This document shows, piece after piece, positions 1 to 59,195 of a DNA stretch of 59,195 nt. This DNA comes from Thermoanaerobaculia bacterium. Lineage in GTDB: Bacteria; Acidobacteriota; Thermoanaerobaculia; Thermoanaerobaculales; Sulfomarinibacteraceae. The position numbers and the translations under genes are program-made. Every line of letters starts with the position of its first letter. Position 1 is the first letter of the stretch. The notes under the pieces are model-generated. The model did no database searches, was not told the origin of the DNA, and saw only the letters and a list, made by a program, of their open reading frames with translations. The stretch spans positions 1 to 59,195 of the forward strand of contig JAMOWA010000013.1 in assembly GCA_027061805.1 (NCBI GenBank), read 5' to 3'.

Positions 1-30
1 GGGGAGCTGGCGGGGAGTGGGTTGGGGGAG

Positions 31-505
31 ATGGGGAGACTCTGGCGATGTCCCGAGGAGTTGAGGTCTCGGGTTGTGGCATACGCACGGGGGTGCCGTG
101 TGGGCGGGGAGACGGTGGCGGACATTGCGATCCGTCTGGGCCGGGCGAAGCGGACACTGGGCCGGTGGTTACAGCGGGAGCGTGCGGAGGCGGCGGCCGG
201 GTTTCGGCCGGTGGCGATCGTGGGGGTGGCAGGTGTTGGCATGGTCGGTTGTGGTCAGGAAGGCGGGCTGACGCTGGTGACACCTGGCGGATACCGGGTG
301 GAGGGGTTGGATGTGGAGTCGGCGGCAGAAGTGCCGGTGTTGCTGCGAGACGCAGGTGGTCACGGCGCCGGGGCCGGTGAAGCTGGTTCCTGGAGGGCGG
401 TACTCCATCGATCTTGCGACCCATGTGGCGGAGGCGAAGTACCTGGACCACATGCCGCTGGAGCGGCAGGCCCGGAGCACCGGGCGGTCCATCCCCGCCT
501 CCGGC
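31..505 (+). pseudogene. IS66-family transposase remnant (TnpA-TnpC deletion fusion)
   Basis: Two blocks resemble IS66 proteins. Positions about 31-360 (frame 1) encode an OrfA/TnpA-like helix-turn-helix segment (ELRSRVVAYARG, ADIAIRLGRAKRTLGRWLQ) followed by a typical beta-rich end (LTLVTPGGYRVEGLD). From about 353 in frame 2 the sequence reads VKLVPGGRYSIDLATHVAEA then KYLDHMPLERQ, which is a central piece of the IS66 TnpC transposase. TnpB, the TnpC N-terminus and the whole catalytic C-terminus are missing and the two blocks are in different frames, so this is an internally deleted, inactive relic. I see no terminal inverted repeats. The window starts inside or beside it. Confidence 0.7.
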
Positions 506-820
506 GCGGCGGGGGCCACCCCGGCTCCGGCCGCCATGACCCATGGCCTGCACCAGGCAGGTCACGAAAACACTACGCAATGGGTGGCTCACAGGCTCCT
601 CTCCATGTCAGGCTCGGATTCCACCTGCCCGGGGGAACCCTCCCGCCGTGCGGTGCGGCCTCCATCCCCGGTGACGGGCTTCTGGTCAATGAAGGGCCCG
701 GGAACGATCCCGCTGCCGCAGTTGCCACTGACCATACATGCCGAGTGGCACTGGTCAACGGCGTTTCTGTCAGACTCGATACCGGTATTGATCGCATCGC
801 TGGTTACTCTGTTCCCGGAC
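506..820. other. Non-coding stretch after the IS66 relic
   Basis: Nothing recognisable. Open frames run through both strands but carry no motif, no ribosome-binding site and no match to transposase sequence beyond position 505. It may be decayed element DNA. Confidence 0.4.
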
Positions 821-1048
821 CTACTTCCTTTTCAGGTGGAGCCGTAACTCATTGACTATTATGCCCAACGCAAGCACTGCAAAGAACACATACGGCTGCC
901 TTCTGGAGCTCGTGGTCAGGGCTGCAACAGCAAAATACACCAGCGTTCCGGAGGCAATTGCGAGCCGCCACGTTGGCGCGATGGACGATCGGGAAATGAA
1001 TACTGTCACGAGTGCACAAATCGCAACCAGTGCCAATGGCCAGAGCAT
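821..1048 (-). CDS. Small hydrophobic membrane protein (75 aa)
   Basis: I do not recognise the family. The 75-residue product has three hydrophobic stretches (about residues 2-16, 27-44 and 52-65) ending in a basic tail LRLHLKRK, so a two- to three-pass inner-membrane protein is likely. I chose the ATG at 1048 over the in-frame ATG at 1087 because a purine-rich AGGAAGGGGG lies 5-14 bases upstream and the hydrophobic stretch then begins directly. It lies 68 bp downstream of a 50-codon ORF on the same strand, suggesting a two-gene unit. A 158-codon ORF on the opposite strand overlaps it but looks like the shadow. Confidence 0.45.
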   Translation of the reverse strand: MLWPLALVAICALVTVFISRSSIAPTWRLAIASGTLVYFAVAALTTSSRRQPYVFFAVLALGIIVNELRLHLKRK

Positions 1049-1116
1049 GCGACACCCCCTTCCTACCACAATAGTGGGCCTACCCACAAACTACATCAAC
1101 CCAACGAACGAGGTGG

Positions 1117-1269
1117 TCACGCTGTGCGCTTGTTGGAGAAGAAGTGCCAGGTCTGCTTCTGCTTCTTGCGGACGCAGGCTCCGGCCGCGGAGGCCGCGGC
1201 CCCGAATGCCAGACCGGCCATCAAGACACCAAGACTCCGGACGAGAGGCTTTCGAACATCCATTCTCAT
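1117..1269 (-). CDS. Short secreted or membrane-anchored cationic peptide (50 aa)
   Basis: This ORF is below usual length cut-offs. It begins ATG AGA ATG after a good ribosome-binding site (GAAAGGAGC, 4 bases of spacing). The product has a basic N-terminus (MRMDVRKPLVRS), a hydrophobic core (LGVLMAGLAFGAAASAAG) and a short cationic, aromatic tail beginning CVRKKQKQTWHFFSN. This reads as a signal peptide plus about a 20-residue mature peptide, with a possible cleavage site after ASA or AGA. The downstream gene on the same strand is a small membrane protein. The function is unknown; a peptide plus membrane-partner pair is only a guess. Confidence 0.5.
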   Translation of the reverse strand: MRMDVRKPLVRSLGVLMAGLAFGAAASAAGACVRKKQKQTWHFFSNKRTA

Positions 1270-1549
1270 CCGATGCTCCTTTCATGAATTGGTATGACCC
1301 CAGCGAGACCGATGAACTGATACAGTGACAACCTATCCCCCCCCCGGACGTTCTGTCAATCCTGTAACTTTTCGAGACACACCGCAGCCCCCACCATGAG
1401 CTCGAGGAGGGACCCGCCGGGCGACCGTGTCGGGGTCCGCCTCCCTGTCAGAGACACGGTCACTGACACGGACACGGTCACCGTCACGGTCAAGAAGTTG
1501 GGGAATCCGCGGGTCAGGAGATGAGAAAGCTCCCCCGCCGGCCCCGGGT
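1270..1549. repeat. Intergenic region with degenerate hexamer array (1445-1495)
   Basis: Positions 1445-1495 are built of imperfect hexamers (GACACG, GTCACT, GACACG, GGTCAC, CGTCAC). Related arrays occur at 5314-5430, 9378-9415 and 11093-11200. No gene is visible. The array lies just past the end of the helicase gene on the minus strand. Confidence 0.6.
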
Positions 1550-3628
1550 TCAGTTCACCGGGTCGTCGCTTCCCTCGTCGTCGGTGCCGGGCGAGAGGAA
1601 GTCGGGGAGGTCGTACCGCCCGCCGGTCTCCAGGGCCGGGAGGGCCCCGGACTCCAGCTCGGGGGGCACCACGATGGCCTCGGCCACGTGGGGGGGCAGC
1701 TCCAGGAGGAAGCGCGAGGGGTCGAGGAGCACGTCCACGCGGTAGCGGTCGCGGGCCATCTCGGGATGGACCAGGTAGAGGTACTCGGCGGCCCGGGTGG
1801 CCGCCACGTGGAAGAGCCTGCGCTCCTCCTCCAGGTCCTCGGCCCTCACGGTGGGGAAGCGGCCCTCGGCCAGCCAGATCACGAAGACCGCCCGCCACTC
1901 CAGGCCCTTGGCCTGGTGGATGGTGGACAGGGTGAGCATCTCGTCCGGCGGGCCGCCGGCCACGTCCTCGCCGGAGAGCTCGTTGAGCAGGGTGATCTCG
2001 GCGAGGAAGGTGTTCACGTCGGGGTAGCCGCCGGCGTAGAGGGCGAGCTGCTCCAGGTCCTCCAGGCGGGAGCCGGCGTTGTCCAGCTGCTCCCGGGCCC
2101 AGGCGGCGTAGAAGACCTCCACCACGCGGCGGATCGCCTCGCCCGGCTGGCCGGTCAGCCGGGGGGAGGCCAGCTCGTCGAGGAGCGTCTGCAAGCCGGT
2201 CAGGGAGCTGCGGGCGCTGCGCGACAGCTCCACGGTGGCGGGGTCCAGGGCCAGGAGCGTCCGGAGGGGCTCGGCGCCCGCGATCCTCGTCCACAGCCGG
2301 GCCGCCAGCCGTTCACCGATGCCGCGCCGGAGCCTGGCCATGCGGACGAAGGCCACCTCGTCCTTCGGGTTGTCCACGAAGCGGAGGTGGGCCAGCACGT
2401 CCTTCACGTGGCGCTGCTCGAAGAACCGCAGCCCCGACCGGACCCGGAACGGGATGTTCCGCCGCGTCAGCTCCACCTGGAGCTCCAGGGAGTGGGCGTG
2501 GTTCCGGTAGAGGACCGCCATCTCCTCCAGGTCGAGACCCTCGTCGCGGAGCTCCAGGATCCGGCCGGCCACCCAGGAGGCCTGGGCCTCCGGGGTGGGC
2601 ACGGAGACGTTGCCCGGCGGGTCCCCGTCGCCCCGGACCGGCCTGAGCTCCTTGTGGAACTGCCGCTCGTTGTGGACGATGGAGGCGTTGGCCAGCTCGA
2701 GGATCTGGGGTGTGGAGCGGTAGTTGGTCTCGAGGCGGAAGACGGTGCAGTCGGGGTGCCGCTCGGGGAAGCCCAGGATGTTGGAGAAGTCGGCCCCCCG
2801 GAAGGCGTAGATGGACTGGGCGTCGTCGCCCACCACCATGAGGTTCCGCTCCGGCCCCAGCATGGAGTCCACGATGTCCGCCTGGAGGCGGTTGGTGTCC
2901 TGGTACTCGTCCACCAGCACGTGGGCGAAGCGGGTGGCCAGCTCCTGCCGCACCTCCGGGTGCCGGCGCAGCAGCAGGAGCCAGTTGAGCAGCAGGTCGT
3001 CGAAGTCCATGAGGTCGGCCGCCCGCTTGCGCTCCAGGTAGGCCCTGAAGACCGAGGCGATGAGCTCCGACTGGTCCAGGTACTGGGGCGCCCGCTCGGC
3101 GAGGACCTCGTCCAGGGAGCGGCCGGTGTTGATGACGAAGCTGTAGAGGTCCACCAGCAGGCGACCCCGGGGGAGACGCCGCCGGGGCAGGTCGGGGGAC
3201 ACCTGGGCCAGGGCGGCGCCCATGAGCTCGACGGCGTCCTCCCGGTCCAGGATGGAGAAGCGGGGCGTGTAGCCCACGAGCGTGGCGTACCGCCTGAGGA
3301 TCCGGTGTCCCGCGGAGTGGAAGGTGCCGCCCATGACCCGCCGCGCCCCACGCTCCACCAGGGCCTCCACCCGGTCCAGCATCTCCCGCGCCGCCTTGTT
3401 GGTGAAGGTGAGCAGCAGGATCCGGTCCGGGGGAACACCGTCCTCCACCAGGCGGCAGACCCGGTACACCAGGGTCCGGGTCTTCCCGGTGCCGGCCCCG
3501 GCCAGGACCAGCATCGGTCCCCCCGGGTGGAGCACCACCTCGAGCTGCTGCGGGTTGAGCTCGCTCTCGTAGTCCACCCGCCGCCGGGGCACCGGGGAGC
3601 CGGGGGGGCGGTCCAGCGAGGAGGTCAC
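1550..3628 (-). CDS. UvrD/PcrA/Rep-type superfamily 1A DNA helicase
   Basis: ATP-dependent 3'-5' DNA helicase of DNA repair and replication restart. In 692 residues the sequence shows the SF1 motifs in order: an N-terminal LNPQQLEVV Q-motif, Walker A AGAGTGKT (residues 43-50), Ia TFTNKAA, II VDEYQDTN, III GDDAQSIYAFRGA, IV LETNYRS, V TIHQAKGLEW, and VI LFHVAATRA (usually LFYVAVTRA). The GTG start at 3628 overlaps the stop of the upstream acetyltransferase gene by 4 bases (GTGA), so translation is probably coupled; the open frame upstream of it belongs to the GNAT region in another frame. The length is typical of Rep/UvrD. I cannot separate UvrD from PcrA or Rep by eye. Confidence 0.95.
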   Translation of the reverse strand: MTSSLDRPPGSPVPRRRVDYESELNPQQLEVVLHPGGPMLVLAGAGTGKTRTLVYRVCRLVEDGVPPDRILLLTFTNKAAREMLDRVEALVERGARRVMGGTFHSAGHRILRRYATLVGYTPRFSILDREDAVELMGAALAQVSPDLPRRRLPRGRLLVDLYSFVINTGRSLDEVLAERAPQYLDQSELIASVFRAYLERKRAADLMDFDDLLLNWLLLLRRHPEVRQELATRFAHVLVDEYQDTNRLQADIVDSMLGPERNLMVVGDDAQSIYAFRGADFSNILGFPERHPDCTVFRLETNYRSTPQILELANASIVHNERQFHKELRPVRGDGDPPGNVSVPTPEAQASWVAGRILELRDEGLDLEEMAVLYRNHAHSLELQVELTRRNIPFRVRSGLRFFEQRHVKDVLAHLRFVDNPKDEVAFVRMARLRRGIGERLAARLWTRIAGAEPLRTLLALDPATVELSRSARSSLTGLQTLLDELASPRLTGQPGEAIRRVVEVFYAAWAREQLDNAGSRLEDLEQLALYAGGYPDVNTFLAEITLLNELSGEDVAGGPPDEMLTLSTIHQAKGLEWRAVFVIWLAEGRFPTVRAEDLEEERRLFHVAATRAAEYLYLVHPEMARDRYRVDVLLDPSRFLLELPPHVAEAIVVPPELESGALPALETGGRYDLPDFLSPGTDDEGSDDPVN

Positions 3629-4548
3629 GGCAGTACGGGGATCCCGGGGATGTACCGGTCGAAGGAGTGGGACTCGCCGCGGGTGTGGATCATCCACGTG
3701 TCCTCGAGCCGGGCCCCGTTCTCCAGGAGCGCAACCATCGCCTCCTCGAAGGTGGCGGGGACCCTGAGGACGAGGGAGGCGTCCGGGTCCTGCTCCAGGG
3801 CCGCGAGCATGCTCTGCCCCAGGGCGGCGAGTGCGGCCTCCCGGGTGGTGCCGGCCACCGGTCCCACCTGGGCCGTGCCGCCGTACCCGTAGGCCGCGAT
3901 GCGGTTCCCCTGCCGGACGAAGGACGCGTTGAGCCCTGCGCGCTTGAGCCAGAAGACGTGGTCTCCCTCCCGCACGACGCCCCGCGAGAAGGTGTCGATC
4001 CGGTCCAGGTCGGCCTGGCCCCGGCGGGAGAGCAGCTCGGCCGTGACGTCCTGGCCCGGGTGGAGGGCCGACAGCGCCCGGCCCAGCCTGGCAGCCCTGC
4101 CGGGCTCCACGCGGAGCAGGTACAGGGGGGTCAGCGGGCGGAGGTCGTGCTTCAGGAGCAGGGCCTCCAGGGCGGGACTCCGTGGAACGAGGGCCAGCCA
4201 CGACTTCACGCCGGCACGCTCACCGTAGGCCAGCGCCTTGCCGAGGAGCGCCGTACCGATGCCCTGGCCCCTGTGCTGGGGCAGGACGCCGATCTCCGAG
4301 AGGATCCACTGCCGGGAGCGGACGTGGGCCACGGCGTGGCCCAGCGTCTCGTCGTGCAGGACCGCGGAGAAGAAGCCGTTGGGATCGTGGGTCATGAGGT
4401 GGTCGAGGGTGGGGTCCACCTCCATGTCCAGGTCCAGGACGGGGCGTCGCTGCGACGCCCCGGAGCCGTCGTCCCCCATGGCGTCCCGAAGCAGCACGAT
4501 GCCGGGAAGCTCCTCCCGGTGCGTGCGGCGGACCTTCACCCTGCTCAT
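3625..4548 (-). CDS. GNAT-family acetyltransferase (tandem GNAT fold)
   Basis: 307 residues. The N-terminal half is a GNAT N-acetyltransferase domain, with acetyl-CoA binding motif A visible as GVLPQHRGQGIGTALLGKAL (the Q/RxxGxG/A loop). The second half looks like a C-terminal GNAT-like domain lacking a clear acetyl-CoA loop, as in other two-domain GNAT proteins. The substrate is unknown. The ATG at 4548 overlaps the stop of the upstream holin-like gene (ATGA) and its own stop overlaps the helicase start, so holin-like, GNAT and helicase form one translationally coupled operon. Confidence 0.85.
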   Translation of the reverse strand: MSRVKVRRTHREELPGIVLLRDAMGDDGSGASQRRPVLDLDMEVDPTLDHLMTHDPNGFFSAVLHDETLGHAVAHVRSRQWILSEIGVLPQHRGQGIGTALLGKALAYGERAGVKSWLALVPRSPALEALLLKHDLRPLTPLYLLRVEPGRAARLGRALSALHPGQDVTAELLSRRGQADLDRIDTFSRGVVREGDHVFWLKRAGLNASFVRQGNRIAAYGYGGTAQVGPVAGTTREAALAALGQSMLAALEQDPDASLVLRVPATFEEAMVALLENGARLEDTWMIHTRGESHSFDRYIPGIPVLP

Positions 4549-4892
4549 GCCTCGGCACCCCCCACCATGCCGATGAACCACGACACCACGCTCACGACCA
4601 GGGCGCCGAGGACGGACCACCAGAAGCCGTCGACCGTGAATCCGGGGACCAGGGCGGCGGCGAGGAGGAAGGCCACGCCGTTGACCACCAGGTAGAACAG
4701 GCCCAGCGTCACGATGGTGATGGGGAGCGTGAGGATCGTCATCACGGGCCGCACGGTGGCGTTGATGAAACCCAGCACGATGGCGGCCACCAGCAACGCC
4801 GTGGTGGAGCTGAAATGGATGCCTGCAAGGATCCAGTCCGCCACCCAGAGCGCGATGGCCGTGCTCAGCCACTGGACGAGAAAACGAGCCAT
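4545..4892 (-). CDS. Phage-holin-4-like (YvlD family) membrane protein
   Basis: 115 residues with four hydrophobic segments (about residues 5-22, 29-44, 55-80 and 88-110). The motif FINATVRPVMTILTLPIT is diagnostic of the YvlD/Phage_holin_4_2 family of small integral membrane proteins. The role in most bacteria is unknown, possibly envelope stress; it need not be a phage gene. The ATG at 4892 follows GGGAGGTCATC. It is the first gene of a coupled operon with a GNAT enzyme and a helicase. Confidence 0.85.
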   Translation of the reverse strand: MARFLVQWLSTAIALWVADWILAGIHFSSTTALLVAAIVLGFINATVRPVMTILTLPITIVTLGLFYLVVNGVAFLLAAALVPGFTVDGFWWSVLGALVVSVVSWFIGMVGGAEA

Positions 4893-4930
4893 GATGACCT
4901 CCCTTGCCTTCGGACTTCCCGGATCACGGT

Positions 4931-5143
4931 TCAACCCGATTCCGACTTCCGGCGCTTCTCGAGCGCCGCGAGGTGGTGGGGGCTGCCCTCGCGAAGCATC
5001 ACGCGGCCGCACTTGGGGCAGCGCTCCTCCTTGCAGGGCACGCCGGGGCGGTGCGGGACCTTCGTGCCGCAGGCCACGCAGATGCAGCTTCCACCGGCGC
5101 CCATGCCGCCGGTATGGACGTGATGGTCCTCGTGATGTGGCAT
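4931..5143 (-). CDS. Small zinc-ribbon-like protein
   Basis: 70 residues. It has a His-rich N-terminus (MPHHEDHHVHTGG) and two cysteine clusters, CICVACGTKVPH and CKEERCPKCG, the pattern of small metal-binding ribbon proteins found beside redox genes in anaerobes and thermophiles. The function is unknown. The ATG at 5143 has GGGAGG eight bases upstream (GGGAGGATCCGATG). It lies 38 bp upstream of the YvlD-like gene on the same strand and may be co-transcribed with it. Confidence 0.65.
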   Translation of the reverse strand: MPHHEDHHVHTGGMGAGGSCICVACGTKVPHRPGVPCKEERCPKCGRVMLREGSPHHLAALEKRRKSESG

Positions 5144-5199
5144 CGGATCCTCCCGGGAGGCGTTCCTCCCCGCGCAAGAGTAGTGAATCCCGGGCCCGC

Positions 5200-5430
5200 T
5201 GGCAATGGAGGGGCCGGGAGGACCTTGCGGAGCGGGGTGTGGAGCGCTATCTCTTGAGAGTGGGGCAGGGGAGCGGGGGAGCGGGGGAGAGCGGCGGTGG
5301 GCCCCGGCGTCCGGGCAGGGACAGGGACAGGGACAGGGACAGGGTCGGGGTCAGGGTCAGGGACGGGGACACGGTCGGGGACACGGTCACGGTCAGGGTC
5401 GGGGCAGGGGAGCAGGGGAGAGAGGGGGGA
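5200..5430. repeat. Degenerate hexamer array (GGGACA / GGGTCA / GGACAC)
   Basis: Positions 5314-5408 are almost pure 6-bp units, first perfect GGGACA repeats and then mixed GGGTCG, GGGTCA, GGGACG, GGACAC and GGTCAC. The region continues as GGGGCAGGGGAGCAGGGGAG. Read on the minus strand it matches the CCCTGC-plus-hexamer end of the copies at 9360-9418 and 11070-11200, so it is a reversed partial copy of the same family. It ends 5 bp before the AmmeMemoRadiSam start codon and may affect that gene's leader. Confidence 0.75.
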
Positions 5431-5434
5431 GATC

Positions 5435-6988
5435 ATGGGAGGTCGGACACAGGTCGGGGTGCTGGTTGCCGGAGCGGTGCTCGGGTCGGTGGTCCTGGCG
5501 GGCCCGGCCGCCGCCTCGGTCCGCAGGCCGGCGGTGGCCGGGGCGTTCTACCCCGCCGACGCCGCGGCCTTGCGCCGGGAGGTGGAGGGCTTCCTGGACC
5601 GGGTGCCGGGACCCGGAGAGCCGTCACGGGCGGTCATCGCGCCCCATGCGGGATACGCGTACTCCGGGCCCACGGCGGGGCACGCCTTCGCGGGGTTCAA
5701 GGGGATCGAGGTGCGCCGGGTGATCCTGCTCGGACCGTCCCACCACGAGTTCTTCCGGGGGGCGGCCCTCCCGGCGAGGGGCGTGACGGCCTTCGCGACA
5801 CCGCTGGGGGACGTCCCGCTGGACGGGGAGGCCCTGGAGCGCCTCCGGAAGGCGGGGGGCTTCGACGGTCCCGCCTCCGCCCACGGACCCGAGCACAGCC
5901 TGGAGGTGGAGCTGCCCTTCCTCCAGGTGGTGGCGCCGGGGGCCCGGATCGTCCCCGTCCTGGTGGGGTCGGGCACGGACCGGGCGGGTGCGGCGGAGCT
6001 GGCCCGCGCCCTGGTCCCGCTGCTGGACGGCACCACGGTCGTCGTGGCCTCCTCGGATTTCACGCACCACGGGAAGGGCTACCGGTGGGCGCCCTTCGAG
6101 GGTGATCCCCTCCTGTCGGAGCGCCTCCTGGACCTGGGACGCGCCACCGCGGGCCGTGCGGCGGCCATCGATCCCCGGGGCTTCTGGGAGCAGGTGGAGG
6201 TCAGCGGCGACACGGTGTGCGGTCAGCACGCCATCGAGGTGCTCCTCCAGCTGCTGGCCCACGCCTTCGACGGGCGGGGGCGGGTGGCCCGCGTCACCAC
6301 CTCCGGCGAGGTCACGGGGGACTGGGACCGCTCGGTGACCTACGCCGCCGTCCGCTTCTCCGGCGAGTGGAGACCGTGGCGGGACGACCCGGCACCTCCG
6401 GAGCTCGGGAAGCTGGACCTGCAGGAGCAGAAGGCACTGCTGGAGCTGGCACGGGCCACCCTCGTCACCCACCTCGAGCACGGGCCCGAGCTGGCCGGCT
6501 GGTACGCCAGCCACCGGGTCACCGGCAACCTCGCCGCCATCGCGGGGGCCTTCGTCACCGTCAACCGGAGGGGCGTGAGGCCCGAGGAGGGGAGGCTCCG
6601 GGGCTGCATCGGCTCGATCATCGGGCGGGAGCCCCTGGCCGACACGGTGGTGCACGCCGCGGTCTCCGCGGCCCACGACCCCCGTTTCCCGCCCCTGGAG
6701 GCCCGGGAGCTTCCCGGCGTGGTCCTGGAGGTCTCGGTGCTCTCCCCGCCCCACCGCGTGCCGGGCCCGGAATCCATCGTCCTCGGCACGCACGGCGTGA
6801 TCCTGACGAAGGGCGGTCGCAGGGCGGTGTACCTGCCCCAGGTGGCCGCCGAGACCGGCTGGGACCTGCCCACCTTCCTCTCCCACCTGGCGCAGAAGGC
6901 GGGCCTCCCGCCGGACGCCTGGCGGAAGGGAGCGCGGCTGGAGGTCTTCACGGCCCAGGTCTTCGCCGAGGAGGAGGAGACGCCGTGA
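5435..6988 (+). CDS. MEMO-AMMECR1 fusion (AmmeMemoRadiSam system proteins B and A)
   Basis: 517 residues. After a probable Sec signal peptide (residues 1-27, hydrophobic core VLVAGAVLGSVVLAG and AAAS) comes a MEMO domain (about 30-300) with APHAGYAYSGPTAGHAF and SSDFTHHGKG, the His/Asp/Cys-type metal site of the MEMO/LigB fold. It is followed by an AMMECR1 domain (about 325-505) with the signature LRGCIGSI. The ATG at 5435 follows a G-rich GAGAGGGGGGAG. It is first of three genes joined by 4-bp overlaps to DUF362 and a radical SAM enzyme. These three families co-occur widely (the AmmeMemoRadiSam system) with unknown chemistry. Here the signal peptide places the protein outside the cytoplasm. 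Confidence 0.9.
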   Translation: MGGRTQVGVLVAGAVLGSVVLAGPAAASVRRPAVAGAFYPADAAALRREVEGFLDRVPGPGEPSRAVIAPHAGYAYSGPTAGHAFAGFKGIEVRRVILLGPSHHEFFRGAALPARGVTAFATPLGDVPLDGEALERLRKAGGFDGPASAHGPEHSLEVELPFLQVVAPGARIVPVLVGSGTDRAGAAELARALVPLLDGTTVVVASSDFTHHGKGYRWAPFEGDPLLSERLLDLGRATAGRAAAIDPRGFWEQVEVSGDTVCGQHAIEVLLQLLAHAFDGRGRVARVTTSGEVTGDWDRSVTYAAVRFSGEWRPWRDDPAPPELGKLDLQEQKALLELARATLVTHLEHGPELAGWYASHRVTGNLAAIAGAFVTVNRRGVRPEEGRLRGCIGSIIGREPLADTVVHAAVSAAHDPRFPPLEARELPGVVLEVSVLSPPHRVPGPESIVLGTHGVILTKGGRRAVYLPQVAAETGWDLPTFLSHLAQKAGLPPDAWRKGARLEVFTAQVFAEEEETP

Positions 6989-7953
6989 GCCGCCGGATCA
7001 CGCGCCGTGACCTGGGGCGTCTGGTGGGTGCGGGGGCGCTGGCCGGCATGGCCTCCCGCGCGGTCAGCGGCGGCCCCGTCCGCCGCCCGGGCGTGGTGGG
7101 CCTGGCGCCGCTGACGGCGGGCCCCGGGGGGAGGCTGGACCCCGTGGCGGCGCGGACCGCCATGGCCGGGGCCCTCGTGGCCGCCACCGGGGAGCCCACC
7201 GCGGAGAGGGCGGCAGCCGCGCTCTTCGGACCGGGGGACACCGTGGGCATCAAGGTCAACTGCCTGGCCGCGCCACGGCTGTCGCCCCACCCCGAGCTGG
7301 TGGAGGCCCTGGCGGAGCTGATCGCCTCGGCGGGCGTGCCGCCCGACAGGATCCTCGTCTTCGAGCGCTCGGAGCGGGAGCTCCGGAAGGCCGGCCTGCC
7401 CCCGGGGACCCACGCCCGGTTCCGGAGCGTGGGCATCGAGCGGGACTGGGAGGCCCGGCCCGCCGTGTCGGGCTCCATCGGCTCCTGCTACGCCAGGATC
7501 GTCTCCCGACGCTGCACGGCCCTGGTCTCCTTCGGTGTGGTGAAGGACCACGACCTGGCCGGCGTCTCAGCCGGGCTCAAGAACTGGTACGGGGTGATCC
7601 ACAACCCCAACAAGTATCACGACGACAACTGCGACCCCTTCGTGGCCGACGTGGTGAACCATCCCTGGATCCGGGACAAGCTCAGGCTGACGGTGCTGGA
7701 CGGGGTCCTGGCCCAGTGCCACGGCGGGCCGGCCTTCCGCGCCGACGCCACCTTCGACCTGGGCCTCGTGGCGGCCAGCACGGACCCCGTGGCGGCGGAC
7801 GCCTGGGCCTGGAAGGTCATCGAGGCCGAGCGGAAGCGGCGCGGGATGCCCGGCCTCGAGGCGGAGAAGCGGCCCCCGCGCTTCATCGCCACGGCGGCCT
7901 CCTACGGACTGGGCGTCGGGGACCCGGCGAAGGTCCGGGAGGTCCGGGCATGA
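6985..7953 (+). CDS. DUF362 protein with twin-arginine signal
   Basis: 322 residues. The N-terminus SRRITRRDLGRLVGAGALAG is a Tat-type signal (twin Arg, hydrophobic run to about residue 25). The body is DUF362-like, with GDTVGIKVNCLAAP near residue 80 and GLKNWYGVIHNPNKYHDDNC near residue 200. I see no ferredoxin-type CxxCxxC clusters, unlike longer DUF362 proteins. The GTG start at 6985 overlaps the upstream stop (GTGA) and the gene's own stop overlaps the next ATG. DUF362 proteins are often exported with a Tat signal; their activity is unknown. Context suggests a shared substrate with MEMO/AMMECR1 and the radical SAM protein. Confidence 0.85.
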   Translation: MSRRITRRDLGRLVGAGALAGMASRAVSGGPVRRPGVVGLAPLTAGPGGRLDPVAARTAMAGALVAATGEPTAERAAAALFGPGDTVGIKVNCLAAPRLSPHPELVEALAELIASAGVPPDRILVFERSERELRKAGLPPGTHARFRSVGIERDWEARPAVSGSIGSCYARIVSRRCTALVSFGVVKDHDLAGVSAGLKNWYGVIHNPNKYHDDNCDPFVADVVNHPWIRDKLRLTVLDGVLAQCHGGPAFRADATFDLGLVAASTDPVAADAWAWKVIEAERKRRGMPGLEAEKRPPRFIATAASYGLGVGDPAKVREVRA

Positions 7954-9089
7954 GCGGGGGGATGGACCGCCGCAGGCTCGTGGTGCTGGGGGCGGTGGGG
8001 GCCGTGGCCATGGCCCTGCCCGGCCGCGGCCTCGCGGGCCGGCCCCGGCCCGGCGAGGCCATCGAGGGCGACGAGCTCCCGGTGGCCGAGGCCTCCTGGT
8101 GGAAGCGGCTCGACCAGGGGAGGGTGGAGTGCCAGCTCTGCCCAAGGGGTTGCCGCGTGGCCGACATGGAGCGGGGCAGCTGTGGGGCCCGGGAGAACCG
8201 GGGCGGAACCTACGTCACCCTGGTGAACGGTGCCGCCTGCGCGGTGCACGTGGACCCCATCGAGAAGAAGCCCTTCTTCCACGTCCTGCCGGGGGAGACG
8301 GCACTGTCGTTCGCCACGGCGGGCTGCAACGTGGAGTGCAAGTTCTGCCAGAACTGGGAGATCTCCCAGTTCCGTCCGGAGCAGGTCCGGTCCTGGTACC
8401 TGCCCGCCGAGGCGCTGGTGGCCCTGGCACGGAAGAACGGGGCCCGCCTCACGGCCGCCACCTACTCCGAGCCCGTGATCTTCTGGGAGTACGTGCGTGA
8501 CGTGGCCCGTGCGGCGCGAAAGCAGGGGATCCGCCCCACGGTGGTGAGCAACGGCTACATCCAGGAGAAGCCCCTCCGGGAGGTGCTGCCCCTGCTCACC
8601 GCCTACAAGGTGGACCTCAAGAGCTTCTCCGAGCGGTTCTACAGGGAGCTCATCCGGGGCGAGCTGAAGCCGGTCCTGAAGACCCTGGAGATCACGAGGG
8701 AGGTGGGTACCTGGCTGGAGATCGTGGTGCTCATCATCCCCACCTGGAACGACACCGACGAGGAGGCCCGGAAGCTGGCCCGCTGGGTGAAGACCCACCT
8801 GGGGCCGGACGTGCCCGTGCACCTCACGCGCTTCCACCCCACCTACCGGCTGACCAACCTGCCGCCCACGCCCGTCGCCACCCTGGAGCGCCTCTGGAAG
8901 GTGGCCCGCGCCGAGGGGCTGCACTTCGTCTACCTGGGCAACGTCCCCGGCCACCCCGGTGAGAACACCACCTGCCCCGGCTGCGGTGCCGTCCTCATCC
9001 GGCGGATGGGCTTCACCGTCCTCGCCAACCGGCTCGCGAAGGGCCGCTGCCCCGACTGCGGGCGGGAGATCCCCGGCGTGTGGAGCTGA
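7950..9089 (+). CDS. amrS: AmmeMemoRadiSam system radical SAM enzyme with export-like N-terminus
   Basis: 379 residues. The radical SAM cluster CNVECKFCQN (Cys 126, 130, 133) lies in a typical AmrS setting (PFFHVLPGETALSFATAGC). An N-terminal Cys set (CQLCPRGC, then C78) precedes it and two CxxC pairs (CPGC, CPDC) form a C-terminal ribbon; YSEPVIFWEY and HLTRFHPTYRLTNLPPTP are also characteristic. Unusually, residues 1-30 read as a Tat-like signal (DRRRLVVLGAVGAVAMALPG). The start at 7950 is ATGA-coupled to DUF362; a second ATG at 7962 would still keep the signal. Radical SAM chemistry needs SAM and low-potential electrons, so a periplasmic location would be remarkable. Confidence 0.9.
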   Translation: MSGGMDRRRLVVLGAVGAVAMALPGRGLAGRPRPGEAIEGDELPVAEASWWKRLDQGRVECQLCPRGCRVADMERGSCGARENRGGTYVTLVNGAACAVHVDPIEKKPFFHVLPGETALSFATAGCNVECKFCQNWEISQFRPEQVRSWYLPAEALVALARKNGARLTAATYSEPVIFWEYVRDVARAARKQGIRPTVVSNGYIQEKPLREVLPLLTAYKVDLKSFSERFYRELIRGELKPVLKTLEITREVGTWLEIVVLIIPTWNDTDEEARKLARWVKTHLGPDVPVHLTRFHPTYRLTNLPPTPVATLERLWKVARAEGLHFVYLGNVPGHPGENTTCPGCGAVLIRRMGFTVLANRLAKGRCPDCGREIPGVWS

Positions 9090-9118
9090 GGGGCGGGGGG
9101 TGGAGTGGAGGGGTGTTT

Positions 9119-9418
9119 TCGTGAAACGTGAAACGTCAAACGTGAAACGAAGGACCCGCCCGCCCGCCCGGGAGAAGAGAACCACGGATTCCACGGATGT
9201 ATCGGATTACGAAGAAGATAGAAATATCCCGGACATACGTCCGATTTCACGCCGGTCAGATGGGTATGACCTTCAGAGAGTTTTGCAGTTGGCTAACGTG
9301 AAACGTGTAACGAAAGAGGCACCTCCGGTGTGGGTGCCACGGGTGGATGCGGCGGGGTATTCCTTGCGTCCCTGCGCCCCTGCTCCTGACCCTGTCCCCG
9401 TCCCTGTCTCCTCCGGCG
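9119..9418 (+). repeat. Composite intergenic repeat, copy A
   Basis: This fills the gap between amrS and the next gene. In order: a TGAAACG heptamer array (9119-9151); an AACCACGGATTCCACGGATG module with a conserved body (9178-9295, strongly similar to 35307-35425); a second short heptamer pair (9296-9313); CTCCGGTGTGGG with GTGGATGCGGCGGGGTATTC (9331-9362, matching 11029-11069); CCCTGCGCCCCTGC (9370-9383); and degenerate GTCCCY hexamers. No coding capacity is visible. A -10-like TATCCT at 9456 could serve the following gene. Confidence 0.8.
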
Positions 9419-9490
9419 TGACCCCGCGCACCATGCCGTCGCGACGTTCGGGGTATCCTGGTTCCATCCACATGGAAGGGCGGGATGATC

Positions 9491-10966
9491 ATGAGGAGAT
9501 TGACCGTCGTGCTGGGAGTCGTGCTGGCGGCCTTCGGGACCGGGGTGCTGTGGGCAGGGGAGGCCTGGATTCCGGTCACCGCCCACGCCACGGGCGTGGG
9601 CGGTACGGTGTGGCGTACGGACCTCGAGATCCGGAACACCGGGGAGGGAACGGCCAGGGTGCGGATCGAGGCGCTGCTCGAGGGCCAGGCCAACCCCGAT
9701 CCCGCCGGTGTGGAGGTGACGGTCGGGGAGGGGGAGTCCCTCCGGATCGGGGACGTCCTGTGGAGCCTGTTCTCCGTCGAGGGTGCGGCAGCGCTCAGGC
9801 TGACGGCGGTGGAGGGAGCCTTCCTGGCCTCCAGCCGGACCTACAACCTGACGGCCGGGGGAACCTACGGACAGTACGTACCGGCGATCTCCGGAGGGGA
9901 CGCCCTCGGGAAGGGCGAGACCGGAGAGCTGATCCAGCTGGCGCAGTCTGAGGACCCGACCACGGGCTACCGGACGAACCTGGGGCTTCTGGAGACGGCG
10001 GGTGCGACGACACCTGTGACGGTGATCCTCCGCGATGCCGGTGGCGCGGAGCTGGGACGGTTCGTCCAGGACCTGGAACCCGGCGAGCTGGTCCAGATCG
10101 GCCAGGTGTTCCGGAGGGGGAGGCCCGGCCACGTGGACGACGGCCACATCGTGCTGGAGACCACGGGGGAGGGCGGCCGTTTCCTGGCCTACGCCTCGGT
10201 GGTGGACAACCGGACGGGCGACGCGGTGTTCGTCCCGGTCCTGCGCCGGGCGCAGGCTGTGGGCGCCGGTACCGGGGTGGTGGCGGACCACCTGGCGGCC
10301 GATGCCTTCGACACGCTGACCGCGGTCCAGGCCGATGCGGCGCGCCAGCGTTTCGCCAGGATCTTCTACGGTCACACGTCACACGGAAGCCAGATCATGA
10401 CGGGCCTCGGGATGCTGGAGGCCGAGAGCGCCACCTGGGCCATGCCGCAGTTCACCGAGCGGAGCACGGACCTCGGCCACAACGGTGACCTCGCCTGGGT
10501 GGGCGTGACCCGCGACATGCTCGGCGAGGACGGCAACGGCTTCGACATGGTGGTGTGGTCCTGGTGCGGGGGCGTCTCGGACAACACGCCCGAGGGCATC
10601 CAGGCCTACCTGGACGCCATGGACGGGCTGGAGCGGGACTATCCGGGCATCGTGTTCGTGTACATGACGGGGCACCTGGACGGGACGGGAGAGGACGGCA
10701 CCCTGCGCCGGAACAACGACCAGATCCGGTCCTGGTGCCGGCAGCACGGCACGGTGCTCTTCGACTTCGCGGACATCGAGCGCTGGGACCCCGACGGCGT
10801 GGAATACCCGGAGGGGAGCGACGCCTGCGAGTGGTGCAGCAGCTGGTGCGGGGAGCACGCCTGCCCCGACTGCGGTGGCTGCGCCCATTCCCACTGCTTC
10901 AACTGCTACCGGAAGGGAAGGGCCTTCTGGTGGCTCCTCGTCCGGACGATGGAGGAGGAACGGTAG
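9491..10966 (+). CDS. Secreted SGNH-hydrolase-like protein with N-terminal beta domains and Cys-rich tail
   Basis: 491 residues from the ATG at 9491; the ATG at 9485 sits directly against GGAAGGGCGGG, so the second ATG has better spacing. A signal peptide (MRRLTVVLGVVLAAFGTGVLWAG) is followed by two Ig-like/beta modules of the kind often seen in secreted acidobacterial proteins (WIPVTAHATGVGGTVWRTDL; YVPAISGGD). From about residue 275 a catalytic-looking domain begins (RIFYGHTSHGSQIM, FDMVVWSWCGG, GIVFVYMTGHLDG, DFADIERWD), resembling a flavodoxin/SGNH fold. The end is rich in Cys (CEWCSSWCGEHACPDCGGC), possibly disulfides or metal. The activity is not provable from sequence. It is flanked by repeat copies on both sides. 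Confidence 0.65.
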   Translation: MRRLTVVLGVVLAAFGTGVLWAGEAWIPVTAHATGVGGTVWRTDLEIRNTGEGTARVRIEALLEGQANPDPAGVEVTVGEGESLRIGDVLWSLFSVEGAAALRLTAVEGAFLASSRTYNLTAGGTYGQYVPAISGGDALGKGETGELIQLAQSEDPTTGYRTNLGLLETAGATTPVTVILRDAGGAELGRFVQDLEPGELVQIGQVFRRGRPGHVDDGHIVLETTGEGGRFLAYASVVDNRTGDAVFVPVLRRAQAVGAGTGVVADHLAADAFDTLTAVQADAARQRFARIFYGHTSHGSQIMTGLGMLEAESATWAMPQFTERSTDLGHNGDLAWVGVTRDMLGEDGNGFDMVVWSWCGGVSDNTPEGIQAYLDAMDGLERDYPGIVFVYMTGHLDGTGEDGTLRRNNDQIRSWCRQHGTVLFDFADIERWDPDGVEYPEGSDACEWCSSWCGEHACPDCGGCAHSHCFNCYRKGRAFWWLLVRTMEEER

Positions 10967-10981
10967 GCCCTGCTGTCGCCT

Positions 10982-11200
10982 TCGTGAAACGTGAGACGTG
11001 AAACGTGAAACGTGAAACGAATGAGGCGCTTCCGGTGTGGACGTGATGGGTGGATACGGCAGGGTATTCTTTTCTCCCCTGCGCCCCTGCACCTGGACGT
11101 GTCCGTGTCCCTGTCCGTGTCCCTGTCCGTGGCCGTGTCCCTGTCCGTGGCCGTGTCCCTGACCGTGTCCCTGATCTCGTCCTCTGTCTCCTGTCCCCTG
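10982..11200 (+). repeat. Composite intergenic repeat, copy B
   Basis: A TGAAACG/TGAGACG heptamer array (10984-11020) leads into GAGGCGCTTCCGGTGTGG, GTGGATACGGCAGGGTATTC (11050-11069), CCCTGCGCCCCTGC (11077-11090), and then more than 100 bp of GTCCSTG hexamers (11095-11175). It shares module order with copy A but lacks the AACCACGGATT module. It lies between convergent genes. Confidence 0.8.
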
Positions 11201-11230
11201 GCATGCCCATGGCAGGCCCGGTCCTTCGTT

Positions 11231-14128
11231 TCACACACGGTCGGGTGGGGATCCCGTGCCGTCCCGGTCCTCCAGCTCCCCGCACTTCCATCCACCGCGG
11301 CCGCCCTTCTTGACCCGGTAGAGCAGGTCGTCGGCCCGGAGCAGGACCCGCTCGGGGGTCACGGGTCCGGGTCCTCCGGGAACGGCCACGGCTCCGGTGG
11401 AGACGGTGACCTCCATGCGGCGGTCCCCCTCGCCGGCCATGACGGAGATCCTGGAGATGCGAAGGGAGACGGCCTCCACGGCCTCCCGGTCGGCGCCGGG
11501 CAGGACCACGAGGAACTCGTCCCCGCCAAAGCGACCGGCCACATCCTCGGGACGGATGGACTCCCGGAGCTGCCGGGCCACCTCCCGGAGCACGCGGTCG
11601 CCTTCCACATGGCCGAAGATGTCGTTGACCTCCTTGAACCGGTCCACGTCCAGGAGCAGTACGCCAAAGCGGCGGCGGAACCCCTCGTGAAGGTGGAGCA
11701 CGTCCTCCAGGGCCGACCGGACCAGTCGGCGGTTGGGGAGACCGGTGAGGGGGTCGTGGTTGGCCAGGTGCTCGAGTTTCTCCGCGAGGTCCTCGAGCTC
11801 CCGGGTCCGGACCGCAACCTCCTCCTCCAGTTCCCTGGCATGCCTCCTGAGCCAGGCCATGCGCCACCGATGAACGGCGACGCCGGCAAGGAGCAGGAGC
11901 AGGAAGAGGCCGCCCTGGAACCAGCGGCGCATCCACAGGGGAGCCTGGACGGTGATGGGCAGGACCACCTCGGGCCCGGGGATCCCGGCCGCGCTCAGGG
12001 GCTGGAGGTGGAGACGGGTGGTGCCCGGAGGCAGGTTGGTGTATCGGAGCTCGCGGTCGGGCCGGCGGACCGGGAGCCAGCCCGGGTCCACGCCCTCGAG
12101 CCGGGCCCGGTAGCCGCACCGGGAATGGTCCCGGAACGCAAGCACGGCAACGTGCACCGTCATGTGGCGTTCCGCCCAGCCCAGATCCAGACGGTCGGGA
12201 TAGTCCTCGCTCCGGTCCGGCATCTCTGCACGCTCCACCACGAGCGGCGGGGCCTGGCGGAGGGGCCGGTCCAGTGCTGGATCGTAGCGTGAGAGCCCGC
12301 CGATGGTCCCGATCCACACCCGCCCCCCGGTATCGGCCAGGAGACCATGTTCGTTGGTCTCCCAGTCCGCGAGACCGTCCTCAGGGTTGAAGAGCCGCTG
12401 ATCACCGCCAGGAGACATCCGTACCACGCCCTGGCTGGTGCCCACCCAGATGGCACCCCTGGGGTCCTCGGCCAGGGCGAAGACGTGGGGGCTGGAGTTG
12501 GCGATGGCAGTCAGCTCCACGGCTCTCCAGCTGCCGTCGGGCTCGCGGACGGCGAGGCCCGTGTCGTTTCCCGTCCAGAGCCGTCCCCTGGTGTCCTCGA
12601 GCAGGACCGTGATCCAGGATCGACCGGGGAGCGGGGGGCGCGCCCGGAGGACATGTAGGGGCCCACCGTCACTCCAGGCGAGGTGGTCCCCGAGGCTCGC
12701 CCAGACGCCACCGGCGTGTCGTGGGGCCAGGCAGCGGACGAAGGATACGGAGTCGCCCCCGGTGTCCCGGTCGATGACCTGCCAGCTGCCGTCGGGCTCG
12801 CGAATTGCCAGTCCGGCTCTGGCCGATCGGCCGCCGACCCATAACCTGCCATCGGAAGTGTCCAGGATGTCGAAGGCATTCTCCGGGATCGCGGAATTTC
12901 GGACGGGCCGGACCCGGGAGGCACCGGCCGGGAGGGCGTCGACGCCCAGGTTGGTGAGGAACCAGACGGTACCGTCCGGGGTGGCGGCCACGGTCCAGAC
13001 CAGGGGATGGGAGAGTCCGTCATCGGCCCCGATGATTCGCCGTACGCTGGGCCGCTCACCGGGGTCCAGGAGGACGGCTCCCGCGAGGGTGCCCGCCCAG
13101 ATTCCCGAGGGAGTCCTCCGGAGCCCGAACACGCAGTCGTCCGGCAATCCCCGGTGCACGCCCAGCGTGGTGAATGCGGTGCCACCGAGGCGGACCAGGC
13201 CGCCGATGTCGGTGCCCACCCAGAGGTTGCCCTCGGGGTCGCGGAGTGTGCAATTCACCACGTCGGAGGCCAGGCCGTCGGCCCGGCCCAGGTGCAGGCT
13301 CCCCCCCGGAGCCGCCGCGCCGCCGAAGAGGTAGAGCCCGCCACCGTTGGAGGCCACGGCCATGGTGCCGGAGGCGTCGGCCCGGAGGTTCCACACGTCC
13401 CGGATCGTCTGCCCCCGGTAGAGGACCTCGCTCCAGGATCCCGCGGTGTACCTCCAGAGACCGTCCGTCCCGCCGCCGGCCCAGATCTCCCCATCCAGGA
13501 CAGCCACGTGGCGAAGGGCCGTCCATCCACCCGGCGGTGGCGGGAGCACCTCGGCCATGCCCTCACCGTCAAGATGGATGATCCGGTCGAGGTAGGCCAC
13601 GAGGGCACCGTCACCCCACCGGGCCAGGGCCGTGACCAGGGTCCGCGGCAGGTCCTGCGGAGGGGGAAGCTCGCGATACTCACCGGTGGTGACGATTCTC
13701 AGCCCGTGCTCGGTACCCGCCAGGATCCTGCCATCGGTCCACTCCAGCAGGGCGCCACACCACTCTCCGCGGGTGCCGGGGAGGTCCAGCGTCCGGGGGC
13801 TGGCACCGTCCACCACGGCGAGCCCGGCCCCTGTCCCCACCCAGAGCCGGCCCTGCGAGTCGGTCATGAGAGCCCGGACGCGGTTGGCCGGAAGCCCCTC
13901 GCGTACACCGAAGACGGCGAAGTCGTCGCCGTTGTACCGGGCCAGACCGCCAAGTGTGCCCACCCAGAGGTAGCCGCGACCATCCCGGACGAGAGCGGTC
14001 ACCTGGGACTGTGGCAGACCGTCGCCGATGGTGAGATGCTGGACCGGCAGGAGCTGGGCGGAGAGCCCGGGGGCCAGACAGGTGACCAGCAACACGACCA
14101 GGCGAGCGATGGTGGCAGGTTTCGTCAT
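11231..14128 (-). CDS. Beta-propeller sensor diguanylate cyclase (Reg_prop, Y_Y_Y, GGDEF)
   Basis: 965 residues. A signal peptide (to LSAQ, about residue 25) precedes periplasmic two-component-regulator propeller repeats (YLWVGTLGGLARYNG, NLWVGTDIGGLVRLGG, AIWVGTSQGVVRMSP, RVWIGTIGGLSRYDP), then a Y_Y_Y domain, one membrane span (about 745-765, GGLFLLLLLAGVAVH), a coiled coil and a GGDEF domain. The active motif GGDEF is intact (868-872) and an inhibitory I-site RPED sits five residues upstream, so it should make cyclic di-GMP with product inhibition. The ligand sensed by the propeller is unknown. The ATG at 14128 is followed directly by the signal sequence. Confidence 0.9.
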   Translation of the reverse strand: MTKPATIARLVVLLVTCLAPGLSAQLLPVQHLTIGDGLPQSQVTALVRDGRGYLWVGTLGGLARYNGDDFAVFGVREGLPANRVRALMTDSQGRLWVGTGAGLAVVDGASPRTLDLPGTRGEWCGALLEWTDGRILAGTEHGLRIVTTGEYRELPPPQDLPRTLVTALARWGDGALVAYLDRIIHLDGEGMAEVLPPPPGGWTALRHVAVLDGEIWAGGGTDGLWRYTAGSWSEVLYRGQTIRDVWNLRADASGTMAVASNGGGLYLFGGAAAPGGSLHLGRADGLASDVVNCTLRDPEGNLWVGTDIGGLVRLGGTAFTTLGVHRGLPDDCVFGLRRTPSGIWAGTLAGAVLLDPGERPSVRRIIGADDGLSHPLVWTVAATPDGTVWFLTNLGVDALPAGASRVRPVRNSAIPENAFDILDTSDGRLWVGGRSARAGLAIREPDGSWQVIDRDTGGDSVSFVRCLAPRHAGGVWASLGDHLAWSDGGPLHVLRARPPLPGRSWITVLLEDTRGRLWTGNDTGLAVREPDGSWRAVELTAIANSSPHVFALAEDPRGAIWVGTSQGVVRMSPGGDQRLFNPEDGLADWETNEHGLLADTGGRVWIGTIGGLSRYDPALDRPLRQAPPLVVERAEMPDRSEDYPDRLDLGWAERHMTVHVAVLAFRDHSRCGYRARLEGVDPGWLPVRRPDRELRYTNLPPGTTRLHLQPLSAAGIPGPEVVLPITVQAPLWMRRWFQGGLFLLLLLAGVAVHRWRMAWLRRHARELEEEVAVRTRELEDLAEKLEHLANHDPLTGLPNRRLVRSALEDVLHLHEGFRRRFGVLLLDVDRFKEVNDIFGHVEGDRVLREVARQLRESIRPEDVAGRFGGDEFLVVLPGADREAVEAVSLRISRISVMAGEGDRRMEVTVSTGAVAVPGGPGPVTPERVLLRADDLLYRVKKGGRGGWKCGELEDRDGTGSPPDRV

Positions 14129-14213
14129 GGGCTCTCGACCGATTCTACAGGAATGTGCCGGGCCGGATGAAGGGAGTAGGGAGTATCGGATCCGTGGGCA
14201 CCTCCGGCGAGCC

Positions 14214-16316
14214 TCAGGGCGATCCCAGCTGCGGTTCGTCCAGGGCCCACAGCGTGGGAACCTGGACCTCGAGACGGACGAGGAGCGTCCCGGATACAGG
14301 ATCGCAGTCCAGCGACCACAGCGTCAGGCCCTCGATGGAACGCCGCAGGCGATGCGGTTTCCTTCCGTCCAGGGAGATCCGCCAGAGGCCCTCGGACTCG
14401 AAGTAGCGGGCGAAGACCAGAGAGGTGTTGCCGGGTTCCCAGCATGGCCACGCCCCGTCCGGCCAGAGGTGCGTGGGGGGGGCCGATCCGTCGAGGGGCA
14501 CGAGCCACACGCCGGCGGAGGCGGGAGATGGAGGACGATACCCTCCGGAATAGGCCACCATGGTTCCGTCCGGAGAGATTCGTGGAGCCTCGATCCTGGC
14601 ACCGGTGGCGAGAAGCCGTTCCCGCCCGGTGGCGAGGTCCCGCACGATCAGCCGATCGGACCCCTCGCCACGCTGCACGAAGAGCAGGATCCCGCCTGGC
14701 CCCTGGACCGGGTCGCCGATCTCCGGGGTACCGTGGAAGAGGACTTTCCTGTTCCCGGTACCGCTGTACGGCCACCGCTCCACGCGGGAGCCGTCTCCGG
14801 TGGACACGGTCACCAGGAGATCGTGCCCGTCCGGGGTGAACGTGATGTCCTCCAGGGGCCCTGTTCCGAGGACCCTGGGCTTCCACGACCCGCCACGGAA
14901 GAGCACGATCTCGCGATCCGCCGGCCGTTCCATGAGCACGGCAACAGCCGTACCACCCGGTGCGATCGCGGCGTGCGCCACATGATCCCGTGGCACGATC
15001 CACCTGGGCTCTGAATGGGCATCAGCAAGGATGGCAACGCCGTCGAGCTTGGTGCCGCGGCAGAACACGATGCGTCTGCCGTCCTGCCGGACGGTGGGGG
15101 AGGTGGCATTGTCGGCACCCACGGTCAGGGGCTGTGGAGAGCCGTCAGCCAGGGGGATGTACCACAGGTCGAAGGTCCCCGAGCTGTTGGAGGCGAGAAC
15201 GAGGCCCTCCGAGTCCCGGGTCCAGCTGAGCCCGTAGTGCTGGGCCTTCCGGGTTGTGAGGCGTCGGCGCGAGCTCCCATCGGGCCGCGCCACGAGGAGA
15301 TGGCCGTCGCCCCCCTCGGGGTCGCTTGTGGTCCAGGCGATCCAGCGCCCGTCGGGCGACCACCTGGGCCAGTACCCCGGCCTCGAGAGTCCGATCGTGC
15401 TGCCGTCGGGATGGTGCACGGTGACGGTGCTCCCCTCCGGAGAGGTGGCCGTGACGACAAAACCCTGTCCACCGGGCTCGAAGGAGACCGCGGTCGCGTT
15501 CTCCAGGAAGAGGCCAGGCTCACCGCCCAGGACGGGGACCCGCCAGATGGTGGGTGAGGTCCGGCCCGCGCCGTAGACGGTGAAGTAGATCTGTGTTCCG
15601 TCCGGAGAGAACACGGGTGCCGGCCCCCGGACCTCCAGGTCACGGGTCAGCTGGAGCGCCTCCTCCAGACCGGGCTTGACCAGGAAGATGGAGTAGATCC
15701 CCGTGGCGGTGTCAGGTGCGACGGCCGCCAGGAGCTCTCCCCTGGGGGAGTACACCGGCTTGAACAGCCCGTGCCGCCACCTGAGGAGCTCGTGGAGCCT
15801 GGGCTCGGGGCCGGAGGTCCGTGAGCGGTGGGGTACCAGGAGGAGGGCCCCCAGCGCCATCAGGCCGACCAGGAGGCCCGCCCGGAGCAAGGGAGGCCCC
15901 GCTCTCCTGGACTCCGGTGTCATTCCGGATTCACGGGAACGGGAAGAGCCCGCCGGTGCACCTGGTTCCGGACCGGTGTGGACCTCCGCGATGAACCGGT
16001 AGCCGCGGCGATGGACGGTCTGGATGATGGTGGGCTTCCTGGCATCGTCACCCAGAAGCTTCCGGAGCTCCCGGATGGCGTGGAAGAGCGCGTCGTCGGT
16101 GACGATCACGTCGTTCCAGGCGGTGTCGAGGAGGTTCTCCTTGGTGACCACATGTCCGTGATGGCGCAGGAGCTCCCTGAGGACTCTCGCCGGACGCTCC
16201 TGGAGTTCCACGATCCGTCCGTCGCGGTGGAGCTCGAGCGTGGCGTCATAGAAGACATAGGGCCCAAAAGAATAGGTGATATCGGTTTCGGAGGAAGATT
16301 GCCCGGAGCTGCCCAT
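14214..16316 (-). CDS. CadC/ToxR-like winged-helix sensor with TolB-type propeller
   Basis: 700 residues. The N-terminal OmpR/PhoB-type winged helix (about 12-105; [33 protein letters not shown]) is cytoplasmic. One membrane span follows (about 140-162, [16 protein letters not shown]), then a periplasmic PD40/TolB-like propeller ([39 protein letters not shown]). This one-component layout is common in Acidobacteriota. The ATG at 16316 is preferred over upstream starts because the winged helix begins directly after it; an in-frame TAGAAT 10-15 bases upstream could be a -10. It is divergent from the aldolase gene. Targets are unknown. Confidence 0.85.
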
Positions 16317-16398
16317 TGGGCAGAATTCTAACACCTCGGCATCCACGATGGTGAGCGGCTTCCCCTGCGGGACGGTGCACGGCGGGGTGCAAACGGGG

Positions 16399-16404
16399 TA
16401 CAAT
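16399..16404 (+). promoter_or_regulatory. Candidate -10 element of the aldolase gene
   Basis: TACAAT lies 25 bases upstream of the aldolase ATG in an otherwise GC-rich divergent region. No convincing -35 is visible. A good ribosome-binding site GGGAGGTGA follows at about 16415-16423. Confidence 0.35.
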
Positions 16405-16428
16405 CCGGGGCCACGGGAGGTGACGGCC

Positions 16429-17478
16429 ATGATCGAGACGATTCGTAGGCATCTGGGTGAGAAGTCGGATCTCCTCGACTACCGCTGTACGGGGATCCCC
16501 GGCGAGATGCTCCACCTGCCGGGTCCCGATTTCGTGGACCGGGTGGTGGCGGTGACCGACCGGCCCCCCTCGGTGCTCCGGAACCTCGCCCTGCTGTTCA
16601 ACACGGGGCGATTGGCGGGGACGGGGTACCTCTCGCTCCTGCCGGTGGACCAGGGGATCGAGCATTCGGGTGCCGCATCCTTCGCCCCGAACCCGATCTA
16701 CTTCGACCCGGAGAACATCGTGAAGCTCGCCATCGAGGGCGGGTGCAACGGAGTGGCCTCCACGCTGGGGGTCCTCGGAGCGGTTTCGCGGAAGTACGCC
16801 CACAGGATTCCCTTCATCGTGAAGATCAACCACAACGAGCTGCTGACCTACCCGCCCATCTACGACCAGACGCTCTTCGCGTCGGTGGAGCAGGCCTTCG
16901 AGCTCGGTGCGGTCGGCATCGGGGCCACCGTCTACTTCGGTGCCGAGGAGAGCCGTCGGCAGATCCAGGAGGTGTCCGAGGCGTTCCAGAGGGCCCACGA
17001 GCTCGGCATGTTCACGGTGCTGTGGTGCTACCTCCGGAACTCCGCCTTCAAGAAGGACGGCACGGACTACCACACCGCGGCGGACCTCACGGGGCAGGCC
17101 AACCACCTGGGTGTCACCATCGAGGCCGACATCGTCAAGCAGAAGCAGCCCGAGCTCAACGGCGGCTACACCGCGCTCGGCTTCGGCCGGACCCACAGGC
17201 TGGTCTACGAGAAGCTCGTGCCGGAACACCCCATCGAGTGGACCCGCTGGCAGGTGGCGAACTGCTACATGGGGCGGGCCGGCCTGATCAACTCGGGTGG
17301 AGCCTCCGGGGAGAACGACCTGGCGCAGGCGGTGACCACGGCGGTGATCAACAAGCGGGCCGGCGGCATGGGCCTGATCTCCGGGCGCAAGGCGTTCCAG
17401 AAGCCCATGGAGGAGGGTGTGAGGCTCCTCAATGCCATCCAGGACGTCTACCTCTGCAGCGACGTCACCATCGCCTGA
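16429..17478 (+). CDS. fbaB: Class I fructose-bisphosphate aldolase (FbaB/DhnA type)
   Basis: 349 residues, the normal length of the archaeal/bacterial FbaB family. It cleaves fructose 1,6-bisphosphate to glyceraldehyde 3-phosphate and dihydroxyacetone phosphate in glycolysis and gluconeogenesis via a lysine Schiff base. Visible family features are [10 protein letters not shown] (72-81), IVKINHNE (130-137) and [11 protein letters not shown] with the likely Schiff-base Lys at 237, plus SGGASGE near residue 291 for phosphate binding. The ATG at 16429 follows GGGAGGTGACGGCC. A strong hairpin follows the gene, so it is probably monocistronic. Confidence 0.95.
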
Positions 17479-17502
17479 GACCCGATCATCGAAGCGGTGT
17501 GA

Positions 17503-17524
17503 GCCCCCACCTCCGGGTGGGGGC
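17503..17524 (+). terminator. Terminator hairpin after the aldolase gene
   Basis: A perfect 9-bp stem, GCCCCCACC with GGTGGGGGC, and a 4-base loop, 24 bases after the stop codon. It is followed by GTTGTC rather than a clean T run. Confidence 0.7.
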
Positions 17525-17583
17525 GTTGTCGTCTCCCGGCACGGGAGCCGGACGTGGGGGTGGACGTTCCGGTACACGAAAAA

Positions 17584-17607
17584 GCGCCCCGCCAGGGGGC
17601 GGGGCGC
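17584..17607 (-). terminator. Terminator of the decaheme/MtrB operon
   Basis: A perfect 10-bp stem, GCGCCCCGCC with GGCGGGGCGC. Read on the minus strand it is followed directly by TTTTTC, giving a classic intrinsic terminator about 24 bp after the barrel gene. Confidence 0.85.
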
Positions 17608-17630
17608 GCGATTCCGGTCGTGGTTCGGGC

Positions 17631-19766
17631 TCAGAAGGTCCAGCCCAGGTAACCGGTCAGGACGTTGATGGAGCCCGTGGTGTCGTAGAGGTAGGGCTGC
17701 TTGTCATCGAACTTGGCGTATCGGTAGCGGCCCCCGATGTAGAGGCCCTTGTTGATGTGGAAGTTTGCGAGGAACGAGACATCCCACCTGGAGACGTCCA
17801 GTCCGGAGTACTCCGGTGTCCGGGAGAAGTCGAACATCGTGGAGGGGTGGGTCGCCATGTAGTCGCCGGCGGGCAGGTCGAAGGGATCGATCTTGCCGTC
17901 GGAGGACGACCAGGTCAGGTCGAGACCCAGGTCCCACCGCTCGGTGGGGCTGAAGTGGACACCGGCCATCAGGGTGTTCGTCGTGGATCCGTAGGAGAGG
18001 CGGTCGATCGCGTAGCCATCCTGGCCACCCATGATGCCGCCTGCTCACCCATCGAAGATCGGTATGGTGGTCGGTGCGTCCAGCGAGCTGTCCAGCCAGC
18101 TGTACCCCGCGAACCAGGTCCACCTGGAGATGGGGCTGCTGGAGAACATGACGGTGAACGACTGGTTCGTCCGGGACCAGTCCGTCAGGTCCCCATCCGA
18201 GTTGTCCCCGTTCCACCACCTGTAGGCGGCGTTGAACACGGAGGTTGCGCTCACGTTGAACGTGGCCGCGAGCCGGATCTCGTCCCAGCTCGAGGGCAGG
18301 GCCGTGCCGTCACCGATCCTCGCATCCTGGAACTGGAAGTACTGGGGCGAGCTGAAGGGGTTCCTGTACGGTGGCGACTCCAGGGTCGAGGCCAGCTGGT
18401 TGAGCGACATGAACGGGTTGTCCACGCTCGCGTGCCGGTACCGCGCGTCCAGGCGCCACTTCCTGGCAGGCCGCGCCCGCCAGGAGATCCCCAGCAGGTT
18501 GGTGGTGGTCGTGGTGTCTCCCGAATCCGTGACCGCGAAATGGTCACGGTCCACGGACCTGTAGTTCCAGGTGAACTTCAGCGTGCCGGTCTTCCTGCCG
18601 AAGCGGTAGGAGAGGTCGGCATTGGACTCGACGGTGCTCCGGTTGAGGGCGGACTGCCGCAGGAAGTTGGGCTCGAAGTTGTAGAGCTCCCGGTAGGTCC
18701 TGCCCGCGGTGGGCCCGGCGACGGAGGTCCGCTCGTTGGTCTCCACGGAGAAGTCGTCGTTGTCCAGCGTGTAGACCCTGCCGCGCCAGCGGAGCCGCCA
18801 TCCCCTGCCCAGACGTCCGGCCACGGTGGCCATGTAGCCGCTGTAGGAGGCCTTGAGCCCGGTGTACCTGTTCTCGGTCTCCGACCACACGCCGGTCCCG
18901 GTCAGGTAGAACCCCTTCCCCAGGTCCTGTTGCAGGTCGAGACGGGCGATGCCCTTGTCGATGTCGGGCATCATGTCCACCGGCATGGGACCCTCGGCGG
19001 AGTCGTACTGCAGCCGGTCGTCGAAGAGCGGCTTGCGCTTCTCGGGATGCAGCGCGTCGTCGTAGGTCACGCTCAGTGACCGGTAGTTTTCCCGGTGCTT
19101 CCGGGCGGTGTACCGCGCCGTGATCCCGCCGCTGTGCCAGGCAAGCCTGGCCTCCAGGGCGGCATCCCGCGTGTGCTCGTTGATCGGCCGGTTCATGCCG
19201 TTCACGTGGCAGGTGTCGCAGTGGGAGAGCACGAGCGCCTGCCTGTGCCCCTCCCTGTGCTGGTCCCGGAACTCCACGGCGAAGGTGAGCATCTCGGCCC
19301 CGGGGAACTGGAACTCGGTCCGGTTGTGGAGCACGGCGTAGGTCAGGTCGTAGGTGCGCCACGGGTTGTGGTCCTCGTGCTGGACCACCTTTCCGTTGAT
19401 GGAGGTTCCCTCCATGTAGGTCAGCGGATCGTGGCCCAGCCGGTGCAGGAGCTTGGTGTAGGTGGTGTGGGACCGGACCATGCGCTTGATGTCGAAGTCG
19501 AAGGTGGTCGTGGCGTCGTCCGAGTGACGGATATCGGTCTCGAGCTGGAGACCACCCATGTCACCGTGCGAGGCCAGGTTCAGCGTGAACTGGGGACCAC
19601 CCTGGTCGGGTTCGTACTCGGAGACCATGTCGGAAGAGTCCGACGTGGTGGTGCCCCAGGCACCCATCTCGAACGAGCTGGTCGTGGTGCCCTCGTCGCC
19701 GGCCACGGCGAGGAGGGGAAGGCTGACCAGTCCGCCGACGAGGACGATGCGAAGCAGCGTTTTCAT
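17631..19766 (-). CDS. MtrB/PioB-family outer-membrane barrel with in-frame TGA (candidate selenoprotein)
   Basis: Outer-membrane beta-barrel that should sheath the decaheme cytochrome encoded 16 bp upstream. The signal peptide is MKTLLRIVLV to AVAG. Alternating aromatic strands run through the protein and residues 183-187 are CDTCH, a heme-attachment motif inside the barrel protein. The frame is interrupted at codon 574 (TGA, 18045-18047) after PIFDG and continues in frame AGGIMGGQDGYAIDRLSYG to the end. Readthrough gives 711 residues, near the usual size of about 700 for MtrB, and restores further strands and the C-terminal Phe (GYLGWTF) used by the BAM machinery; stopping gives 573 residues without them. 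A SECIS-like hairpin follows. Alternatives are a nonsense mutation or a sequence error. Confidence 0.75.
18012..18047 (-). promoter_or_regulatory. Candidate bacterial SECIS after the TGA in the barrel gene
   Basis: After the TGA (18047-18045) and 16 bases comes GTGGCC-AGGAT-GGCTAC (18028-18012): a 6-bp stem with one G-U pair and a 5-base loop whose second base is G. The distance from the TGA to the loop is 22 bases. Known bacterial SECIS elements place a small hairpin with a G in the first two loop positions about 16-37 bases after UGA. Chance hairpins are common at high GC, so this alone is weak evidence. Confidence 0.45.
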
Positions 19767-19782
19767 CGTCGATCCTCCTTCC

Positions 19783-20673
19783 TCACCGGGTCAGCCCACG
19801 TCCGCTGCCGGGCAGCGTCTGCGAGGGCAGGTCGCTTCCGTGGACGCGGGGGTGACAGGTGGTGCACTTGGTGGTGAATGCGCGGTTCATGCTGTACCGC
19901 CCGTCAGGATTCTCGTACTCGGTGCCACCCACCTCCACCGGGCCGTCCGGGCTCACCAGGGCGGCGTGGAAGTGGAACTCGTGGCACTGGAGGCACAGCA
20001 TGGGCTCGTTGGCCACCAGAAGATTGTTGGCCACGGTCCCGTGGGGATCGTGGCAGATCCTGCAGTCCTCCTCCACCGGCTCGTGCTCGAACACGAACGG
20101 CCCCTCCTGGGCCTGGTGGCAGGTGAAGCACAGGTCGTTGATCCGCCGGTGCGTCCTGAGCTGGGCCTCGGTGGCCAGGTGGGTATCGTGGCAGCTGGAG
20201 CAGGTCATCTTCCCTTCCCGGACCGGATGGTGGGAGGGAAGCTGCATCCGGGCCGCCACATCACCGTGGCAGTCGGTACAGCTGTCGAGGGGATTGCCGG
20301 GGTCGTGGACCGCATGGCAGTCGAAGCAGGTCAGGCCCTCGGCGGCATGGGTCGAGGCGTCCCACTCCGGGAGCCCCTTCTCTCTGTGACAGGCGAGGCA
20401 GGTCCGGGCGTCCTCCGCTGTTGGCCTGGCGAAGGTGCGGATGAGAGCGGGATCGCCCTCCTCCATGTGCCGGGTGCCGTCTCCGTGGCACCCCTCGCAA
20501 CCCGTGGTCCTGCCGGGCACCTCGAAGGGCTTGATCTGCATGTGGATGTTTCCGGCCATCGCTGCGGCGACCTCGTCATGGCAGTCGGCACAGGTGGGGC
20601 CGTCACCGGCTGAAGCCGGCCACGCCACGATGCAGATCAGGCATCCGAGGGCGAGCAGCACTCGTGCTTTCAT
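19783..20673 (-). CDS. DmsE/MtrA-type decaheme c cytochrome
   Basis: 296 residues with a signal peptide (to PASAG, about residue 23) and ten CxxCH heme motifs starting at residues 28, 59, 92, 116, 132, 158, 182, 204, 227 and 270. Ten hemes in about 300 residues is the pattern of MtrA/DmsE periplasmic decaheme wires that insert into an MtrB barrel. That partner follows 16 bp downstream, so the pair should carry electrons across the outer membrane. No surface decaheme (MtrC/OmcA) or reductase gene is next to it, so the external donor or acceptor is open. Confidence 0.93.
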   Translation of the reverse strand: MKARVLLALGCLICIVAWPASAGDGPTCADCHDEVAAAMAGNIHMQIKPFEVPGRTTGCEGCHGDGTRHMEEGDPALIRTFARPTAEDARTCLACHREKGLPEWDASTHAAEGLTCFDCHAVHDPGNPLDSCTDCHGDVAARMQLPSHHPVREGKMTCSSCHDTHLATEAQLRTHRRINDLCFTCHQAQEGPFVFEHEPVEEDCRICHDPHGTVANNLLVANEPMLCLQCHEFHFHAALVSPDGPVEVGGTEYENPDGRYSMNRAFTTKCTTCHPRVHGSDLPSQTLPGSGRGLTR

Positions 20674-20868
20674 GATCTGGTTCCTCCTTGCTCCCGAAAA
20701 AAATCGGTGATGAATCCGAAGATATGGATGGTGTCAGGGCCGGGGAGGAGGACACCGGCATCCCATGCCGCATCCCCGGTGTGCCACCCCTCCGGGGCGG
20801 CCGCTGCCGCGGCTTCACCGGAAGGGCGTTCTGCGGTGTGCGGACGGGAAGCTCGTGCTCACATTCAC
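20674..20868 (-). other. Leader of the decaheme operon
   Basis: About 190 bases between the predicted promoter and the cytochrome start. It has a ribosome-binding site (GGAGGAACC) before the ATG. No other gene is seen, and no riboswitch I recognise. Confidence 0.4.
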
Positions 20869-20897
20869 AAGCTAGGAGTCTCAGAATAGCCTGTCAA
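20869..20897 (-). promoter_or_regulatory. Sigma-70-like promoter of the decaheme/MtrB operon
   Basis: On the minus strand, TTGACA (20897-20892), a 17-base spacer and TAGCTT (20874-20869). The -35 is perfect and the -10 weak. TTGTGAATGTGAGC lies at the start of the transcript and might be an operator. The surrounding bases are AT-rich compared with the window. Confidence 0.55.
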
Positions 20898-21102
20898 GCT
20901 TATGTCACTTTGGGAAGATGAACAGTACCACACATTATCAAACGAGTACACAGTGATACCTCAAGTCACGAAACGGCAATGGGATAGCATTTTCGAGTGA
21001 TTCCGGGATGGTGTTGGGAGAGGGTCGCGTGTCTGTCAGGAGTCTCAATATAGGATCGTTTCCGGAAGGTGGTGTCCGGTGGGGATTCCGGCAACGAAAA
21101 TC
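20898..21102. other. Intergenic region between the two cytochrome operons
   Basis: AT-richer than its surroundings. It includes the upstream side of the decaheme promoter (for example TTTGATAATGTG on the minus strand near 20935). No gene or repeat is seen. Confidence 0.4.
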
Positions 21103-21122
21103 GGCGGGCCCGGAGGCCCGCC
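21103..21122 (-). terminator. Terminator of the octaheme operon
   Basis: A perfect 8-bp stem, GGCGGGCC with GGCCCGCC, and a 4-base loop. Read on the minus strand it is followed by GATTTTC. It lies 24 bp after the octaheme stop codon. Confidence 0.8.
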
Positions 21123-21145
21123 GTGGAGCGCGAGACGCGATGGGG

Positions 21146-22561
21146 TCAGTGGGACTTCTGGAACAGGGCCAGGAGGGGATCGCCCTCGTAGCCGAGTCCT
21201 GCCCAGTCGATCCTGCCGCCATCGCTGTGACAGTCGAGGCACCCCAGCGCCTGGGAGGCGGGGGAGACCTCGTGGAACAGTCCCATGTAGTGGACGGTCG
21301 GCATCCAGTCGAACTCGGCGTTGTCGAGGCCGTAGAGCTCGCTCGTGGCCTGGCGGACCGCGTCGGTCATGTCACCGCTCACGTAGAACACGCCGGTCCT
21401 GATGGGGAGGAGCCACCGCTTCTCCGTCAGGACGGGCATCACGGCGTGGTACTCCTTGAAGGCGAAGAGGCGGGAACCGGGATCGTCCTTCGATCCCACG
21501 GGGACCGCCATCATGATCTCGCCCCTGTCGTTGGTGGCGACGGGCTTGCCGGCCTCCTGCATGTGGCTGGTCTTGCCGTTCCACCACCGCAGCACCGGCT
21601 TGACCTCCTTCTCGAAAGTCGCCGTGTAGACGTGCTTGCCCTTCTCCTCGCTGTAGATCCCCTTGGACCAGTCCCGCACCATGTTGGTGGGGTTCTCCTT
21701 GGCGAAGACGGGGATGTGGCAGGCCGTACAGAAGACGCGCTTCGTGTGGGTGTCGAGGATGGCCTGACCATGCGGCTCGGTGCCGTGGCAGTCGTCGTTG
21801 TCGCACTTGATGTTCCTGTCCGGCATCTCGTTGCCCGCGATGTCGGCACCCGGCCCCGGGATCCTGTGGTCCTCGCCGGCGTGGCAGTCGATGCACTGCA
21901 TGTCGTTGCCGTCGGAGGCCATGTGGACGTCGAAGTCCGTGTCGCAGTCGGTCTGCTTGTACTCCAGGTCGCCGCGCTTGAAGTTCGCGCCACCGCCGGA
22001 GGCCGCGTGGCATCGCAGGCACATGGTCCGCGTGGGCAGGGAGATCCGCCTGGACACGGAGTCCAGCCCGACCTGGTTCTTCCAGAGGATGGGCTTCCAC
22101 TCCCAGCCGCCCTCCTCGGTCTCGTAGAGGCCGCGCCGGTACCCGCTGGCGTGGCAGATGAGGCAGTCCATGTTCTCCATCTCGGCATCGGTCAGTTCCT
22201 CGCCGGGAAGCGTGCCGTTGCCGGGGTGGCACTTGGAGCAGCCCTCCTCCACGACCTTGCCCTCGGGTGTCACGTACTCACCGATCCACATGGGGACGGG
22301 ATTCGTGCAGTAGTCGTTGATCTGGTTGATCTTGCCCAGCTTCTTGCCCTCGGCGCCCACCACGTTCGAGGCCTCGGCCTTCCACTGGTAGTGCTGGGAG
22401 TGGAAGAAGGTCCGGGCCTGCTTCTTGTGGCATTTCAGGCAGGTCTTCGTTCCCTCGTAGTGCTCGAAGTACTTCTGGTGGGAATAGGTTTTCCTGGCGA
22501 CGGCCGGCGTGGCCAGCAGACCGGCCACGGTGACCGCCAGAAGGATCTGTTTCGTTCGCAT
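21146..22561 (-). CDS. Octaheme c cytochrome (tetrathionate reductase/OTR-like) with one CX4CH site
   Basis: 471 residues counted from the ATG at 22561, which has AGGAGG eight bases upstream; an ATG at 22567 is too close to it. A signal peptide ends near AVARK. Seven CxxCH motifs begin at residues 41, 108, 133, 181, 223, 278 and 441, and one CX4CH (CDNDDCH) at 253, giving eight hemes. Size, heme number and spacing resemble the octaheme tetrathionate reductase family, which also reduces nitrite and hydroxylamine in vitro; the true substrate is unclear. It is the last gene of an operon with a monoheme cytochrome and a DUF3373 porin, so it may act on a substrate admitted by, or electrons passed through, that porin. 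Confidence 0.8.
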   Translation of the reverse strand: MRTKQILLAVTVAGLLATPAVARKTYSHQKYFEHYEGTKTCLKCHKKQARTFFHSQHYQWKAEASNVVGAEGKKLGKINQINDYCTNPVPMWIGEYVTPEGKVVEEGCSKCHPGNGTLPGEELTDAEMENMDCLICHASGYRRGLYETEEGGWEWKPILWKNQVGLDSVSRRISLPTRTMCLRCHAASGGGANFKRGDLEYKQTDCDTDFDVHMASDGNDMQCIDCHAGEDHRIPGPGADIAGNEMPDRNIKCDNDDCHGTEPHGQAILDTHTKRVFCTACHIPVFAKENPTNMVRDWSKGIYSEEKGKHVYTATFEKEVKPVLRWWNGKTSHMQEAGKPVATNDRGEIMMAVPVGSKDDPGSRLFAFKEYHAVMPVLTEKRWLLPIRTGVFYVSGDMTDAVRQATSELYGLDNAEFDWMPTVHYMGLFHEVSPASQALGCLDCHSDGGRIDWAGLGYEGDPLLALFQKSH

Positions 22562-22574
22562 CTCCATCGCCTCC

Positions 22575-24284
22575 TCAGAACCGGGCGATCAGGCCCAGGG
22601 TGAACATGGATGCGCTGTCGTAGGTGGGGAAGCCGAGGATCGGCGTGGAATCGAGCTTCTTGGGGGCTCCCAGGTGCCAGCCGGAGCCCGAGTAGTCGTG
22701 GTCGTAGTTGATGTAGGCGACCTTGAGCTGGAAGTTCTTGTTGATCTTGTGGAAGAAGTACCCCTCCCAGACGTCGCCGCGGGTGGCCGTCTTGGCCCCG
22801 ATGAGGTCGTCCTGGGCCGGCGTGAAGTTGAACCAGTACTTGGAACCGTGGTTGTACTCGAGGCCGATGGCGGTGCGGTCGTTGTTGAAGTTCCACTTGG
22901 CGCCGATGTACCACATGTCCCCACTGTGGGAGGTGGGGGTCTCGAAGGGATCCGACAGCAGTCCGCCGAACGGCGTGGTCACGTTGTCCGGGTGGGACTT
23001 GGAGTAGTTCAGGTTGATGAACCAGTCGAAGGGGCCGTCCCGCCGCATGAGCAGGATGCCGGCCATGTCGAAGTCACCCAGGTTGGCCGAGGGCGAGAAC
23101 CGCATGACCATGGGGGCGGGAACGGGGTTGCCCGTGACCGGGTCGGTGGGCAGCACCACCATGCCGTTGAAGCCGTCGGTGACGTCGAAGGCCCGGGCCA
23201 CGGTGGTCTGGATCAGCATGTCGTCGGTGTTCCAGATATCCCAGTTGAGGCCCAGGAACCACGCGTCGTCGAGCCACGTGTCGTTGGCGAGAACCTGGCC
23301 GTTGCCGAAGCCGGACTCGTAGCCCACGCCGTAGCAGAGGCGGACGGTGGAGTTGTCGTTGATGTGCCACCCGAAGGTGATGCCGTCGAACTGCATGTCG
23401 ATGAGTGAACCCATGGGGGTTCCGCCGCGCAGCTCGTTCTGGCGGAGGTTGAGGGGCGGCCCGCTGGTGGACGGGCGGCGGCCGATGGACAGGTAGATGG
23501 GAGCTCCACCGATGTCCTTCCAGGTGAAGTAGGCACGCTCCACCCGAAGGATGTCGGAGTTGGGGACCCCGACGGTGTTGCCGTCGATGTTGATGCTGTT
23601 GGACTGGCCGTTGAAGACCTGCACACCGGTGGAGTCACCCCAGGCCTTGTACATGGAGAGCCGGCCCGTGAAGGACACGTTGTCGGCCACCCGGGCGTCG
23701 ATGTTGAGCCGCAGCCGGTTGGTGTACATCAGGCTGTTGTCGTGGTCGTAGCCCTTCTGGTAGGTGGAGGGGAGCAGCATCTGCATGAGGGGGCCGAACA
23801 TCTCGGGCGGGATCTGGCCCACGGCGTCCTTGATCTGATCGAAGGTGATCTGGGACAGGAACATCTGGTACTGGTCGAAGTTCTGGGCGATGAAGCCGTA
23901 GACGTCGTCGAGGCTGCCCGGGGGCATCCCGGTGGCGCCCATGTAGAACATGGTGTCCACCATGCCCTTCTGGAGCGCCATGCCGTTGAAGTGGTTGGGG
24001 ATGCTGGTCGAGATGCTGTTGGCCTCGAACCGGAAATCGCCGGTGAAGTTGATCCGGTCCAGCGCGGTCTTCCGCTGGTTGTTCATGACGACCTTCCTGG
24101 TCCTCTTCTGCTTCTTCTCGTTCCTGGTGACCTGCTTCTCCAGGGCGTCGAGCCTCTGCTGGAGCTGCTGGATGGTCTGCTTGAGGGACTGGATCTCCTC
24201 CACGGTGGGGTCGGTGGTCTGGGCGAGCACCGGCCCGGCAGCCAGGAGAAGCACGACGACAGCGACGATCAGAGAGTTGCGCAT
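22575..24284 (-). CDS. DUF3373 family outer-membrane protein
   Basis: 569 residues. I chose the ATG at 24284 because AAGGAGGAAAG precedes it and the signal peptide (MRNSLIVAVVVLLLAAGPVLAQ) begins there. Residues 24-62 form a heptad coiled coil (EEIQSLKQTIQQLQQRLDAL), as in porins tethered in the periplasm. The rest is aromatic amphipathic beta sequence ending in a C-terminal Phe (GLIARF), typical of a BAM-inserted barrel. DUF3373 proteins are repeatedly found beside multiheme cytochromes in metal-reducing and other anaerobic bacteria. Here the gene sits between a monoheme and an octaheme cytochrome. Confidence 0.88.
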   Translation of the reverse strand: MRNSLIVAVVVLLLAAGPVLAQTTDPTVEEIQSLKQTIQQLQQRLDALEKQVTRNEKKQKRTRKVVMNNQRKTALDRINFTGDFRFEANSISTSIPNHFNGMALQKGMVDTMFYMGATGMPPGSLDDVYGFIAQNFDQYQMFLSQITFDQIKDAVGQIPPEMFGPLMQMLLPSTYQKGYDHDNSLMYTNRLRLNIDARVADNVSFTGRLSMYKAWGDSTGVQVFNGQSNSINIDGNTVGVPNSDILRVERAYFTWKDIGGAPIYLSIGRRPSTSGPPLNLRQNELRGGTPMGSLIDMQFDGITFGWHINDNSTVRLCYGVGYESGFGNGQVLANDTWLDDAWFLGLNWDIWNTDDMLIQTTVARAFDVTDGFNGMVVLPTDPVTGNPVPAPMVMRFSPSANLGDFDMAGILLMRRDGPFDWFINLNYSKSHPDNVTTPFGGLLSDPFETPTSHSGDMWYIGAKWNFNNDRTAIGLEYNHGSKYWFNFTPAQDDLIGAKTATRGDVWEGYFFHKINKNFQLKVAYINYDHDYSGSGWHLGAPKKLDSTPILGFPTYDSASMFTLGLIARF

Positions 24285-24354
24285 CTTTCCTCCTTGTCCT
24301 TCATCCTTCTCGAAAAGGGTCACGTCCCGGATTGAAGGTCCGAGCGCGCCTCCA

Positions 24355-24714
24355 TCAACCGCAGGTCATGGGGTGTTCGGAATCGGCCGCGTGGTCGATG
24401 GCGAACTTCTTGATCTTCTCGAGCATCTCGGGGGTGATGACCTCCGTGACCTTCTTGCCGCCGTGGGCCGTGTCCACCACGTCCTTGTGGGTGTCCACGT
24501 AGGTGTCCGAGAAGAACTCCTCCCACTGGTCCTGGATGAGGGTCATGGGCGTGTACTCACCGTTGTCCGAGTCCGCACCGTGACACACCTTGCAGTGCTC
24601 CTTGAAGAGGGCCTGACCGTCCATCTTCTTGTCCCTGGCGTTGGCGAGCCCGGACAGGGCGATGACGACCATGCCTGCCACCACGATGCTGGCGATCTTC
24701 CACGTACGATGCAT
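24355..24714 (-). CDS. Monoheme c-type cytochrome
   Basis: 119 residues with a signal peptide (to SGLANA) and one CxxCH (CKVCH, near residue 41) in the class I context GQALFKEHCKVCHGADSDNG. A Met near residue 57 (YTPMTL) or 115 could be the axial ligand. It is likely a small periplasmic electron shuttle for the octaheme cytochrome encoded downstream. The ATG at 24714 follows AAGGAGGTCGAA. First gene of the operon. Confidence 0.9.
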   Translation of the reverse strand: MHRTWKIASIVVAGMVVIALSGLANARDKKMDGQALFKEHCKVCHGADSDNGEYTPMTLIQDQWEEFFSDTYVDTHKDVVDTAHGGKKVTEVITPEMLEKIKKFAIDHAADSEHPMTCG

Positions 24715-24790
24715 TTCGACCTCCTTGTGCTTCTGTTCACAGTCACCGGCCTGCCCCGATTTCGGGAGGCCGGATCGGCGTCTATTTGTG

Positions 24791-24819
24791 AAAATATGCT
24801 CAACCAGGGATGTTGTCAA
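24791..24819 (-). promoter_or_regulatory. Sigma-70 promoter of the cytochrome/DUF3373/octaheme operon
   Basis: On the minus strand, TTGACA (24819-24814), a 17-base spacer and TATTTT (24796-24791). This is the best promoter match in the window. The TTCACAAATA that overlaps its 3' end resembles the TTGTGAATG at the other cytochrome promoter, a possible shared operator. Confidence 0.75.
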
Positions 24820-24969
24820 GTCTGTGCAACTGTCTTTCTGTGCCGTGCCCGCAGAGTGGGGGTTCCCCATGCGCGGGACCCCGGGAATCCACCGGGGGAG
24901 CCCGTGGGATGGGAACGGGTCGGGCGGGAGTCCACCGCAACCGGCGGGTGGACCGGGATCGCTGACAGT

Positions 24970-25371
24970 TCAGCGCATCCGGATCACGAGGTGGGCCCAG
25001 TTGGCGAGGATGGCGAGGAGCGCCACCACCCGGATCGCCCGCCACGCTCCGGTGGAGAGGACCGGCACCGGAAGGCGGAGGAGCGACCAGGCCGGGGCGA
25101 GGAGGCCACCGCCGACGAAGAGGGCTCCGAGGATCACCACCAGCGGATTCCACAGGAATGCCTCCAGGGGGTGCCCGCTCGCAAGGGCCAGGGCGGCCCT
25201 GGTGCTCCCGCAGGTGGGACAGGGGAACCCCGTGAGGTGCCGGAAGGTGCACCGCGGCAGGAGGGGAGCCAGCTTCACCCACAGGGGTGCCAGGAGGAGG
25301 GACACCACGGACGACACACCCCAGACCCACGCCAGCTGGCGCTCGCCCTCCCGGAGCGGACGGGACCTCAC
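24970..25371 (-). CDS. DUF2752 membrane protein
   Basis: 133 residues. The motif TGFPCPTCGSTRAALALASG is the DUF2752 signature (CPxCGxTR), flanked by three hydrophobic segments. The function is unknown. The GTG start at 25371 overlaps the stop of the YIP1-family gene (GTGA). The DUF2752 plus YIP1-like pairing recurs in several phyla. Confidence 0.85.
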   Translation of the reverse strand: MRSRPLREGERQLAWVWGVSSVVSLLLAPLWVKLAPLLPRCTFRHLTGFPCPTCGSTRAALALASGHPLEAFLWNPLVVILGALFVGGGLLAPAWSLLRLPVPVLSTGAWRAIRVVALLAILANWAHLVIRMR

Positions 25372-26120
25372 TGCTGTGCCGCGGCCCCCGTGAGCGCCGC
25401 GACGGCGGCGGCTCCCGAGATGGCGAAGACGATGGCCACGCAACTGCAGCAGATCACCAGGGGCAGCAGGACGGCGGCCGCCGCCTTCGCCTGGCTCGTC
25501 TCGTGGACCTCGGCAAGGCCGATGATCTCGAGGACGAGGCCCCAGAAGAAGCCGATGATCCCCCCGCACATGGGCACGATCTGGGAGAGCTGCGCGGTGG
25601 TGGCGTAGGCCATCACACGGAACGTCCCCTCGAACCCTCCACCGGCCGCACCGAGGAGGAGGAGGAAGAGGTGGACGATGGCGCTCCAGATGAAGAGACC
25701 CAACACGATGAGCACGGGGGCGAACACGATGACACCGATGATGTACCCCACGGGGAGCGCGGCGCCGGACAGGCCGTCCATCCCGGGAAGCATCGACAGG
25801 GACATGCCCCGCATGGCCAGGCTGTAGAGCTGGCCGACCGCGATCCCGATCCACCCCAGGATGACGGCGTACAGGATGGGCCGGCCGAGTCCCCCCTCGC
25901 GCGCCATGCGGCCGTAGGCCTCCGAGGGCCGGGTGATGAACAGCTTGAGGGTCTCCACCAGTGCTTCCAGGAATGGCTGGGAGGGGTCCTCCCAGGGAAG
26001 TCCTCCCGGACCGGCGCCCGGCGGGCCGGGGGGGGCGGGAGGGGCCTGGATCGGGCCGTCCGCCGGTGGCGGTGGTGGGGGCATGCTTCCGGGCGGTGGT
26101 GGCGGGGGTTGTGATGCCAT
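25368..26120 (-). CDS. YIP1-family membrane protein with Pro-rich N-terminus
   Basis: 250 residues. The first 45 residues are Pro/Gly-rich (PPPPPPGSMPPPPPPAD), followed by ETLKLFITRPSEAYGRM, the usual lead into YIP1 domains, and five hydrophobic segments. A cytoplasmic disordered arm on an integral membrane domain is likely. I chose the ATG at 26120 because the Pro-rich arm begins there (GGAGTCGAGCC upstream). Coupled to the DUF2752 gene. Confidence 0.8.
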   Translation of the reverse strand: MASQPPPPPPGSMPPPPPPADGPIQAPPAPPGPPGAGPGGLPWEDPSQPFLEALVETLKLFITRPSEAYGRMAREGGLGRPILYAVILGWIGIAVGQLYSLAMRGMSLSMLPGMDGLSGAALPVGYIIGVIVFAPVLIVLGLFIWSAIVHLFLLLLGAAGGGFEGTFRVMAYATTAQLSQIVPMCGGIIGFFWGLVLEIIGLAEVHETSQAKAAAAVLLPLVICCSCVAIVFAISGAAAVAALTGAAAQQ

Positions 26121-26154
26121 GGCTCGACTCCTGTTCTCTGGTTGTGGCTCCAGT

Positions 26155-26429
26155 CTACCCCAGCTTCCGCAGGACAAGAATGTGCGAGGTCATGATGGCG
26201 GGACGCTGCCGGCAGCTCGCTGCCGCGCGGAAGTGGATGTCAGGATGTTCCGGGATCCCGACCAGGTTCACGACACGATCCGGACGGGCGCCATCCAGAT
26301 GGTGAGCCCCAGGTTCTGTGATCTCCGGGGCCTGTGACCGCACCTGACCATGCCCTCGTCTTCGGAGGGAATGGCGCCGGCCATGGCGGGAAACGCCATC
26401 ACCAGGGCCAGGAGGATCAAGAGGAGCAT
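26155..26429 (-). pseudogene. Possible frameshifted small secreted protein
   Basis: From 26429 the frame reads a clean signal sequence, MLLLILLALVMAFPAMAGA, then PSEDEGMVRCGHRPRRSQ and LGLTIWMAPVRIV, stopping at 26268. In another frame the sequence continues naturally as VNLVGIPEHPDIHFRAA to HILVLRKLG, ending at 26155. One base change would join them into about 90 residues. I do not recognise it, and no ribosome-binding site is obvious. The rest of the 26.1-26.6 kb gap is featureless. Confidence 0.3.
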
Positions 26430-26582
26430 TGCGGCGGACCCGTGAGGCGACGCCTCCCGCGGAGGCTGCACGCTGCAGGCATGTTGTGGACATCGGTCGG
26501 ACTCCCGTGCCGGAGGTTTCCGGTTCGCTGTGGGGTTCCCCGGACCATGGTAAACGATCCCGGTGGAGGCGGATCCGGGACC

Positions 26583-27317
26583 TCATTGCCGGGACCGGGC
26601 GAGGGCACCGGCGCACAGGGCCGCGAAGCGCTCCAGGATGGTGGTGCCCCATGGAGAGTCCACGACCTCCGCGAGGAGCCCGTCGGGGTCCCTTCCTTCC
26701 CGGACGAGCACCTCGCGCTTCTCCTCGATGTAGGCCCGCATGGCGGCGGCGCCGATCTCCGGATGGAACTGGAGACCCCAGACCGCGTCGGCCACCCGGA
26801 AGGCGTGGTTGGGATCCATGTCGCTCTCCGCGAGGCGGAGGGCTCCCGGTGGCAGCTCGAGGACGCTCTGGAGGTGGGTCGCCTGGACGGCCAGCTCGTG
26901 GGGGAGGCCTCCCAGGAGGGGGTCCCCCGAGACCTGCGGGAGGAGGCGCACCCGGACCGTGCCGATCTCCCGGCCCCTGGGGTTCGGCCCGACCCTGCCG
27001 CCGAGGGCCTCTGCCAGGAGCTGGTGGCCGAAGCAGATTCCCAGCACCGGCAGGCCGGTGGGGATGGCGTGCCGCAGCCAGTCCGCGGTCCGCTCCGCCC
27101 AGGGCTCGTGGTCGGTCACCATGGAGGTCGATCCCGTGATAAGGGCGCCGGAGATACCGGACGGAGAGGGGAGGGCCTCACCGGCCTCCACCCGGACCAC
27201 CTGCACCGACTCCACGGGAAGACCCGTGCCGCGAAGGAACCAGTCCACGAAGTCGCCGTGGCGCCGGACCACGGCTGCCGAGGGGGAGCCTGTGACGATG
27301 AGAAGCAGGGGGTGCAT
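26583..27317 (-). CDS. Class I glutamine amidotransferase-like protein
   Basis: 244 residues. It has the class I amidotransferase triad region, GICFGHQLLAEALGG with nucleophile Cys at about residue 95 and GLQFHPEIG supplying His and Glu. It is closest in layout to stand-alone GMP-synthase-like amidotransferases (YfeJ/ChuR-adjacent type) that lack a synthetase domain, so the acceptor is unknown. The ATG at 27317 follows GGAGGTTCCGA; earlier in-frame starts lack a site. Confidence 0.85.
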   Translation of the reverse strand: MHPLLLIVTGSPSAAVVRRHGDFVDWFLRGTGLPVESVQVVRVEAGEALPSPSGISGALITGSTSMVTDHEPWAERTADWLRHAIPTGLPVLGICFGHQLLAEALGGRVGPNPRGREIGTVRVRLLPQVSGDPLLGGLPHELAVQATHLQSVLELPPGALRLAESDMDPNHAFRVADAVWGLQFHPEIGAAAMRAYIEEKREVLVREGRDPDGLLAEVVDSPWGTTILERFAALCAGALARSRQ

Positions 27318-27374
27318 TCGGAACCTCCGGGGCCGGCTGTGGCCGGCCGCACAGGATACCACCGGAGGCGCGGC

Positions 27375-28169
27375 TCAGGCCTCCACCCGGACGGTGGTCC
27401 GGTCGTCCAGGCCGAGCGCCACGAGCTCCCCGCCGTACACGGCGCCCCCGTCCAGGCAGATGGCTCCGGGCCGCTGCATGAACCCCAACCGTGCCCAGTG
27501 CCCGAAGAGGACCGTGGTGCCCTCGGCGATGGCCATGGAGACCTCGAACCATGGGCGAAAGCCGGCCGGAATCTCCCCCTCGGTGCCGGTGAACGAGGGG
27601 TGGGGTTTCCCCTGCCCGTCCACGATGCGCACCCCGGTGAGGACACCGGCGATGGCGGCGGCGTGTTCCACGGGGTCCGCGTACGGATCCGGGACGCTGG
27701 GGCGGCGCCACAGGGGGGACCCGAGCAGGATTGCGGGGCCGGACCCCCGCAGCAGGGCCTCCACCTCTCCCGCCAGCGCCAGCGCCCTGGCCGTGCTCCA
27801 CGGGGGCAACAGGCCCGCATGGACCATGAGATGGTTCCCGGACCGGTGGGCGAGGGGACGCCGCCGGAGCCAGTCGAGGAGCTCGTCCCGGTCGGGGGCC
27901 TCCAGGATGTCACCGAAGGTGTCACGGGCCGACGGCGCCATGGTCCCCGAGGCGCAGGCCAGGAGCTTGAGGTCGTGGTTCCCCAGCACCGCAGCCTCCA
28001 CCAGCGGGCTCCGGGACGCCCACCGGAGCACCCGGAGCGAGTCGGGTCCCCGGTTCACCAGGTCCCCGGTGAGCCACAGGCGGTCTCCGGTTCCCGGGTC
28101 GAGGCGCTCGAGGAGCCGTTCGAGCGCGGTCCAGTTGCCGTGGAGGTCACCGATGACCCAGGTCGTCAT
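27375..28169 (-). CDS. apaH: Symmetrical diadenosine tetraphosphatase (ApaH-like)
   Basis: 264 residues, with the metallophosphatase motifs GDLHGN (7-12), GDLVNRGPDS and GNHD and a metal-ligand His region VHAGLLPPW. The HAGLLPPW and FGHWARLG context and the length (E. coli ApaH is 280) support Ap4A hydrolase, which also removes Np4 caps from RNA, over a generic protein phosphatase. The ATG at 28169 overlaps the stop of the upstream membrane-protein gene (ATGG/TGA region), so the two are coupled. Confidence 0.85.
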   Translation of the reverse strand: MTTWVIGDLHGNWTALERLLERLDPGTGDRLWLTGDLVNRGPDSLRVLRWASRSPLVEAAVLGNHDLKLLACASGTMAPSARDTFGDILEAPDRDELLDWLRRRPLAHRSGNHLMVHAGLLPPWSTARALALAGEVEALLRGSGPAILLGSPLWRRPSVPDPYADPVEHAAAIAGVLTGVRIVDGQGKPHPSFTGTEGEIPAGFRPWFEVSMAIAEGTTVLFGHWARLGFMQRPGAICLDGGAVYGGELVALGLDDRTTVRVEA

Positions 28170-29767
28170 GGTTCCATGGTATCCGGCCGCCTCCGGTGCG
28201 TGCTTCGCCACCGCGGCGCCAGAAGGGCCAGGATCCCGGCCAGCGCCAGGGCGAGTCCCAGCCGGGACAGCGGGTTGCCCGTCCAGCGCACCCGGATCGT
28301 GTGGGCGCCTGCCGGAAGCAGGACGCGGATCAGGCCCCTGTTCCGTGCCGCCGCGGCGGGCCTCCCGTCCACGGTGACCTGCCACCACGGGTAGTCGAGC
28401 AGGCGCAGGAGGAGGGGCCCGGGACGGGGGGCCGTGGCGCCGATCGAGCGTTCGAGGGGGGACCACTCGCGGATTTCCAGGATGGCACCCGTGGCCGGAG
28501 CCACGGCGAGCGCCCCACCCAGGAGTGGCAGCTCGCGCATGGCATCTCCGTACCAGGGTGGACGGTTCTGGGTCGCGTCCACGAGGAGGGGGTTGCTCCC
28601 CAGGGCGGTGTGGAGCCTCTCGCCCGCCACACGCCAGCCGTCGCCCGGGCCGAGCACCGGGGCGCGCACCACCGGCGGGACGGGGAGGAGGAGCAGGGGC
28701 GCGAGCCAGATCGCCCCCAGGATCCAGGAGCGGGGGTTGGAGACCGGGGTCCGCTCGGCCAGGGGGCGGATGGCCAGCAGTGTCGCGGGGACCAGCCATC
28801 GCCACGGGAACTGGAGCCATGCCAGGGGGGATCCCTCCGCCCACAGGGGTGCGGCGAGGGGTGAGGCCAGGCCGACCGTCAGGGTCACCAGGGCCGCCCG
28901 GAGGGGGTCGGTCCGCTGCCAGCCCTCCACCAGGACCACGAGGAGGAGGGCGACGGCGGCGGCGGAGAGGGCGGTGTTCAGTGCCGGGGCATGGGCCGAG
29001 GGGCTTCCCAGGAGGTTGCTCCCGGCGGCGAAGATGCCACCCTTCAGGGCCCCGGCGCCGCCCACCATGGCCATTTCCCGGAGCATGGGGAGCCAGTGCC
29101 AGGCGGTGAGGGCGGAGGCGGCGAGCCCCGCCCGGACCCAGAGCCGTGTGGATCTCCAGCTCCGGCACGGGGCTGCCGCGCCCAGGAGGAGCACGACGAG
29201 GACGGTGGTCGGGGCGTGGAGGAGCCACAGCGCGGCCAGTGCGAGGGTGGCCATGGGGAGGGCCGGGTCCGGGTGCTCGCGGCTGACGGCCCGGTCCAGC
29301 AGCCACCAGGCCACGGGGAGGGCCAGGAGCTCCGAGATGGCCGAGCGGGTGAAGAGGTCGGCCAGCACGGGTGTGGCCAGGACGGTGAGCGCAAGCCCCA
29401 TGGGCCAGCTCTCCACGCCCCCACGGCGAAGCAGGATGGCCAGGAGAACGAACGCCGACACCAGCAGCACCCTGAGGCCGGCGAGGGCATCTCCCGCCAC
29501 CAGGCCGAGGAGCCCGGCGAGGAAGGGTCCGGCGGGGCTGTACAGGCGGATCCCGGGGCTGCCGCAGCCCGCGTTCATGTCGGGGAGCCACAGGGGAGGG
29601 GAGCCTGCCCCGAGGCACCGCATGCTCTGGTGGGCCCAGGCGGCGTGGACATAGATGTCCGGGCCGGAGGGAAGCCAGGGAAGCGCCGCCAGGACGAGTG
29701 CGGCGGCCCCGAGGACCACCACCGCCGCGAATCCGGACCCCCTGGTGGGACGATGACTTCTGGGCAT
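28166..29767 (-). CDS. Large polytopic membrane protein (YfhO/glycosyltransferase-like)
   Basis: 533 residues with about ten hydrophobic segments, then a soluble C-terminal domain (about 400-500; DYPWWQVTVDGRPAAAARN, HTIRVRW) and a final span. The first loop (SGPDIYVHAAWAHQSM) and the C-terminal beta domain resemble the YfhO/DUF6541-type membrane family related to GT-C transferases. No clear catalytic DxD is seen. The substrate is unknown. Its end overlaps apaH by 4 bases. It is divergent from the C1 peptidase gene, with about 70 bp between. Confidence 0.65.
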   Translation of the reverse strand: MPRSHRPTRGSGFAAVVVLGAAALVLAALPWLPSGPDIYVHAAWAHQSMRCLGAGSPPLWLPDMNAGCGSPGIRLYSPAGPFLAGLLGLVAGDALAGLRVLLVSAFVLLAILLRRGGVESWPMGLALTVLATPVLADLFTRSAISELLALPVAWWLLDRAVSREHPDPALPMATLALAALWLLHAPTTVLVVLLLGAAAPCRSWRSTRLWVRAGLAASALTAWHWLPMLREMAMVGGAGALKGGIFAAGSNLLGSPSAHAPALNTALSAAAVALLLVVLVEGWQRTDPLRAALVTLTVGLASPLAAPLWAEGSPLAWLQFPWRWLVPATLLAIRPLAERTPVSNPRSWILGAIWLAPLLLLPVPPVVRAPVLGPGDGWRVAGERLHTALGSNPLLVDATQNRPPWYGDAMRELPLLGGALAVAPATGAILEIREWSPLERSIGATAPRPGPLLLRLLDYPWWQVTVDGRPAAAARNRGLIRVLLPAGAHTIRVRWTGNPLSRLGLALALAGILALLAPRWRSTHRRRPDTMEP

Positions 29768-29839
29768 GGAGAAACGCTAGCACAGGAGTTGCGTATGATG
29801 CTCCGTGCGGAGCCGGTTCCGCGGTGAAAGGAGGACGGC

Positions 29840-31204
29840 GTGAACAGGATCGTTCGAGTGGTGGTTGGAGTTGCGGTCGTGCTGGGCCTGGTGATGCCGG
29901 CGGCGGCGCAGGAGGCCCCGAGGGACCACGTGAAGTGGACGGAGCGGAAGAAGGACCCGGTCATCAAGGAGATGGTCGAGCGGGACAAGAAGCTGGAGGC
30001 CGAGGCCAGGAAGAAGACCGAGGAGATCCTCGCCCGGCTGAAGAAGGAGGAGAAGGAGCGGCGGGAGTCCCGGCCGAAGCTCCGCTTCGACGTGAGCGGG
30101 ATCGAGAAGCCCGCCGGTCCCGAGGCCTTCACCACGGCATGGCACACGCCACCCGTGGCCCAGTACCTCACGGGGACGTGCTGGAGCTTCTCCGCCACGT
30201 CGTTCATGGAGTCGGAGGTCAGGAGGCTCACCGGGCAGGAGATCAAGCTCTCGGAGATGTGGACGGTGTACTGGGAGTACGTGGAGAAGGCGAAGGGGTA
30301 CATCGAGAGCCGCGGTACAACGCTCTTTGCCCAGGGCTCCGAGTCCAACGCGCTCATCCGCGTCTACGCCACCCACGGGGTCGTGCCCGAGGAGGCCTAC
30401 CCCGGGGTGCTGGCCGAGGACGGGCGCCACGACCATGCCGCCATGGTCCGGGCCTGTCGTGAGTTCCTGGAGTGGTGCAAGGAGCACGATTACTGGGATC
30501 CCGAGCTCATCATCCCCACCATCCGGCGCATCCTGGACCTGACCATGGGCCCGCCTCCCGAGACGGTCGGGTGGAAGGGCGCCACCATGACGCCACAGGA
30601 GTTCCTGGAGGACGTGTGCAGGCTGGACCCCTCCGCCTACGTGAGCGTCATGTCCACGCTGTCGGTGCCCTTCTGGACCCACGGGGAGTACAGGGTCCCG
30701 GACAACTGGTGGCACGATGCCAGCTACGTGAACGTCCCCCTGGACGTGTGGTACGGCATCATCGTCGACGCCGTGAAGGCGGGGTCCACGCTGGTCATCG
30801 GTGGCGACGTCTCGGAGCCAGGCTACTGGGGCGAGGAGGACATCGCCGTGGTGCCCACCTTCGACATTCCCGGGCCCTACATCGACCAGGATTCCCGCGA
30901 GTTCAGGTTCTACAACCGGACCTCCACGGACGACCACGGCATCCACCTGGTGGGCTGGACCCGTGTGGGCGGGCACGACTGGTTCCTCATCAAGGACTCC
31001 GCGCGTTCGGCGCGGCGTGGGAAGTACGACGGCTACCTCATGTACAGGGACGACTACGTGAAGCTCAAGATGCTGACCTTCACCGTCCACAGGCAGTTCC
31101 TGAAGGGCATCCTCGAGAAGGTCGCCGAGACGGAACGGAAGCTCGCCGCGGAGAAGGCGGGGGACGAGGCCCCGGAACGACCGGAGCCGCAGGCCTCCCA
31201 CTGA
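29840..31204 (+). CDS. Secreted C1-family (papain/PepC-like) peptidase
   Basis: 454 residues. A signal peptide (to PAAAQ, residue 24) precedes a charged helical region (30-85, probably coiled coil) and a papain-fold domain like aminopeptidase C/bleomycin hydrolase: GTCWSFSATSF with nucleophile Cys114 and HGIHLVGW with His366. The usual third residue, Asn in an ENSWG motif, is Asp here (IKDSARS, D386), and the following Trp-Gly is lost. It may be active with altered kinetics. Unlike cytoplasmic PepC it is exported. The ATG at 29840 follows AAAGGAGGACGGCG; a -10-like TATGAT lies at 29794. Confidence 0.8.
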   Translation: MNRIVRVVVGVAVVLGLVMPAAAQEAPRDHVKWTERKKDPVIKEMVERDKKLEAEARKKTEEILARLKKEEKERRESRPKLRFDVSGIEKPAGPEAFTTAWHTPPVAQYLTGTCWSFSATSFMESEVRRLTGQEIKLSEMWTVYWEYVEKAKGYIESRGTTLFAQGSESNALIRVYATHGVVPEEAYPGVLAEDGRHDHAAMVRACREFLEWCKEHDYWDPELIIPTIRRILDLTMGPPPETVGWKGATMTPQEFLEDVCRLDPSAYVSVMSTLSVPFWTHGEYRVPDNWWHDASYVNVPLDVWYGIIVDAVKAGSTLVIGGDVSEPGYWGEEDIAVVPTFDIPGPYIDQDSREFRFYNRTSTDDHGIHLVGWTRVGGHDWFLIKDSARSARRGKYDGYLMYRDDYVKLKMLTFTVHRQFLKGILEKVAETERKLAAEKAGDEAPERPEPQASH

Positions 31205-31244
31205 GCGGGGCCCGGACCGGACCGGAACACCGAATCCGGGTTGG

Positions 31245-31419
31245 CCCGGATTATTCAGAAGGGTTCGCAGCGAGCGGTGCAAGACGCCGTTGCTGGCGGC
31301 GTTCTCGCAAGACGAGGGAGCGAAGGCGTGCCTGGGGCACTTCGAGCGACCGAGTCGAGAAAATGCCGCCAGGAATGGTGAATCGCGTCGCACAGGCGAA
31401 GCATCATGAAAAATCCGGG
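31245..31419. repeat. 175-bp element with terminal inverted repeats (MITE-like)
   Basis: The ends are CCCGGATTATTCA (31245-31257) and TGAAAAATCCGGG (31407-31419), inverted with 12 of 13 matches. The interior includes GCAAGACGCCGTTGCTGGCG and ACTTCGAGCGACCGAGTCGA. Read on the minus strand it translates to a string (FHDASPVRRD, SKCPRHAFAPSSCENAASN) that I remember as a spurious protein from unrelated genomes, so a widespread dispersed repeat is likely; that is memory, not proof. AATCCGGGTT also occurs just left of the element. Confidence 0.6.
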
Positions 31420-31461
31420 TTAGAATCTCCCTCCCCACACCGGGGAGGGAGATTCCTTTTC

Positions 31462-32292
31462 ATGACGCTGATCCGCGTGGCCCACTCGCCCGATTCCGAC
31501 GATGCCTTCATGTTCTACGCCCTGGCCCGGAACCTCCTGGACACCGGGGGTCTGACATTCGAGCACGTCCTGGAGGACATCGAGACCCTGAACCGCGAGG
31601 CCTTCTCCGGGACCTACGAGGTCACCGCGGTGTCCATCCACGCGTACGCCCACCTGGACGATCGCTACGCCCTGCTGGACTCGGGTGCCTCCATGGGCGA
31701 CGGGTACGGTCCGGTGGTCGTGGCCCGGGAGGGGATCCCCAACGAGAAGCTCCCGGAGACCACCGTGGCCATCCCCGGCACGCTGACCTCGGCGGCGCTG
31801 GTCCTGAAGATGTGGAACCCGTCGCTGAATACGACGGTCCTGCCCTTCGACGCCATCATGCCGGCGGTGGCCTCGGGCGAGGTGGACGCCGGCGTGGTGA
31901 TCCACGAGGGGCAGCTCACCTGGCGGGACGAGGGTCTGGTCAGGATCGTGGACCTGGGCGAGTGGTGGGCCGGCGAGACCGGTGGGCTTCCGCTCCCCCT
32001 GGGCGGCAACGTGATCCGCAGGGACCTGGGGGCGGAGACCATGGCGAGGGTGGCCCACCTGCTGCGGGCCTCCATCGAGTACGCCCTGGACCACCGGGAG
32101 GCGGCGCTGGACTACGCCCTGGAGTACGGCCGGGGCCTCGACAGGGCCCAGGCCGACCGCTTCGTGGGCATGTACGTGAACGAGCTCACGGTCTCCTACG
32201 GTGAACGCGGCCGCCGGGCCGTCCGCGAGTTCCTGGAACGGGCCCACCGCCTCCGCCTCATCCCGAGGGTGCCCACGCTCGATTTCCTGTAG
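31462..32292 (+). CDS. mqnD: 1,4-dihydroxy-6-naphthoate synthase (MqnD family, futalosine menaquinone pathway)
   Basis: 276 residues, the size of MqnA/MqnD enzymes. The N-terminus VAHSPDSDDAFMFYALA is the family signature (SPDxDDAFMFYAL), followed by GDGYGPVVVA, VAIPGTLTSAALVLKM and VDAGVVIHEGQLTW, a periplasmic-binding-protein fold without a signal peptide. MqnD converts cyclic dehypoxanthine futalosine to dihydroxynaphthoate in menaquinone synthesis, consistent with a quinone-based respiratory chain feeding the cytochromes in this window. The ATG at 31462 is 43 bp after the 175-bp repeat; TAGAAT at 31421 may be the -10. No other mqn genes are nearby. Confidence 0.8.
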   Translation: MTLIRVAHSPDSDDAFMFYALARNLLDTGGLTFEHVLEDIETLNREAFSGTYEVTAVSIHAYAHLDDRYALLDSGASMGDGYGPVVVAREGIPNEKLPETTVAIPGTLTSAALVLKMWNPSLNTTVLPFDAIMPAVASGEVDAGVVIHEGQLTWRDEGLVRIVDLGEWWAGETGGLPLPLGGNVIRRDLGAETMARVAHLLRASIEYALDHREAALDYALEYGRGLDRAQADRFVGMYVNELTVSYGERGRRAVREFLERAHRLRLIPRVPTLDFL

Positions 32293-32541
32293 GCCGCGCG
32301 CCGCCCACCCGCCCGCCCGTGAAACGTGAGCCTGTTGCAGGAGTCCTGGATCGAGGAGGATTCCTGCAGCATCGGCCCCACCCACCCGGGAGAATGAACC
32401 ACGGACTTGCGGACGAGGAAGGCGATGACGAAGAACGGAACGTGCCTCCAGCTCGACGCCGGACCACCGGATGTATTCCTCCGGGAAGTGATGTACGAAG
32501 CTCGGATTCGACGGTTGCCGGGGGTGGGCAGGAGGAGGTGT
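32293..32541 (+). repeat. Composite intergenic repeat, copy C
   Basis: Positions 32319-32445 hold one heptamer unit (GTGAAACGTGAG), a GCAGGAGTCCTGGATCGAGG block, GGCCCCACCCACCCGGGAG, and AATGAACCACGGACTTGCGG. The same order is found reversed at 47461-47600. No gene is seen from here to the tRNA. Confidence 0.7.
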
Positions 32542-32616
32542 TGGAGGCGACGGCCGGATTCGAACCGGCGAATGAGGGCTTTGCAGGCCCCTGCCTTACC
32601 ACTTGGCCACGTCGCC
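32542..32616 (-). tRNA. tRNA-Cys (anticodon GCA)
   Basis: A complete cloverleaf: 7-bp acceptor stem (GGCGACG/CGTCGCC), short D arm (GCC AAGTGGTAA GGC), anticodon stem GGGGC/GCCCT with loop CTGCAAA (anticodon GCA), T arm GCCGG TTCGAAT CCGGC, discriminator U and an encoded CCA (32544-32542). Length is 75 with CCA. Confidence 0.97.
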
Positions 32617-32628
32617 GCCAGGGAAGAG

Positions 32629-32657
32629 ATTCTAGGCAATGGGGCGGAGTGCGTCAA
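32629..32657 (-). promoter_or_regulatory. Promoter of tRNA-Cys
   Basis: On the minus strand, TTGACG (32657-32652), a 17-base spacer and TAGAAT (32634-32629), 12 bases before the mature tRNA 5' end. Confidence 0.75.
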
Positions 32658-32880
32658 GCACGGGAGCCCGGGAGGGCGCGCGCCCGGCCACGGAGGATGG
32701 TGCCGTGGGCCGTGCCGTGAAATCCCAGCGGGGCGACGGCGATGAAAGGGCGTGGGAAGCGGGACAGTCCCGCAACACCGCCCGCACTCCATGGGTCCCG
32801 GCCCCAAGATACCGAACAGCGCAACGACCTCCATGAGGAGCCCGCCTTCCACCTCCGGACGGTCCGGGTTACCATCGGTC
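32658..32880. other. Intergenic region between tRNA-Cys and the next gene
   Basis: No feature seen beyond the upstream side of the tRNA promoter. Open frames on both strands lack coding character. Confidence 0.35.
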
Positions 32881-34023
32881 ATGCCCGTGACGCGCGCACA
32901 GATCGTTTCCTGGTTCTCCTCGCTGCTGATGGCGGCGCTGCCGTGGGTGGCGTCCCGGTACCCCGCCTGGGCACCGCTGGTGGCGGCGGTCTCGCTGCTC
33001 CTGGAGATGCCGTGGTCCATCCGGGGCCCCCAGCTCCAGTGGAGGGCCCTGGTGGTGCTCGTCTCTGCCGGGGCCTTCCTCGCGCTGGAGGGGGGCTGGG
33101 TGGTGGCGGCGGCCTGGGCCGGCGTGGGACTGGTGGTGGCGCTCTTCTCATGGCGGGAGTCCCGCCGGGGAGCCGCGCGCCCCGATGCGGGCGACCTGAT
33201 CCTCCTGGGGTGCTGGAGCCTGGGTCCACTGGTATCCCCTGGGGGTGCCGCGATTCCCCCGGGCGGATGGCTCGCACCGCTGGTCCTGCTGGTGGCGGTG
33301 CGCCGCCTCGTGGATGCCGCCGTGACCGAGATGGGCGTCGGGGGTCCGGTTCCGGCCCCTCCCTCGCGGGAGATCCTGGGTGCGCTGGAGCTCGAGAGGG
33401 TGGTGGTCCGGGGGGACGACGACCTGGCCCGGTCCACGCCACTGGACCTCGTCCTGGAGCCGGGGGAGTCCCTGGCCATCCTCTGTGACTCTGATGTGGA
33501 GGCGGAGATGCTGGCCGAGACCTTCGCCTGCCGGAGGGCTTCGCTGGAGGGGAGGTTGCTGGTGGACGGCGAGCCCGGAGGAGGGTGGGTCCCGGTGGCC
33601 GTCGTCGGGCCCGGCGAACGCTTTCTCCCCGCCACGGTGGACGAGAACGCCGGGGCCCTGGTGGACGGTGAGCTCTCGGACGCCGCCAGGGCCGCGGTGG
33701 AGGAGGCGTGCGCCCTGGACGAGGTCCGGAGGGAGGCCGGTGGGCGGACGCTGGCGGTGGACGGCTCGCCACTGAGTCCATTCCACCGGCTGCTCCTTCT
33801 GGCGGCCAGGGTCATCCCGTCCCACTACCGCCTGCTGGTGGTCCTGGATCCGGAGCCGTGGGTCAACAGGGTCCGGGCGGAGCTGTGGCGGTCGGCGGTG
33901 GTCCGGGCCTCGGTGGGGCGGACCTCGGTCTGGATCACCCCGGATCGCGAGCTCGCCTCCCGGGCAGAACGGATGGTGGAGTGGCGGCATGGACGCTTCG
34001 TGGAGATGGATCGGGAGGACTGA
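32881..34023 (+). CDS. Membrane protein fused to a degenerate ABC-ATPase-like domain
   Basis: 380 residues from the ATG at 32881. The first 145 residues contain about four to five short hydrophobic segments. The C-terminal 200 residues follow the ABC ATPase layout with the catalytic motifs eroded: PGESLAILCDSDVEAEMLAE in the Walker A position has no GxxGxGK[ST]; LLLAARVIPSHYRLLVVLDP stands for signature plus Walker B without the Glu; and SVWITPDRELASRAERMVEW resembles the switch-His region with Pro-Asp in place of His-Asp. It is probably an ATP-hydrolysis-dead relative of SunT/MsbA-type exporters. The function is unknown. It is followed after 24 bp by a 92-residue protein. Confidence 0.6.
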   Translation: MPVTRAQIVSWFSSLLMAALPWVASRYPAWAPLVAAVSLLLEMPWSIRGPQLQWRALVVLVSAGAFLALEGGWVVAAAWAGVGLVVALFSWRESRRGAARPDAGDLILLGCWSLGPLVSPGGAAIPPGGWLAPLVLLVAVRRLVDAAVTEMGVGGPVPAPPSREILGALELERVVVRGDDDLARSTPLDLVLEPGESLAILCDSDVEAEMLAETFACRRASLEGRLLVDGEPGGGWVPVAVVGPGERFLPATVDENAGALVDGELSDAARAAVEEACALDEVRREAGGRTLAVDGSPLSPFHRLLLLAARVIPSHYRLLVVLDPEPWVNRVRAELWRSAVVRASVGRTSVWITPDRELASRAERMVEWRHGRFVEMDRED

Positions 34024-34047
34024 TTCCGGAGGAGGCTGGAGGAGACG

Positions 34048-34326
34048 ATGGGTCACTATGTTGGAGGTTCGGCACCTGCCATGGTGCGTCAGATCAGCGA
34101 GGGCTACACGCTGATCAACGCCGTGATGCTGAAGCGCTTCACCGGCAGCGAGCTGGATACCCTCGTGTTCGAGATCGAGAAGAAGCTCCGGGAGATCCGG
34201 GGCGACGTGACCGACGTGGCGGACATCCAGGCGACCCAGACGAAGAACCGCAGGATCAGCCGCCTGGAGAACGCGCTCCGCGTGGTGCGAGGAACCCGGC
34301 AGGAACGGGGCCGGAGGGGCGGGTGA
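34048..34326 (+). CDS. Conserved-looking small helical protein (92 aa)
   Basis: I do not recognise the family. The sequence is mostly helical and charged (ELDTLVFEIEKKLREIRGDV), ends in a basic tail (TRQERGRRGG), and has a Gly-rich start. The ATG at 34048 follows GGAGGAGGCTGGAGGAGACG. Its stop overlaps the GTG start of the next gene, so it is translationally coupled and lies in one operon with the degenerate ABC-like gene. Confidence 0.7.
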   Translation: MGHYVGGSAPAMVRQISEGYTLINAVMLKRFTGSELDTLVFEIEKKLREIRGDVTDVADIQATQTKNRRISRLENALRVVRGTRQERGRRGG

Positions 34327-35282
34327 CCTCTCCGCGGGAGCCGTGCACCGAGTGGTGGCAGGCCCTGCGGGCCGACCCGCTGGGATGGCTCCTGGACGAA
34401 CGCCATCCCAACGTTGCCTGGAGGGTGCTCGTGGACCTCGTGGAACGGCCCGCCGAGGCGCCGGCCGTTTGCAGGATGCGGGGAGGCGCCAGTGCGACGG
34501 AGCCCGTGGCCTCGCTCCTGGAGCGGCTGCTGCCCGATGGGACCTGGGAGTGCGGCGTGCCGGCCTGGAGCCCGTTCCAGGGCGCGTGGTGGCGGCTCAT
34601 CGCCGCGGTGCGCCTGGGAGCCGACCCCACCGATCCCCGGCTCCGGGCCGGGTTGCAACGGCTGCTGGAGGAGGGGGATGGGCTCCACGTGGCGGACCCG
34701 TGCGCCCGGGCCCGGGCCGTCGAGGCCGCATGCCGGCTGGGCTGGGGTGACCACCCCGTGGTGGCCGAGGAGCTCGCCCGCTTCGAGGCCGGTGCCCACG
34801 GTGGCTGGACCTGCGTCCACGAGGCCCACCACGACGGGGAGGGCCGGTGCACGGTCACGGCGGTGGCGCTGGCCCGGGCGGTGGCCTCGACGGAGCGGCC
34901 GGACCGTGAGCTCGGGGAGGCCGCGGCGTCCCGCATCGCGGCGTGGCTGGGAGGGCTGGATCACCCCCTGGAGACCGGGCTCGCCGGGGGTTTCCCCAAC
35001 CTGATGAGGACGGATCGCCTGGAGGCCCTCACCGCTCTCGTCATGGCGGGGCACCCGTGGGACGGGGGCCTGCACCCGGCCCTGGCGGCCGTCCAGCTCG
35101 CCCAGGATGCCGAGGGAAGATGGAGACTCGATGCCGGGCCCGAGGCGTTCGGGCACCTCGAGGGCTGGGAACGCGAGGACCGGCCCTCCCGCTGGTTGAC
35201 GCTGGCCGCCCTGGTGGTCCTGAAGGCCTGGGCGGTGCCGGCGGGGCTGCCCAACGTGCTCGGACCCCCGCCCGCGGCGTAG
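34323..35282 (+). CDS. Alpha-toroid (prenyltransferase/squalene-cyclase-like) repeat protein
   Basis: 319 residues from a GTG that overlaps the upstream stop (GTGA). Helical repeats with conserved Trp and Gly (NVAWRVLVDLVERP, GTWECGVPAWSPFQGAWW, EGRWRLDAGPEAFGHLEGW) recall the alpha/alpha toroid of prenyltransferase beta subunits and squalene-hopene cyclases. I see no DxDD cyclase motif and no signal peptide. The substrate is unknown. Last gene of a three-gene unit. Confidence 0.6.
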   Translation: MTSPREPCTEWWQALRADPLGWLLDERHPNVAWRVLVDLVERPAEAPAVCRMRGGASATEPVASLLERLLPDGTWECGVPAWSPFQGAWWRLIAAVRLGADPTDPRLRAGLQRLLEEGDGLHVADPCARARAVEAACRLGWGDHPVVAEELARFEAGAHGGWTCVHEAHHDGEGRCTVTAVALARAVASTERPDRELGEAAASRIAAWLGGLDHPLETGLAGGFPNLMRTDRLEALTALVMAGHPWDGGLHPALAAVQLAQDAEGRWRLDAGPEAFGHLEGWEREDRPSRWLTLAALVVLKAWAVPAGLPNVLGPPPAA

Positions 35283-35683
35283 GCCCCCACGCACCCGGGA
35301 CAATGAACCACGGATTGCGCGAACATATTGGATCAAGAGGAAGATAGGAATAGATCCGGATATACGTTCGATTTCTCGCCAGGCCGATGGGCATGACCTT
35401 CCGAGAGTCTTGCAAGTGGCTCACGTCAGACGAGAGGAGAGACGTGAGACGAGGGAGGTCCTCCGCCCCCGGCCTTGGAGCTGTACGGGGGGCCTTCCCG
35501 TTTCCCACGGCCTCCACAGTCACGAGAACGATCCCTGCTTCCTGACGTCAGGAACAACATGCGTCGGCGAACGAAACGCACCAGACCGTGCCGTCCGCTT
35601 CTCGATGATCGATCATCCTCGGCAATGGTCCGGAGAGATGCGAGACGCGATCGATCCCCCATGTCGGGATGTTTTCCTTCGGC
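35283..35683 (+). repeat. Composite intergenic repeat, copy D
   Basis: Positions 35283-35455: GGCCCCCACGCACCCGGGAC, then AATGAACCACGGATTGCGCG, GATAGGAATAGATCCGGATA, TACGTTCGATTTCTCGCC, GATGGGCATGACCTTCCGAG, TTGCAAGTGGCTCACG, then diverged heptamers (GACGAGAGGAGAGACGTGAG). This body matches 9178-9313 in order and sequence. From 35456 to 35683 I see nothing further. Confidence 0.75.
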
Positions 35684-38600
35684 TCAGTTCAAGGAAGGGG
35701 GAGCGAAGGGGTCAGGGCGGTGACCTTCCCGGAGACCGGTCCGGGAGAAAAGGGACTCCAGGGAGGTAAGGGCCGCGTCCCGCTCCTCGAGGAAGGCCCT
35801 GCGCCTGGCTTCGGGCGAACACCGGGCCAGTTCCTCCGCGAGAGCCGCTCGGAGCCGGTGCCCCGGCGCCAGCCGGTTGTTGATTTCAAGGGCCTTCCGT
35901 GCGGCAGCCAGCCCTTCCTGGAAGGTGGCGATGGCCTCGCCGCACCCTTCCTGGCTCGCCAGCCACTGCCCCTCGAGCAACGCCGCTCGTGCCAGCAGCA
36001 TGTGGCCCCGGGCATCGCCCGGTACCGATCGCAGCAGCCTGCTGGCGGCGGAGCGAGCCCGTGCGATCGCGGGGGAGGGAATGCGACCGAGATCGAGGAG
36101 CCACCGGGCCCGCTCGAGCTCCAGGGCGGTCCGGAGCCGGAGCGCCGGACCGAAGCCGGGATGATGCCGGAGCGCCTGTGCTGCCGCGCGAAGTCCCTCC
36201 CTGACCCACGGCTCCGGGGAACGCCCGGTCCGGATGGCGGCCCGTGCACCCTCGAGCTCCAGCTCCCCCCGTGCGACCCACATTTCCGCATCGTCGGGGT
36301 TGCGCGAGAGCGCCTCGCGAAAGAGGGTCCGGCCCCGTTCCAGGGCGGGAAGGGGATCGCCACCGGAGGAGGTGACGAAGCGGGCGCGTATCGTCTCCAG
36401 GATCCCGCGAAGTGAGTCCAGCTCCGCAAGATCCGGGCTGATCGCGGCCGCCCGCTGGATGGCCCGTCGGGCCCGGTCCAGAAAGACGGTCGGGTCCTCG
36501 CCAGATGCGACGGTCTCCCGCGCAAGCTCCGACAGCGAGATGGCAAGGTTGTGGAACGCCATCGGGGATGTGGCGCGTTCACAGAGCCTCTCGTTGATCG
36601 ACACGCACTCTGCGAAGGTCGGCCGGGGGTCGATCCCATGGTCTCGTTCCCACAGCCCCCTGATGTACAGAAGGTTGGAACGCTGGTTGAGGACGAGGGC
36701 GTAGGGGCGGTCCCCGAGGGCTTCCATCGCGTCCAGGCCACTCCGGATCCAGGACCGCGGGTCCTCTCCGGCCCAGTAGGCGTGGATCGCCCCGAGATAT
36801 GCGCACGAGGCCAGCCGTGGGCGAGCACTGATCCGGCCGGGCTCCAGCCGGAGCACTGCAGTGAACGCGTCCATGCAGGTCTCGATTGTCTCTGACACGT
36901 CGAGGCCCCGTCCGAGCTCGCTCCACCCCAGCCGCTCGGCCGCCAGGCCGAGCCAGTAGTGTGCGGCGGTCGAGTGGTCGTGGGACCTGGCGATGCCTGC
37001 AGCACGATCGACGGCGGCCCGGAGGACCGGGATCGGATCCCCGCCCCCCAGCTCTGTGTCCAGGCCTTCGGCCAGGGTGAGCTCCACCAGCTCCAGCTGG
37101 CCTGTGAGATTTCCCGGATCCAGCCGTTCCAGTGTCTCGCAGGCTGCTCTTGCCCGATCGATCGCCGCCCTCTCGATCCGCCGCTGTTCCGAGGCCACCT
37201 GCACGTAGAGGGCGGCGGTGAGGTCGGTGCACAGGTCCGCCGCGACCGCGGGGTCGCTGCGGGCAACTGCCAGTGCCCGTTCGCTGGCCCTGGCCGCCTC
37301 CTCGTAGCTCCTCCGCAGGGCAACGGCATCGGCCTGCAGAGCGAATGCCTGCTCGCCACGCTGGCGCGCGAGAGCGGCCCGTGCACGATCGAGCTCGTAG
37401 AACCAGGAAGGAACGTCCTGGATGGACCCGAGACACCGCTCGCAGTCGTCGAAGCGGTCCTCGTACAGGGCGATGAGCGCCTCCACGTACGCTGCAGGGG
37501 CGGTCGTGGTTCCACGGGCTGCAGTGAGGTACCGGAGCGCCGGATCACGCAGTGTCCTGCGGGCCTTCTCCCGGGCCCCACGCGCCATGACCGGATCCTG
37601 GAGCCGGTTGGCCCGACCGAGGGCCTCCCGGTACAGCTCGCCAAGAGTGACTCCAAGGGTGTAGGCCACCTCGGGATCCCTCACGCCGGCCTCCCAGGCC
37701 TGTTCCAGAGCTTTCCTGGCCTTCACGTACCGTCCCAGGGTCAGCCAGCCGCGTCCCGCAGCTGCCGAGGCGGTGCCCCTGGCGATCCTGCCCCCTTCCC
37801 GTGCCGCAGCCACCATGGCGCCGATGTGCCGTTCCACCTCCTCCTGCGCCGACCGGACGTCATGCTCGGGTGCCAGGTATTCGGCGCGCATCCGCCACTC
37901 GATGGCAGCCGCCTCTCTGGCGAGCCGGCGGGTGATCCGGGCGGTTCGCTGGCCCCGGTATGCCGTCCACGCCACCAGCACGGTCGCGCCGGCCACCACG
38001 GCGGCCATTGTGGCAGCGGCCGCGCGGCGGAGCCGGCGCCTCCGGAGGATGGCCGGGCGGTCCAGGAAGTGCCGGAGCCGCACGGCCGCCCCTGCCGCAT
38101 CGGGACGCCGGCGCGCGTCGAGGTCCGTCAGATCGGTGATGAGGGAGGCAAGATCCGGATCCACGCCGGTGGGCGGCTCCACCTCGGCCCGTGCCACCCG
38201 TAGTGTCAGATCGGTGCCTGCAGCATCTCCATAGGCCGGCCGGCCCGTCAGCAGCTCGTGGAGCATGATCCCGAACGAGTAGCAGTCCGATGCCGTGGTC
38301 AGGGGCAGGCCGTTGATCTGCTCCGGACTCATGTACTGGACCGTGCCCATCACGGCACCGTCCTCGGTGGCGAAGGTCCCCGCAAGAGAGGCCGTGCCCT
38401 CGCCAGGAAGATCGGGCAGGGATGTTGGATCACGTGGCGTGGTGGCGGGATGAACCGGCATGATCGCGTTGCGTGCGATTCCGAAGTCCAGGATCTTCGC
38501 CCGGCCAGCCGGGGTGACCATGACGTTGTCCGGCTTGAGATCCCGGTGGATGATTCCCTCGGCGTGGGCGGCGGCCAGTGCCTCGGCGACCTCGGCCATC

Positions 38601-38929
38601 AGCTGGACGATCTCCCCGGTCCGGAGCGAACCCGCCACGGCCCGGAGGGTCTGTCCCTCGATGTACTCGAGAACCAGGCATGTGTCCCCGTCAGCCTCGA
38701 CGAAATCGTGGATCCGGCAGATCGCGGGATGGTCCAGCCTGGACAGCAGCCGGGCTTCTCGCAGGAACCGTGCCCTCCAGGCCTCGCTGAGCCGTGCATG
38801 CGATGCCAGGACCTTGACAGCTACCGGGCGTTCCAGGACCTCGTCATGCCCGAGGAATACCTCGCCCATCCCTCCTTTCCCAAGGCGATGCTCGATACGG
38901 ATGTGTCCGAGGCGCTGGCCGATCTTCAT
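35684..38929 (-). CDS. Membrane Ser/Thr protein kinase with TPR-like C-terminal region
   Basis: 1081 residues from the ATG at 38929; the longer frame upstream has no kinase sequence. An Hanks-type kinase domain (about 10-275) has the glycine loop LGKGGMGEVF, ATP Lys39, HRDLKPDN with catalytic Asp130, DFG (148-150) and YMSPEQ. One membrane span follows (about 325-345, MAAVVAGATVLVAW), then about 700 residues of Ala/Arg/Leu-rich helical repeats, TPR-like (AYTLGVTLGELYREALGRAN, LEPGRISARPRLASCAYLGA). This is a typical acidobacterial/myxobacterial sensor kinase. It is divergent from an FHA-domain sigma54 activator with 93 bp between; the FHA protein is a natural phospho-Thr reader or substrate. 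TACAAT at 38963-38958 may be its -10. Confidence 0.92.
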   Translation of the reverse strand: MKIGQRLGHIRIEHRLGKGGMGEVFLGHDEVLERPVAVKVLASHARLSEAWRARFLREARLLSRLDHPAICRIHDFVEADGDTCLVLEYIEGQTLRAVAGSLRTGEIVQLMAEVAEALAAAHAEGIIHRDLKPDNVMVTPAGRAKILDFGIARNAIMPVHPATTPRDPTSLPDLPGEGTASLAGTFATEDGAVMGTVQYMSPEQINGLPLTTASDCYSFGIMLHELLTGRPAYGDAAGTDLTLRVARAEVEPPTGVDPDLASLITDLTDLDARRRPDAAGAAVRLRHFLDRPAILRRRRLRRAAAATMAAVVAGATVLVAWTAYRGQRTARITRRLAREAAAIEWRMRAEYLAPEHDVRSAQEEVERHIGAMVAAAREGGRIARGTASAAAGRGWLTLGRYVKARKALEQAWEAGVRDPEVAYTLGVTLGELYREALGRANRLQDPVMARGAREKARRTLRDPALRYLTAARGTTTAPAAYVEALIALYEDRFDDCERCLGSIQDVPSWFYELDRARAALARQRGEQAFALQADAVALRRSYEEAARASERALAVARSDPAVAADLCTDLTAALYVQVASEQRRIERAAIDRARAACETLERLDPGNLTGQLELVELTLAEGLDTELGGGDPIPVLRAAVDRAAGIARSHDHSTAAHYWLGLAAERLGWSELGRGLDVSETIETCMDAFTAVLRLEPGRISARPRLASCAYLGAIHAYWAGEDPRSWIRSGLDAMEALGDRPYALVLNQRSNLLYIRGLWERDHGIDPRPTFAECVSINERLCERATSPMAFHNLAISLSELARETVASGEDPTVFLDRARRAIQRAAAISPDLAELDSLRGILETIRARFVTSSGGDPLPALERGRTLFREALSRNPDDAEMWVARGELELEGARAAIRTGRSPEPWVREGLRAAAQALRHHPGFGPALRLRTALELERARWLLDLGRIPSPAIARARSAASRLLRSVPGDARGHMLLARAALLEGQWLASQEGCGEAIATFQEGLAAARKALEINNRLAPGHRLRAALAEELARCSPEARRRAFLEERDAALTSLESLFSRTGLREGHRPDPFAPPSLN

Positions 38930-39022
38930 CCCGTCCGGTTCCCACCGTTCCCCCTTGATTGTACAGCCGTCGTGACGTCCGTTGATGTAGACTGAAGCCG
39001 CGCACGGAAGGACCGAGATCCG

Positions 39023-40711
39023 ATGCGGTACGTACTCGTGACGACGGGGGATGAGGAAACTCGAAGGATTCCGCTGACCGGGGACTCCACGGTGGTCGGC
39101 TCGGCGCCCTCCTGCGATGCGGTGCTCCGGGATCCGTCGGTTTCCCGCCGTCACGCCAGGCTGCGGATCGTGGAGGATGGCGTGCTCGTGGAGGATCTGG
39201 GCTCCCGGAATGGGACCCGGATTCGCGGCAGGAGGGTCAACTCGGAGGTGGTCCCTCCTGGTGTGATGCTGCGTTTCGGTCGCGTGGTCTGCATGATCGA
39301 GAAGGTCTCAAGGGACGACGTGGAGCTGGGTGTGGATTTCGGGACCGGGACGGGGCCACGCGGCAGCGATGGGGAGGCTCCGGAGACAGCCGTGACCGGT
39401 GCGGGCGAGCAGCTCGTTCTCGAGGTTCTCCCCCGGCTCGTTGCCGGCCGGGAGGATCTCACCGAGGCCCATGGCTTGGCCCGTGAGCTCGCCGCGGCCG
39501 TTCACCGGTTGCTCCCGGTCACGGGGGTCACTCTCGTGGTTCCCGGGGAGAAGGATGGTACGGCGGTCCTGTTCTGTGCGGTGCGGGAGGGGGCTCCGGA
39601 TGGCGGGCGGGCCGGTTTCCCCGTTGGAGATCTCCGGCTCGAGGTGGTCTTCCCGGGACCTGTCCCACCGCCGCCCCTCATCCGGCTCCTGGATGCGCTC
39701 TGTCGCCTGGTTCCCGTCCCGCCGGACACCACGGCAGCCGACCGGATCTGGGCGGCGCCCCCGCCCCTGCCCGAGCCGCCCACGGTGGATCCAGGAATGT
39801 CCGGGATCTACCGGACGGCGGCTCGCGTGGCGCAGGCCGAACTTCCCGTGCTGATCTGTGGCGAGTCGGGGACGGGCAAGGAGGTCCTTGCACGTTACAT
39901 CCACGCTGCCTCGGTCAAGGCCCGCGGCCCGTTCCACGCCCTCAACTGTGCCGCCCTGCCGGCCGATCTTCTCGAGGCAGAGCTCTTCGGAATCGAGAGA
40001 GGAGTGGCAACGGGGGTGGAGGCCCGCCCCGGCTGGTTCGAGCGCGCGGAGGGCGGAACACTGCTGCTGGACGAGATCGGGGACATGGCCCTGACGACGC
40101 AGGCAAAGATCCTGCGCGTGCTCCAGTCCGGGGAGGTCTACCGCCTCGGTGCCAGGGTACCCCGGAAGGTCGGCGTCCGGGTGCTGGCCGCGACAAACCA
40201 GGATCTGGAGAGCTCCATGGCGCGTGGGAGATTCCGCACCGACCTCTACCACCGGCTGGCCGGGTGGGAGGTGACGATCCCCCCGCTCCGGGACAGGCCG
40301 GCGGATATTCCGAACCTGGCGGCGTTCTTCCTGGAACGCGCGGCCGCGCGTTGCGGGGTCCGGGTCCGCGGAATCACCCGGGCGGCCCTCGGGGCAATGA
40401 AGGCGTACCCGTGGCCAGGAAATGTCCGGGAGCTGGAACGCGAGATGGAGCGAGCCGCGCTTTTTCTGGCCGACGGAGAGGCACTCGATACCACCCGGCT
40501 CGACGAGCGGATCGTCCGGACTGCGGGCGAAGGTTGCGGAGGCGGGCGGCTTGCCGCCGTCATCGAGCGCGTGGAGCGCCGCGAGATCCTGTCCGCCCTG
40601 GCCGCGGAGCCCACCGCCGGAGCGGCCGCGAGGCGGCTCGGCATCTCCCGTGCCACCCTCTATCGGAGGATGAAGGCGCTGGGAATCGAGCCAGGAACAG
40701 GCACCGCCTGA
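39023..40711 (+). CDS. FHA-domain sigma54-type enhancer-binding activator
   Basis: 562 residues. An FHA domain (about 22-95) shows the phospho-Thr pocket VSRRHARL and GSRNGTRIRG. A divergent GAF-like middle follows, then an AAA+ domain with Walker A GESGTGKE (280-287), Walker B GGTLLLDEIGDM and R-fingers FRTDLYHRL. A Fis-type helix-turn-helix (GAAARRLGISRATLYRRMKA) ends the protein. The sigma54-contact loop normally reading GAFTGA is GVATGV (327-332), so contact with sigma54 is altered or lost. The divergent Ser/Thr kinase probably supplies the phospho-signal. Confidence 0.9.
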   Translation: MRYVLVTTGDEETRRIPLTGDSTVVGSAPSCDAVLRDPSVSRRHARLRIVEDGVLVEDLGSRNGTRIRGRRVNSEVVPPGVMLRFGRVVCMIEKVSRDDVELGVDFGTGTGPRGSDGEAPETAVTGAGEQLVLEVLPRLVAGREDLTEAHGLARELAAAVHRLLPVTGVTLVVPGEKDGTAVLFCAVREGAPDGGRAGFPVGDLRLEVVFPGPVPPPPLIRLLDALCRLVPVPPDTTAADRIWAAPPPLPEPPTVDPGMSGIYRTAARVAQAELPVLICGESGTGKEVLARYIHAASVKARGPFHALNCAALPADLLEAELFGIERGVATGVEARPGWFERAEGGTLLLDEIGDMALTTQAKILRVLQSGEVYRLGARVPRKVGVRVLAATNQDLESSMARGRFRTDLYHRLAGWEVTIPPLRDRPADIPNLAAFFLERAAARCGVRVRGITRAALGAMKAYPWPGNVRELEREMERAALFLADGEALDTTRLDERIVRTAGEGCGGGRLAAVIERVERREILSALAAEPTAGAAARRLGISRATLYRRMKALGIEPGTGTA

Positions 40712-40738
40712 GCTCCTGCCGGTGATGCAGGCTCCGGG

Positions 40739-42076
40739 TCAGTCGCCCAGCAGGGTCTCGATCTCCCGGGCGATCTTCGTCTCGTCCCCATCGTCGAAGC
40801 CGAGGTGGTAGTACATGATCCTGCCGTCACGGTCGAGGAGGAACGAGGTGGGGAAGACGTGGACCCCGAACGTGCCCCCCACCACGGGATCGTCCTCCCG
40901 GTCCTCGAGGAGGAGGTAGGTGAGGCCCTTCTTCGCGATGAAGTCCTTCGCCCTGGCGGTGTCCCGGAAGGCCTCCACGGCCACGATCGCGAGACCCCTG
41001 TCCCCGTAGGTGGTGTGGAGCTCCTGCAGGCGCGGCAACTCCGCGCGGCAGCCGCCTCAGGTGGGGAACCAGAAGGCCAGGAGCGTGACCTTCCCCAGCT
41101 CCTTCGAGAGGGTGTGATCGTTGCCCTCGTAGTCGGCGAGGGTGAAGTCGTCCACCGGGCGGGCGAGCTGCTGGCGGGTCGTCCAGAGCCACTCCTCCAG
41201 GCCGTCCGTGGAACCGTGCTTCCCCCTCCATGCCGTCTCCACACCACGCATGGCCTCGGCGTCGCCGCCCATGATGGCCAGGGGGGCGAGCAGCTCCAGG
41301 GCCCGGTCCCAGTCCTGCTGCTCCAGGGCGATCCGGCCCCGGAAGGAGGCGGCCGGCGAGGTGGGCAGGCCCACGTAGTTCCTCGCGGACTTCTCCATGG
41401 CGGCGGCGAAGAGTGCCTCGGCCTCTTCCACGTTCCCCGTGCTCGCCAGTGCCAGGGCCCTGTAGGCCAGGGCCTCGGAGGCCCGGCTGTCGGCCATCTT
41501 CCGCAGGGCCTCCTCGTCCTTTCCCTTGCCCCGGCGGCTGGCGGCGCACGCCTCGGGCGTGGCCAGGGCCAGGGCGGCCTCCGATCGTGCAAGCACGAGA
41601 TCCCAGTCCTTCGCGGCGGTGGCCTCCTCGAGGACGGAGATGGTCTCGTCCCAGTTCAGGGGACGCTCCTTCTCCAGCGCGGCGACGGCTCCGGCCAGGT
41701 CCACCGGTCTGCCGAGGTCACGGGCCAGGGGAGCGAGGATGAGCGTGATCTTCAGGCGGCGGGCCGGGTCCTCGTTGGCCTCCAGGACCCCCGTCAGGGT
41801 CTCGTAGGCCTGCTCCTTCTGCCCCAGCTCGTTGCCCCGGTACTCGGCCACCACCCAGGCAAAGCTTCTGGCGTGCTTGCCGTCGGGGAACTCCTTCAGG
41901 TAGGACTCCGCGATGGCGGCCTTGGCCTCGGGTGTCTCGGCGTCGTGGTAGGCCGACTTCGCGGCCTCGTAGGCCTCCGCCTCGGTCCGTGCGGGAGCGT
42001 TCTCCCGCCTGGTGCAGGCGGGAAGGACGATCAGGACCACCGCGAGCACGGTGACGAGTGGGACGAATTTCCGCAT
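40739..42076 (-). CDS. Selenocysteine-containing TlpA/redoxin-type lipoprotein with TPR-like N-terminal region
   Basis: 445 residues if the TGA at codon 340 (41057-41059) is read as selenocysteine. The N-terminus is a lipoprotein signal (MRKFVPLVTVLAVV, lipobox LPAC). Residues 25-300 are helical, TPR-like. The C-terminal redoxin domain runs FTLADYEGND, KVTLLAFWFPT, then TGA, then GGCRAELPRLQELHTTYGDR, VHVFPTSFLLDRDG. The TGA falls exactly on the first Cys of the thioredoxin CxxC (WCxxC), giving U340-G-G-C343. Both halves are in one frame and one fold, so a random nonsense mutation is unlikely. A SECIS-like hairpin follows. The predicted role is periplasmic thiol/selenol peroxide or disulfide reduction. 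The ATG at 42076 follows GAGGAGAAGCCC. Confidence 0.9.
41024..41059 (-). promoter_or_regulatory. Candidate bacterial SECIS of the redoxin gene
   Basis: After the TGA and ten bases comes GCGCGG-AGTTG-CCGCGC (41046-41030), a perfect 6-bp stem with a 5-base loop carrying G at its second position. It is extended by an outer CTGC/GCAG stem (41051-41048 with 41027-41024). Loop distance from the TGA is 16 bases. Size and placement match the minimal 17-nt SelB-binding hairpin of E. coli fdhF; the bulged U of fdhF is absent. Confidence 0.7.
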
Positions 42077-42176
42077 GGGCTTCTCCTCTTGCTGCCGGAC
42101 CCTCACGTGACTTCCAGCATTGAGCACCCGTGAAGTCTAACGCGTCCTCTCCGGGGCCGCCACCGGCCGGGTGCCC

Positions 42177-43547
42177 TCAGCGAACCGTCAGGAGGGCCAT
42201 GAGCTCCCGGACGTCGTCGAAGGTCTCCATGCGGGAGACGGCGTCCCGCATGCGCTCCACGTCCGCCGGCGTGGCGATTCCCTCGGCGAGGGCGTTCATC
42301 TTGCCCGCGATCTCCTCGTCGGTGAGGGGGTTCCGCGGGTCGCCCTTGGGGTAGTCCAGCTGGGTCGTGAACGAGCGCCCGTCCGTGGTGGTGATCTCCA
42401 CCCGCACGCGCTGCAGCTCGGGGAAGACTGCCTCGATCTCGGGGTCGGCCACCACCTTCACCTTGTGGAGCTGGGCCCGGATGGTGGGGTCCATGATCTT
42501 CTCCGGCGTGAACTGGAGGGGCGTCACCTGCCGGTCCGCGATGGCCGCGGCGATCACGTAGGGGAGGGAGTGGTCGGCCGTCTCCTTGGTCCTGGGGTCG
42601 TACTTGGAGGGGTCCGCGAGGATATCGGCGGCCCGGGCCAGGGAGTGGATGGTGACCTGTTCGATCTCGTCGGGCTTCAGGTCGTTGGCCGTGACCAGGT
42701 CGAGCACGGCGGAGATGGGGGCGTGGGTCAGGGCCTCGGTCGGGAAGAACTTCATGCCGCACTGGAGGATCCGCCAGTCCTCGCCGAGGCCGTCCGTGAG
42801 GATCTCCCACTTCCACTCGGTGTCGAAGACGTGGGAGAAGCCCTCCTTGCCGTCCAGCACGTGCTCGGGACCGGTGTAGCCCCGTTCGGCGAGCAGGGCG
42901 GCCAGGACGCCGGACTGGGTGGCCATGGGGTCCACGGTGTTCTTCATCATGGTGAGCTTGCCCGCCGTCACGGAGCCGGTGGTGCAGTGACGGGAGGCGG
43001 AGATGCCGATGGCGTGCTGGATCTGCTCCGCGTCGAGGCCGAGGAGGCGGCCCGCGGCGATGGGGGCGGCCACGGCGGTGAGCGTGGCGTGGTGCCACCC
43101 GATCTCACGGATCCCGGGGAAGGACACCTCGCAGAGGCGCTGCTCGAACTCGTAGGCCAGCACGATGCCCAGGATGAGGTCCCTCCCGGAGCCGCCGGCC
43201 CGCTCCGCGGCGGCCATGGCCGCGGGGATCAGGTCCGAGGGATGGGACGGGTCCTGCTTCCAGTAGATGTCGTTGTAGTCCATCACCCGGATCATGAGCG
43301 CGTTGAGCAGCGAGGCCGAGACGGGGTCCCACCGTTCCCCCGTCACGAGGACGCGGCAGGGGCCTTCCCCGGCTGTCTCGGTGAGGACCTTCCGGGCCAG
43401 GTGGACGTCGTGCTGCTGGGCGCCGCCCAGGGCGCAGCCCAGGGAGTCCATGAAGAAGCGCCTGGCTGCAGCGACCACCTCGGGTGGAAGCTGGCCGTAC
43501 TCCAGGTTCGCGGCGAACTCCGCCATGGCGAGGGTGATGTGGGACAT
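42177..43547 (-). CDS. MmgE/PrpD family protein (2-methylcitrate dehydratase-like)
   Basis: 456 residues, the normal family length. Visible family features include RRFFMDSLGCALGGAQ, HPSDLIPAAMAAAE and HCTTGSVTAGKLTMMKNTVD. PrpD dehydrates 2-methylcitrate in propionate breakdown; other members are cis-aconitate decarboxylase and iminodisuccinate lyase, and the absence of prpB/prpC nearby leaves the substrate open. The ATG at 43547 follows GGAGGCAACGGAC. It is divergent from an MFS transporter with 73 bp between, which may carry its substrate. Confidence 0.85.
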   Translation of the reverse strand: MSHITLAMAEFAANLEYGQLPPEVVAAARRFFMDSLGCALGGAQQHDVHLARKVLTETAGEGPCRVLVTGERWDPVSASLLNALMIRVMDYNDIYWKQDPSHPSDLIPAAMAAAERAGGSGRDLILGIVLAYEFEQRLCEVSFPGIREIGWHHATLTAVAAPIAAGRLLGLDAEQIQHAIGISASRHCTTGSVTAGKLTMMKNTVDPMATQSGVLAALLAERGYTGPEHVLDGKEGFSHVFDTEWKWEILTDGLGEDWRILQCGMKFFPTEALTHAPISAVLDLVTANDLKPDEIEQVTIHSLARAADILADPSKYDPRTKETADHSLPYVIAAAIADRQVTPLQFTPEKIMDPTIRAQLHKVKVVADPEIEAVFPELQRVRVEITTTDGRSFTTQLDYPKGDPRNPLTDEEIAGKMNALAEGIATPADVERMRDAVSRMETFDDVRELMALLTVR

Positions 43548-43606
43548 GTCCGTTGCCTCCGTGGGGGCTCGCGCGGCGTACCGCGCGGCGTGCGGGGATT
43601 CTACCG

Positions 43607-43612
43607 TATGAT
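43607..43612 (+). promoter_or_regulatory. Candidate -10 of the MFS gene (leaderless or nearly so)
   Basis: TATGAT ends 8 bases before the ATG at 43621, so the transcript would start at or just before the start codon. A similar arrangement is seen at 47734-47739 (TACAAT) before the ATG at 47748. No clear -35 in either case. Confidence 0.35.
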
Positions 43613-43620
43613 GCGGGGCC

Positions 43621-44808
43621 ATGGACGGCGGGCGGCGACGATTCGACACCGGGTCCGTGGGCACCATTGCCGGTGCCCACGCGGTCCACGACACCTACAG
43701 CGCCTTCCTCCCGCCGCTGATCCCGGCCTTCATCGAGCGCCTGGCCCTGAGTCGGGCCGAGGCGGGCCTCCTGACGGCGTTCCTCCAGGGGCCGTCGCTC
43801 CTCCAACCCCTCTTCGGTCGCCTGGGCGACCACGTGGATCCCCGCCCCGTGGTGGCCCTGGCCCCGGCCCTCACCGCGGTGGCCATGAGCCTGCTGGGGG
43901 CGAGCCCCACCTACGCCTGGGCGGCCCTGCTCCTCGTGGTGGCGGGGTGCAGCTCGGCGGCGCTCCATGCGGTGGGACCGGCCCTGGCCGCCGCGCTCTC
44001 GGGCGACCGGGTCGGGCGCGGCATGGGGTTCTGGATGGTCGGGGGGGAGCTGGGGCGGGCCCTGGGGCCCCTCGTTGTCGCCTCCGGCGTCCGGCTCCTG
44101 GGCCTGGAGGGGACGCCGTGGCTCATGGCCGGCGGCATGGCCGCCTCGGCCCTGCTCTGGGGGCGGTTGGGCCGCCTTCCCTGGTCGGCCCGTGAGCGGC
44201 GTGGCTCCGGACGGCGAACCCTCGGGAGGGTCGTGCGCGACCTCCTCCCGGTGATGGCGCCCATGACCGGTCTCCTGGTGGCGAGGGCCTTCCTCCTGGC
44301 GGCCCTTGCCACCTTCCTCCCGCTCTTCCTCAGGGAGGAGGGTTCGAGCCTCTTCGTGGCGGGGTCGGCCCTGGCCGTGGTGGAGGCCGCCGGCGTGGCG
44401 GGGGCCCTGGGTGGAGGGATCCTGAGCGACCGGATCGGCAGGAGGCGGCTCATCGCCCTCTCCCTCGTCCTGACCTCGCCGCTCATCGTGGCGTTCGTGC
44501 TGCTCGGCGGGTTCTGGCGGGCGATTCTCCTGGTTCCCATGGGGTTCGTGGGCCTGTCGGTGGCGCCGGCCCTGATGGCGGCCGTCCAGGACGCCTTTCC
44601 CGGGGACCGGGGGCTGGCCAACGGCGTCTACCAGGCGGTCAACTTCGTGGTGCGGTCGGTGGTGGTGGTGGGCGTCGGAGCGCTGGCCGACACCGTGGGG
44701 ATCCATGCGGCGTTCCTGACCTGTGCGGGCGTGGCGCTGGCGGCCCTGCCACTGGTGGGCTTTCTCCCGGGGGAGGTGTCAGCCCGGGATCTCCAGCAGG
44801 ATTTGTAA
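43621..44808 (+). CDS. MFS transporter (Fsr-like)
   Basis: 395 residues with about twelve hydrophobic segments. The MFS loop motif appears as FGRLGDHVDPRPV after helix 2 and GGILSDRIGRRRLIAL after helix 8. The opening AGAHAVHDTYSAFLPPLIPAFIERLALS matches the fosmidomycin-resistance-type subfamily (HxxxDxxxxFLPPLIP). The substrate is unknown; the divergent MmgE/PrpD gene suggests a carboxylate, but Fsr relatives are drug exporters. Confidence 0.9.
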   Translation: MDGGRRRFDTGSVGTIAGAHAVHDTYSAFLPPLIPAFIERLALSRAEAGLLTAFLQGPSLLQPLFGRLGDHVDPRPVVALAPALTAVAMSLLGASPTYAWAALLLVVAGCSSAALHAVGPALAAALSGDRVGRGMGFWMVGGELGRALGPLVVASGVRLLGLEGTPWLMAGGMAASALLWGRLGRLPWSARERRGSGRRTLGRVVRDLLPVMAPMTGLLVARAFLLAALATFLPLFLREEGSSLFVAGSALAVVEAAGVAGALGGGILSDRIGRRRLIALSLVLTSPLIVAFVLLGGFWRAILLVPMGFVGLSVAPALMAAVQDAFPGDRGLANGVYQAVNFVVRSVVVVGVGALADTVGIHAAFLTCAGVALAALPLVGFLPGEVSARDLQQDL

Positions 44809-44814
44809 CGGTCG

Positions 44815-45036
44815 GCGGGCGACCGAAGGCCATGGCCCGCCCCAGTACAGGGCCGCGAACGCCGGACGAGACACCTCTGAAGCCCTCCCGATGGATGAGA
44901 CGGGTCAGGATCGAGGCCATGGCGGGCGTCCACATGGCATAGGCCCCCGGTGGAAGGGATATCCCGTTCCTGATCACGAGGATGTGGGCCACGCACGAGG
45001 AGGAGGAAGAAGAAGATCGTCAGGCTTCTCCGTGGA
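44815..45036 (-). pseudogene. Remnant of a CPBP (CAAX-type) membrane protease N-terminus
   Basis: On the minus strand one frame encodes SLTIFFFLLLVRG, and after a shift of one base near 44995 another encodes AHILVIRNGISLPPGAYAMW then TPAMASILTRLIHREGF. The order hydrophobic start, MWTPAMASILTRL, REGFR recalls the N-terminal end of CPBP intramembrane proteases. The catalytic EExxxR and HxxxE segments are absent. Weakly supported. The rest of the 44.8-45.1 kb gap is empty apart from TAGGCT, a possible -10 at 45127. Confidence 0.3.
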
Positions 45037-45137
45037 GCGGTCCGGATTGGGGCCCTGATGGCAGTCCGGCCCGCCGGTCCGTGTGGCGGACGCTCGAAGG
45101 GGTGACAGGGGGGACCGCGTCCGGGTAGGCTCGTTCC

Positions 45138-47009
45138 ATGGTACTGACCACCATCGTCGTCGCCGTCGCCCTGGGGATCGGTGCCCAGGTGGCCGCCGAG
45201 AGGCTCCGCCTGCCGGCGATCCTCCCGCTGCTCCTCCTGGGCATGGCCTTCGGTCCGTACGGCGCCGGGGTCTTCGACCCCACGTCGCTGGGCGGGGTCC
45301 TGGAGGTCTTCATCCACCTGGGCGTGGCCATCATCCTGTTCGAGGGGGGCCTCACCCTGGACCCGTCACACCTGGCCCGGGTGGGGGCCCCGGTGAGGAA
45401 CCTGCTGACGGTCGGTGCGGCGGTGACGGGCGGGGTGGCCACCGTGGCGGCCCGCGAGCTGACGGGGCTGCCCTGGGACGTGGCCGCGCTCTTCGGGGCC
45501 ATCATGATCGTGACGGGGCCCACGGTCATCGTGCCGCTCCTGCGGCACATGATCGCGCCACGGAGGGTCAAGACGATCCTCACCTCGGAGGGCCTCATCA
45601 TCGATCCCATCGGCGCGGTCCTCGCGTACCTGGTGCTCCAGTGGATCCTGCGGCTGGGCATCCCCTGGCGGGAGATGGCCACGGAGGTGGCGATCCTGGT
45701 GGTGACCGGCGTGGTGGTGGGCTTCGCCGGGGGTGCCCTGGCGAAGCAGGTGCTCCGGACCCGCTTCGTCGGCGGGGAGCTGCGGAACCTGGTGGTGCTC
45801 GCCGTGCTGCTCGTGGTCTACGCCGTGTGCGAGCACCAGGCCCCCCAGTCGGGGATCCTGGCCTCCGTGGTCATGGGGTTCACGCTTTCCGCCGCGGAGC
45901 TGCCCGACCTGGTGAGCCTGCGGGCCTTCAAGGGGCAGATCACGGCGCTGGTGATCTCGGTGCTGTTCATCCTGCTGGCAGGCGAGCTGGAGATCGCCAG
46001 CATGTTCCGCCTGGGGACCGGGGCCTGGATCACCATGGCGGTGCTCGTCTTCGTTGCCCGCCCGCTCTCGGTGGTGCTGTCGGTGTGGCCTTCCATGCTG
46101 CCGGGCCGCGAGCGGATGGTGCTGGCCATGATCGCGCCCCGGGGCATCGTGGCCGCGGCCGTGGCCTCCCTGGCGGCCCGGGAGCTGGCCCTCCGGGGAA
46201 TCCCCGGGGCCGGGCAGCTCGAGGCCCTGACCTACCTGGCCATCCTGGTGACCGGCGCCTGGGCCACCCTCTCGGCGGTGGTGTGGCCCCGCGTTCTCGG
46301 CTTCACCGACGACCCCTCCCGCCGGCGGGTGGTGATCGTGGGCGAGAACCCCCTCACGGAGGCCCTGGGACGCGCCCTGGACCGCCTGGAGTGGACCGTC
46401 GTCGTGGTGGACGGCGTGGCCTGGCGGCTGGAGCGGGCCAGGGCCGCCGGCTTCTCCACGGTCCTGGGAGATGCCCGCGATGCCATCACCTACGAGGAGG
46501 CGGGGGTCGAGGCGGACACCCTGGTGGTGGCGGGCACCACCAACGACGAGCTGAACCTGCTGGTGGCGGAGCTGGTGCACCACGAGTTCGGTGTGCCGAA
46601 CCCTGTGGTGGCGCTGCACCATCCGCCCGAGGAGCTGGGCCGGCGCTCGCGGGCGTGGGTGGACCTGCTGGGAGGCAGGGGCCTGGACGTGCCCCGCTGG
46701 CTCCGGCTCCTGGAGAGCGGGCACGTGCACGAGCTCGAGGTGGAGGTGGACGAGGCGGCGGCGGGGATCCTCCGCCAGGCGGAGCGGGAGCTGCCCGACG
46801 ACGTGCTGCGCCTGGTGGCGGTGGAGAACGGCCGGCCCCGCTTCAACGTGTCCGGCCCGGTCCGGGAGGGCTGGGAGCGGCTCGTCCTGCTCGTGGCCGA
46901 GGGGCGGGCCTGGGAGATGCTGGCCGAGCTGCGGCGGGAGAAGGCGGCCCCGGAGGAGGGGACGGAGGAGGAGCCGTCACAGCCCGCCACCGGAGCGGGG
47001 AATGGCTGA
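45138..47009 (+). CDS. CPA-type cation:proton antiporter with TrkA-N domain
   Basis: 623 residues. About twelve hydrophobic segments (1-395) form a sodium/proton exchanger, with the ion-site region ILFEGGLTLD (helix 3) and SEGLIIDPIGAVLAY (the IxDP[IV] helix-5 motif). A soluble C-terminus begins with a TrkA-N/RCK nucleotide-binding domain (RRRVVIVGENPLTEALGRAL, about 397-520) and ends in an acidic tail. It exchanges Na+ or K+ for H+, gated by nucleotide or redox state. The stop overlaps the next gene's start by 8 bases. Confidence 0.92.
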   Translation: MVLTTIVVAVALGIGAQVAAERLRLPAILPLLLLGMAFGPYGAGVFDPTSLGGVLEVFIHLGVAIILFEGGLTLDPSHLARVGAPVRNLLTVGAAVTGGVATVAARELTGLPWDVAALFGAIMIVTGPTVIVPLLRHMIAPRRVKTILTSEGLIIDPIGAVLAYLVLQWILRLGIPWREMATEVAILVVTGVVVGFAGGALAKQVLRTRFVGGELRNLVVLAVLLVVYAVCEHQAPQSGILASVVMGFTLSAAELPDLVSLRAFKGQITALVISVLFILLAGELEIASMFRLGTGAWITMAVLVFVARPLSVVLSVWPSMLPGRERMVLAMIAPRGIVAAAVASLAARELALRGIPGAGQLEALTYLAILVTGAWATLSAVVWPRVLGFTDDPSRRRVVIVGENPLTEALGRALDRLEWTVVVVDGVAWRLERARAAGFSTVLGDARDAITYEEAGVEADTLVVAGTTNDELNLLVAELVHHEFGVPNPVVALHHPPEELGRRSRAWVDLLGGRGLDVPRWLRLLESGHVHELEVEVDEAAAGILRQAERELPDDVLRLVAVENGRPRFNVSGPVREGWERLVLLVAEGRAWEMLAELRREKAAPEEGTEEEPSQPATGAGNG

Positions 47010-47388
47010 GAACCCGGTGACGGTGACCGTGGCCTCAGGCCACCGGAGGTTGCACGCCTGGGTCCGCCGTGCCGGGAGGGACCTCGTGGTGGTGCTGGAA
47101 GGTGGTGGGGCGCCCCACGTGGGGTGCGTGGTGCTGTCCCAGCCGAGGCCCTCCACGGCGGCGGGCGGCGGTACCTCGGTGAGCTCGTCGGTGCTGACCC
47201 TGCCACCCCACAAGGAGGAGCCCGTGGCCCGGGGGGTGGCCGAGCACCTGGCCCGGGCGCTGGCGTGCGTGGTCGTGGCCAGCGCCGGAATCCACGAGGA
47301 GGGGCTCGACGCCGGGGGTATCCGCGCCTGGCTCGAGCTGTCGGAGGTGGTGGCGGAGCGCCTCGAGGAGCGCCTCAGGGGCGCGTGA
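47002..47388 (+). CDS. LpdD-like (prenylated-flavin chaperone family) small protein
   Basis: 128 residues. GGGAPHVGCVVLSQP resembles the GGxxPHIGAVALAxP signature of the LpdD/gallate decarboxylase subunit D family, and KEEPVARGVAEHLARAL fits the same fold. LpdD-type proteins help mature UbiD-type decarboxylases, but no UbiD or UbiX gene is nearby. The ATG at 47002 overlaps the antiporter stop; GGAGCGGGGA precedes it. Confidence 0.6.
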   Translation: MAENPVTVTVASGHRRLHAWVRRAGRDLVVVLEGGGAPHVGCVVLSQPRPSTAAGGGTSVSSSVLTLPPHKEEPVARGVAEHLARALACVVVASAGIHEEGLDAGGIRAWLELSEVVAERLEERLRGA

Positions 47389-47747
47389 CCCCGAGCATCG
47401 TGCAGGACTTCCCGGAACGGTGTCCTCTCCGGTCCGGCGAGACACTGAAACTGAAAGTACATTCAGGTTTCCATCATCCTCCTTCCGATCCACACGATCC
47501 TCGGGATCCGTGGTTTGCTCTCCCGGGCGGGTGGGGGCCGGTCTGGTGGGAATCGGCCTCGATCCGGGAGCCTTGCAGGCGGCTCACTCCACCACCTGGA
47601 GGGGGCAGGACGACCTTGGCGCGATCTCGGGTCCCGCGAACCCGAGGAGCCTCCAGCCGGAAGAAGGCGTCTTCCGTCGGGGCATGCAGCCGTCCGGTGT
47701 GCCTGTCACCGGTCCGTTGTGGGGGCCCCGGGGTACAATCGTGAGCC
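47389..47747 (-). repeat. Composite intergenic repeat, copy E (reversed)
   Basis: Read on the minus strand, 47600-47461 gives GTGGAGTGAGCCGCCTGCAA, GCTCCCGGATCGAGGCCGAT, GGCCCCCACCCGCCCGGGAG, then AAACCACGGATCCCGAGG, the same order as copy C at 32330-32445. Nothing else is visible except TACAAT at 47734, a likely -10 for the next gene. Confidence 0.7.
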
Positions 47748-49790
47748 ATGGGAGCTGTGGCGTTCTACCTCGTGGTCCTGGCGGCGGGCCTCGGCGGCTA
47801 CCGGGTCCTGCTGATGCTGGGGCTGGAGGACCGCGAGGCCTGGGCGGGTGGGCGGATGGCGGGCCTGGTGGCGGTGGCCTTCCCCGCGTGGTGGACGTCG
47901 GTGGCGGGCCTCGGCGCGTGGAGGTGGGTGGGGGCGATCCTCCTGGCAGCGGGAGCGGTGCTGGGGGGCAGGGCCCTCGTGGCGAGAAGGGGGGCCTGGA
48001 AGCAGATCGTGGCGGCCGAGGCGGTCTTCGTGGTGTGCTTCGTGGCGGTCCTGCTGCTCCGCCTGGACCGCCCTGAGATCCGGGGCACGGAAAAGCCCAT
48101 GGACCTGGGCATCCTGGCCTCCCTGCTCAGGGCCCGTTCGTTCCCACCGCCGGACATGTGGCTCGCGGGCGAGGTCCTGCCGTACTACTACTGGGGCGCC
48201 CTGCTCTGGACGGTGCCCCTGTGGGTCTCCCGCATCCCGCTGGAGGTGGGCTACAACCTGATCGTGGCGCTTCTCGCCGGCCTGACCGGTTCCCTGGCCT
48301 GGGCGACCGCCTCCCGCTGGTCGGGGCCGTGGCGGGGGGCCCTGCTGTCCGTGTTCTTCATGGTGCTCGCCGGGACGCCCGACGGGCTGCGCCAGGTGCT
48401 GTCCGGGACCGCGCTCCGGTCCCTGGACTGCTGGCACTCCTCCCGCCAGGTGGCCGACGCCATCACCGAGTTTCCGCTGTTCACCTTCTGGCTGGGCGAC
48501 CTCCACCCGCACCTGCTGACGCTTCCGCTGACGTTGCTGGCGGTGCTGCTGGCCCTGACTGCGGGGAGGAAAGGTCCGCGGCCGGCCCTCCTGGCGGCGG
48601 TGGCGGTGGTCTCCGGCGTGACCTGGGCGGCCAACCCCTGGGCCATGCCGCCCACGCTTGCGGCCGTGGGCCTGATGCTGGTGGCGGGGGATGGCCGGTG
48701 GCGCTGGCCCTGGGGCCCCGGCTGGCGGAGGTGGGCCGGCGCCGCGGCGGTGGCGGTGGGGAGCTGGGTCGCCACCGCGCCCTTCCACCTGAGCTTCCAT
48801 CCGCCGTTCCAGGGCATCGGCCTCGTGCATGCCTGGACCACGCCGGCCGAGCTGGTCCTCTTCGCGGGTCCGCTGATGGTGGCGGCCGCGCTGGGCGTGG
48901 TGGGGGTCGCGGTGGCGTGGGGTGGCGCCCATCCGGAGCGCCGCATGGCGGCCGGGACCGTGGTGGTGGCCGTTGCCGTGCTGGCCGCCGCGGTGAGCGG
49001 CAGGCCCGTGGCGTCCTTCCTGGCGGTGCTGGCGCTGGTCCTGGCGGTGCACGGTGTCAGCGGGGCCCGGGAGGCGGACCGCCCCGCACTCCTCCTGGCG
49101 GCCCTCGGCATCTTCCTCTTCCTCGTCCCGGAGATCCTCTTCGTCAGGGACCCCTACGGCGAGAAGCTCCACCGGATGAACACCATCTTCAAGGCATGGT
49201 TCCAGGGGTGGATGTTCCTGGCCCTGGCGCTTCCCGCACTGCTCAGGAGGGGGGTGCGCCGGCCCGGGGCGCGGCTGGCGGTGGCGGTGCTCCTGGTGCT
49301 CCCGGCGCTGCCCCACCTGGCGGGGATGGCGACGGGGTCGCTCCTGGGCCGGCAACCGGGCCTGGACGGCCTCCGCTGGATGAGCCCCGGGGATCGCGCC
49401 GCGGTCCGCTTCCTGCGGCGGCAACCCCCGGGGACGGCGCTGGTGGAGGCCGTGGGCGGCGCCTACTCGGACTACGCCAGGCTCTCGGCGGCCTCCGGCG
49501 TCCCGGCGCTCCTCGGGTGGGGAAACCACGAGCTGGTCTGGCGTGGCCCCTCCATCCTCCCGGAGCTGGAGCGCCGCCGGAAGCTGGTGAAGACCATCTA
49601 CGGCTCCGGTGACCCCGCCGAGGTGGCCAGGGCGGTGAAGGAGGCCGGCGTGGACCTCGTGGCCGTGGGAACCTTCGAGAAGAAGGACGGTGATCTCGAG
49701 AAGCTCGCGGCGGTGGCGGAGTCCGGAGAGCGGGTCTTCGACGAGTCGGGGACGTCACTCTACCGCTTCCCGGAGGCCGGAGCCCGGTGA
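47748..49790 (+). CDS. DUF2298 (YYY) membrane protein
   Basis: 680 residues with about sixteen hydrophobic segments. The region EKPMDLGILASLLRA, PPPDMWLAGEVLPYYYWGAL is the DUF2298/YYY signature, and TFWLGDLHPHLLTLPL and HRMNTIFKAWFQGW are also typical. These GT-C-related proteins from Chloroflexi, archaea and others are thought to handle polyprenyl-linked sugars. The last 90 residues form a soluble domain (VEAVGGAYSDYARLSAASGV). Its TGA is 4-base coupled to the next ATG region. Confidence 0.88.
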   Translation: MGAVAFYLVVLAAGLGGYRVLLMLGLEDREAWAGGRMAGLVAVAFPAWWTSVAGLGAWRWVGAILLAAGAVLGGRALVARRGAWKQIVAAEAVFVVCFVAVLLLRLDRPEIRGTEKPMDLGILASLLRARSFPPPDMWLAGEVLPYYYWGALLWTVPLWVSRIPLEVGYNLIVALLAGLTGSLAWATASRWSGPWRGALLSVFFMVLAGTPDGLRQVLSGTALRSLDCWHSSRQVADAITEFPLFTFWLGDLHPHLLTLPLTLLAVLLALTAGRKGPRPALLAAVAVVSGVTWAANPWAMPPTLAAVGLMLVAGDGRWRWPWGPGWRRWAGAAAVAVGSWVATAPFHLSFHPPFQGIGLVHAWTTPAELVLFAGPLMVAAALGVVGVAVAWGGAHPERRMAAGTVVVAVAVLAAAVSGRPVASFLAVLALVLAVHGVSGAREADRPALLLAALGIFLFLVPEILFVRDPYGEKLHRMNTIFKAWFQGWMFLALALPALLRRGVRRPGARLAVAVLLVLPALPHLAGMATGSLLGRQPGLDGLRWMSPGDRAAVRFLRRQPPGTALVEAVGGAYSDYARLSAASGVPALLGWGNHELVWRGPSILPELERRRKLVKTIYGSGDPAEVARAVKEAGVDLVAVGTFEKKDGDLEKLAAVAESGERVFDESGTSLYRFPEAGAR

Positions 49791-52183
49791 GCAACACCAC
49801 CTGTGGCCGGGAGGCCGGGCCGGGGAGCCTCCGGAGGTGGGCCCCCTGGCTGGGGCTCCTGCTGCTCGCGGCTGCGCTCCACCTTGCGGTTCTCGGGGAG
49901 CGTTCCTACCACCACGACGAGTCCATCCACGCCAAGCTGTCGTGGGACCTGGTCCACAGGGGGGCCTACCGCTACGACCCCACCTACCACGGCCCGCTGC
50001 TCTACTACCTCACCGCCGCCACCTTTCTCACCCTGGGCGAGTCGGACTTCCTTGCCCGTCTTCCCGTGGCCGCCGCGGGAATCCTGATGGTGCTGGTGGC
50101 GTGGAGCCTGAGGCGCCGCCTGGGGGAGCGGGCGGCCTGGTGGACGGGCCTGCTGTGGACCCTCTCGCCGCTCTTCCTCTTCTACGGGCGGTTCCTCCGG
50201 ATGGACGTGCTGGAGGCGGCCCTGGCCTCGGCCGCCGGGGTGGCGTGGCTCGGCATCCTCCGGCACCGGCGGGGGGCGTGGTGGTGGTTCGGCCTGTGGA
50301 CCGGACTGGCCTTCGCCACCAAGGAGAACGCCTACGTCACGACGGCCCTGGCGGGGTTCTCGGCGGGGGTGGTGGCCCTGGTCTTCGGGCTCCGGGAGCG
50401 ACTCCGGGAGGCATGGGCGTGGACGAGGGCCCGCCGGGTGGGGGTGCTCACGGCCGTCTCGGTGTTCGTGGTGGTCACGGTGCCGCTCTACACGGTGGGG
50501 TTCAGCCGTGCGGGAGACTGGGCGTTCCCCGTGAAGGCCATCGGGTACTGGTGGAAGCAGCACAGCATCGAGAGGGTCGGCGGGCCGTGGTGGTACCACC
50601 TGCCGCGCCTCGGGATCTACGAGTTCCTCCCCATCGGTGCGGCGCTGGTGTGGGCCTGGCGGCGCCGGGGAAGGATGCGGCCGCTGGAGGTCTTCCTCCT
50701 GAGCTTCGGCCTGGCCTCGGTGGGCCTCTACTGCTACCTGGGAGAGAAGACCCCCTGGCTCGGTGTCCACCAGGTGTGGGCGTTCATCCCCCTGGCCGGG
50801 TTGCAGCTGGCCCGCACCTTCGGTCCCCGGGGGAGCCGGTGGGGGCGGGTCGTGGCCGCGGTGGCGCTGGCGGCCACGGCCGTGGTGTCGGTGACCGCCT
50901 CGTTCGTGCTGGACGAGATCACACCGGAGGCGAGGCGGGTGGAGGCCCTGATCTTCGTGCAGACCTGTCCGGAGCTCAGGGCCGTGGCCCGGGAGGGGCT
51001 GGAGCTTGCGGGGGAGGGGGGGGCGGGTGCCCGGATCTCCGTATCCGGCCAGGCCGTGTGGCCCCTCCTGTGGTACTGGCGCGACCTGGGGGTGTGGTGG
51101 AGCCGTCCGCGTCCGGGGATGAAGCCGGACCTGGTGGTCTGCGATCCGGGGGACGAGGGCGACATCCGGAAGGACCTGGTTCCCGGCTGGGAGCGGCAGC
51201 GGATTCCGTTGCGGGCGTGGTGGCTCATGTACCAGGACCTCCCGTCGCCGGTGGAGGCCCTGCGGTACCTGGTCACGAGGGTGCCCTGGAGCCCCATCGG
51301 GTCCACGGACGTGGTGGTGCTCCGGAGGACGGGCGAGACGGAGCCATCGGTGGAGGCGGAGCCGCCGGCCTCGCTTGCGCGGGGGTTGCGGGTGGTGGGC
51401 GCGAGGATCGTGGGGCGGGGCCTCCTGGGAGAGCCCCGCGGCGTGGCCCTCTCCGGAGGACGCCTGGCGGTGGCGGACGCGGCCTTCGACCGGGTCCTGC
51501 TCATGGACGCGGACGGGGGAGACGCCGGACCGGTCGCCGGGATCGCCCTCGTGCAGCCCGAGGGCGTGGCGTGGACGCCCGAAGGGAAGCTCGTGGTGGC
51601 CGACACCTGGCAACACCGGGTGGTGGTGGTTTCTCCCAGGGGGGGAAAGGCAGAAGAGCTCCCCGTTCCCGAGGGGGGATGGTACGGCCCGCGCGGCGTG
51701 GCGGTGGGGCCGGACGGGGCCATCGTGGTGAGCGACACCGGGAACAAGCGGCTGGTGGTCTACCCGGCGGGCGGGGGAGGCCCCTCGGTCCTCGGCCGTG
51801 GGGGCTCCGGTCCCGCGGAGCTGGACGAGCCCGTGGGGGTGGCCTGGCGGGACGCCGGCTCGGTGATCGTGTGCGACACGGGGAACCGCAGGCTCCAGGT
51901 CCTCTCCACCGGAGGCGGGGTCCTGGAGACCGTGGAGCTCCCGGAGGCCTGGACCGACTACTACTCCCGGCCCCAGATCGCGGTGCTCGGACCCCGCGAC
52001 TGGGTGGTGACCGACACACCGGGAGAGAGGCTGTGGAGGGTCCGGGACGGTGCCGTGAGCTCCCTGCCGCTGCACGACGAGGGGATCCGCCCCACGGGAG
52101 TGGCCTGGGACCCGGCCACCCGGACCCTTGTCATCGGCGATCTTTCCGGTAGGGTCTGGGTACTGGAGGTGATCCATGTCTGA
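49787..52183 (+). CDS. Agl23-type (TIGR03663) membrane glycosyltransferase-like protein fused to an NHL propeller
   Basis: 798 residues. The N-terminal half is GT-C-like: LGERSYHHDESIHAK carries the DE motif of the first loop (usually metal/catalytic), and YDPTYHGPLLYYLTAATFLT is the flippase-associated Agl23 signature. About ten spans follow to residue 375. From about 530 onward there are NHL repeats (GEPRGVALSGGRLAVADAA, YGPRGVAVGPDGAIVVSDTG, LDEPVGVAWRDAGSVIVCDT), a periplasmic six-blade propeller. The fusion puts a binding or scaffold domain on the transferase. It overlaps DUF2298 by 4 bases and the GT2 gene by 8. Confidence 0.85.
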   Translation: MSNTTCGREAGPGSLRRWAPWLGLLLLAAALHLAVLGERSYHHDESIHAKLSWDLVHRGAYRYDPTYHGPLLYYLTAATFLTLGESDFLARLPVAAAGILMVLVAWSLRRRLGERAAWWTGLLWTLSPLFLFYGRFLRMDVLEAALASAAGVAWLGILRHRRGAWWWFGLWTGLAFATKENAYVTTALAGFSAGVVALVFGLRERLREAWAWTRARRVGVLTAVSVFVVVTVPLYTVGFSRAGDWAFPVKAIGYWWKQHSIERVGGPWWYHLPRLGIYEFLPIGAALVWAWRRRGRMRPLEVFLLSFGLASVGLYCYLGEKTPWLGVHQVWAFIPLAGLQLARTFGPRGSRWGRVVAAVALAATAVVSVTASFVLDEITPEARRVEALIFVQTCPELRAVAREGLELAGEGGAGARISVSGQAVWPLLWYWRDLGVWWSRPRPGMKPDLVVCDPGDEGDIRKDLVPGWERQRIPLRAWWLMYQDLPSPVEALRYLVTRVPWSPIGSTDVVVLRRTGETEPSVEAEPPASLARGLRVVGARIVGRGLLGEPRGVALSGGRLAVADAAFDRVLLMDADGGDAGPVAGIALVQPEGVAWTPEGKLVVADTWQHRVVVVSPRGGKAEELPVPEGGWYGPRGVAVGPDGAIVVSDTGNKRLVVYPAGGGGPSVLGRGGSGPAELDEPVGVAWRDAGSVIVCDTGNRRLQVLSTGGGVLETVELPEAWTDYYSRPQIAVLGPRDWVVTDTPGERLWRVRDGAVSSLPLHDEGIRPTGVAWDPATRTLVIGDLSGRVWVLEVIHV

Positions 52184-53144
52184 GCGTCCCGAGCTGAGCG
52201 TCGTGATCCCGGCGTTCAACGAGCAGGACAATGTGGAGCCCATGGCCGAGCGCCTCGTGGCCGCCCTCGAGGGCGTGGTGGACGGTCTGGAGGTCCTCTT
52301 CGTGGACGACGGTTCCTCCGACGCCACCTGGGAGAGGGTGGCCGAGCTCGCCCGCAGGGACCCGCGGGTCCGCGGCATCCGCTTCGCCCGGAACTTCGGG
52401 CACCAGGCGGCGGTCACCGCAGGGGTGGACGCCGCGCGGGGCACCGCGGTGGTCATCATCGACGCCGACCTCCAGGACCCTCCGGAGGTGATCCCGGAGC
52501 TGGTGGCCCGCTGGCGGGAGGGGTACGAGGTGGTGTACGCGCAGCGGGAGCACCGCGAGGGCGAGACGGCCTTCAAGAAGGCGACGGCCGCGGCGTTCTA
52601 CCGCATCCTCCGGGCCATCACCAACGTGGACATCCCCGTGGACACGGGGGACTTCCGGCTCATGGGCCCCGATGCCCTGGCGGCCTTCCGTGCGCTGCCG
52701 GAGCGGAACCGGTTCATCCGCGGTCTGGTGAGCTGGGTGGGATTTCCGCAGGCGGCCGTCCGGTACCAGCGCCACGCGCGGCACGCCGGCGAGACCAAGT
52801 ACCCCCTGCGGAAGATGGTGCGTTTCGCGGTGGATGGGATCACCTCGTTCTCATTCCTCCCCCTGCGCCTCGCGACCTGGACCGGGTTTGGCGTGTCGTT
52901 GCTTGCCTTCCTCTACATCCTCGTGGTCATCACGCTGAAGATCCTGGGGATCAACTGGCCCGGCTACACCTCGCTCATGGCGGCGATCCTCTTCCTGGGG
53001 GGTGTCCAGCTCATCATGATCGGGATCCTCGGGGAGTACCTGGGCCGCGTCTTCGACGAGGTGAAGCGGCGCCCCCTCTACCTGGTCCGCGACTCCACAG
53101 ACCGGAGCGTGGGCGTGGTTCCCCCGGCGCGGCCGGTGACCTGA
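52176..53144 (+). CDS. Polyprenyl-phosphate glycosyltransferase (GT2, GtrB/DPMS-like)
   Basis: 322 residues. The GT2 domain shows SVVIPAFNEQDNV, FVDDGSSDATW, DADLQDPPE (the DxD-type metal site) and GDFRLMGP. Two C-terminal spans (about 235-258 and 268-292) match GtrB-type dolichol/undecaprenyl-phosphate sugar transferases. It should load a hexose onto undecaprenyl phosphate on the cytoplasmic face; the two upstream membrane proteins are plausible users of that donor. The ATG at 52176 overlaps the preceding gene. Confidence 0.93.
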   Translation: MSERPELSVVIPAFNEQDNVEPMAERLVAALEGVVDGLEVLFVDDGSSDATWERVAELARRDPRVRGIRFARNFGHQAAVTAGVDAARGTAVVIIDADLQDPPEVIPELVARWREGYEVVYAQREHREGETAFKKATAAAFYRILRAITNVDIPVDTGDFRLMGPDALAAFRALPERNRFIRGLVSWVGFPQAAVRYQRHARHAGETKYPLRKMVRFAVDGITSFSFLPLRLATWTGFGVSLLAFLYILVVITLKILGINWPGYTSLMAAILFLGGVQLIMIGILGEYLGRVFDEVKRRPLYLVRDSTDRSVGVVPPARPVT

Positions 53145-53996
53145 GGTGCCGCGCGGGGGGGAGTGGTCGCCCCGGATCACCTTGCTCCGGGAGGAGCTGG
53201 ATTCTCGCATGACGCTGACACGGGTCCCCCGCCCGGGCTTCCGGGCGCTGAAGAGCAGCCCCACGCCCCACGGGAAGCCGTCGAACAGCCTGTCAAGGGA
53301 GAAGATCGCCGTCACGAGACGAACCAGCCATCCGTGCTGCCCGAGCCGCCCCACGGCCCGGAGCGCGGGGTCGGACTGGACGGGACCCTCGACCCGGAGC
53401 CGGCGCCGGTTGACCCGCTTGAGGAAGAGCCCGTCGTAGATCCGCACGAGGGGCCAGCCCCACCGGGTCACGTCCGGTTGGAGGCCGGCCTCCCGGAGCA
53501 GGGCGGCCATGCGGTGGGAGGTGTAGCGGCGCAGGTGGCCGGCCCAGTCGTCCCAGTCGGACCACTGGGAGGGACCGGCCGGTACCGTGCCGACCAGCAG
53601 GCCTCCGGGCACGAGCACCCGTGCCAGCTCGCGCAGGGCCCGGGTGTCATCCGTGACGTGTTCCAGCGTCTCGGCCGTCGTGGCCGTGGCGAAGGTACCC
53701 TCCCGGAAGGGCAGCGCCATGATGTCCGCCACCACGGGAAGGATTCTTGTCCCTCCGCCAGGGGTGGCCCTGTGGGAGGCCGCCACCACCAGGGACCGCA
53801 GCGAGCGGTCGGCGGCCACCACGGTGCGGCCGCTCCCGGCGAGCAGGGCCGAGAGGGAGCCCACCCCCGCGGCGCATTCCAGGTGAAGCTCTCCACTGCG
53901 CCCCGGCGGTCCGAGGGCACCCAGGATCCGGGACTCGCGGTGGACATGACGGGGCCCGAAGAACTCCGGGTCGGAACCCCACCGGGCCCTGCCCAT
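52851..53996 (-). CDS. Class I SAM-dependent methyltransferase with an overlong antisense tail
   Basis: 381 codons. Residues 35-190 are a class I methyltransferase: HLECAAGVGSLSALLAGSG (motif I), VVAADRSLRSL, ADIMALPFREGTFATATTAE and TLEHVTDDTRALRELARVL. The recognisable protein ends near LLFSARKPGR (about residue 255), but no stop occurs until 52851, so the last ~98 codons lie antisense inside the GT2 gene and look like shadow sequence (DHDELDTPQEEDRRHERGVA). Either the stop was lost or the end is frameshifted. It is convergent with the glycosylation cluster and may modify a sugar or lipid. Confidence 0.75.
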   Translation of the reverse strand: MGRARWGSDPEFFGPRHVHRESRILGALGPPGRSGELHLECAAGVGSLSALLAGSGRTVVAADRSLRSLVVAASHRATPGGGTRILPVVADIMALPFREGTFATATTAETLEHVTDDTRALRELARVLVPGGLLVGTVPAGPSQWSDWDDWAGHLRRYTSHRMAALLREAGLQPDVTRWGWPLVRIYDGLFLKRVNRRRLRVEGPVQSDPALRAVGRLGQHGWLVRLVTAIFSLDRLFDGFPWGVGLLFSARKPGRGTRVSVMRESSSSRSKVIRGDHSPPRGTSGHRPRRGNHAHAPVCGVADQVEGAPLHLVEDAAQVLPEDPDHDELDTPQEEDRRHERGVAGPVDPQDLQRDDHEDVEEGKQRHAKPGPGREAQGEE

Positions 53997-54039
53997 GTTC
54001 CGGACCTCCCCTACGCCATCCCGGGTCCTTCTCCCGCGG

Positions 54040-56502
54040 TCATGGGCCGTACAGGGTCAGGCGAAAGGCAGTGGTGATGAAGACCGACATCTGGGCGCGG
54101 GTCACCAGATCTTCCGGACAGTAGTTGCCACCACCACATCCTGCCGTCACCTCGTTGGCGGCCAGGTAGTGGATGGAGGCACATCCCGGATCCTCCGGGG
54201 GCACATCCGCGAAGACCGAGAGTCCACCGGGGGTGCAGTCGTAGTCCCCGAGGCCCGGGACCGTCCCGGTGAGGGGTATCGGGTTGTCCCCGACCATCGC
54301 CTTGGCGATGAAGACGGCCATCTGCCAGCGGCTCACCTGGTCGGTGGGGCAATAGCGCAGGGGATCCACGGCGCATCCTGCCGTGACCTCGTTGGCGGCC
54401 AGGTAGTGGATGAAGCGGCACCCCGGATCCTCTGGGGGCACGTCATCGAAGAGGGACTGGCCGTCGGCGATGCAGTTGTAGGCGCCCAGCGTGGCGACGG
54501 TCCCCTCGGCCGGGACCTCGGCGTCGCCGGCCATGGCGGTCGAGATGAAGACGGCCATCTGCCAGCGCGTGACATCGTCCTCGGGACAGAAGAGGTCGCT
54601 GGAGCACCCCGAGGTGATCCCGCTGTGGAGGAGGGTCTCCACCTGGGAGTAGGTCCAGTGGTCCACGGGGACATCCGTGAAGCTTCCTCCCACGTGGAGC
54701 ACCCAGCTGTGAGTCTCACCGCTGGACAGTGTCTCCTCGACAACGCGGTCCACGTGGCCAGGGGGACGGGTGGTGGCGATCCGGGCGGAGTAGCAGTCGT
54801 CGAGCTGGGCGCAGGAAACGGAGGTTCCTGCAGCGATCGAGCCGTAGCTGGCGGTGCTCTTTGCCCCGCTGATGCCGGTGCCCCAGGACACCGAACCGGT
54901 GACCGAGGGTACGGGCAGGGTGCCGGGGTTGTGCCAGGTGGGTGAGAGCCTGAAGACCTCGGTGGGCTCCAGGATGCCGTTGCCGTTCCCGGTGGTCTCC
55001 GTGATGTCCAGGGCCTCGGCTCCGAGGGTGATGTCCTCGGTCAGGGCCTGCTTGATGTCCACGAGGCCGTACCCCCAGCTGTTGTTGGGTCCGTTCACGT
55101 AGTCTCCACCACAGGTTTCCACGACGGCAGTCAGGCGGTGGGCGCTGTCGTTGAGGATGGCCTCGGTGGCGGCCTGGTCGTTCTTCAGCTCGGGCTTGGC
55201 CGACCACAGGAGTGCCACGGCGCCGGCCACGTGGGGCCCCGCCATGCTGGTGCCATTCCACGATGCGTAGCCTCCGCCCGGCGTGCAGGAGCGGACTCCC
55301 ACGCCGGGGGCCGAGATGTCCGGTTTCATGAGGTTGGGGTTGTCCTCATTGTTGGAGGCAGGCCCCCGGCTCGAGAAGGAGGCAAGGTTGTCGGACGAGT
55401 TGGTGGCGGCCACGGAGTAGGCAACGTCGTAGAGGGCCGGCGGATCCTGGACGGATCCACAGGAGGAGCCGTCGTTCCCCGCGGAGACCACCGTCATGAT
55501 TCCGGCGGCCACCTGGGCCTCCGTGGCACTCTTCAGGGTGTCCCAGGAGCACCCCTCGGAGGCAGGGCAACTCCAGGAATTGTTCGTCACGTCGGGGGCC
55601 TTCGAGGGATCACCCTGGCTCGGCTCTCCCCCGATGGGGTAGGGGGCCAGGAAGAACTCGAAGCACTCCAGGTACGTGGAGGGCGAACCGTCGCCCTCGT
55701 CCATGTTGCGGCAGGCGATCCATCTTGCGCCCGGTGCCATGCCGATCTGGTTCGCACCCCCGTCGTCACCCACCACCGTACCGATGGTGTGGGTCCCGTG
55801 TCCGTGGTCATCGCAGGGTTCGGCGCTGTCGGCGCCGCAGGGGTTCGAGGGGTTGTGGACCGCATCATGCCAGTTGTAGTCGTGGTTGGCGGTGGTTCCG
55901 TTCCAGCCACGGTACCTGCTCTTGATGGCGGGATGGGTCCAGTCCACGCCGGTGTCCTGGCCGCCCACCACGATACCCTGGCCCGTGAATCCCATGGCCC
56001 AGACCTCGGGGGCGTTCGTCCGTGCAATGCCCCACTCCACGCCGGTGGCTGCCTCCCCGAAGTCCTGCGGTGGTCCCTGGGGGATGGGGTTGTGGATCAC
56101 CGGATTGCCCTCGATCCGCAGCACGTCGGGACGTGCTGCGAGCTCGTTCACCAGTGTCCGGTCGCCACGGACGAGCACGGCGTTGACAATGTAGTAGGAC
56201 CGGTACCAGATCCCGTGCTCCTCGAGCCACTTCAGGAGGGGTGCCTGGCTCCGCCGTGCGGTGTTCCAGAGGGCGTCACGGACGAAGCGTCCCTTCTCGG
56301 CCTTGGTGGGCAGTGCCGCCGCCGGCGCGAGGTCGGCCTGCTCCCGGAGCACCACGAAGAACTCGGCCTGCCGGCCGTCCGCGGTGTGCTCCAGCACCCA
56401 GGGACGGACCTCAGCCCGCAGGGTCGAGGCGGCAGGAACGTTGCCGGCCAGGAGGCCGAGCAACAGCGATAGTAGTATGACAGGGTGACGGTGGAATGTC
56501 AT
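54040..56502 (-). CDS. Secreted subtilisin-family protease with three S-layer homology repeats
   Basis: 820 residues from the ATG at 56502; AGGAAGAAGG touches the other ATG at 56508. A signal peptide is followed by an inhibitor I9-like propeptide (about 30-120) and an S8 catalytic domain with Asp in VVGGQDTGVDWTHP, His in GHGTHTIGTVVG and Ser in NGTSMAGPHVAGAV. After a linker come three SLH-like repeats (DVPVDHWTYSQVETL, DVPPEDPGCRFIHYLAANEV, DVPPEDPGCASIHYLAANEV), which may bind the envelope. It has a tandem paralogue upstream on the same strand that lacks the SLH part. Confidence 0.93.
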   Translation of the reverse strand: MTFHRHPVILLSLLLGLLAGNVPAASTLRAEVRPWVLEHTADGRQAEFFVVLREQADLAPAAALPTKAEKGRFVRDALWNTARRSQAPLLKWLEEHGIWYRSYYIVNAVLVRGDRTLVNELAARPDVLRIEGNPVIHNPIPQGPPQDFGEAATGVEWGIARTNAPEVWAMGFTGQGIVVGGQDTGVDWTHPAIKSRYRGWNGTTANHDYNWHDAVHNPSNPCGADSAEPCDDHGHGTHTIGTVVGDDGGANQIGMAPGARWIACRNMDEGDGSPSTYLECFEFFLAPYPIGGEPSQGDPSKAPDVTNNSWSCPASEGCSWDTLKSATEAQVAAGIMTVVSAGNDGSSCGSVQDPPALYDVAYSVAATNSSDNLASFSSRGPASNNEDNPNLMKPDISAPGVGVRSCTPGGGYASWNGTSMAGPHVAGAVALLWSAKPELKNDQAATEAILNDSAHRLTAVVETCGGDYVNGPNNSWGYGLVDIKQALTEDITLGAEALDITETTGNGNGILEPTEVFRLSPTWHNPGTLPVPSVTGSVSWGTGISGAKSTASYGSIAAGTSVSCAQLDDCYSARIATTRPPGHVDRVVEETLSSGETHSWVLHVGGSFTDVPVDHWTYSQVETLLHSGITSGCSSDLFCPEDDVTRWQMAVFISTAMAGDAEVPAEGTVATLGAYNCIADGQSLFDDVPPEDPGCRFIHYLAANEVTAGCAVDPLRYCPTDQVSRWQMAVFIAKAMVGDNPIPLTGTVPGLGDYDCTPGGLSVFADVPPEDPGCASIHYLAANEVTAGCGGGNYCPEDLVTRAQMSVFITTAFRLTLYGP

Positions 56503-56634
56503 GGGCATCCTTCTTCCTGGATCGTATTTCCCCTAAGGACAGCACCGGTATTTCCTGAAAGTGTCCTGGGGTGCATCGTATGGGAATCCTAGCCCGGAGA
56601 CGGAGGCAGGTCAAACCTTCCTGACCGGGACGTC

Positions 56635-58161
56635 TCACGGCACGACCCGGCCACCGGGTCGGCGCGGAGAGGGAGCCGCGAGCTCCCAGGAGCGGACCAC
56701 GTCCAGAAGGCCATGGCCCCACGAGTTGTTGGGTCCCACCGTGTAGTCTCCACCACAGTTCTCGATCACCTCCGGCAGGGGACGGGCCCCTCGGGCGAGA
56801 AGCTCCTCGGTGGCCCCGATGGAGTTTGTGAGCCAGGGCCTGGCAGACCAGAGCAGCGCCACCGCTCCGGCCACGTGGGGCGTGGCCATGCTGGTGCCGT
56901 TCCAGATTCCGGTGTAGCCCCCGCCCGGCAGGGCGGAGTAGATGGCCACCCCCGGTGCCACCAGGTCCGGCTTGATGAGGTCGGGATGGTCCTGGTTCGC
57001 GGTGGTAGGCCCCCGGCTGGAGAAACCCGCAAGGGCGTCCGCGGCATCGGTGGCACCCACGGTGAAGACCGCGTCGTAGAGGCCCGGCGGGCTCATCACG
57101 GTGCCGCAGGCGGGACCCTCGTTGCCGGCGGCGGCCACGGTGAAGATTCCGGCGGCCCTCTGGGCCTCGATGGCCTCCCGGAGGGTGTCCCAGGAGCACC
57201 CCTCCGAGGCGGGGCAGGTCCAGGAGTTCACGGTCACGTCGGGGGCCATGTCGGAGTTCCCCTGGGAGGGGTCTCCCCCGGGGGGCCAGGGTGCCAGGAA
57301 CCACTCCATGCACTCCAGGTAGCGTGCAGGCGAACCCCACCCCCGGTCCATGTTGCGGCAGGCGATCCACCTGGCGCCGGGCGCCATGCCGATGGCCCGG
57401 GTGTTTCCGTCGAAGCCCACGGCCGTGCCCATGGTGTGGGTGCCGTGGCCCGCATCGTCGCAGGGCTCGGTGGTATCGCTGCCGCAGGGGTTCGAGGGGG
57501 CGTCATGGATGGCGTCGTGCCAGCTGTGGTCGTGGTTCGCGGTGCTGCCGTCCCATCCCCGGTACTGCCGGATCAGGGCGGGGTGGGTCCAGTCCACGCC
57601 GGTGTCCTGTCCGCCCACCACGATGCCCTCACCGGTGATCCCGAGGGCCCAGAGCTCGGGTGCCCGGGTCCTCTCGATGCCCCAGGGGATCATCGGCTCT
57701 CCACTGGCCTCCAGCGCCGTGCTAGAGGGCAGGAGCGGAAGGTCGTTGTGGACGAGCGGATTGCCCTCGATGCGCAACACATCATCTCGCCGGGAGAGCT
57801 CCTCCACGAGACGACGGTCCCCGTGCACCAGGATGGCGTTGACGATGTAGTAGCTGCGGTGGGGGATCCCCCGTTCGGCGAGCCATGAGCGCAGCGGCGC
57901 CTGGCTGCGTGCGGCGGTGGCCCACAGGGCATCGCGGACCGCCCTGCGGCGGTCGGGAGCCGCCGGGATCCGGCGGGCCTCCAGGAGTCCGGCCCGATCG
58001 CGGAGAACGACGAAGAAGGAGGCCTCCGAACCGTTCCGGGTGTGCTCCAGGACCCACGGGTGGACGGGCACGGTGGCCCGGGCGTCCCTCCGCAGGGCGG
58101 CGGCTGCGGTCGAGGCGCAGAGGAGAACCAGGGCGACGGCTGTGATGTTCCGGCGAATCAT
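56635..58161 (-). CDS. Secreted subtilisin-family protease (paralogue without SLH repeats)
   Basis: 508 residues from the ATG at 58161, where the signal peptide MIRRNITAVALVLLCASTAA begins. The propeptide and S8 domain closely resemble the neighbouring protease: Asp in VVGGQDTGVDWTHP, His in AGHGTHTMGTAVG, Ser in NGTSMATPHVAGAV. The protein ends shortly after the catalytic domain (NSWGHGLLDVVRSWELAAP). The pair arose by tandem duplication. No clear ribosome-binding site precedes the ATG. Confidence 0.92.
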   Translation of the reverse strand: MIRRNITAVALVLLCASTAAAALRRDARATVPVHPWVLEHTRNGSEASFFVVLRDRAGLLEARRIPAAPDRRRAVRDALWATAARSQAPLRSWLAERGIPHRSYYIVNAILVHGDRRLVEELSRRDDVLRIEGNPLVHNDLPLLPSSTALEASGEPMIPWGIERTRAPELWALGITGEGIVVGGQDTGVDWTHPALIRQYRGWDGSTANHDHSWHDAIHDAPSNPCGSDTTEPCDDAGHGTHTMGTAVGFDGNTRAIGMAPGARWIACRNMDRGWGSPARYLECMEWFLAPWPPGGDPSQGNSDMAPDVTVNSWTCPASEGCSWDTLREAIEAQRAAGIFTVAAAGNEGPACGTVMSPPGLYDAVFTVGATDAADALAGFSSRGPTTANQDHPDLIKPDLVAPGVAIYSALPGGGYTGIWNGTSMATPHVAGAVALLWSARPWLTNSIGATEELLARGARPLPEVIENCGGDYTVGPNNSWGHGLLDVVRSWELAAPSPRRPGGRVVP

Positions 58162-58729
58162 TGGAGGAGGGTACCCGCCGCCGCGACGTGGGGTCAATAG
58201 GTGCGACGCCCGTCCACACGCCCGTTCGTGAAACGTGAAAGGTGAAACGTGAAACGAAAGAGGGTGAGGGGAGGTGTGCCGCCCGCCCAGGCCTCCGTGC
58301 GGGGAGTGCCGCATTGGCGTTCGCCGAGGGGAGGCCGCTCCAGGGAGCGCCGCTCGAAAGTCGCGGCCTCGTGCATGGGGCGAGTGGAAGCGAGGTGGCT
58401 CGCCGGGAGGACGTGGTCCGGGTTCTGCGGGAGCACGATGCCGGCCTGGAGGCCGGCGCTCCCTGTGGCCGCGTACTCTCTTCGGGTGTCCGGTTGTGTT
58501 CCGGGTTTGGGAGGTTTCCTGTTCACCGGGGCGGAGGGCGGCGTCGGGGATCGGGGACGGCGGCGGGAGACGGCGACCGCGTCCTGTGGTCCTCCCTGGT
58601 GCGTCCGCGGTTCCATCCGGCAGCTGGAGCGCATCCAGTCTGATTCATCACCCCCTCGCCCTTGCACCCCTGCGCCCCTGCCCCCCGGGTGGGCGGGGGA
58701 CGCCCTCCCGTCCTGACGTCTTCACCCCC
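58162..58729. repeat. Repeat-rich intergenic region (heptamer array, hairpin, CCCTGC module)
   Basis: TGAAACG/TGAAAGG heptamers lie at 58227-58257. A stable hairpin at 58429-58463 has outer stem GGGAGC/GCTCCC and inner stem GCCGGCC/GGCCGGC with a 5-base bulge. CACCCCTGCGCCCCTGCC lies at 58664-58682, matching the module of copies A and B. The ORFs through this stretch on both strands have no coding character. Confidence 0.6.
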
Positions 58730-59089
58730 TCACCGTGCGGGCGGGTGGAGGAGCTTCCAGGTGGCACCGCGGGAGCGGTCGAGGAGGGTGAGAGCGGTGG
58801 AAGCACGGTCGGGATCCACCGCACCGGCGCCGAGGAGGAGGCGGAGGTGGATGTCGGCTTCCTTTGCAGAGGCGCAGGCGATACGCCAGTGGTGGAGGCG
58901 GTCTCTGCCTGTACGGCCGTGGCCCTCGGCGAGGTTGGCGGGCACGGAGCTCACCGACCGGATGAGTTGGTCGGCCACGGGCCTGAGCGGAGCGGGAACC
59001 GCACGAGCCAGGGCAAGCGCGATGGAAGCGGCTTCCATGGCGAGGTTGACGGCATCAAGGGGGTGGTTGGCTGGAAGGGTGTCGGTCAT
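58730..59089 (-). CDS. Four-helix-bundle protein (S23/IVP family)
   Basis: 119 residues. The motif SVSSVPANLAEGHGRTGRD is the diagnostic S.P.N.AEG.GR segment of the four-helix-bundle family (TIGR02436), found within 23S rRNA intervening sequences and, as a distant relative, in diversity-generating retroelements. I chose the ATG at 59089 because GGAGGTGACC precedes it. An inverted repeat starts 34 bp upstream of the gene and the window then ends. No rRNA or reverse transcriptase is visible here. Confidence 0.85.
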   Translation of the reverse strand: MTDTLPANHPLDAVNLAMEAASIALALARAVPAPLRPVADQLIRSVSSVPANLAEGHGRTGRDRLHHWRIACASAKEADIHLRLLLGAGAVDPDRASTALTLLDRSRGATWKLLHPPAR

Positions 59090-59123
59090 GGTCACCTCCG
59101 GGTCGTTCATGGAGGCCCTTCAG

Positions 59124-59195
59124 CTTCCGGGCGCCCCGGTGTCAAGGGCCGCGCAGCGGCCGGAAGTTCATCCTTGACACCGGGGCGCCCGGAAG
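59124..59195. repeat. Perfect 24-bp inverted repeat at the window edge
   Basis: CTTCCGGGCGCCCCGGTGTC followed by AAGG (59124-59147) is exactly repeated in inverse orientation at 59172-59195. A 24-base spacer between them contains GCCGC-GCA-GCGGC, itself a hairpin. The repeat runs to the last base of the window, so its real extent is unknown. Confidence 0.85.

Follow-up and report, generated by a model that had tools for sequence, protein, structure and literature searches.

The barrel gene on the minus strand of the window (the whole stretch of DNA that was analysed, 59,195 nucleotides from a Thermoanaerobaculia bacterium) very probably encodes a selenoprotein of the GSU2204 family, i.e. an MtrB/PioB-type outer-membrane barrel in which UGA codon 574 would be read as selenocysteine (Sec) by means of a SECIS-type hairpin, and which would form an electron conduit with an MtrA-like cytochrome and probably hold its Sec at the electron exit. 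Computation established the signals for Sec decoding, the family assignment, the neighbouring partner gene and the fold prediction; from these we infer which side is extracellular, that haem is attached, which way electrons flow and what selenium does. The features concerned are listed in Table 1.

Table 1. Features of the barrel locus and of the second candidate selenoprotein gene (positions in the window)
Feature	Positions	Strand	Basis
GSU2204-family MtrB/PioB-type outer-membrane barrel selenoprotein (predicted), 711 aa, Sec574	17631..19766	-	frame; NF041027, 547 bits; homologues with TGA at the site; MtrB fold
UGA codon 574, selenocysteine (predicted)	18045..18047	-	TGA in 55 and TGC in 2 of 57 distinct homologous sites
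SECIS-type hairpin GTGGCC-AGGAT-GGCTAC	18012..18028	-	covariation above 500 of 500 shuffles; GGC 99 of 101 Gly codons; lost in two Cys forms
CXXCH haem c motif CDTCH, residues 183-187	19206..19220	-	no variation at C183, C186 and H187 across 44 members
Intrinsic-terminator-like hairpin after the second stop	17584..17607	-	10 G-C pairs, then a T run
GSU2203-family decaheme c-type cytochrome, MtrA-like partner, 10 CXXCH	19783..20673	-	NF041028, 357 bits; like 6r2q_A; conserved upstream of homologues
ResA/TlpA-like thioredoxin-fold protein (redoxin)	40739-42136	-	in-frame TGA 41059-41057 in WFPT-U-GGC

The reading frame of the barrel gene was considered first. Read through its internal TGA, the minus-strand frame 19766-17631 gives 711 residues ending in ...YLGWTF. 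TGA occurs only once inside this frame, as codon 574 (18047-18045), and is also the terminal codon. The N-terminus, judged by eye, resembles a signal peptide, MKTLLRIVLVGGLVSLPLLAVAGD. On the minus strand no terminator-like hairpin was found between TGA574 and the second stop; one lies after that stop, at 17607-17584. An earlier note, made from the sequence alone, had described these same elements: a TGA at codon 574, a barrel-like frame running past it to a final Phe for 711 residues in all, a terminator after the second part only, and a 17-nt hairpin (stem of 6 pairs, loop of 5 nt with G in second place) starting 16 nt past the TGA. Every detail of that observation proved correct, the hairpin lying at 18028-18012. 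Annotators unaware of the Sec family would label this gene truncated.

The family of the protein was then examined. NCBIfam model NF041027 ("GSU2204 family CXXCH-containing (seleno)protein, part 1") matches it with 547 bits for a cut-off of 350 and stops at residue 573, the last one ahead of UGA574; it also matches each of the 44 aligned relatives. PF11854 (MtrB_PioB) matches the window barrel weakly, at 26.6 bits for a cut-off of 23, and also matches 26 of the 44 relatives; TIGR03509 is matched by 12 of the 44 relatives and not by the window barrel. The family is already known as a predicted selenoprotein family, since it is covered by NF041027 and since two reviews count an MtrB/PioB outer-membrane barrel among selenoproteins (PMC9312934, and PMC13188914 with NF041027); no mention of the GSU2204 family was found in some of the papers cited for the families concerned. 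The proposal of a new, undescribed selenoprotein family, made in the earlier note, must therefore be abandoned: the barrel is a genuine new acidobacterial member of the known GSU2204 family. This family, catalogued but little discussed, receives independent support here, and is common in uncultured Acidobacteriota.

The decaheme gene just upstream belongs to the GSU2203 family (357 bits against NF041028, cut-off 325) and its product resembles 6r2q_A, which comes from the Mtr entry that also contains 6r2q_B (the molecule name printed there misfits the entry). Nearly all homologous loci with enough DNA have a decaheme gene upstream in the same orientation, the exceptions being partial genes. In Geobacter cultures, transcripts of GSU2203 and GSU2204 go up with hematite and magnetite (PMC4070692). 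Further upstream on the same strand, positions 21146-24870 encode a DUF3373 protein and two cytochromes, a small cytochrome c and a multihaem one that resembles the octaheme tetrathionate reductase family; these genes possibly belong to the same electron-transfer cluster as the barrel.

AlphaFold predicts the read-through protein to be a barrel of 26 strands (mean pLDDT 87.8, pTM 0.81), of which strands 22-26 follow residue 574. Superposed on MtrB (6r2q_B), it gives Z 28.1 and rmsd 3.0 for 577 residues, over residues 25-711, the next chain reaching Z 17.6; Foldseek likewise ranks 6r2q_B first (E 4.2e-22). The assignment to the MtrB/PioB-type conduits, already made in the earlier note, is well supported by this fold match and by the adjoining MtrA-like decaheme gene. 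The two faces of the model differ: on one, which bears both termini, turns have a mean length of 3.5, and on the other loops have a mean length of 18. Sec574 is located at the tip of hairpin 549-574/577-605, and the CXXCH motif (183-187) at the tip of 160-181/185-210; by topology both would be on the extracellular side. Among the residues conserved at 90% or more, 36 of 37 fall in the half that is extracellular by topology (Fisher p 7e-7, residues taken as independent). The gathering of conserved residues on that side, where by topology the haem motif and Sec also lie, points to the electron exit as functional site of the barrel, with a putative haem plus selenium. The concrete model offered is that the conserved face is an extracellular cap holding Sec and the haem motif.

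The proposed mechanism is as follows: SelB and Sec-tRNA(Sec) would read UGA574 as selenocysteine via the SECIS hairpin; translation would go on through five more barrel strands to the C-terminal Phe; and the MtrB-type barrel would sheathe the decaheme cytochrome, so that the two proteins together would move electrons through the outer membrane. At the tip of its long beta-hairpin, on the same side as CXXCH, Sec574 would most likely act at the electron exit, either in redox chemistry or as a ligand of haem. Four candidates are considered for the chemical role of selenium: haem ligand, redox relay, catalytic site and crosslink. A more specific version, which we find rather improbable, joins Sec574 with a covalently bound haem c at the extracellular mouth of the barrel into one redox site, with the selenolate possibly as haem ligand or catalytic centre, taking over the exit role of MtrC after the decaheme wire. 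If true, the bacterium would carry on its surface a terminal site that works with selenium. If selenium does sit at the electron exit, selenium supply would affect extracellular electron transfer in soils and sediments.

The main competitor of this placement accepts the insertion of Sec and locates it away from the electron exit, where it would serve structure, perhaps by a selenide-sulfide crosslink within the surface cap, or protect against oxidants. It agrees with the surroundings of Sec574, in which no CXXU or UXXC motif is present and just G-U-A/G is invariant, but the MtrB-like barrel, the adjoining decaheme gene and an invariant CXXCH located on the side of Sec574 speak for a redox function, and we regard this alternative as a serious possibility that we do not prefer.

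Conservation of the UGA codon was analysed in homologues from three sources: 197 related genomes, of which 36 have a match; 396 genomes drawn from the phylum, overlapping the first set, of which 43 have one; and a search of named genomes with a DNA pattern of the Sec site, which returned 38 stretches, 36 in homologous frames and two by chance (L053, L067). After removal of duplicates, 57 distinct site sequences were obtained. The codon is TGA in 55 of them and TGC in the other two; this alignment, proposed in the earlier note as a check, thus shows neither Trp nor random residues at the site. Homologues with TGA span many genera and several phyla, the records including Desulfobacterales, Deltaproteobacteria and one Proteobacteria MAG; named relatives are mostly Acidobacteriota, many of them Thermoanaerobaculales, and the nearest row to the window barrel in the tree is an Acidobacteriota MAG (L050). 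The commonest motif of the site is (D/N)G-U-(A/G)(G/A)....GQ(D/F)G. In most of eight pairs of relatives, dN/dS is alike before and after the TGA.

The two TGC forms (L102 and L103, in genomes G475 and G266) are full-length Cys proteins which keep the protein motif and have lost the hairpin: 4 of 7 pairs are left in L102 and 2 of 7 in L103, and the inner G-C pair beside two C-G pairs is gone in both. Neither a SelA match nor a tRNA-Sec above the cut-off was found in these two genomes; the tRNA-Sec result for G112 is left out of the evidence. Genomes were compared by SelA because tRNA-Sec scores were ambiguous in three of them (G050, G163, G176): SelA is present in 31 of the 34 TGA-form genomes tested, and was not found in G116, G191 and G339, which are draft MAGs. 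In the tree the Cys forms make one clade on a long branch amid Sec forms, a placement consistent with a single Sec-to-Cys change in this small sample of two forms from one genus. A scan of genome contigs with the alignment, Sec being written as Cys, gave 62 matches to a narrow pattern, outside which the TGC forms (EGCGGA) fall, and no relatives.

Some individual loci deserve a separate mention. Distant stop-free homologues covering part of the profile were seen in G262 (C1:2155454-2157052), G204 and G288, and are perhaps paralogues without the Sec site. L041 (G107) has a second in-frame TGA 40 codons past the Sec site, with no obvious counterpart in relatives, which is probably an error or a pseudogene mutation. 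L111 (G022) has a TAA in the barrel frame and an upstream decaheme frame with fewer haem motifs; this locus is possibly decaying or frameshifted. The contig of L073 is labelled Armatimonadota, and its site is nearly identical to that of the acidobacterial L064; it is likely mis-binned.

The hairpin was evaluated by comparison, as the folding energy of the window's hairpin by itself is not significant (z -0.5) and the case for a SECIS therefore rests on the comparative evidence. Among 44 distinct sequences, stem pairing is 95.1% against 82.0% in shuffles, and two-sided changes occupy 39 cells against 15.0; in both cases none of 500 shuffles reaches the observed value, and pairing is destroyed when the partner strand is slid. 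The two outer pairs vary among the types GC, CG, UA, AU and UG. Of 101 Gly codons at the two Gly positions inside the hairpin, 99 are GGC, and elsewhere in these genes GGC accounts for 50% of Gly codons, an excess with log10 P of -32 (uncorrected for the relatedness of the sequences). In the divergent clade L112-L114 a different hairpin, CCGAC-GGT-GTCGG or a near variant, is found at the same place.

The genome behind the window (contig C13) is a draft of 3.1 Mb in 68 contigs, 97% complete. The earlier note had advised a test for sel genes, and a search of the genome for tRNA-Sec, SelA and SelB found each of them: a tRNA-Sec (78.3 bits; called SeC with anticodon tca by ARAGORN), SelA (476 bits) and SelB (335 bits, scored with neighbours in frame). 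Decoding of UGA574 as selenocysteine, as that note had suggested, is strongly supported, because this machinery is combined with the conserved UGA, the covariation of the SECIS and Cys homologues that lack the hairpin in genomes without SelA or tRNA-Sec matches.

In a rival reading UGA574 is a true stop, with a barrel of 573 residues and the later 137 codons separate or dead. UGA does serve as a stop in the host genome, the barrel gene itself ends in TGA, and partial termination at low selenium is expected of any selenoprotein. This reading is nevertheless very unlikely: the second part continues the barrel, is conserved in frame and ends in Phe, and the Cys forms read straight through the site. 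Stopping would delete strands 22-26 and leave an unclosed barrel without the C-terminal Phe. On conservation, fold and TGC evidence together, we reject a split gene. Decoding as another amino acid, such as Trp by a suppressor or a local change of code, is even harder to believe, as the host has tRNA-Sec, SelA and SelB, a SECIS-type hairpin follows the codon, and TGC is the sole substitution observed at the site; on conservation and the TGC substitutions we reject Trp. Although the genome is a draft, a fault of sequencing or assembly, or a pseudogene mutation confined to it, has a negligible probability and is in effect already refuted by the conservation of TGA with its hairpin across 55 distinct sites, selection being alike on both sides of the codon.

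A second TGA-plus-hairpin gene had been noted on the contig, and it was recovered. In the redoxin gene the in-frame TGA is followed by the hairpin GCGCGG-AGTTG-CCGCGC, equal in stem and loop lengths to that of the barrel gene. On these signals, the redoxin is likely a second selenoprotein of the contig.

The barrel was finally compared with known systems. Cyc2 is similar in idea, with haem c and an outer-membrane barrel within a single chain; by description, its barrel is smaller and bears a haem domain, and it lacks both a decaheme partner and Sec. In iron oxidisers it is described as a fused cytochrome-porin (PMC8406198). ExtKL of Geobacter is likewise a predicted selenoprotein tied to a cytochrome cluster and porin genes (PMC5877670, PMC1914089), but it is a Sec-containing five-haem cytochrome of family NF040886, whereas the window protein is a barrel. 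With MtrB of the Shewanella MtrCAB (6r2q_B; with PioB and DmsF) the window barrel shares the full-length fold, with 26 strands in the model, and an MtrA-like decaheme partner gene; the two differ by an identity of only 11%, and no MtrC-like gene was recognised beside the window barrel. We provisionally take the cap with CXXCH and Sec to be the GSU2204 family's own mark relative to MtrB. The closest system is the GSU2204 family itself (NF041027), with which the window barrel shares the score, the CXXCH, the end of the model just before Sec and the adjacent GSU2203-type decaheme gene, and from which it shows no essential difference, the window barrel being acidobacterial.
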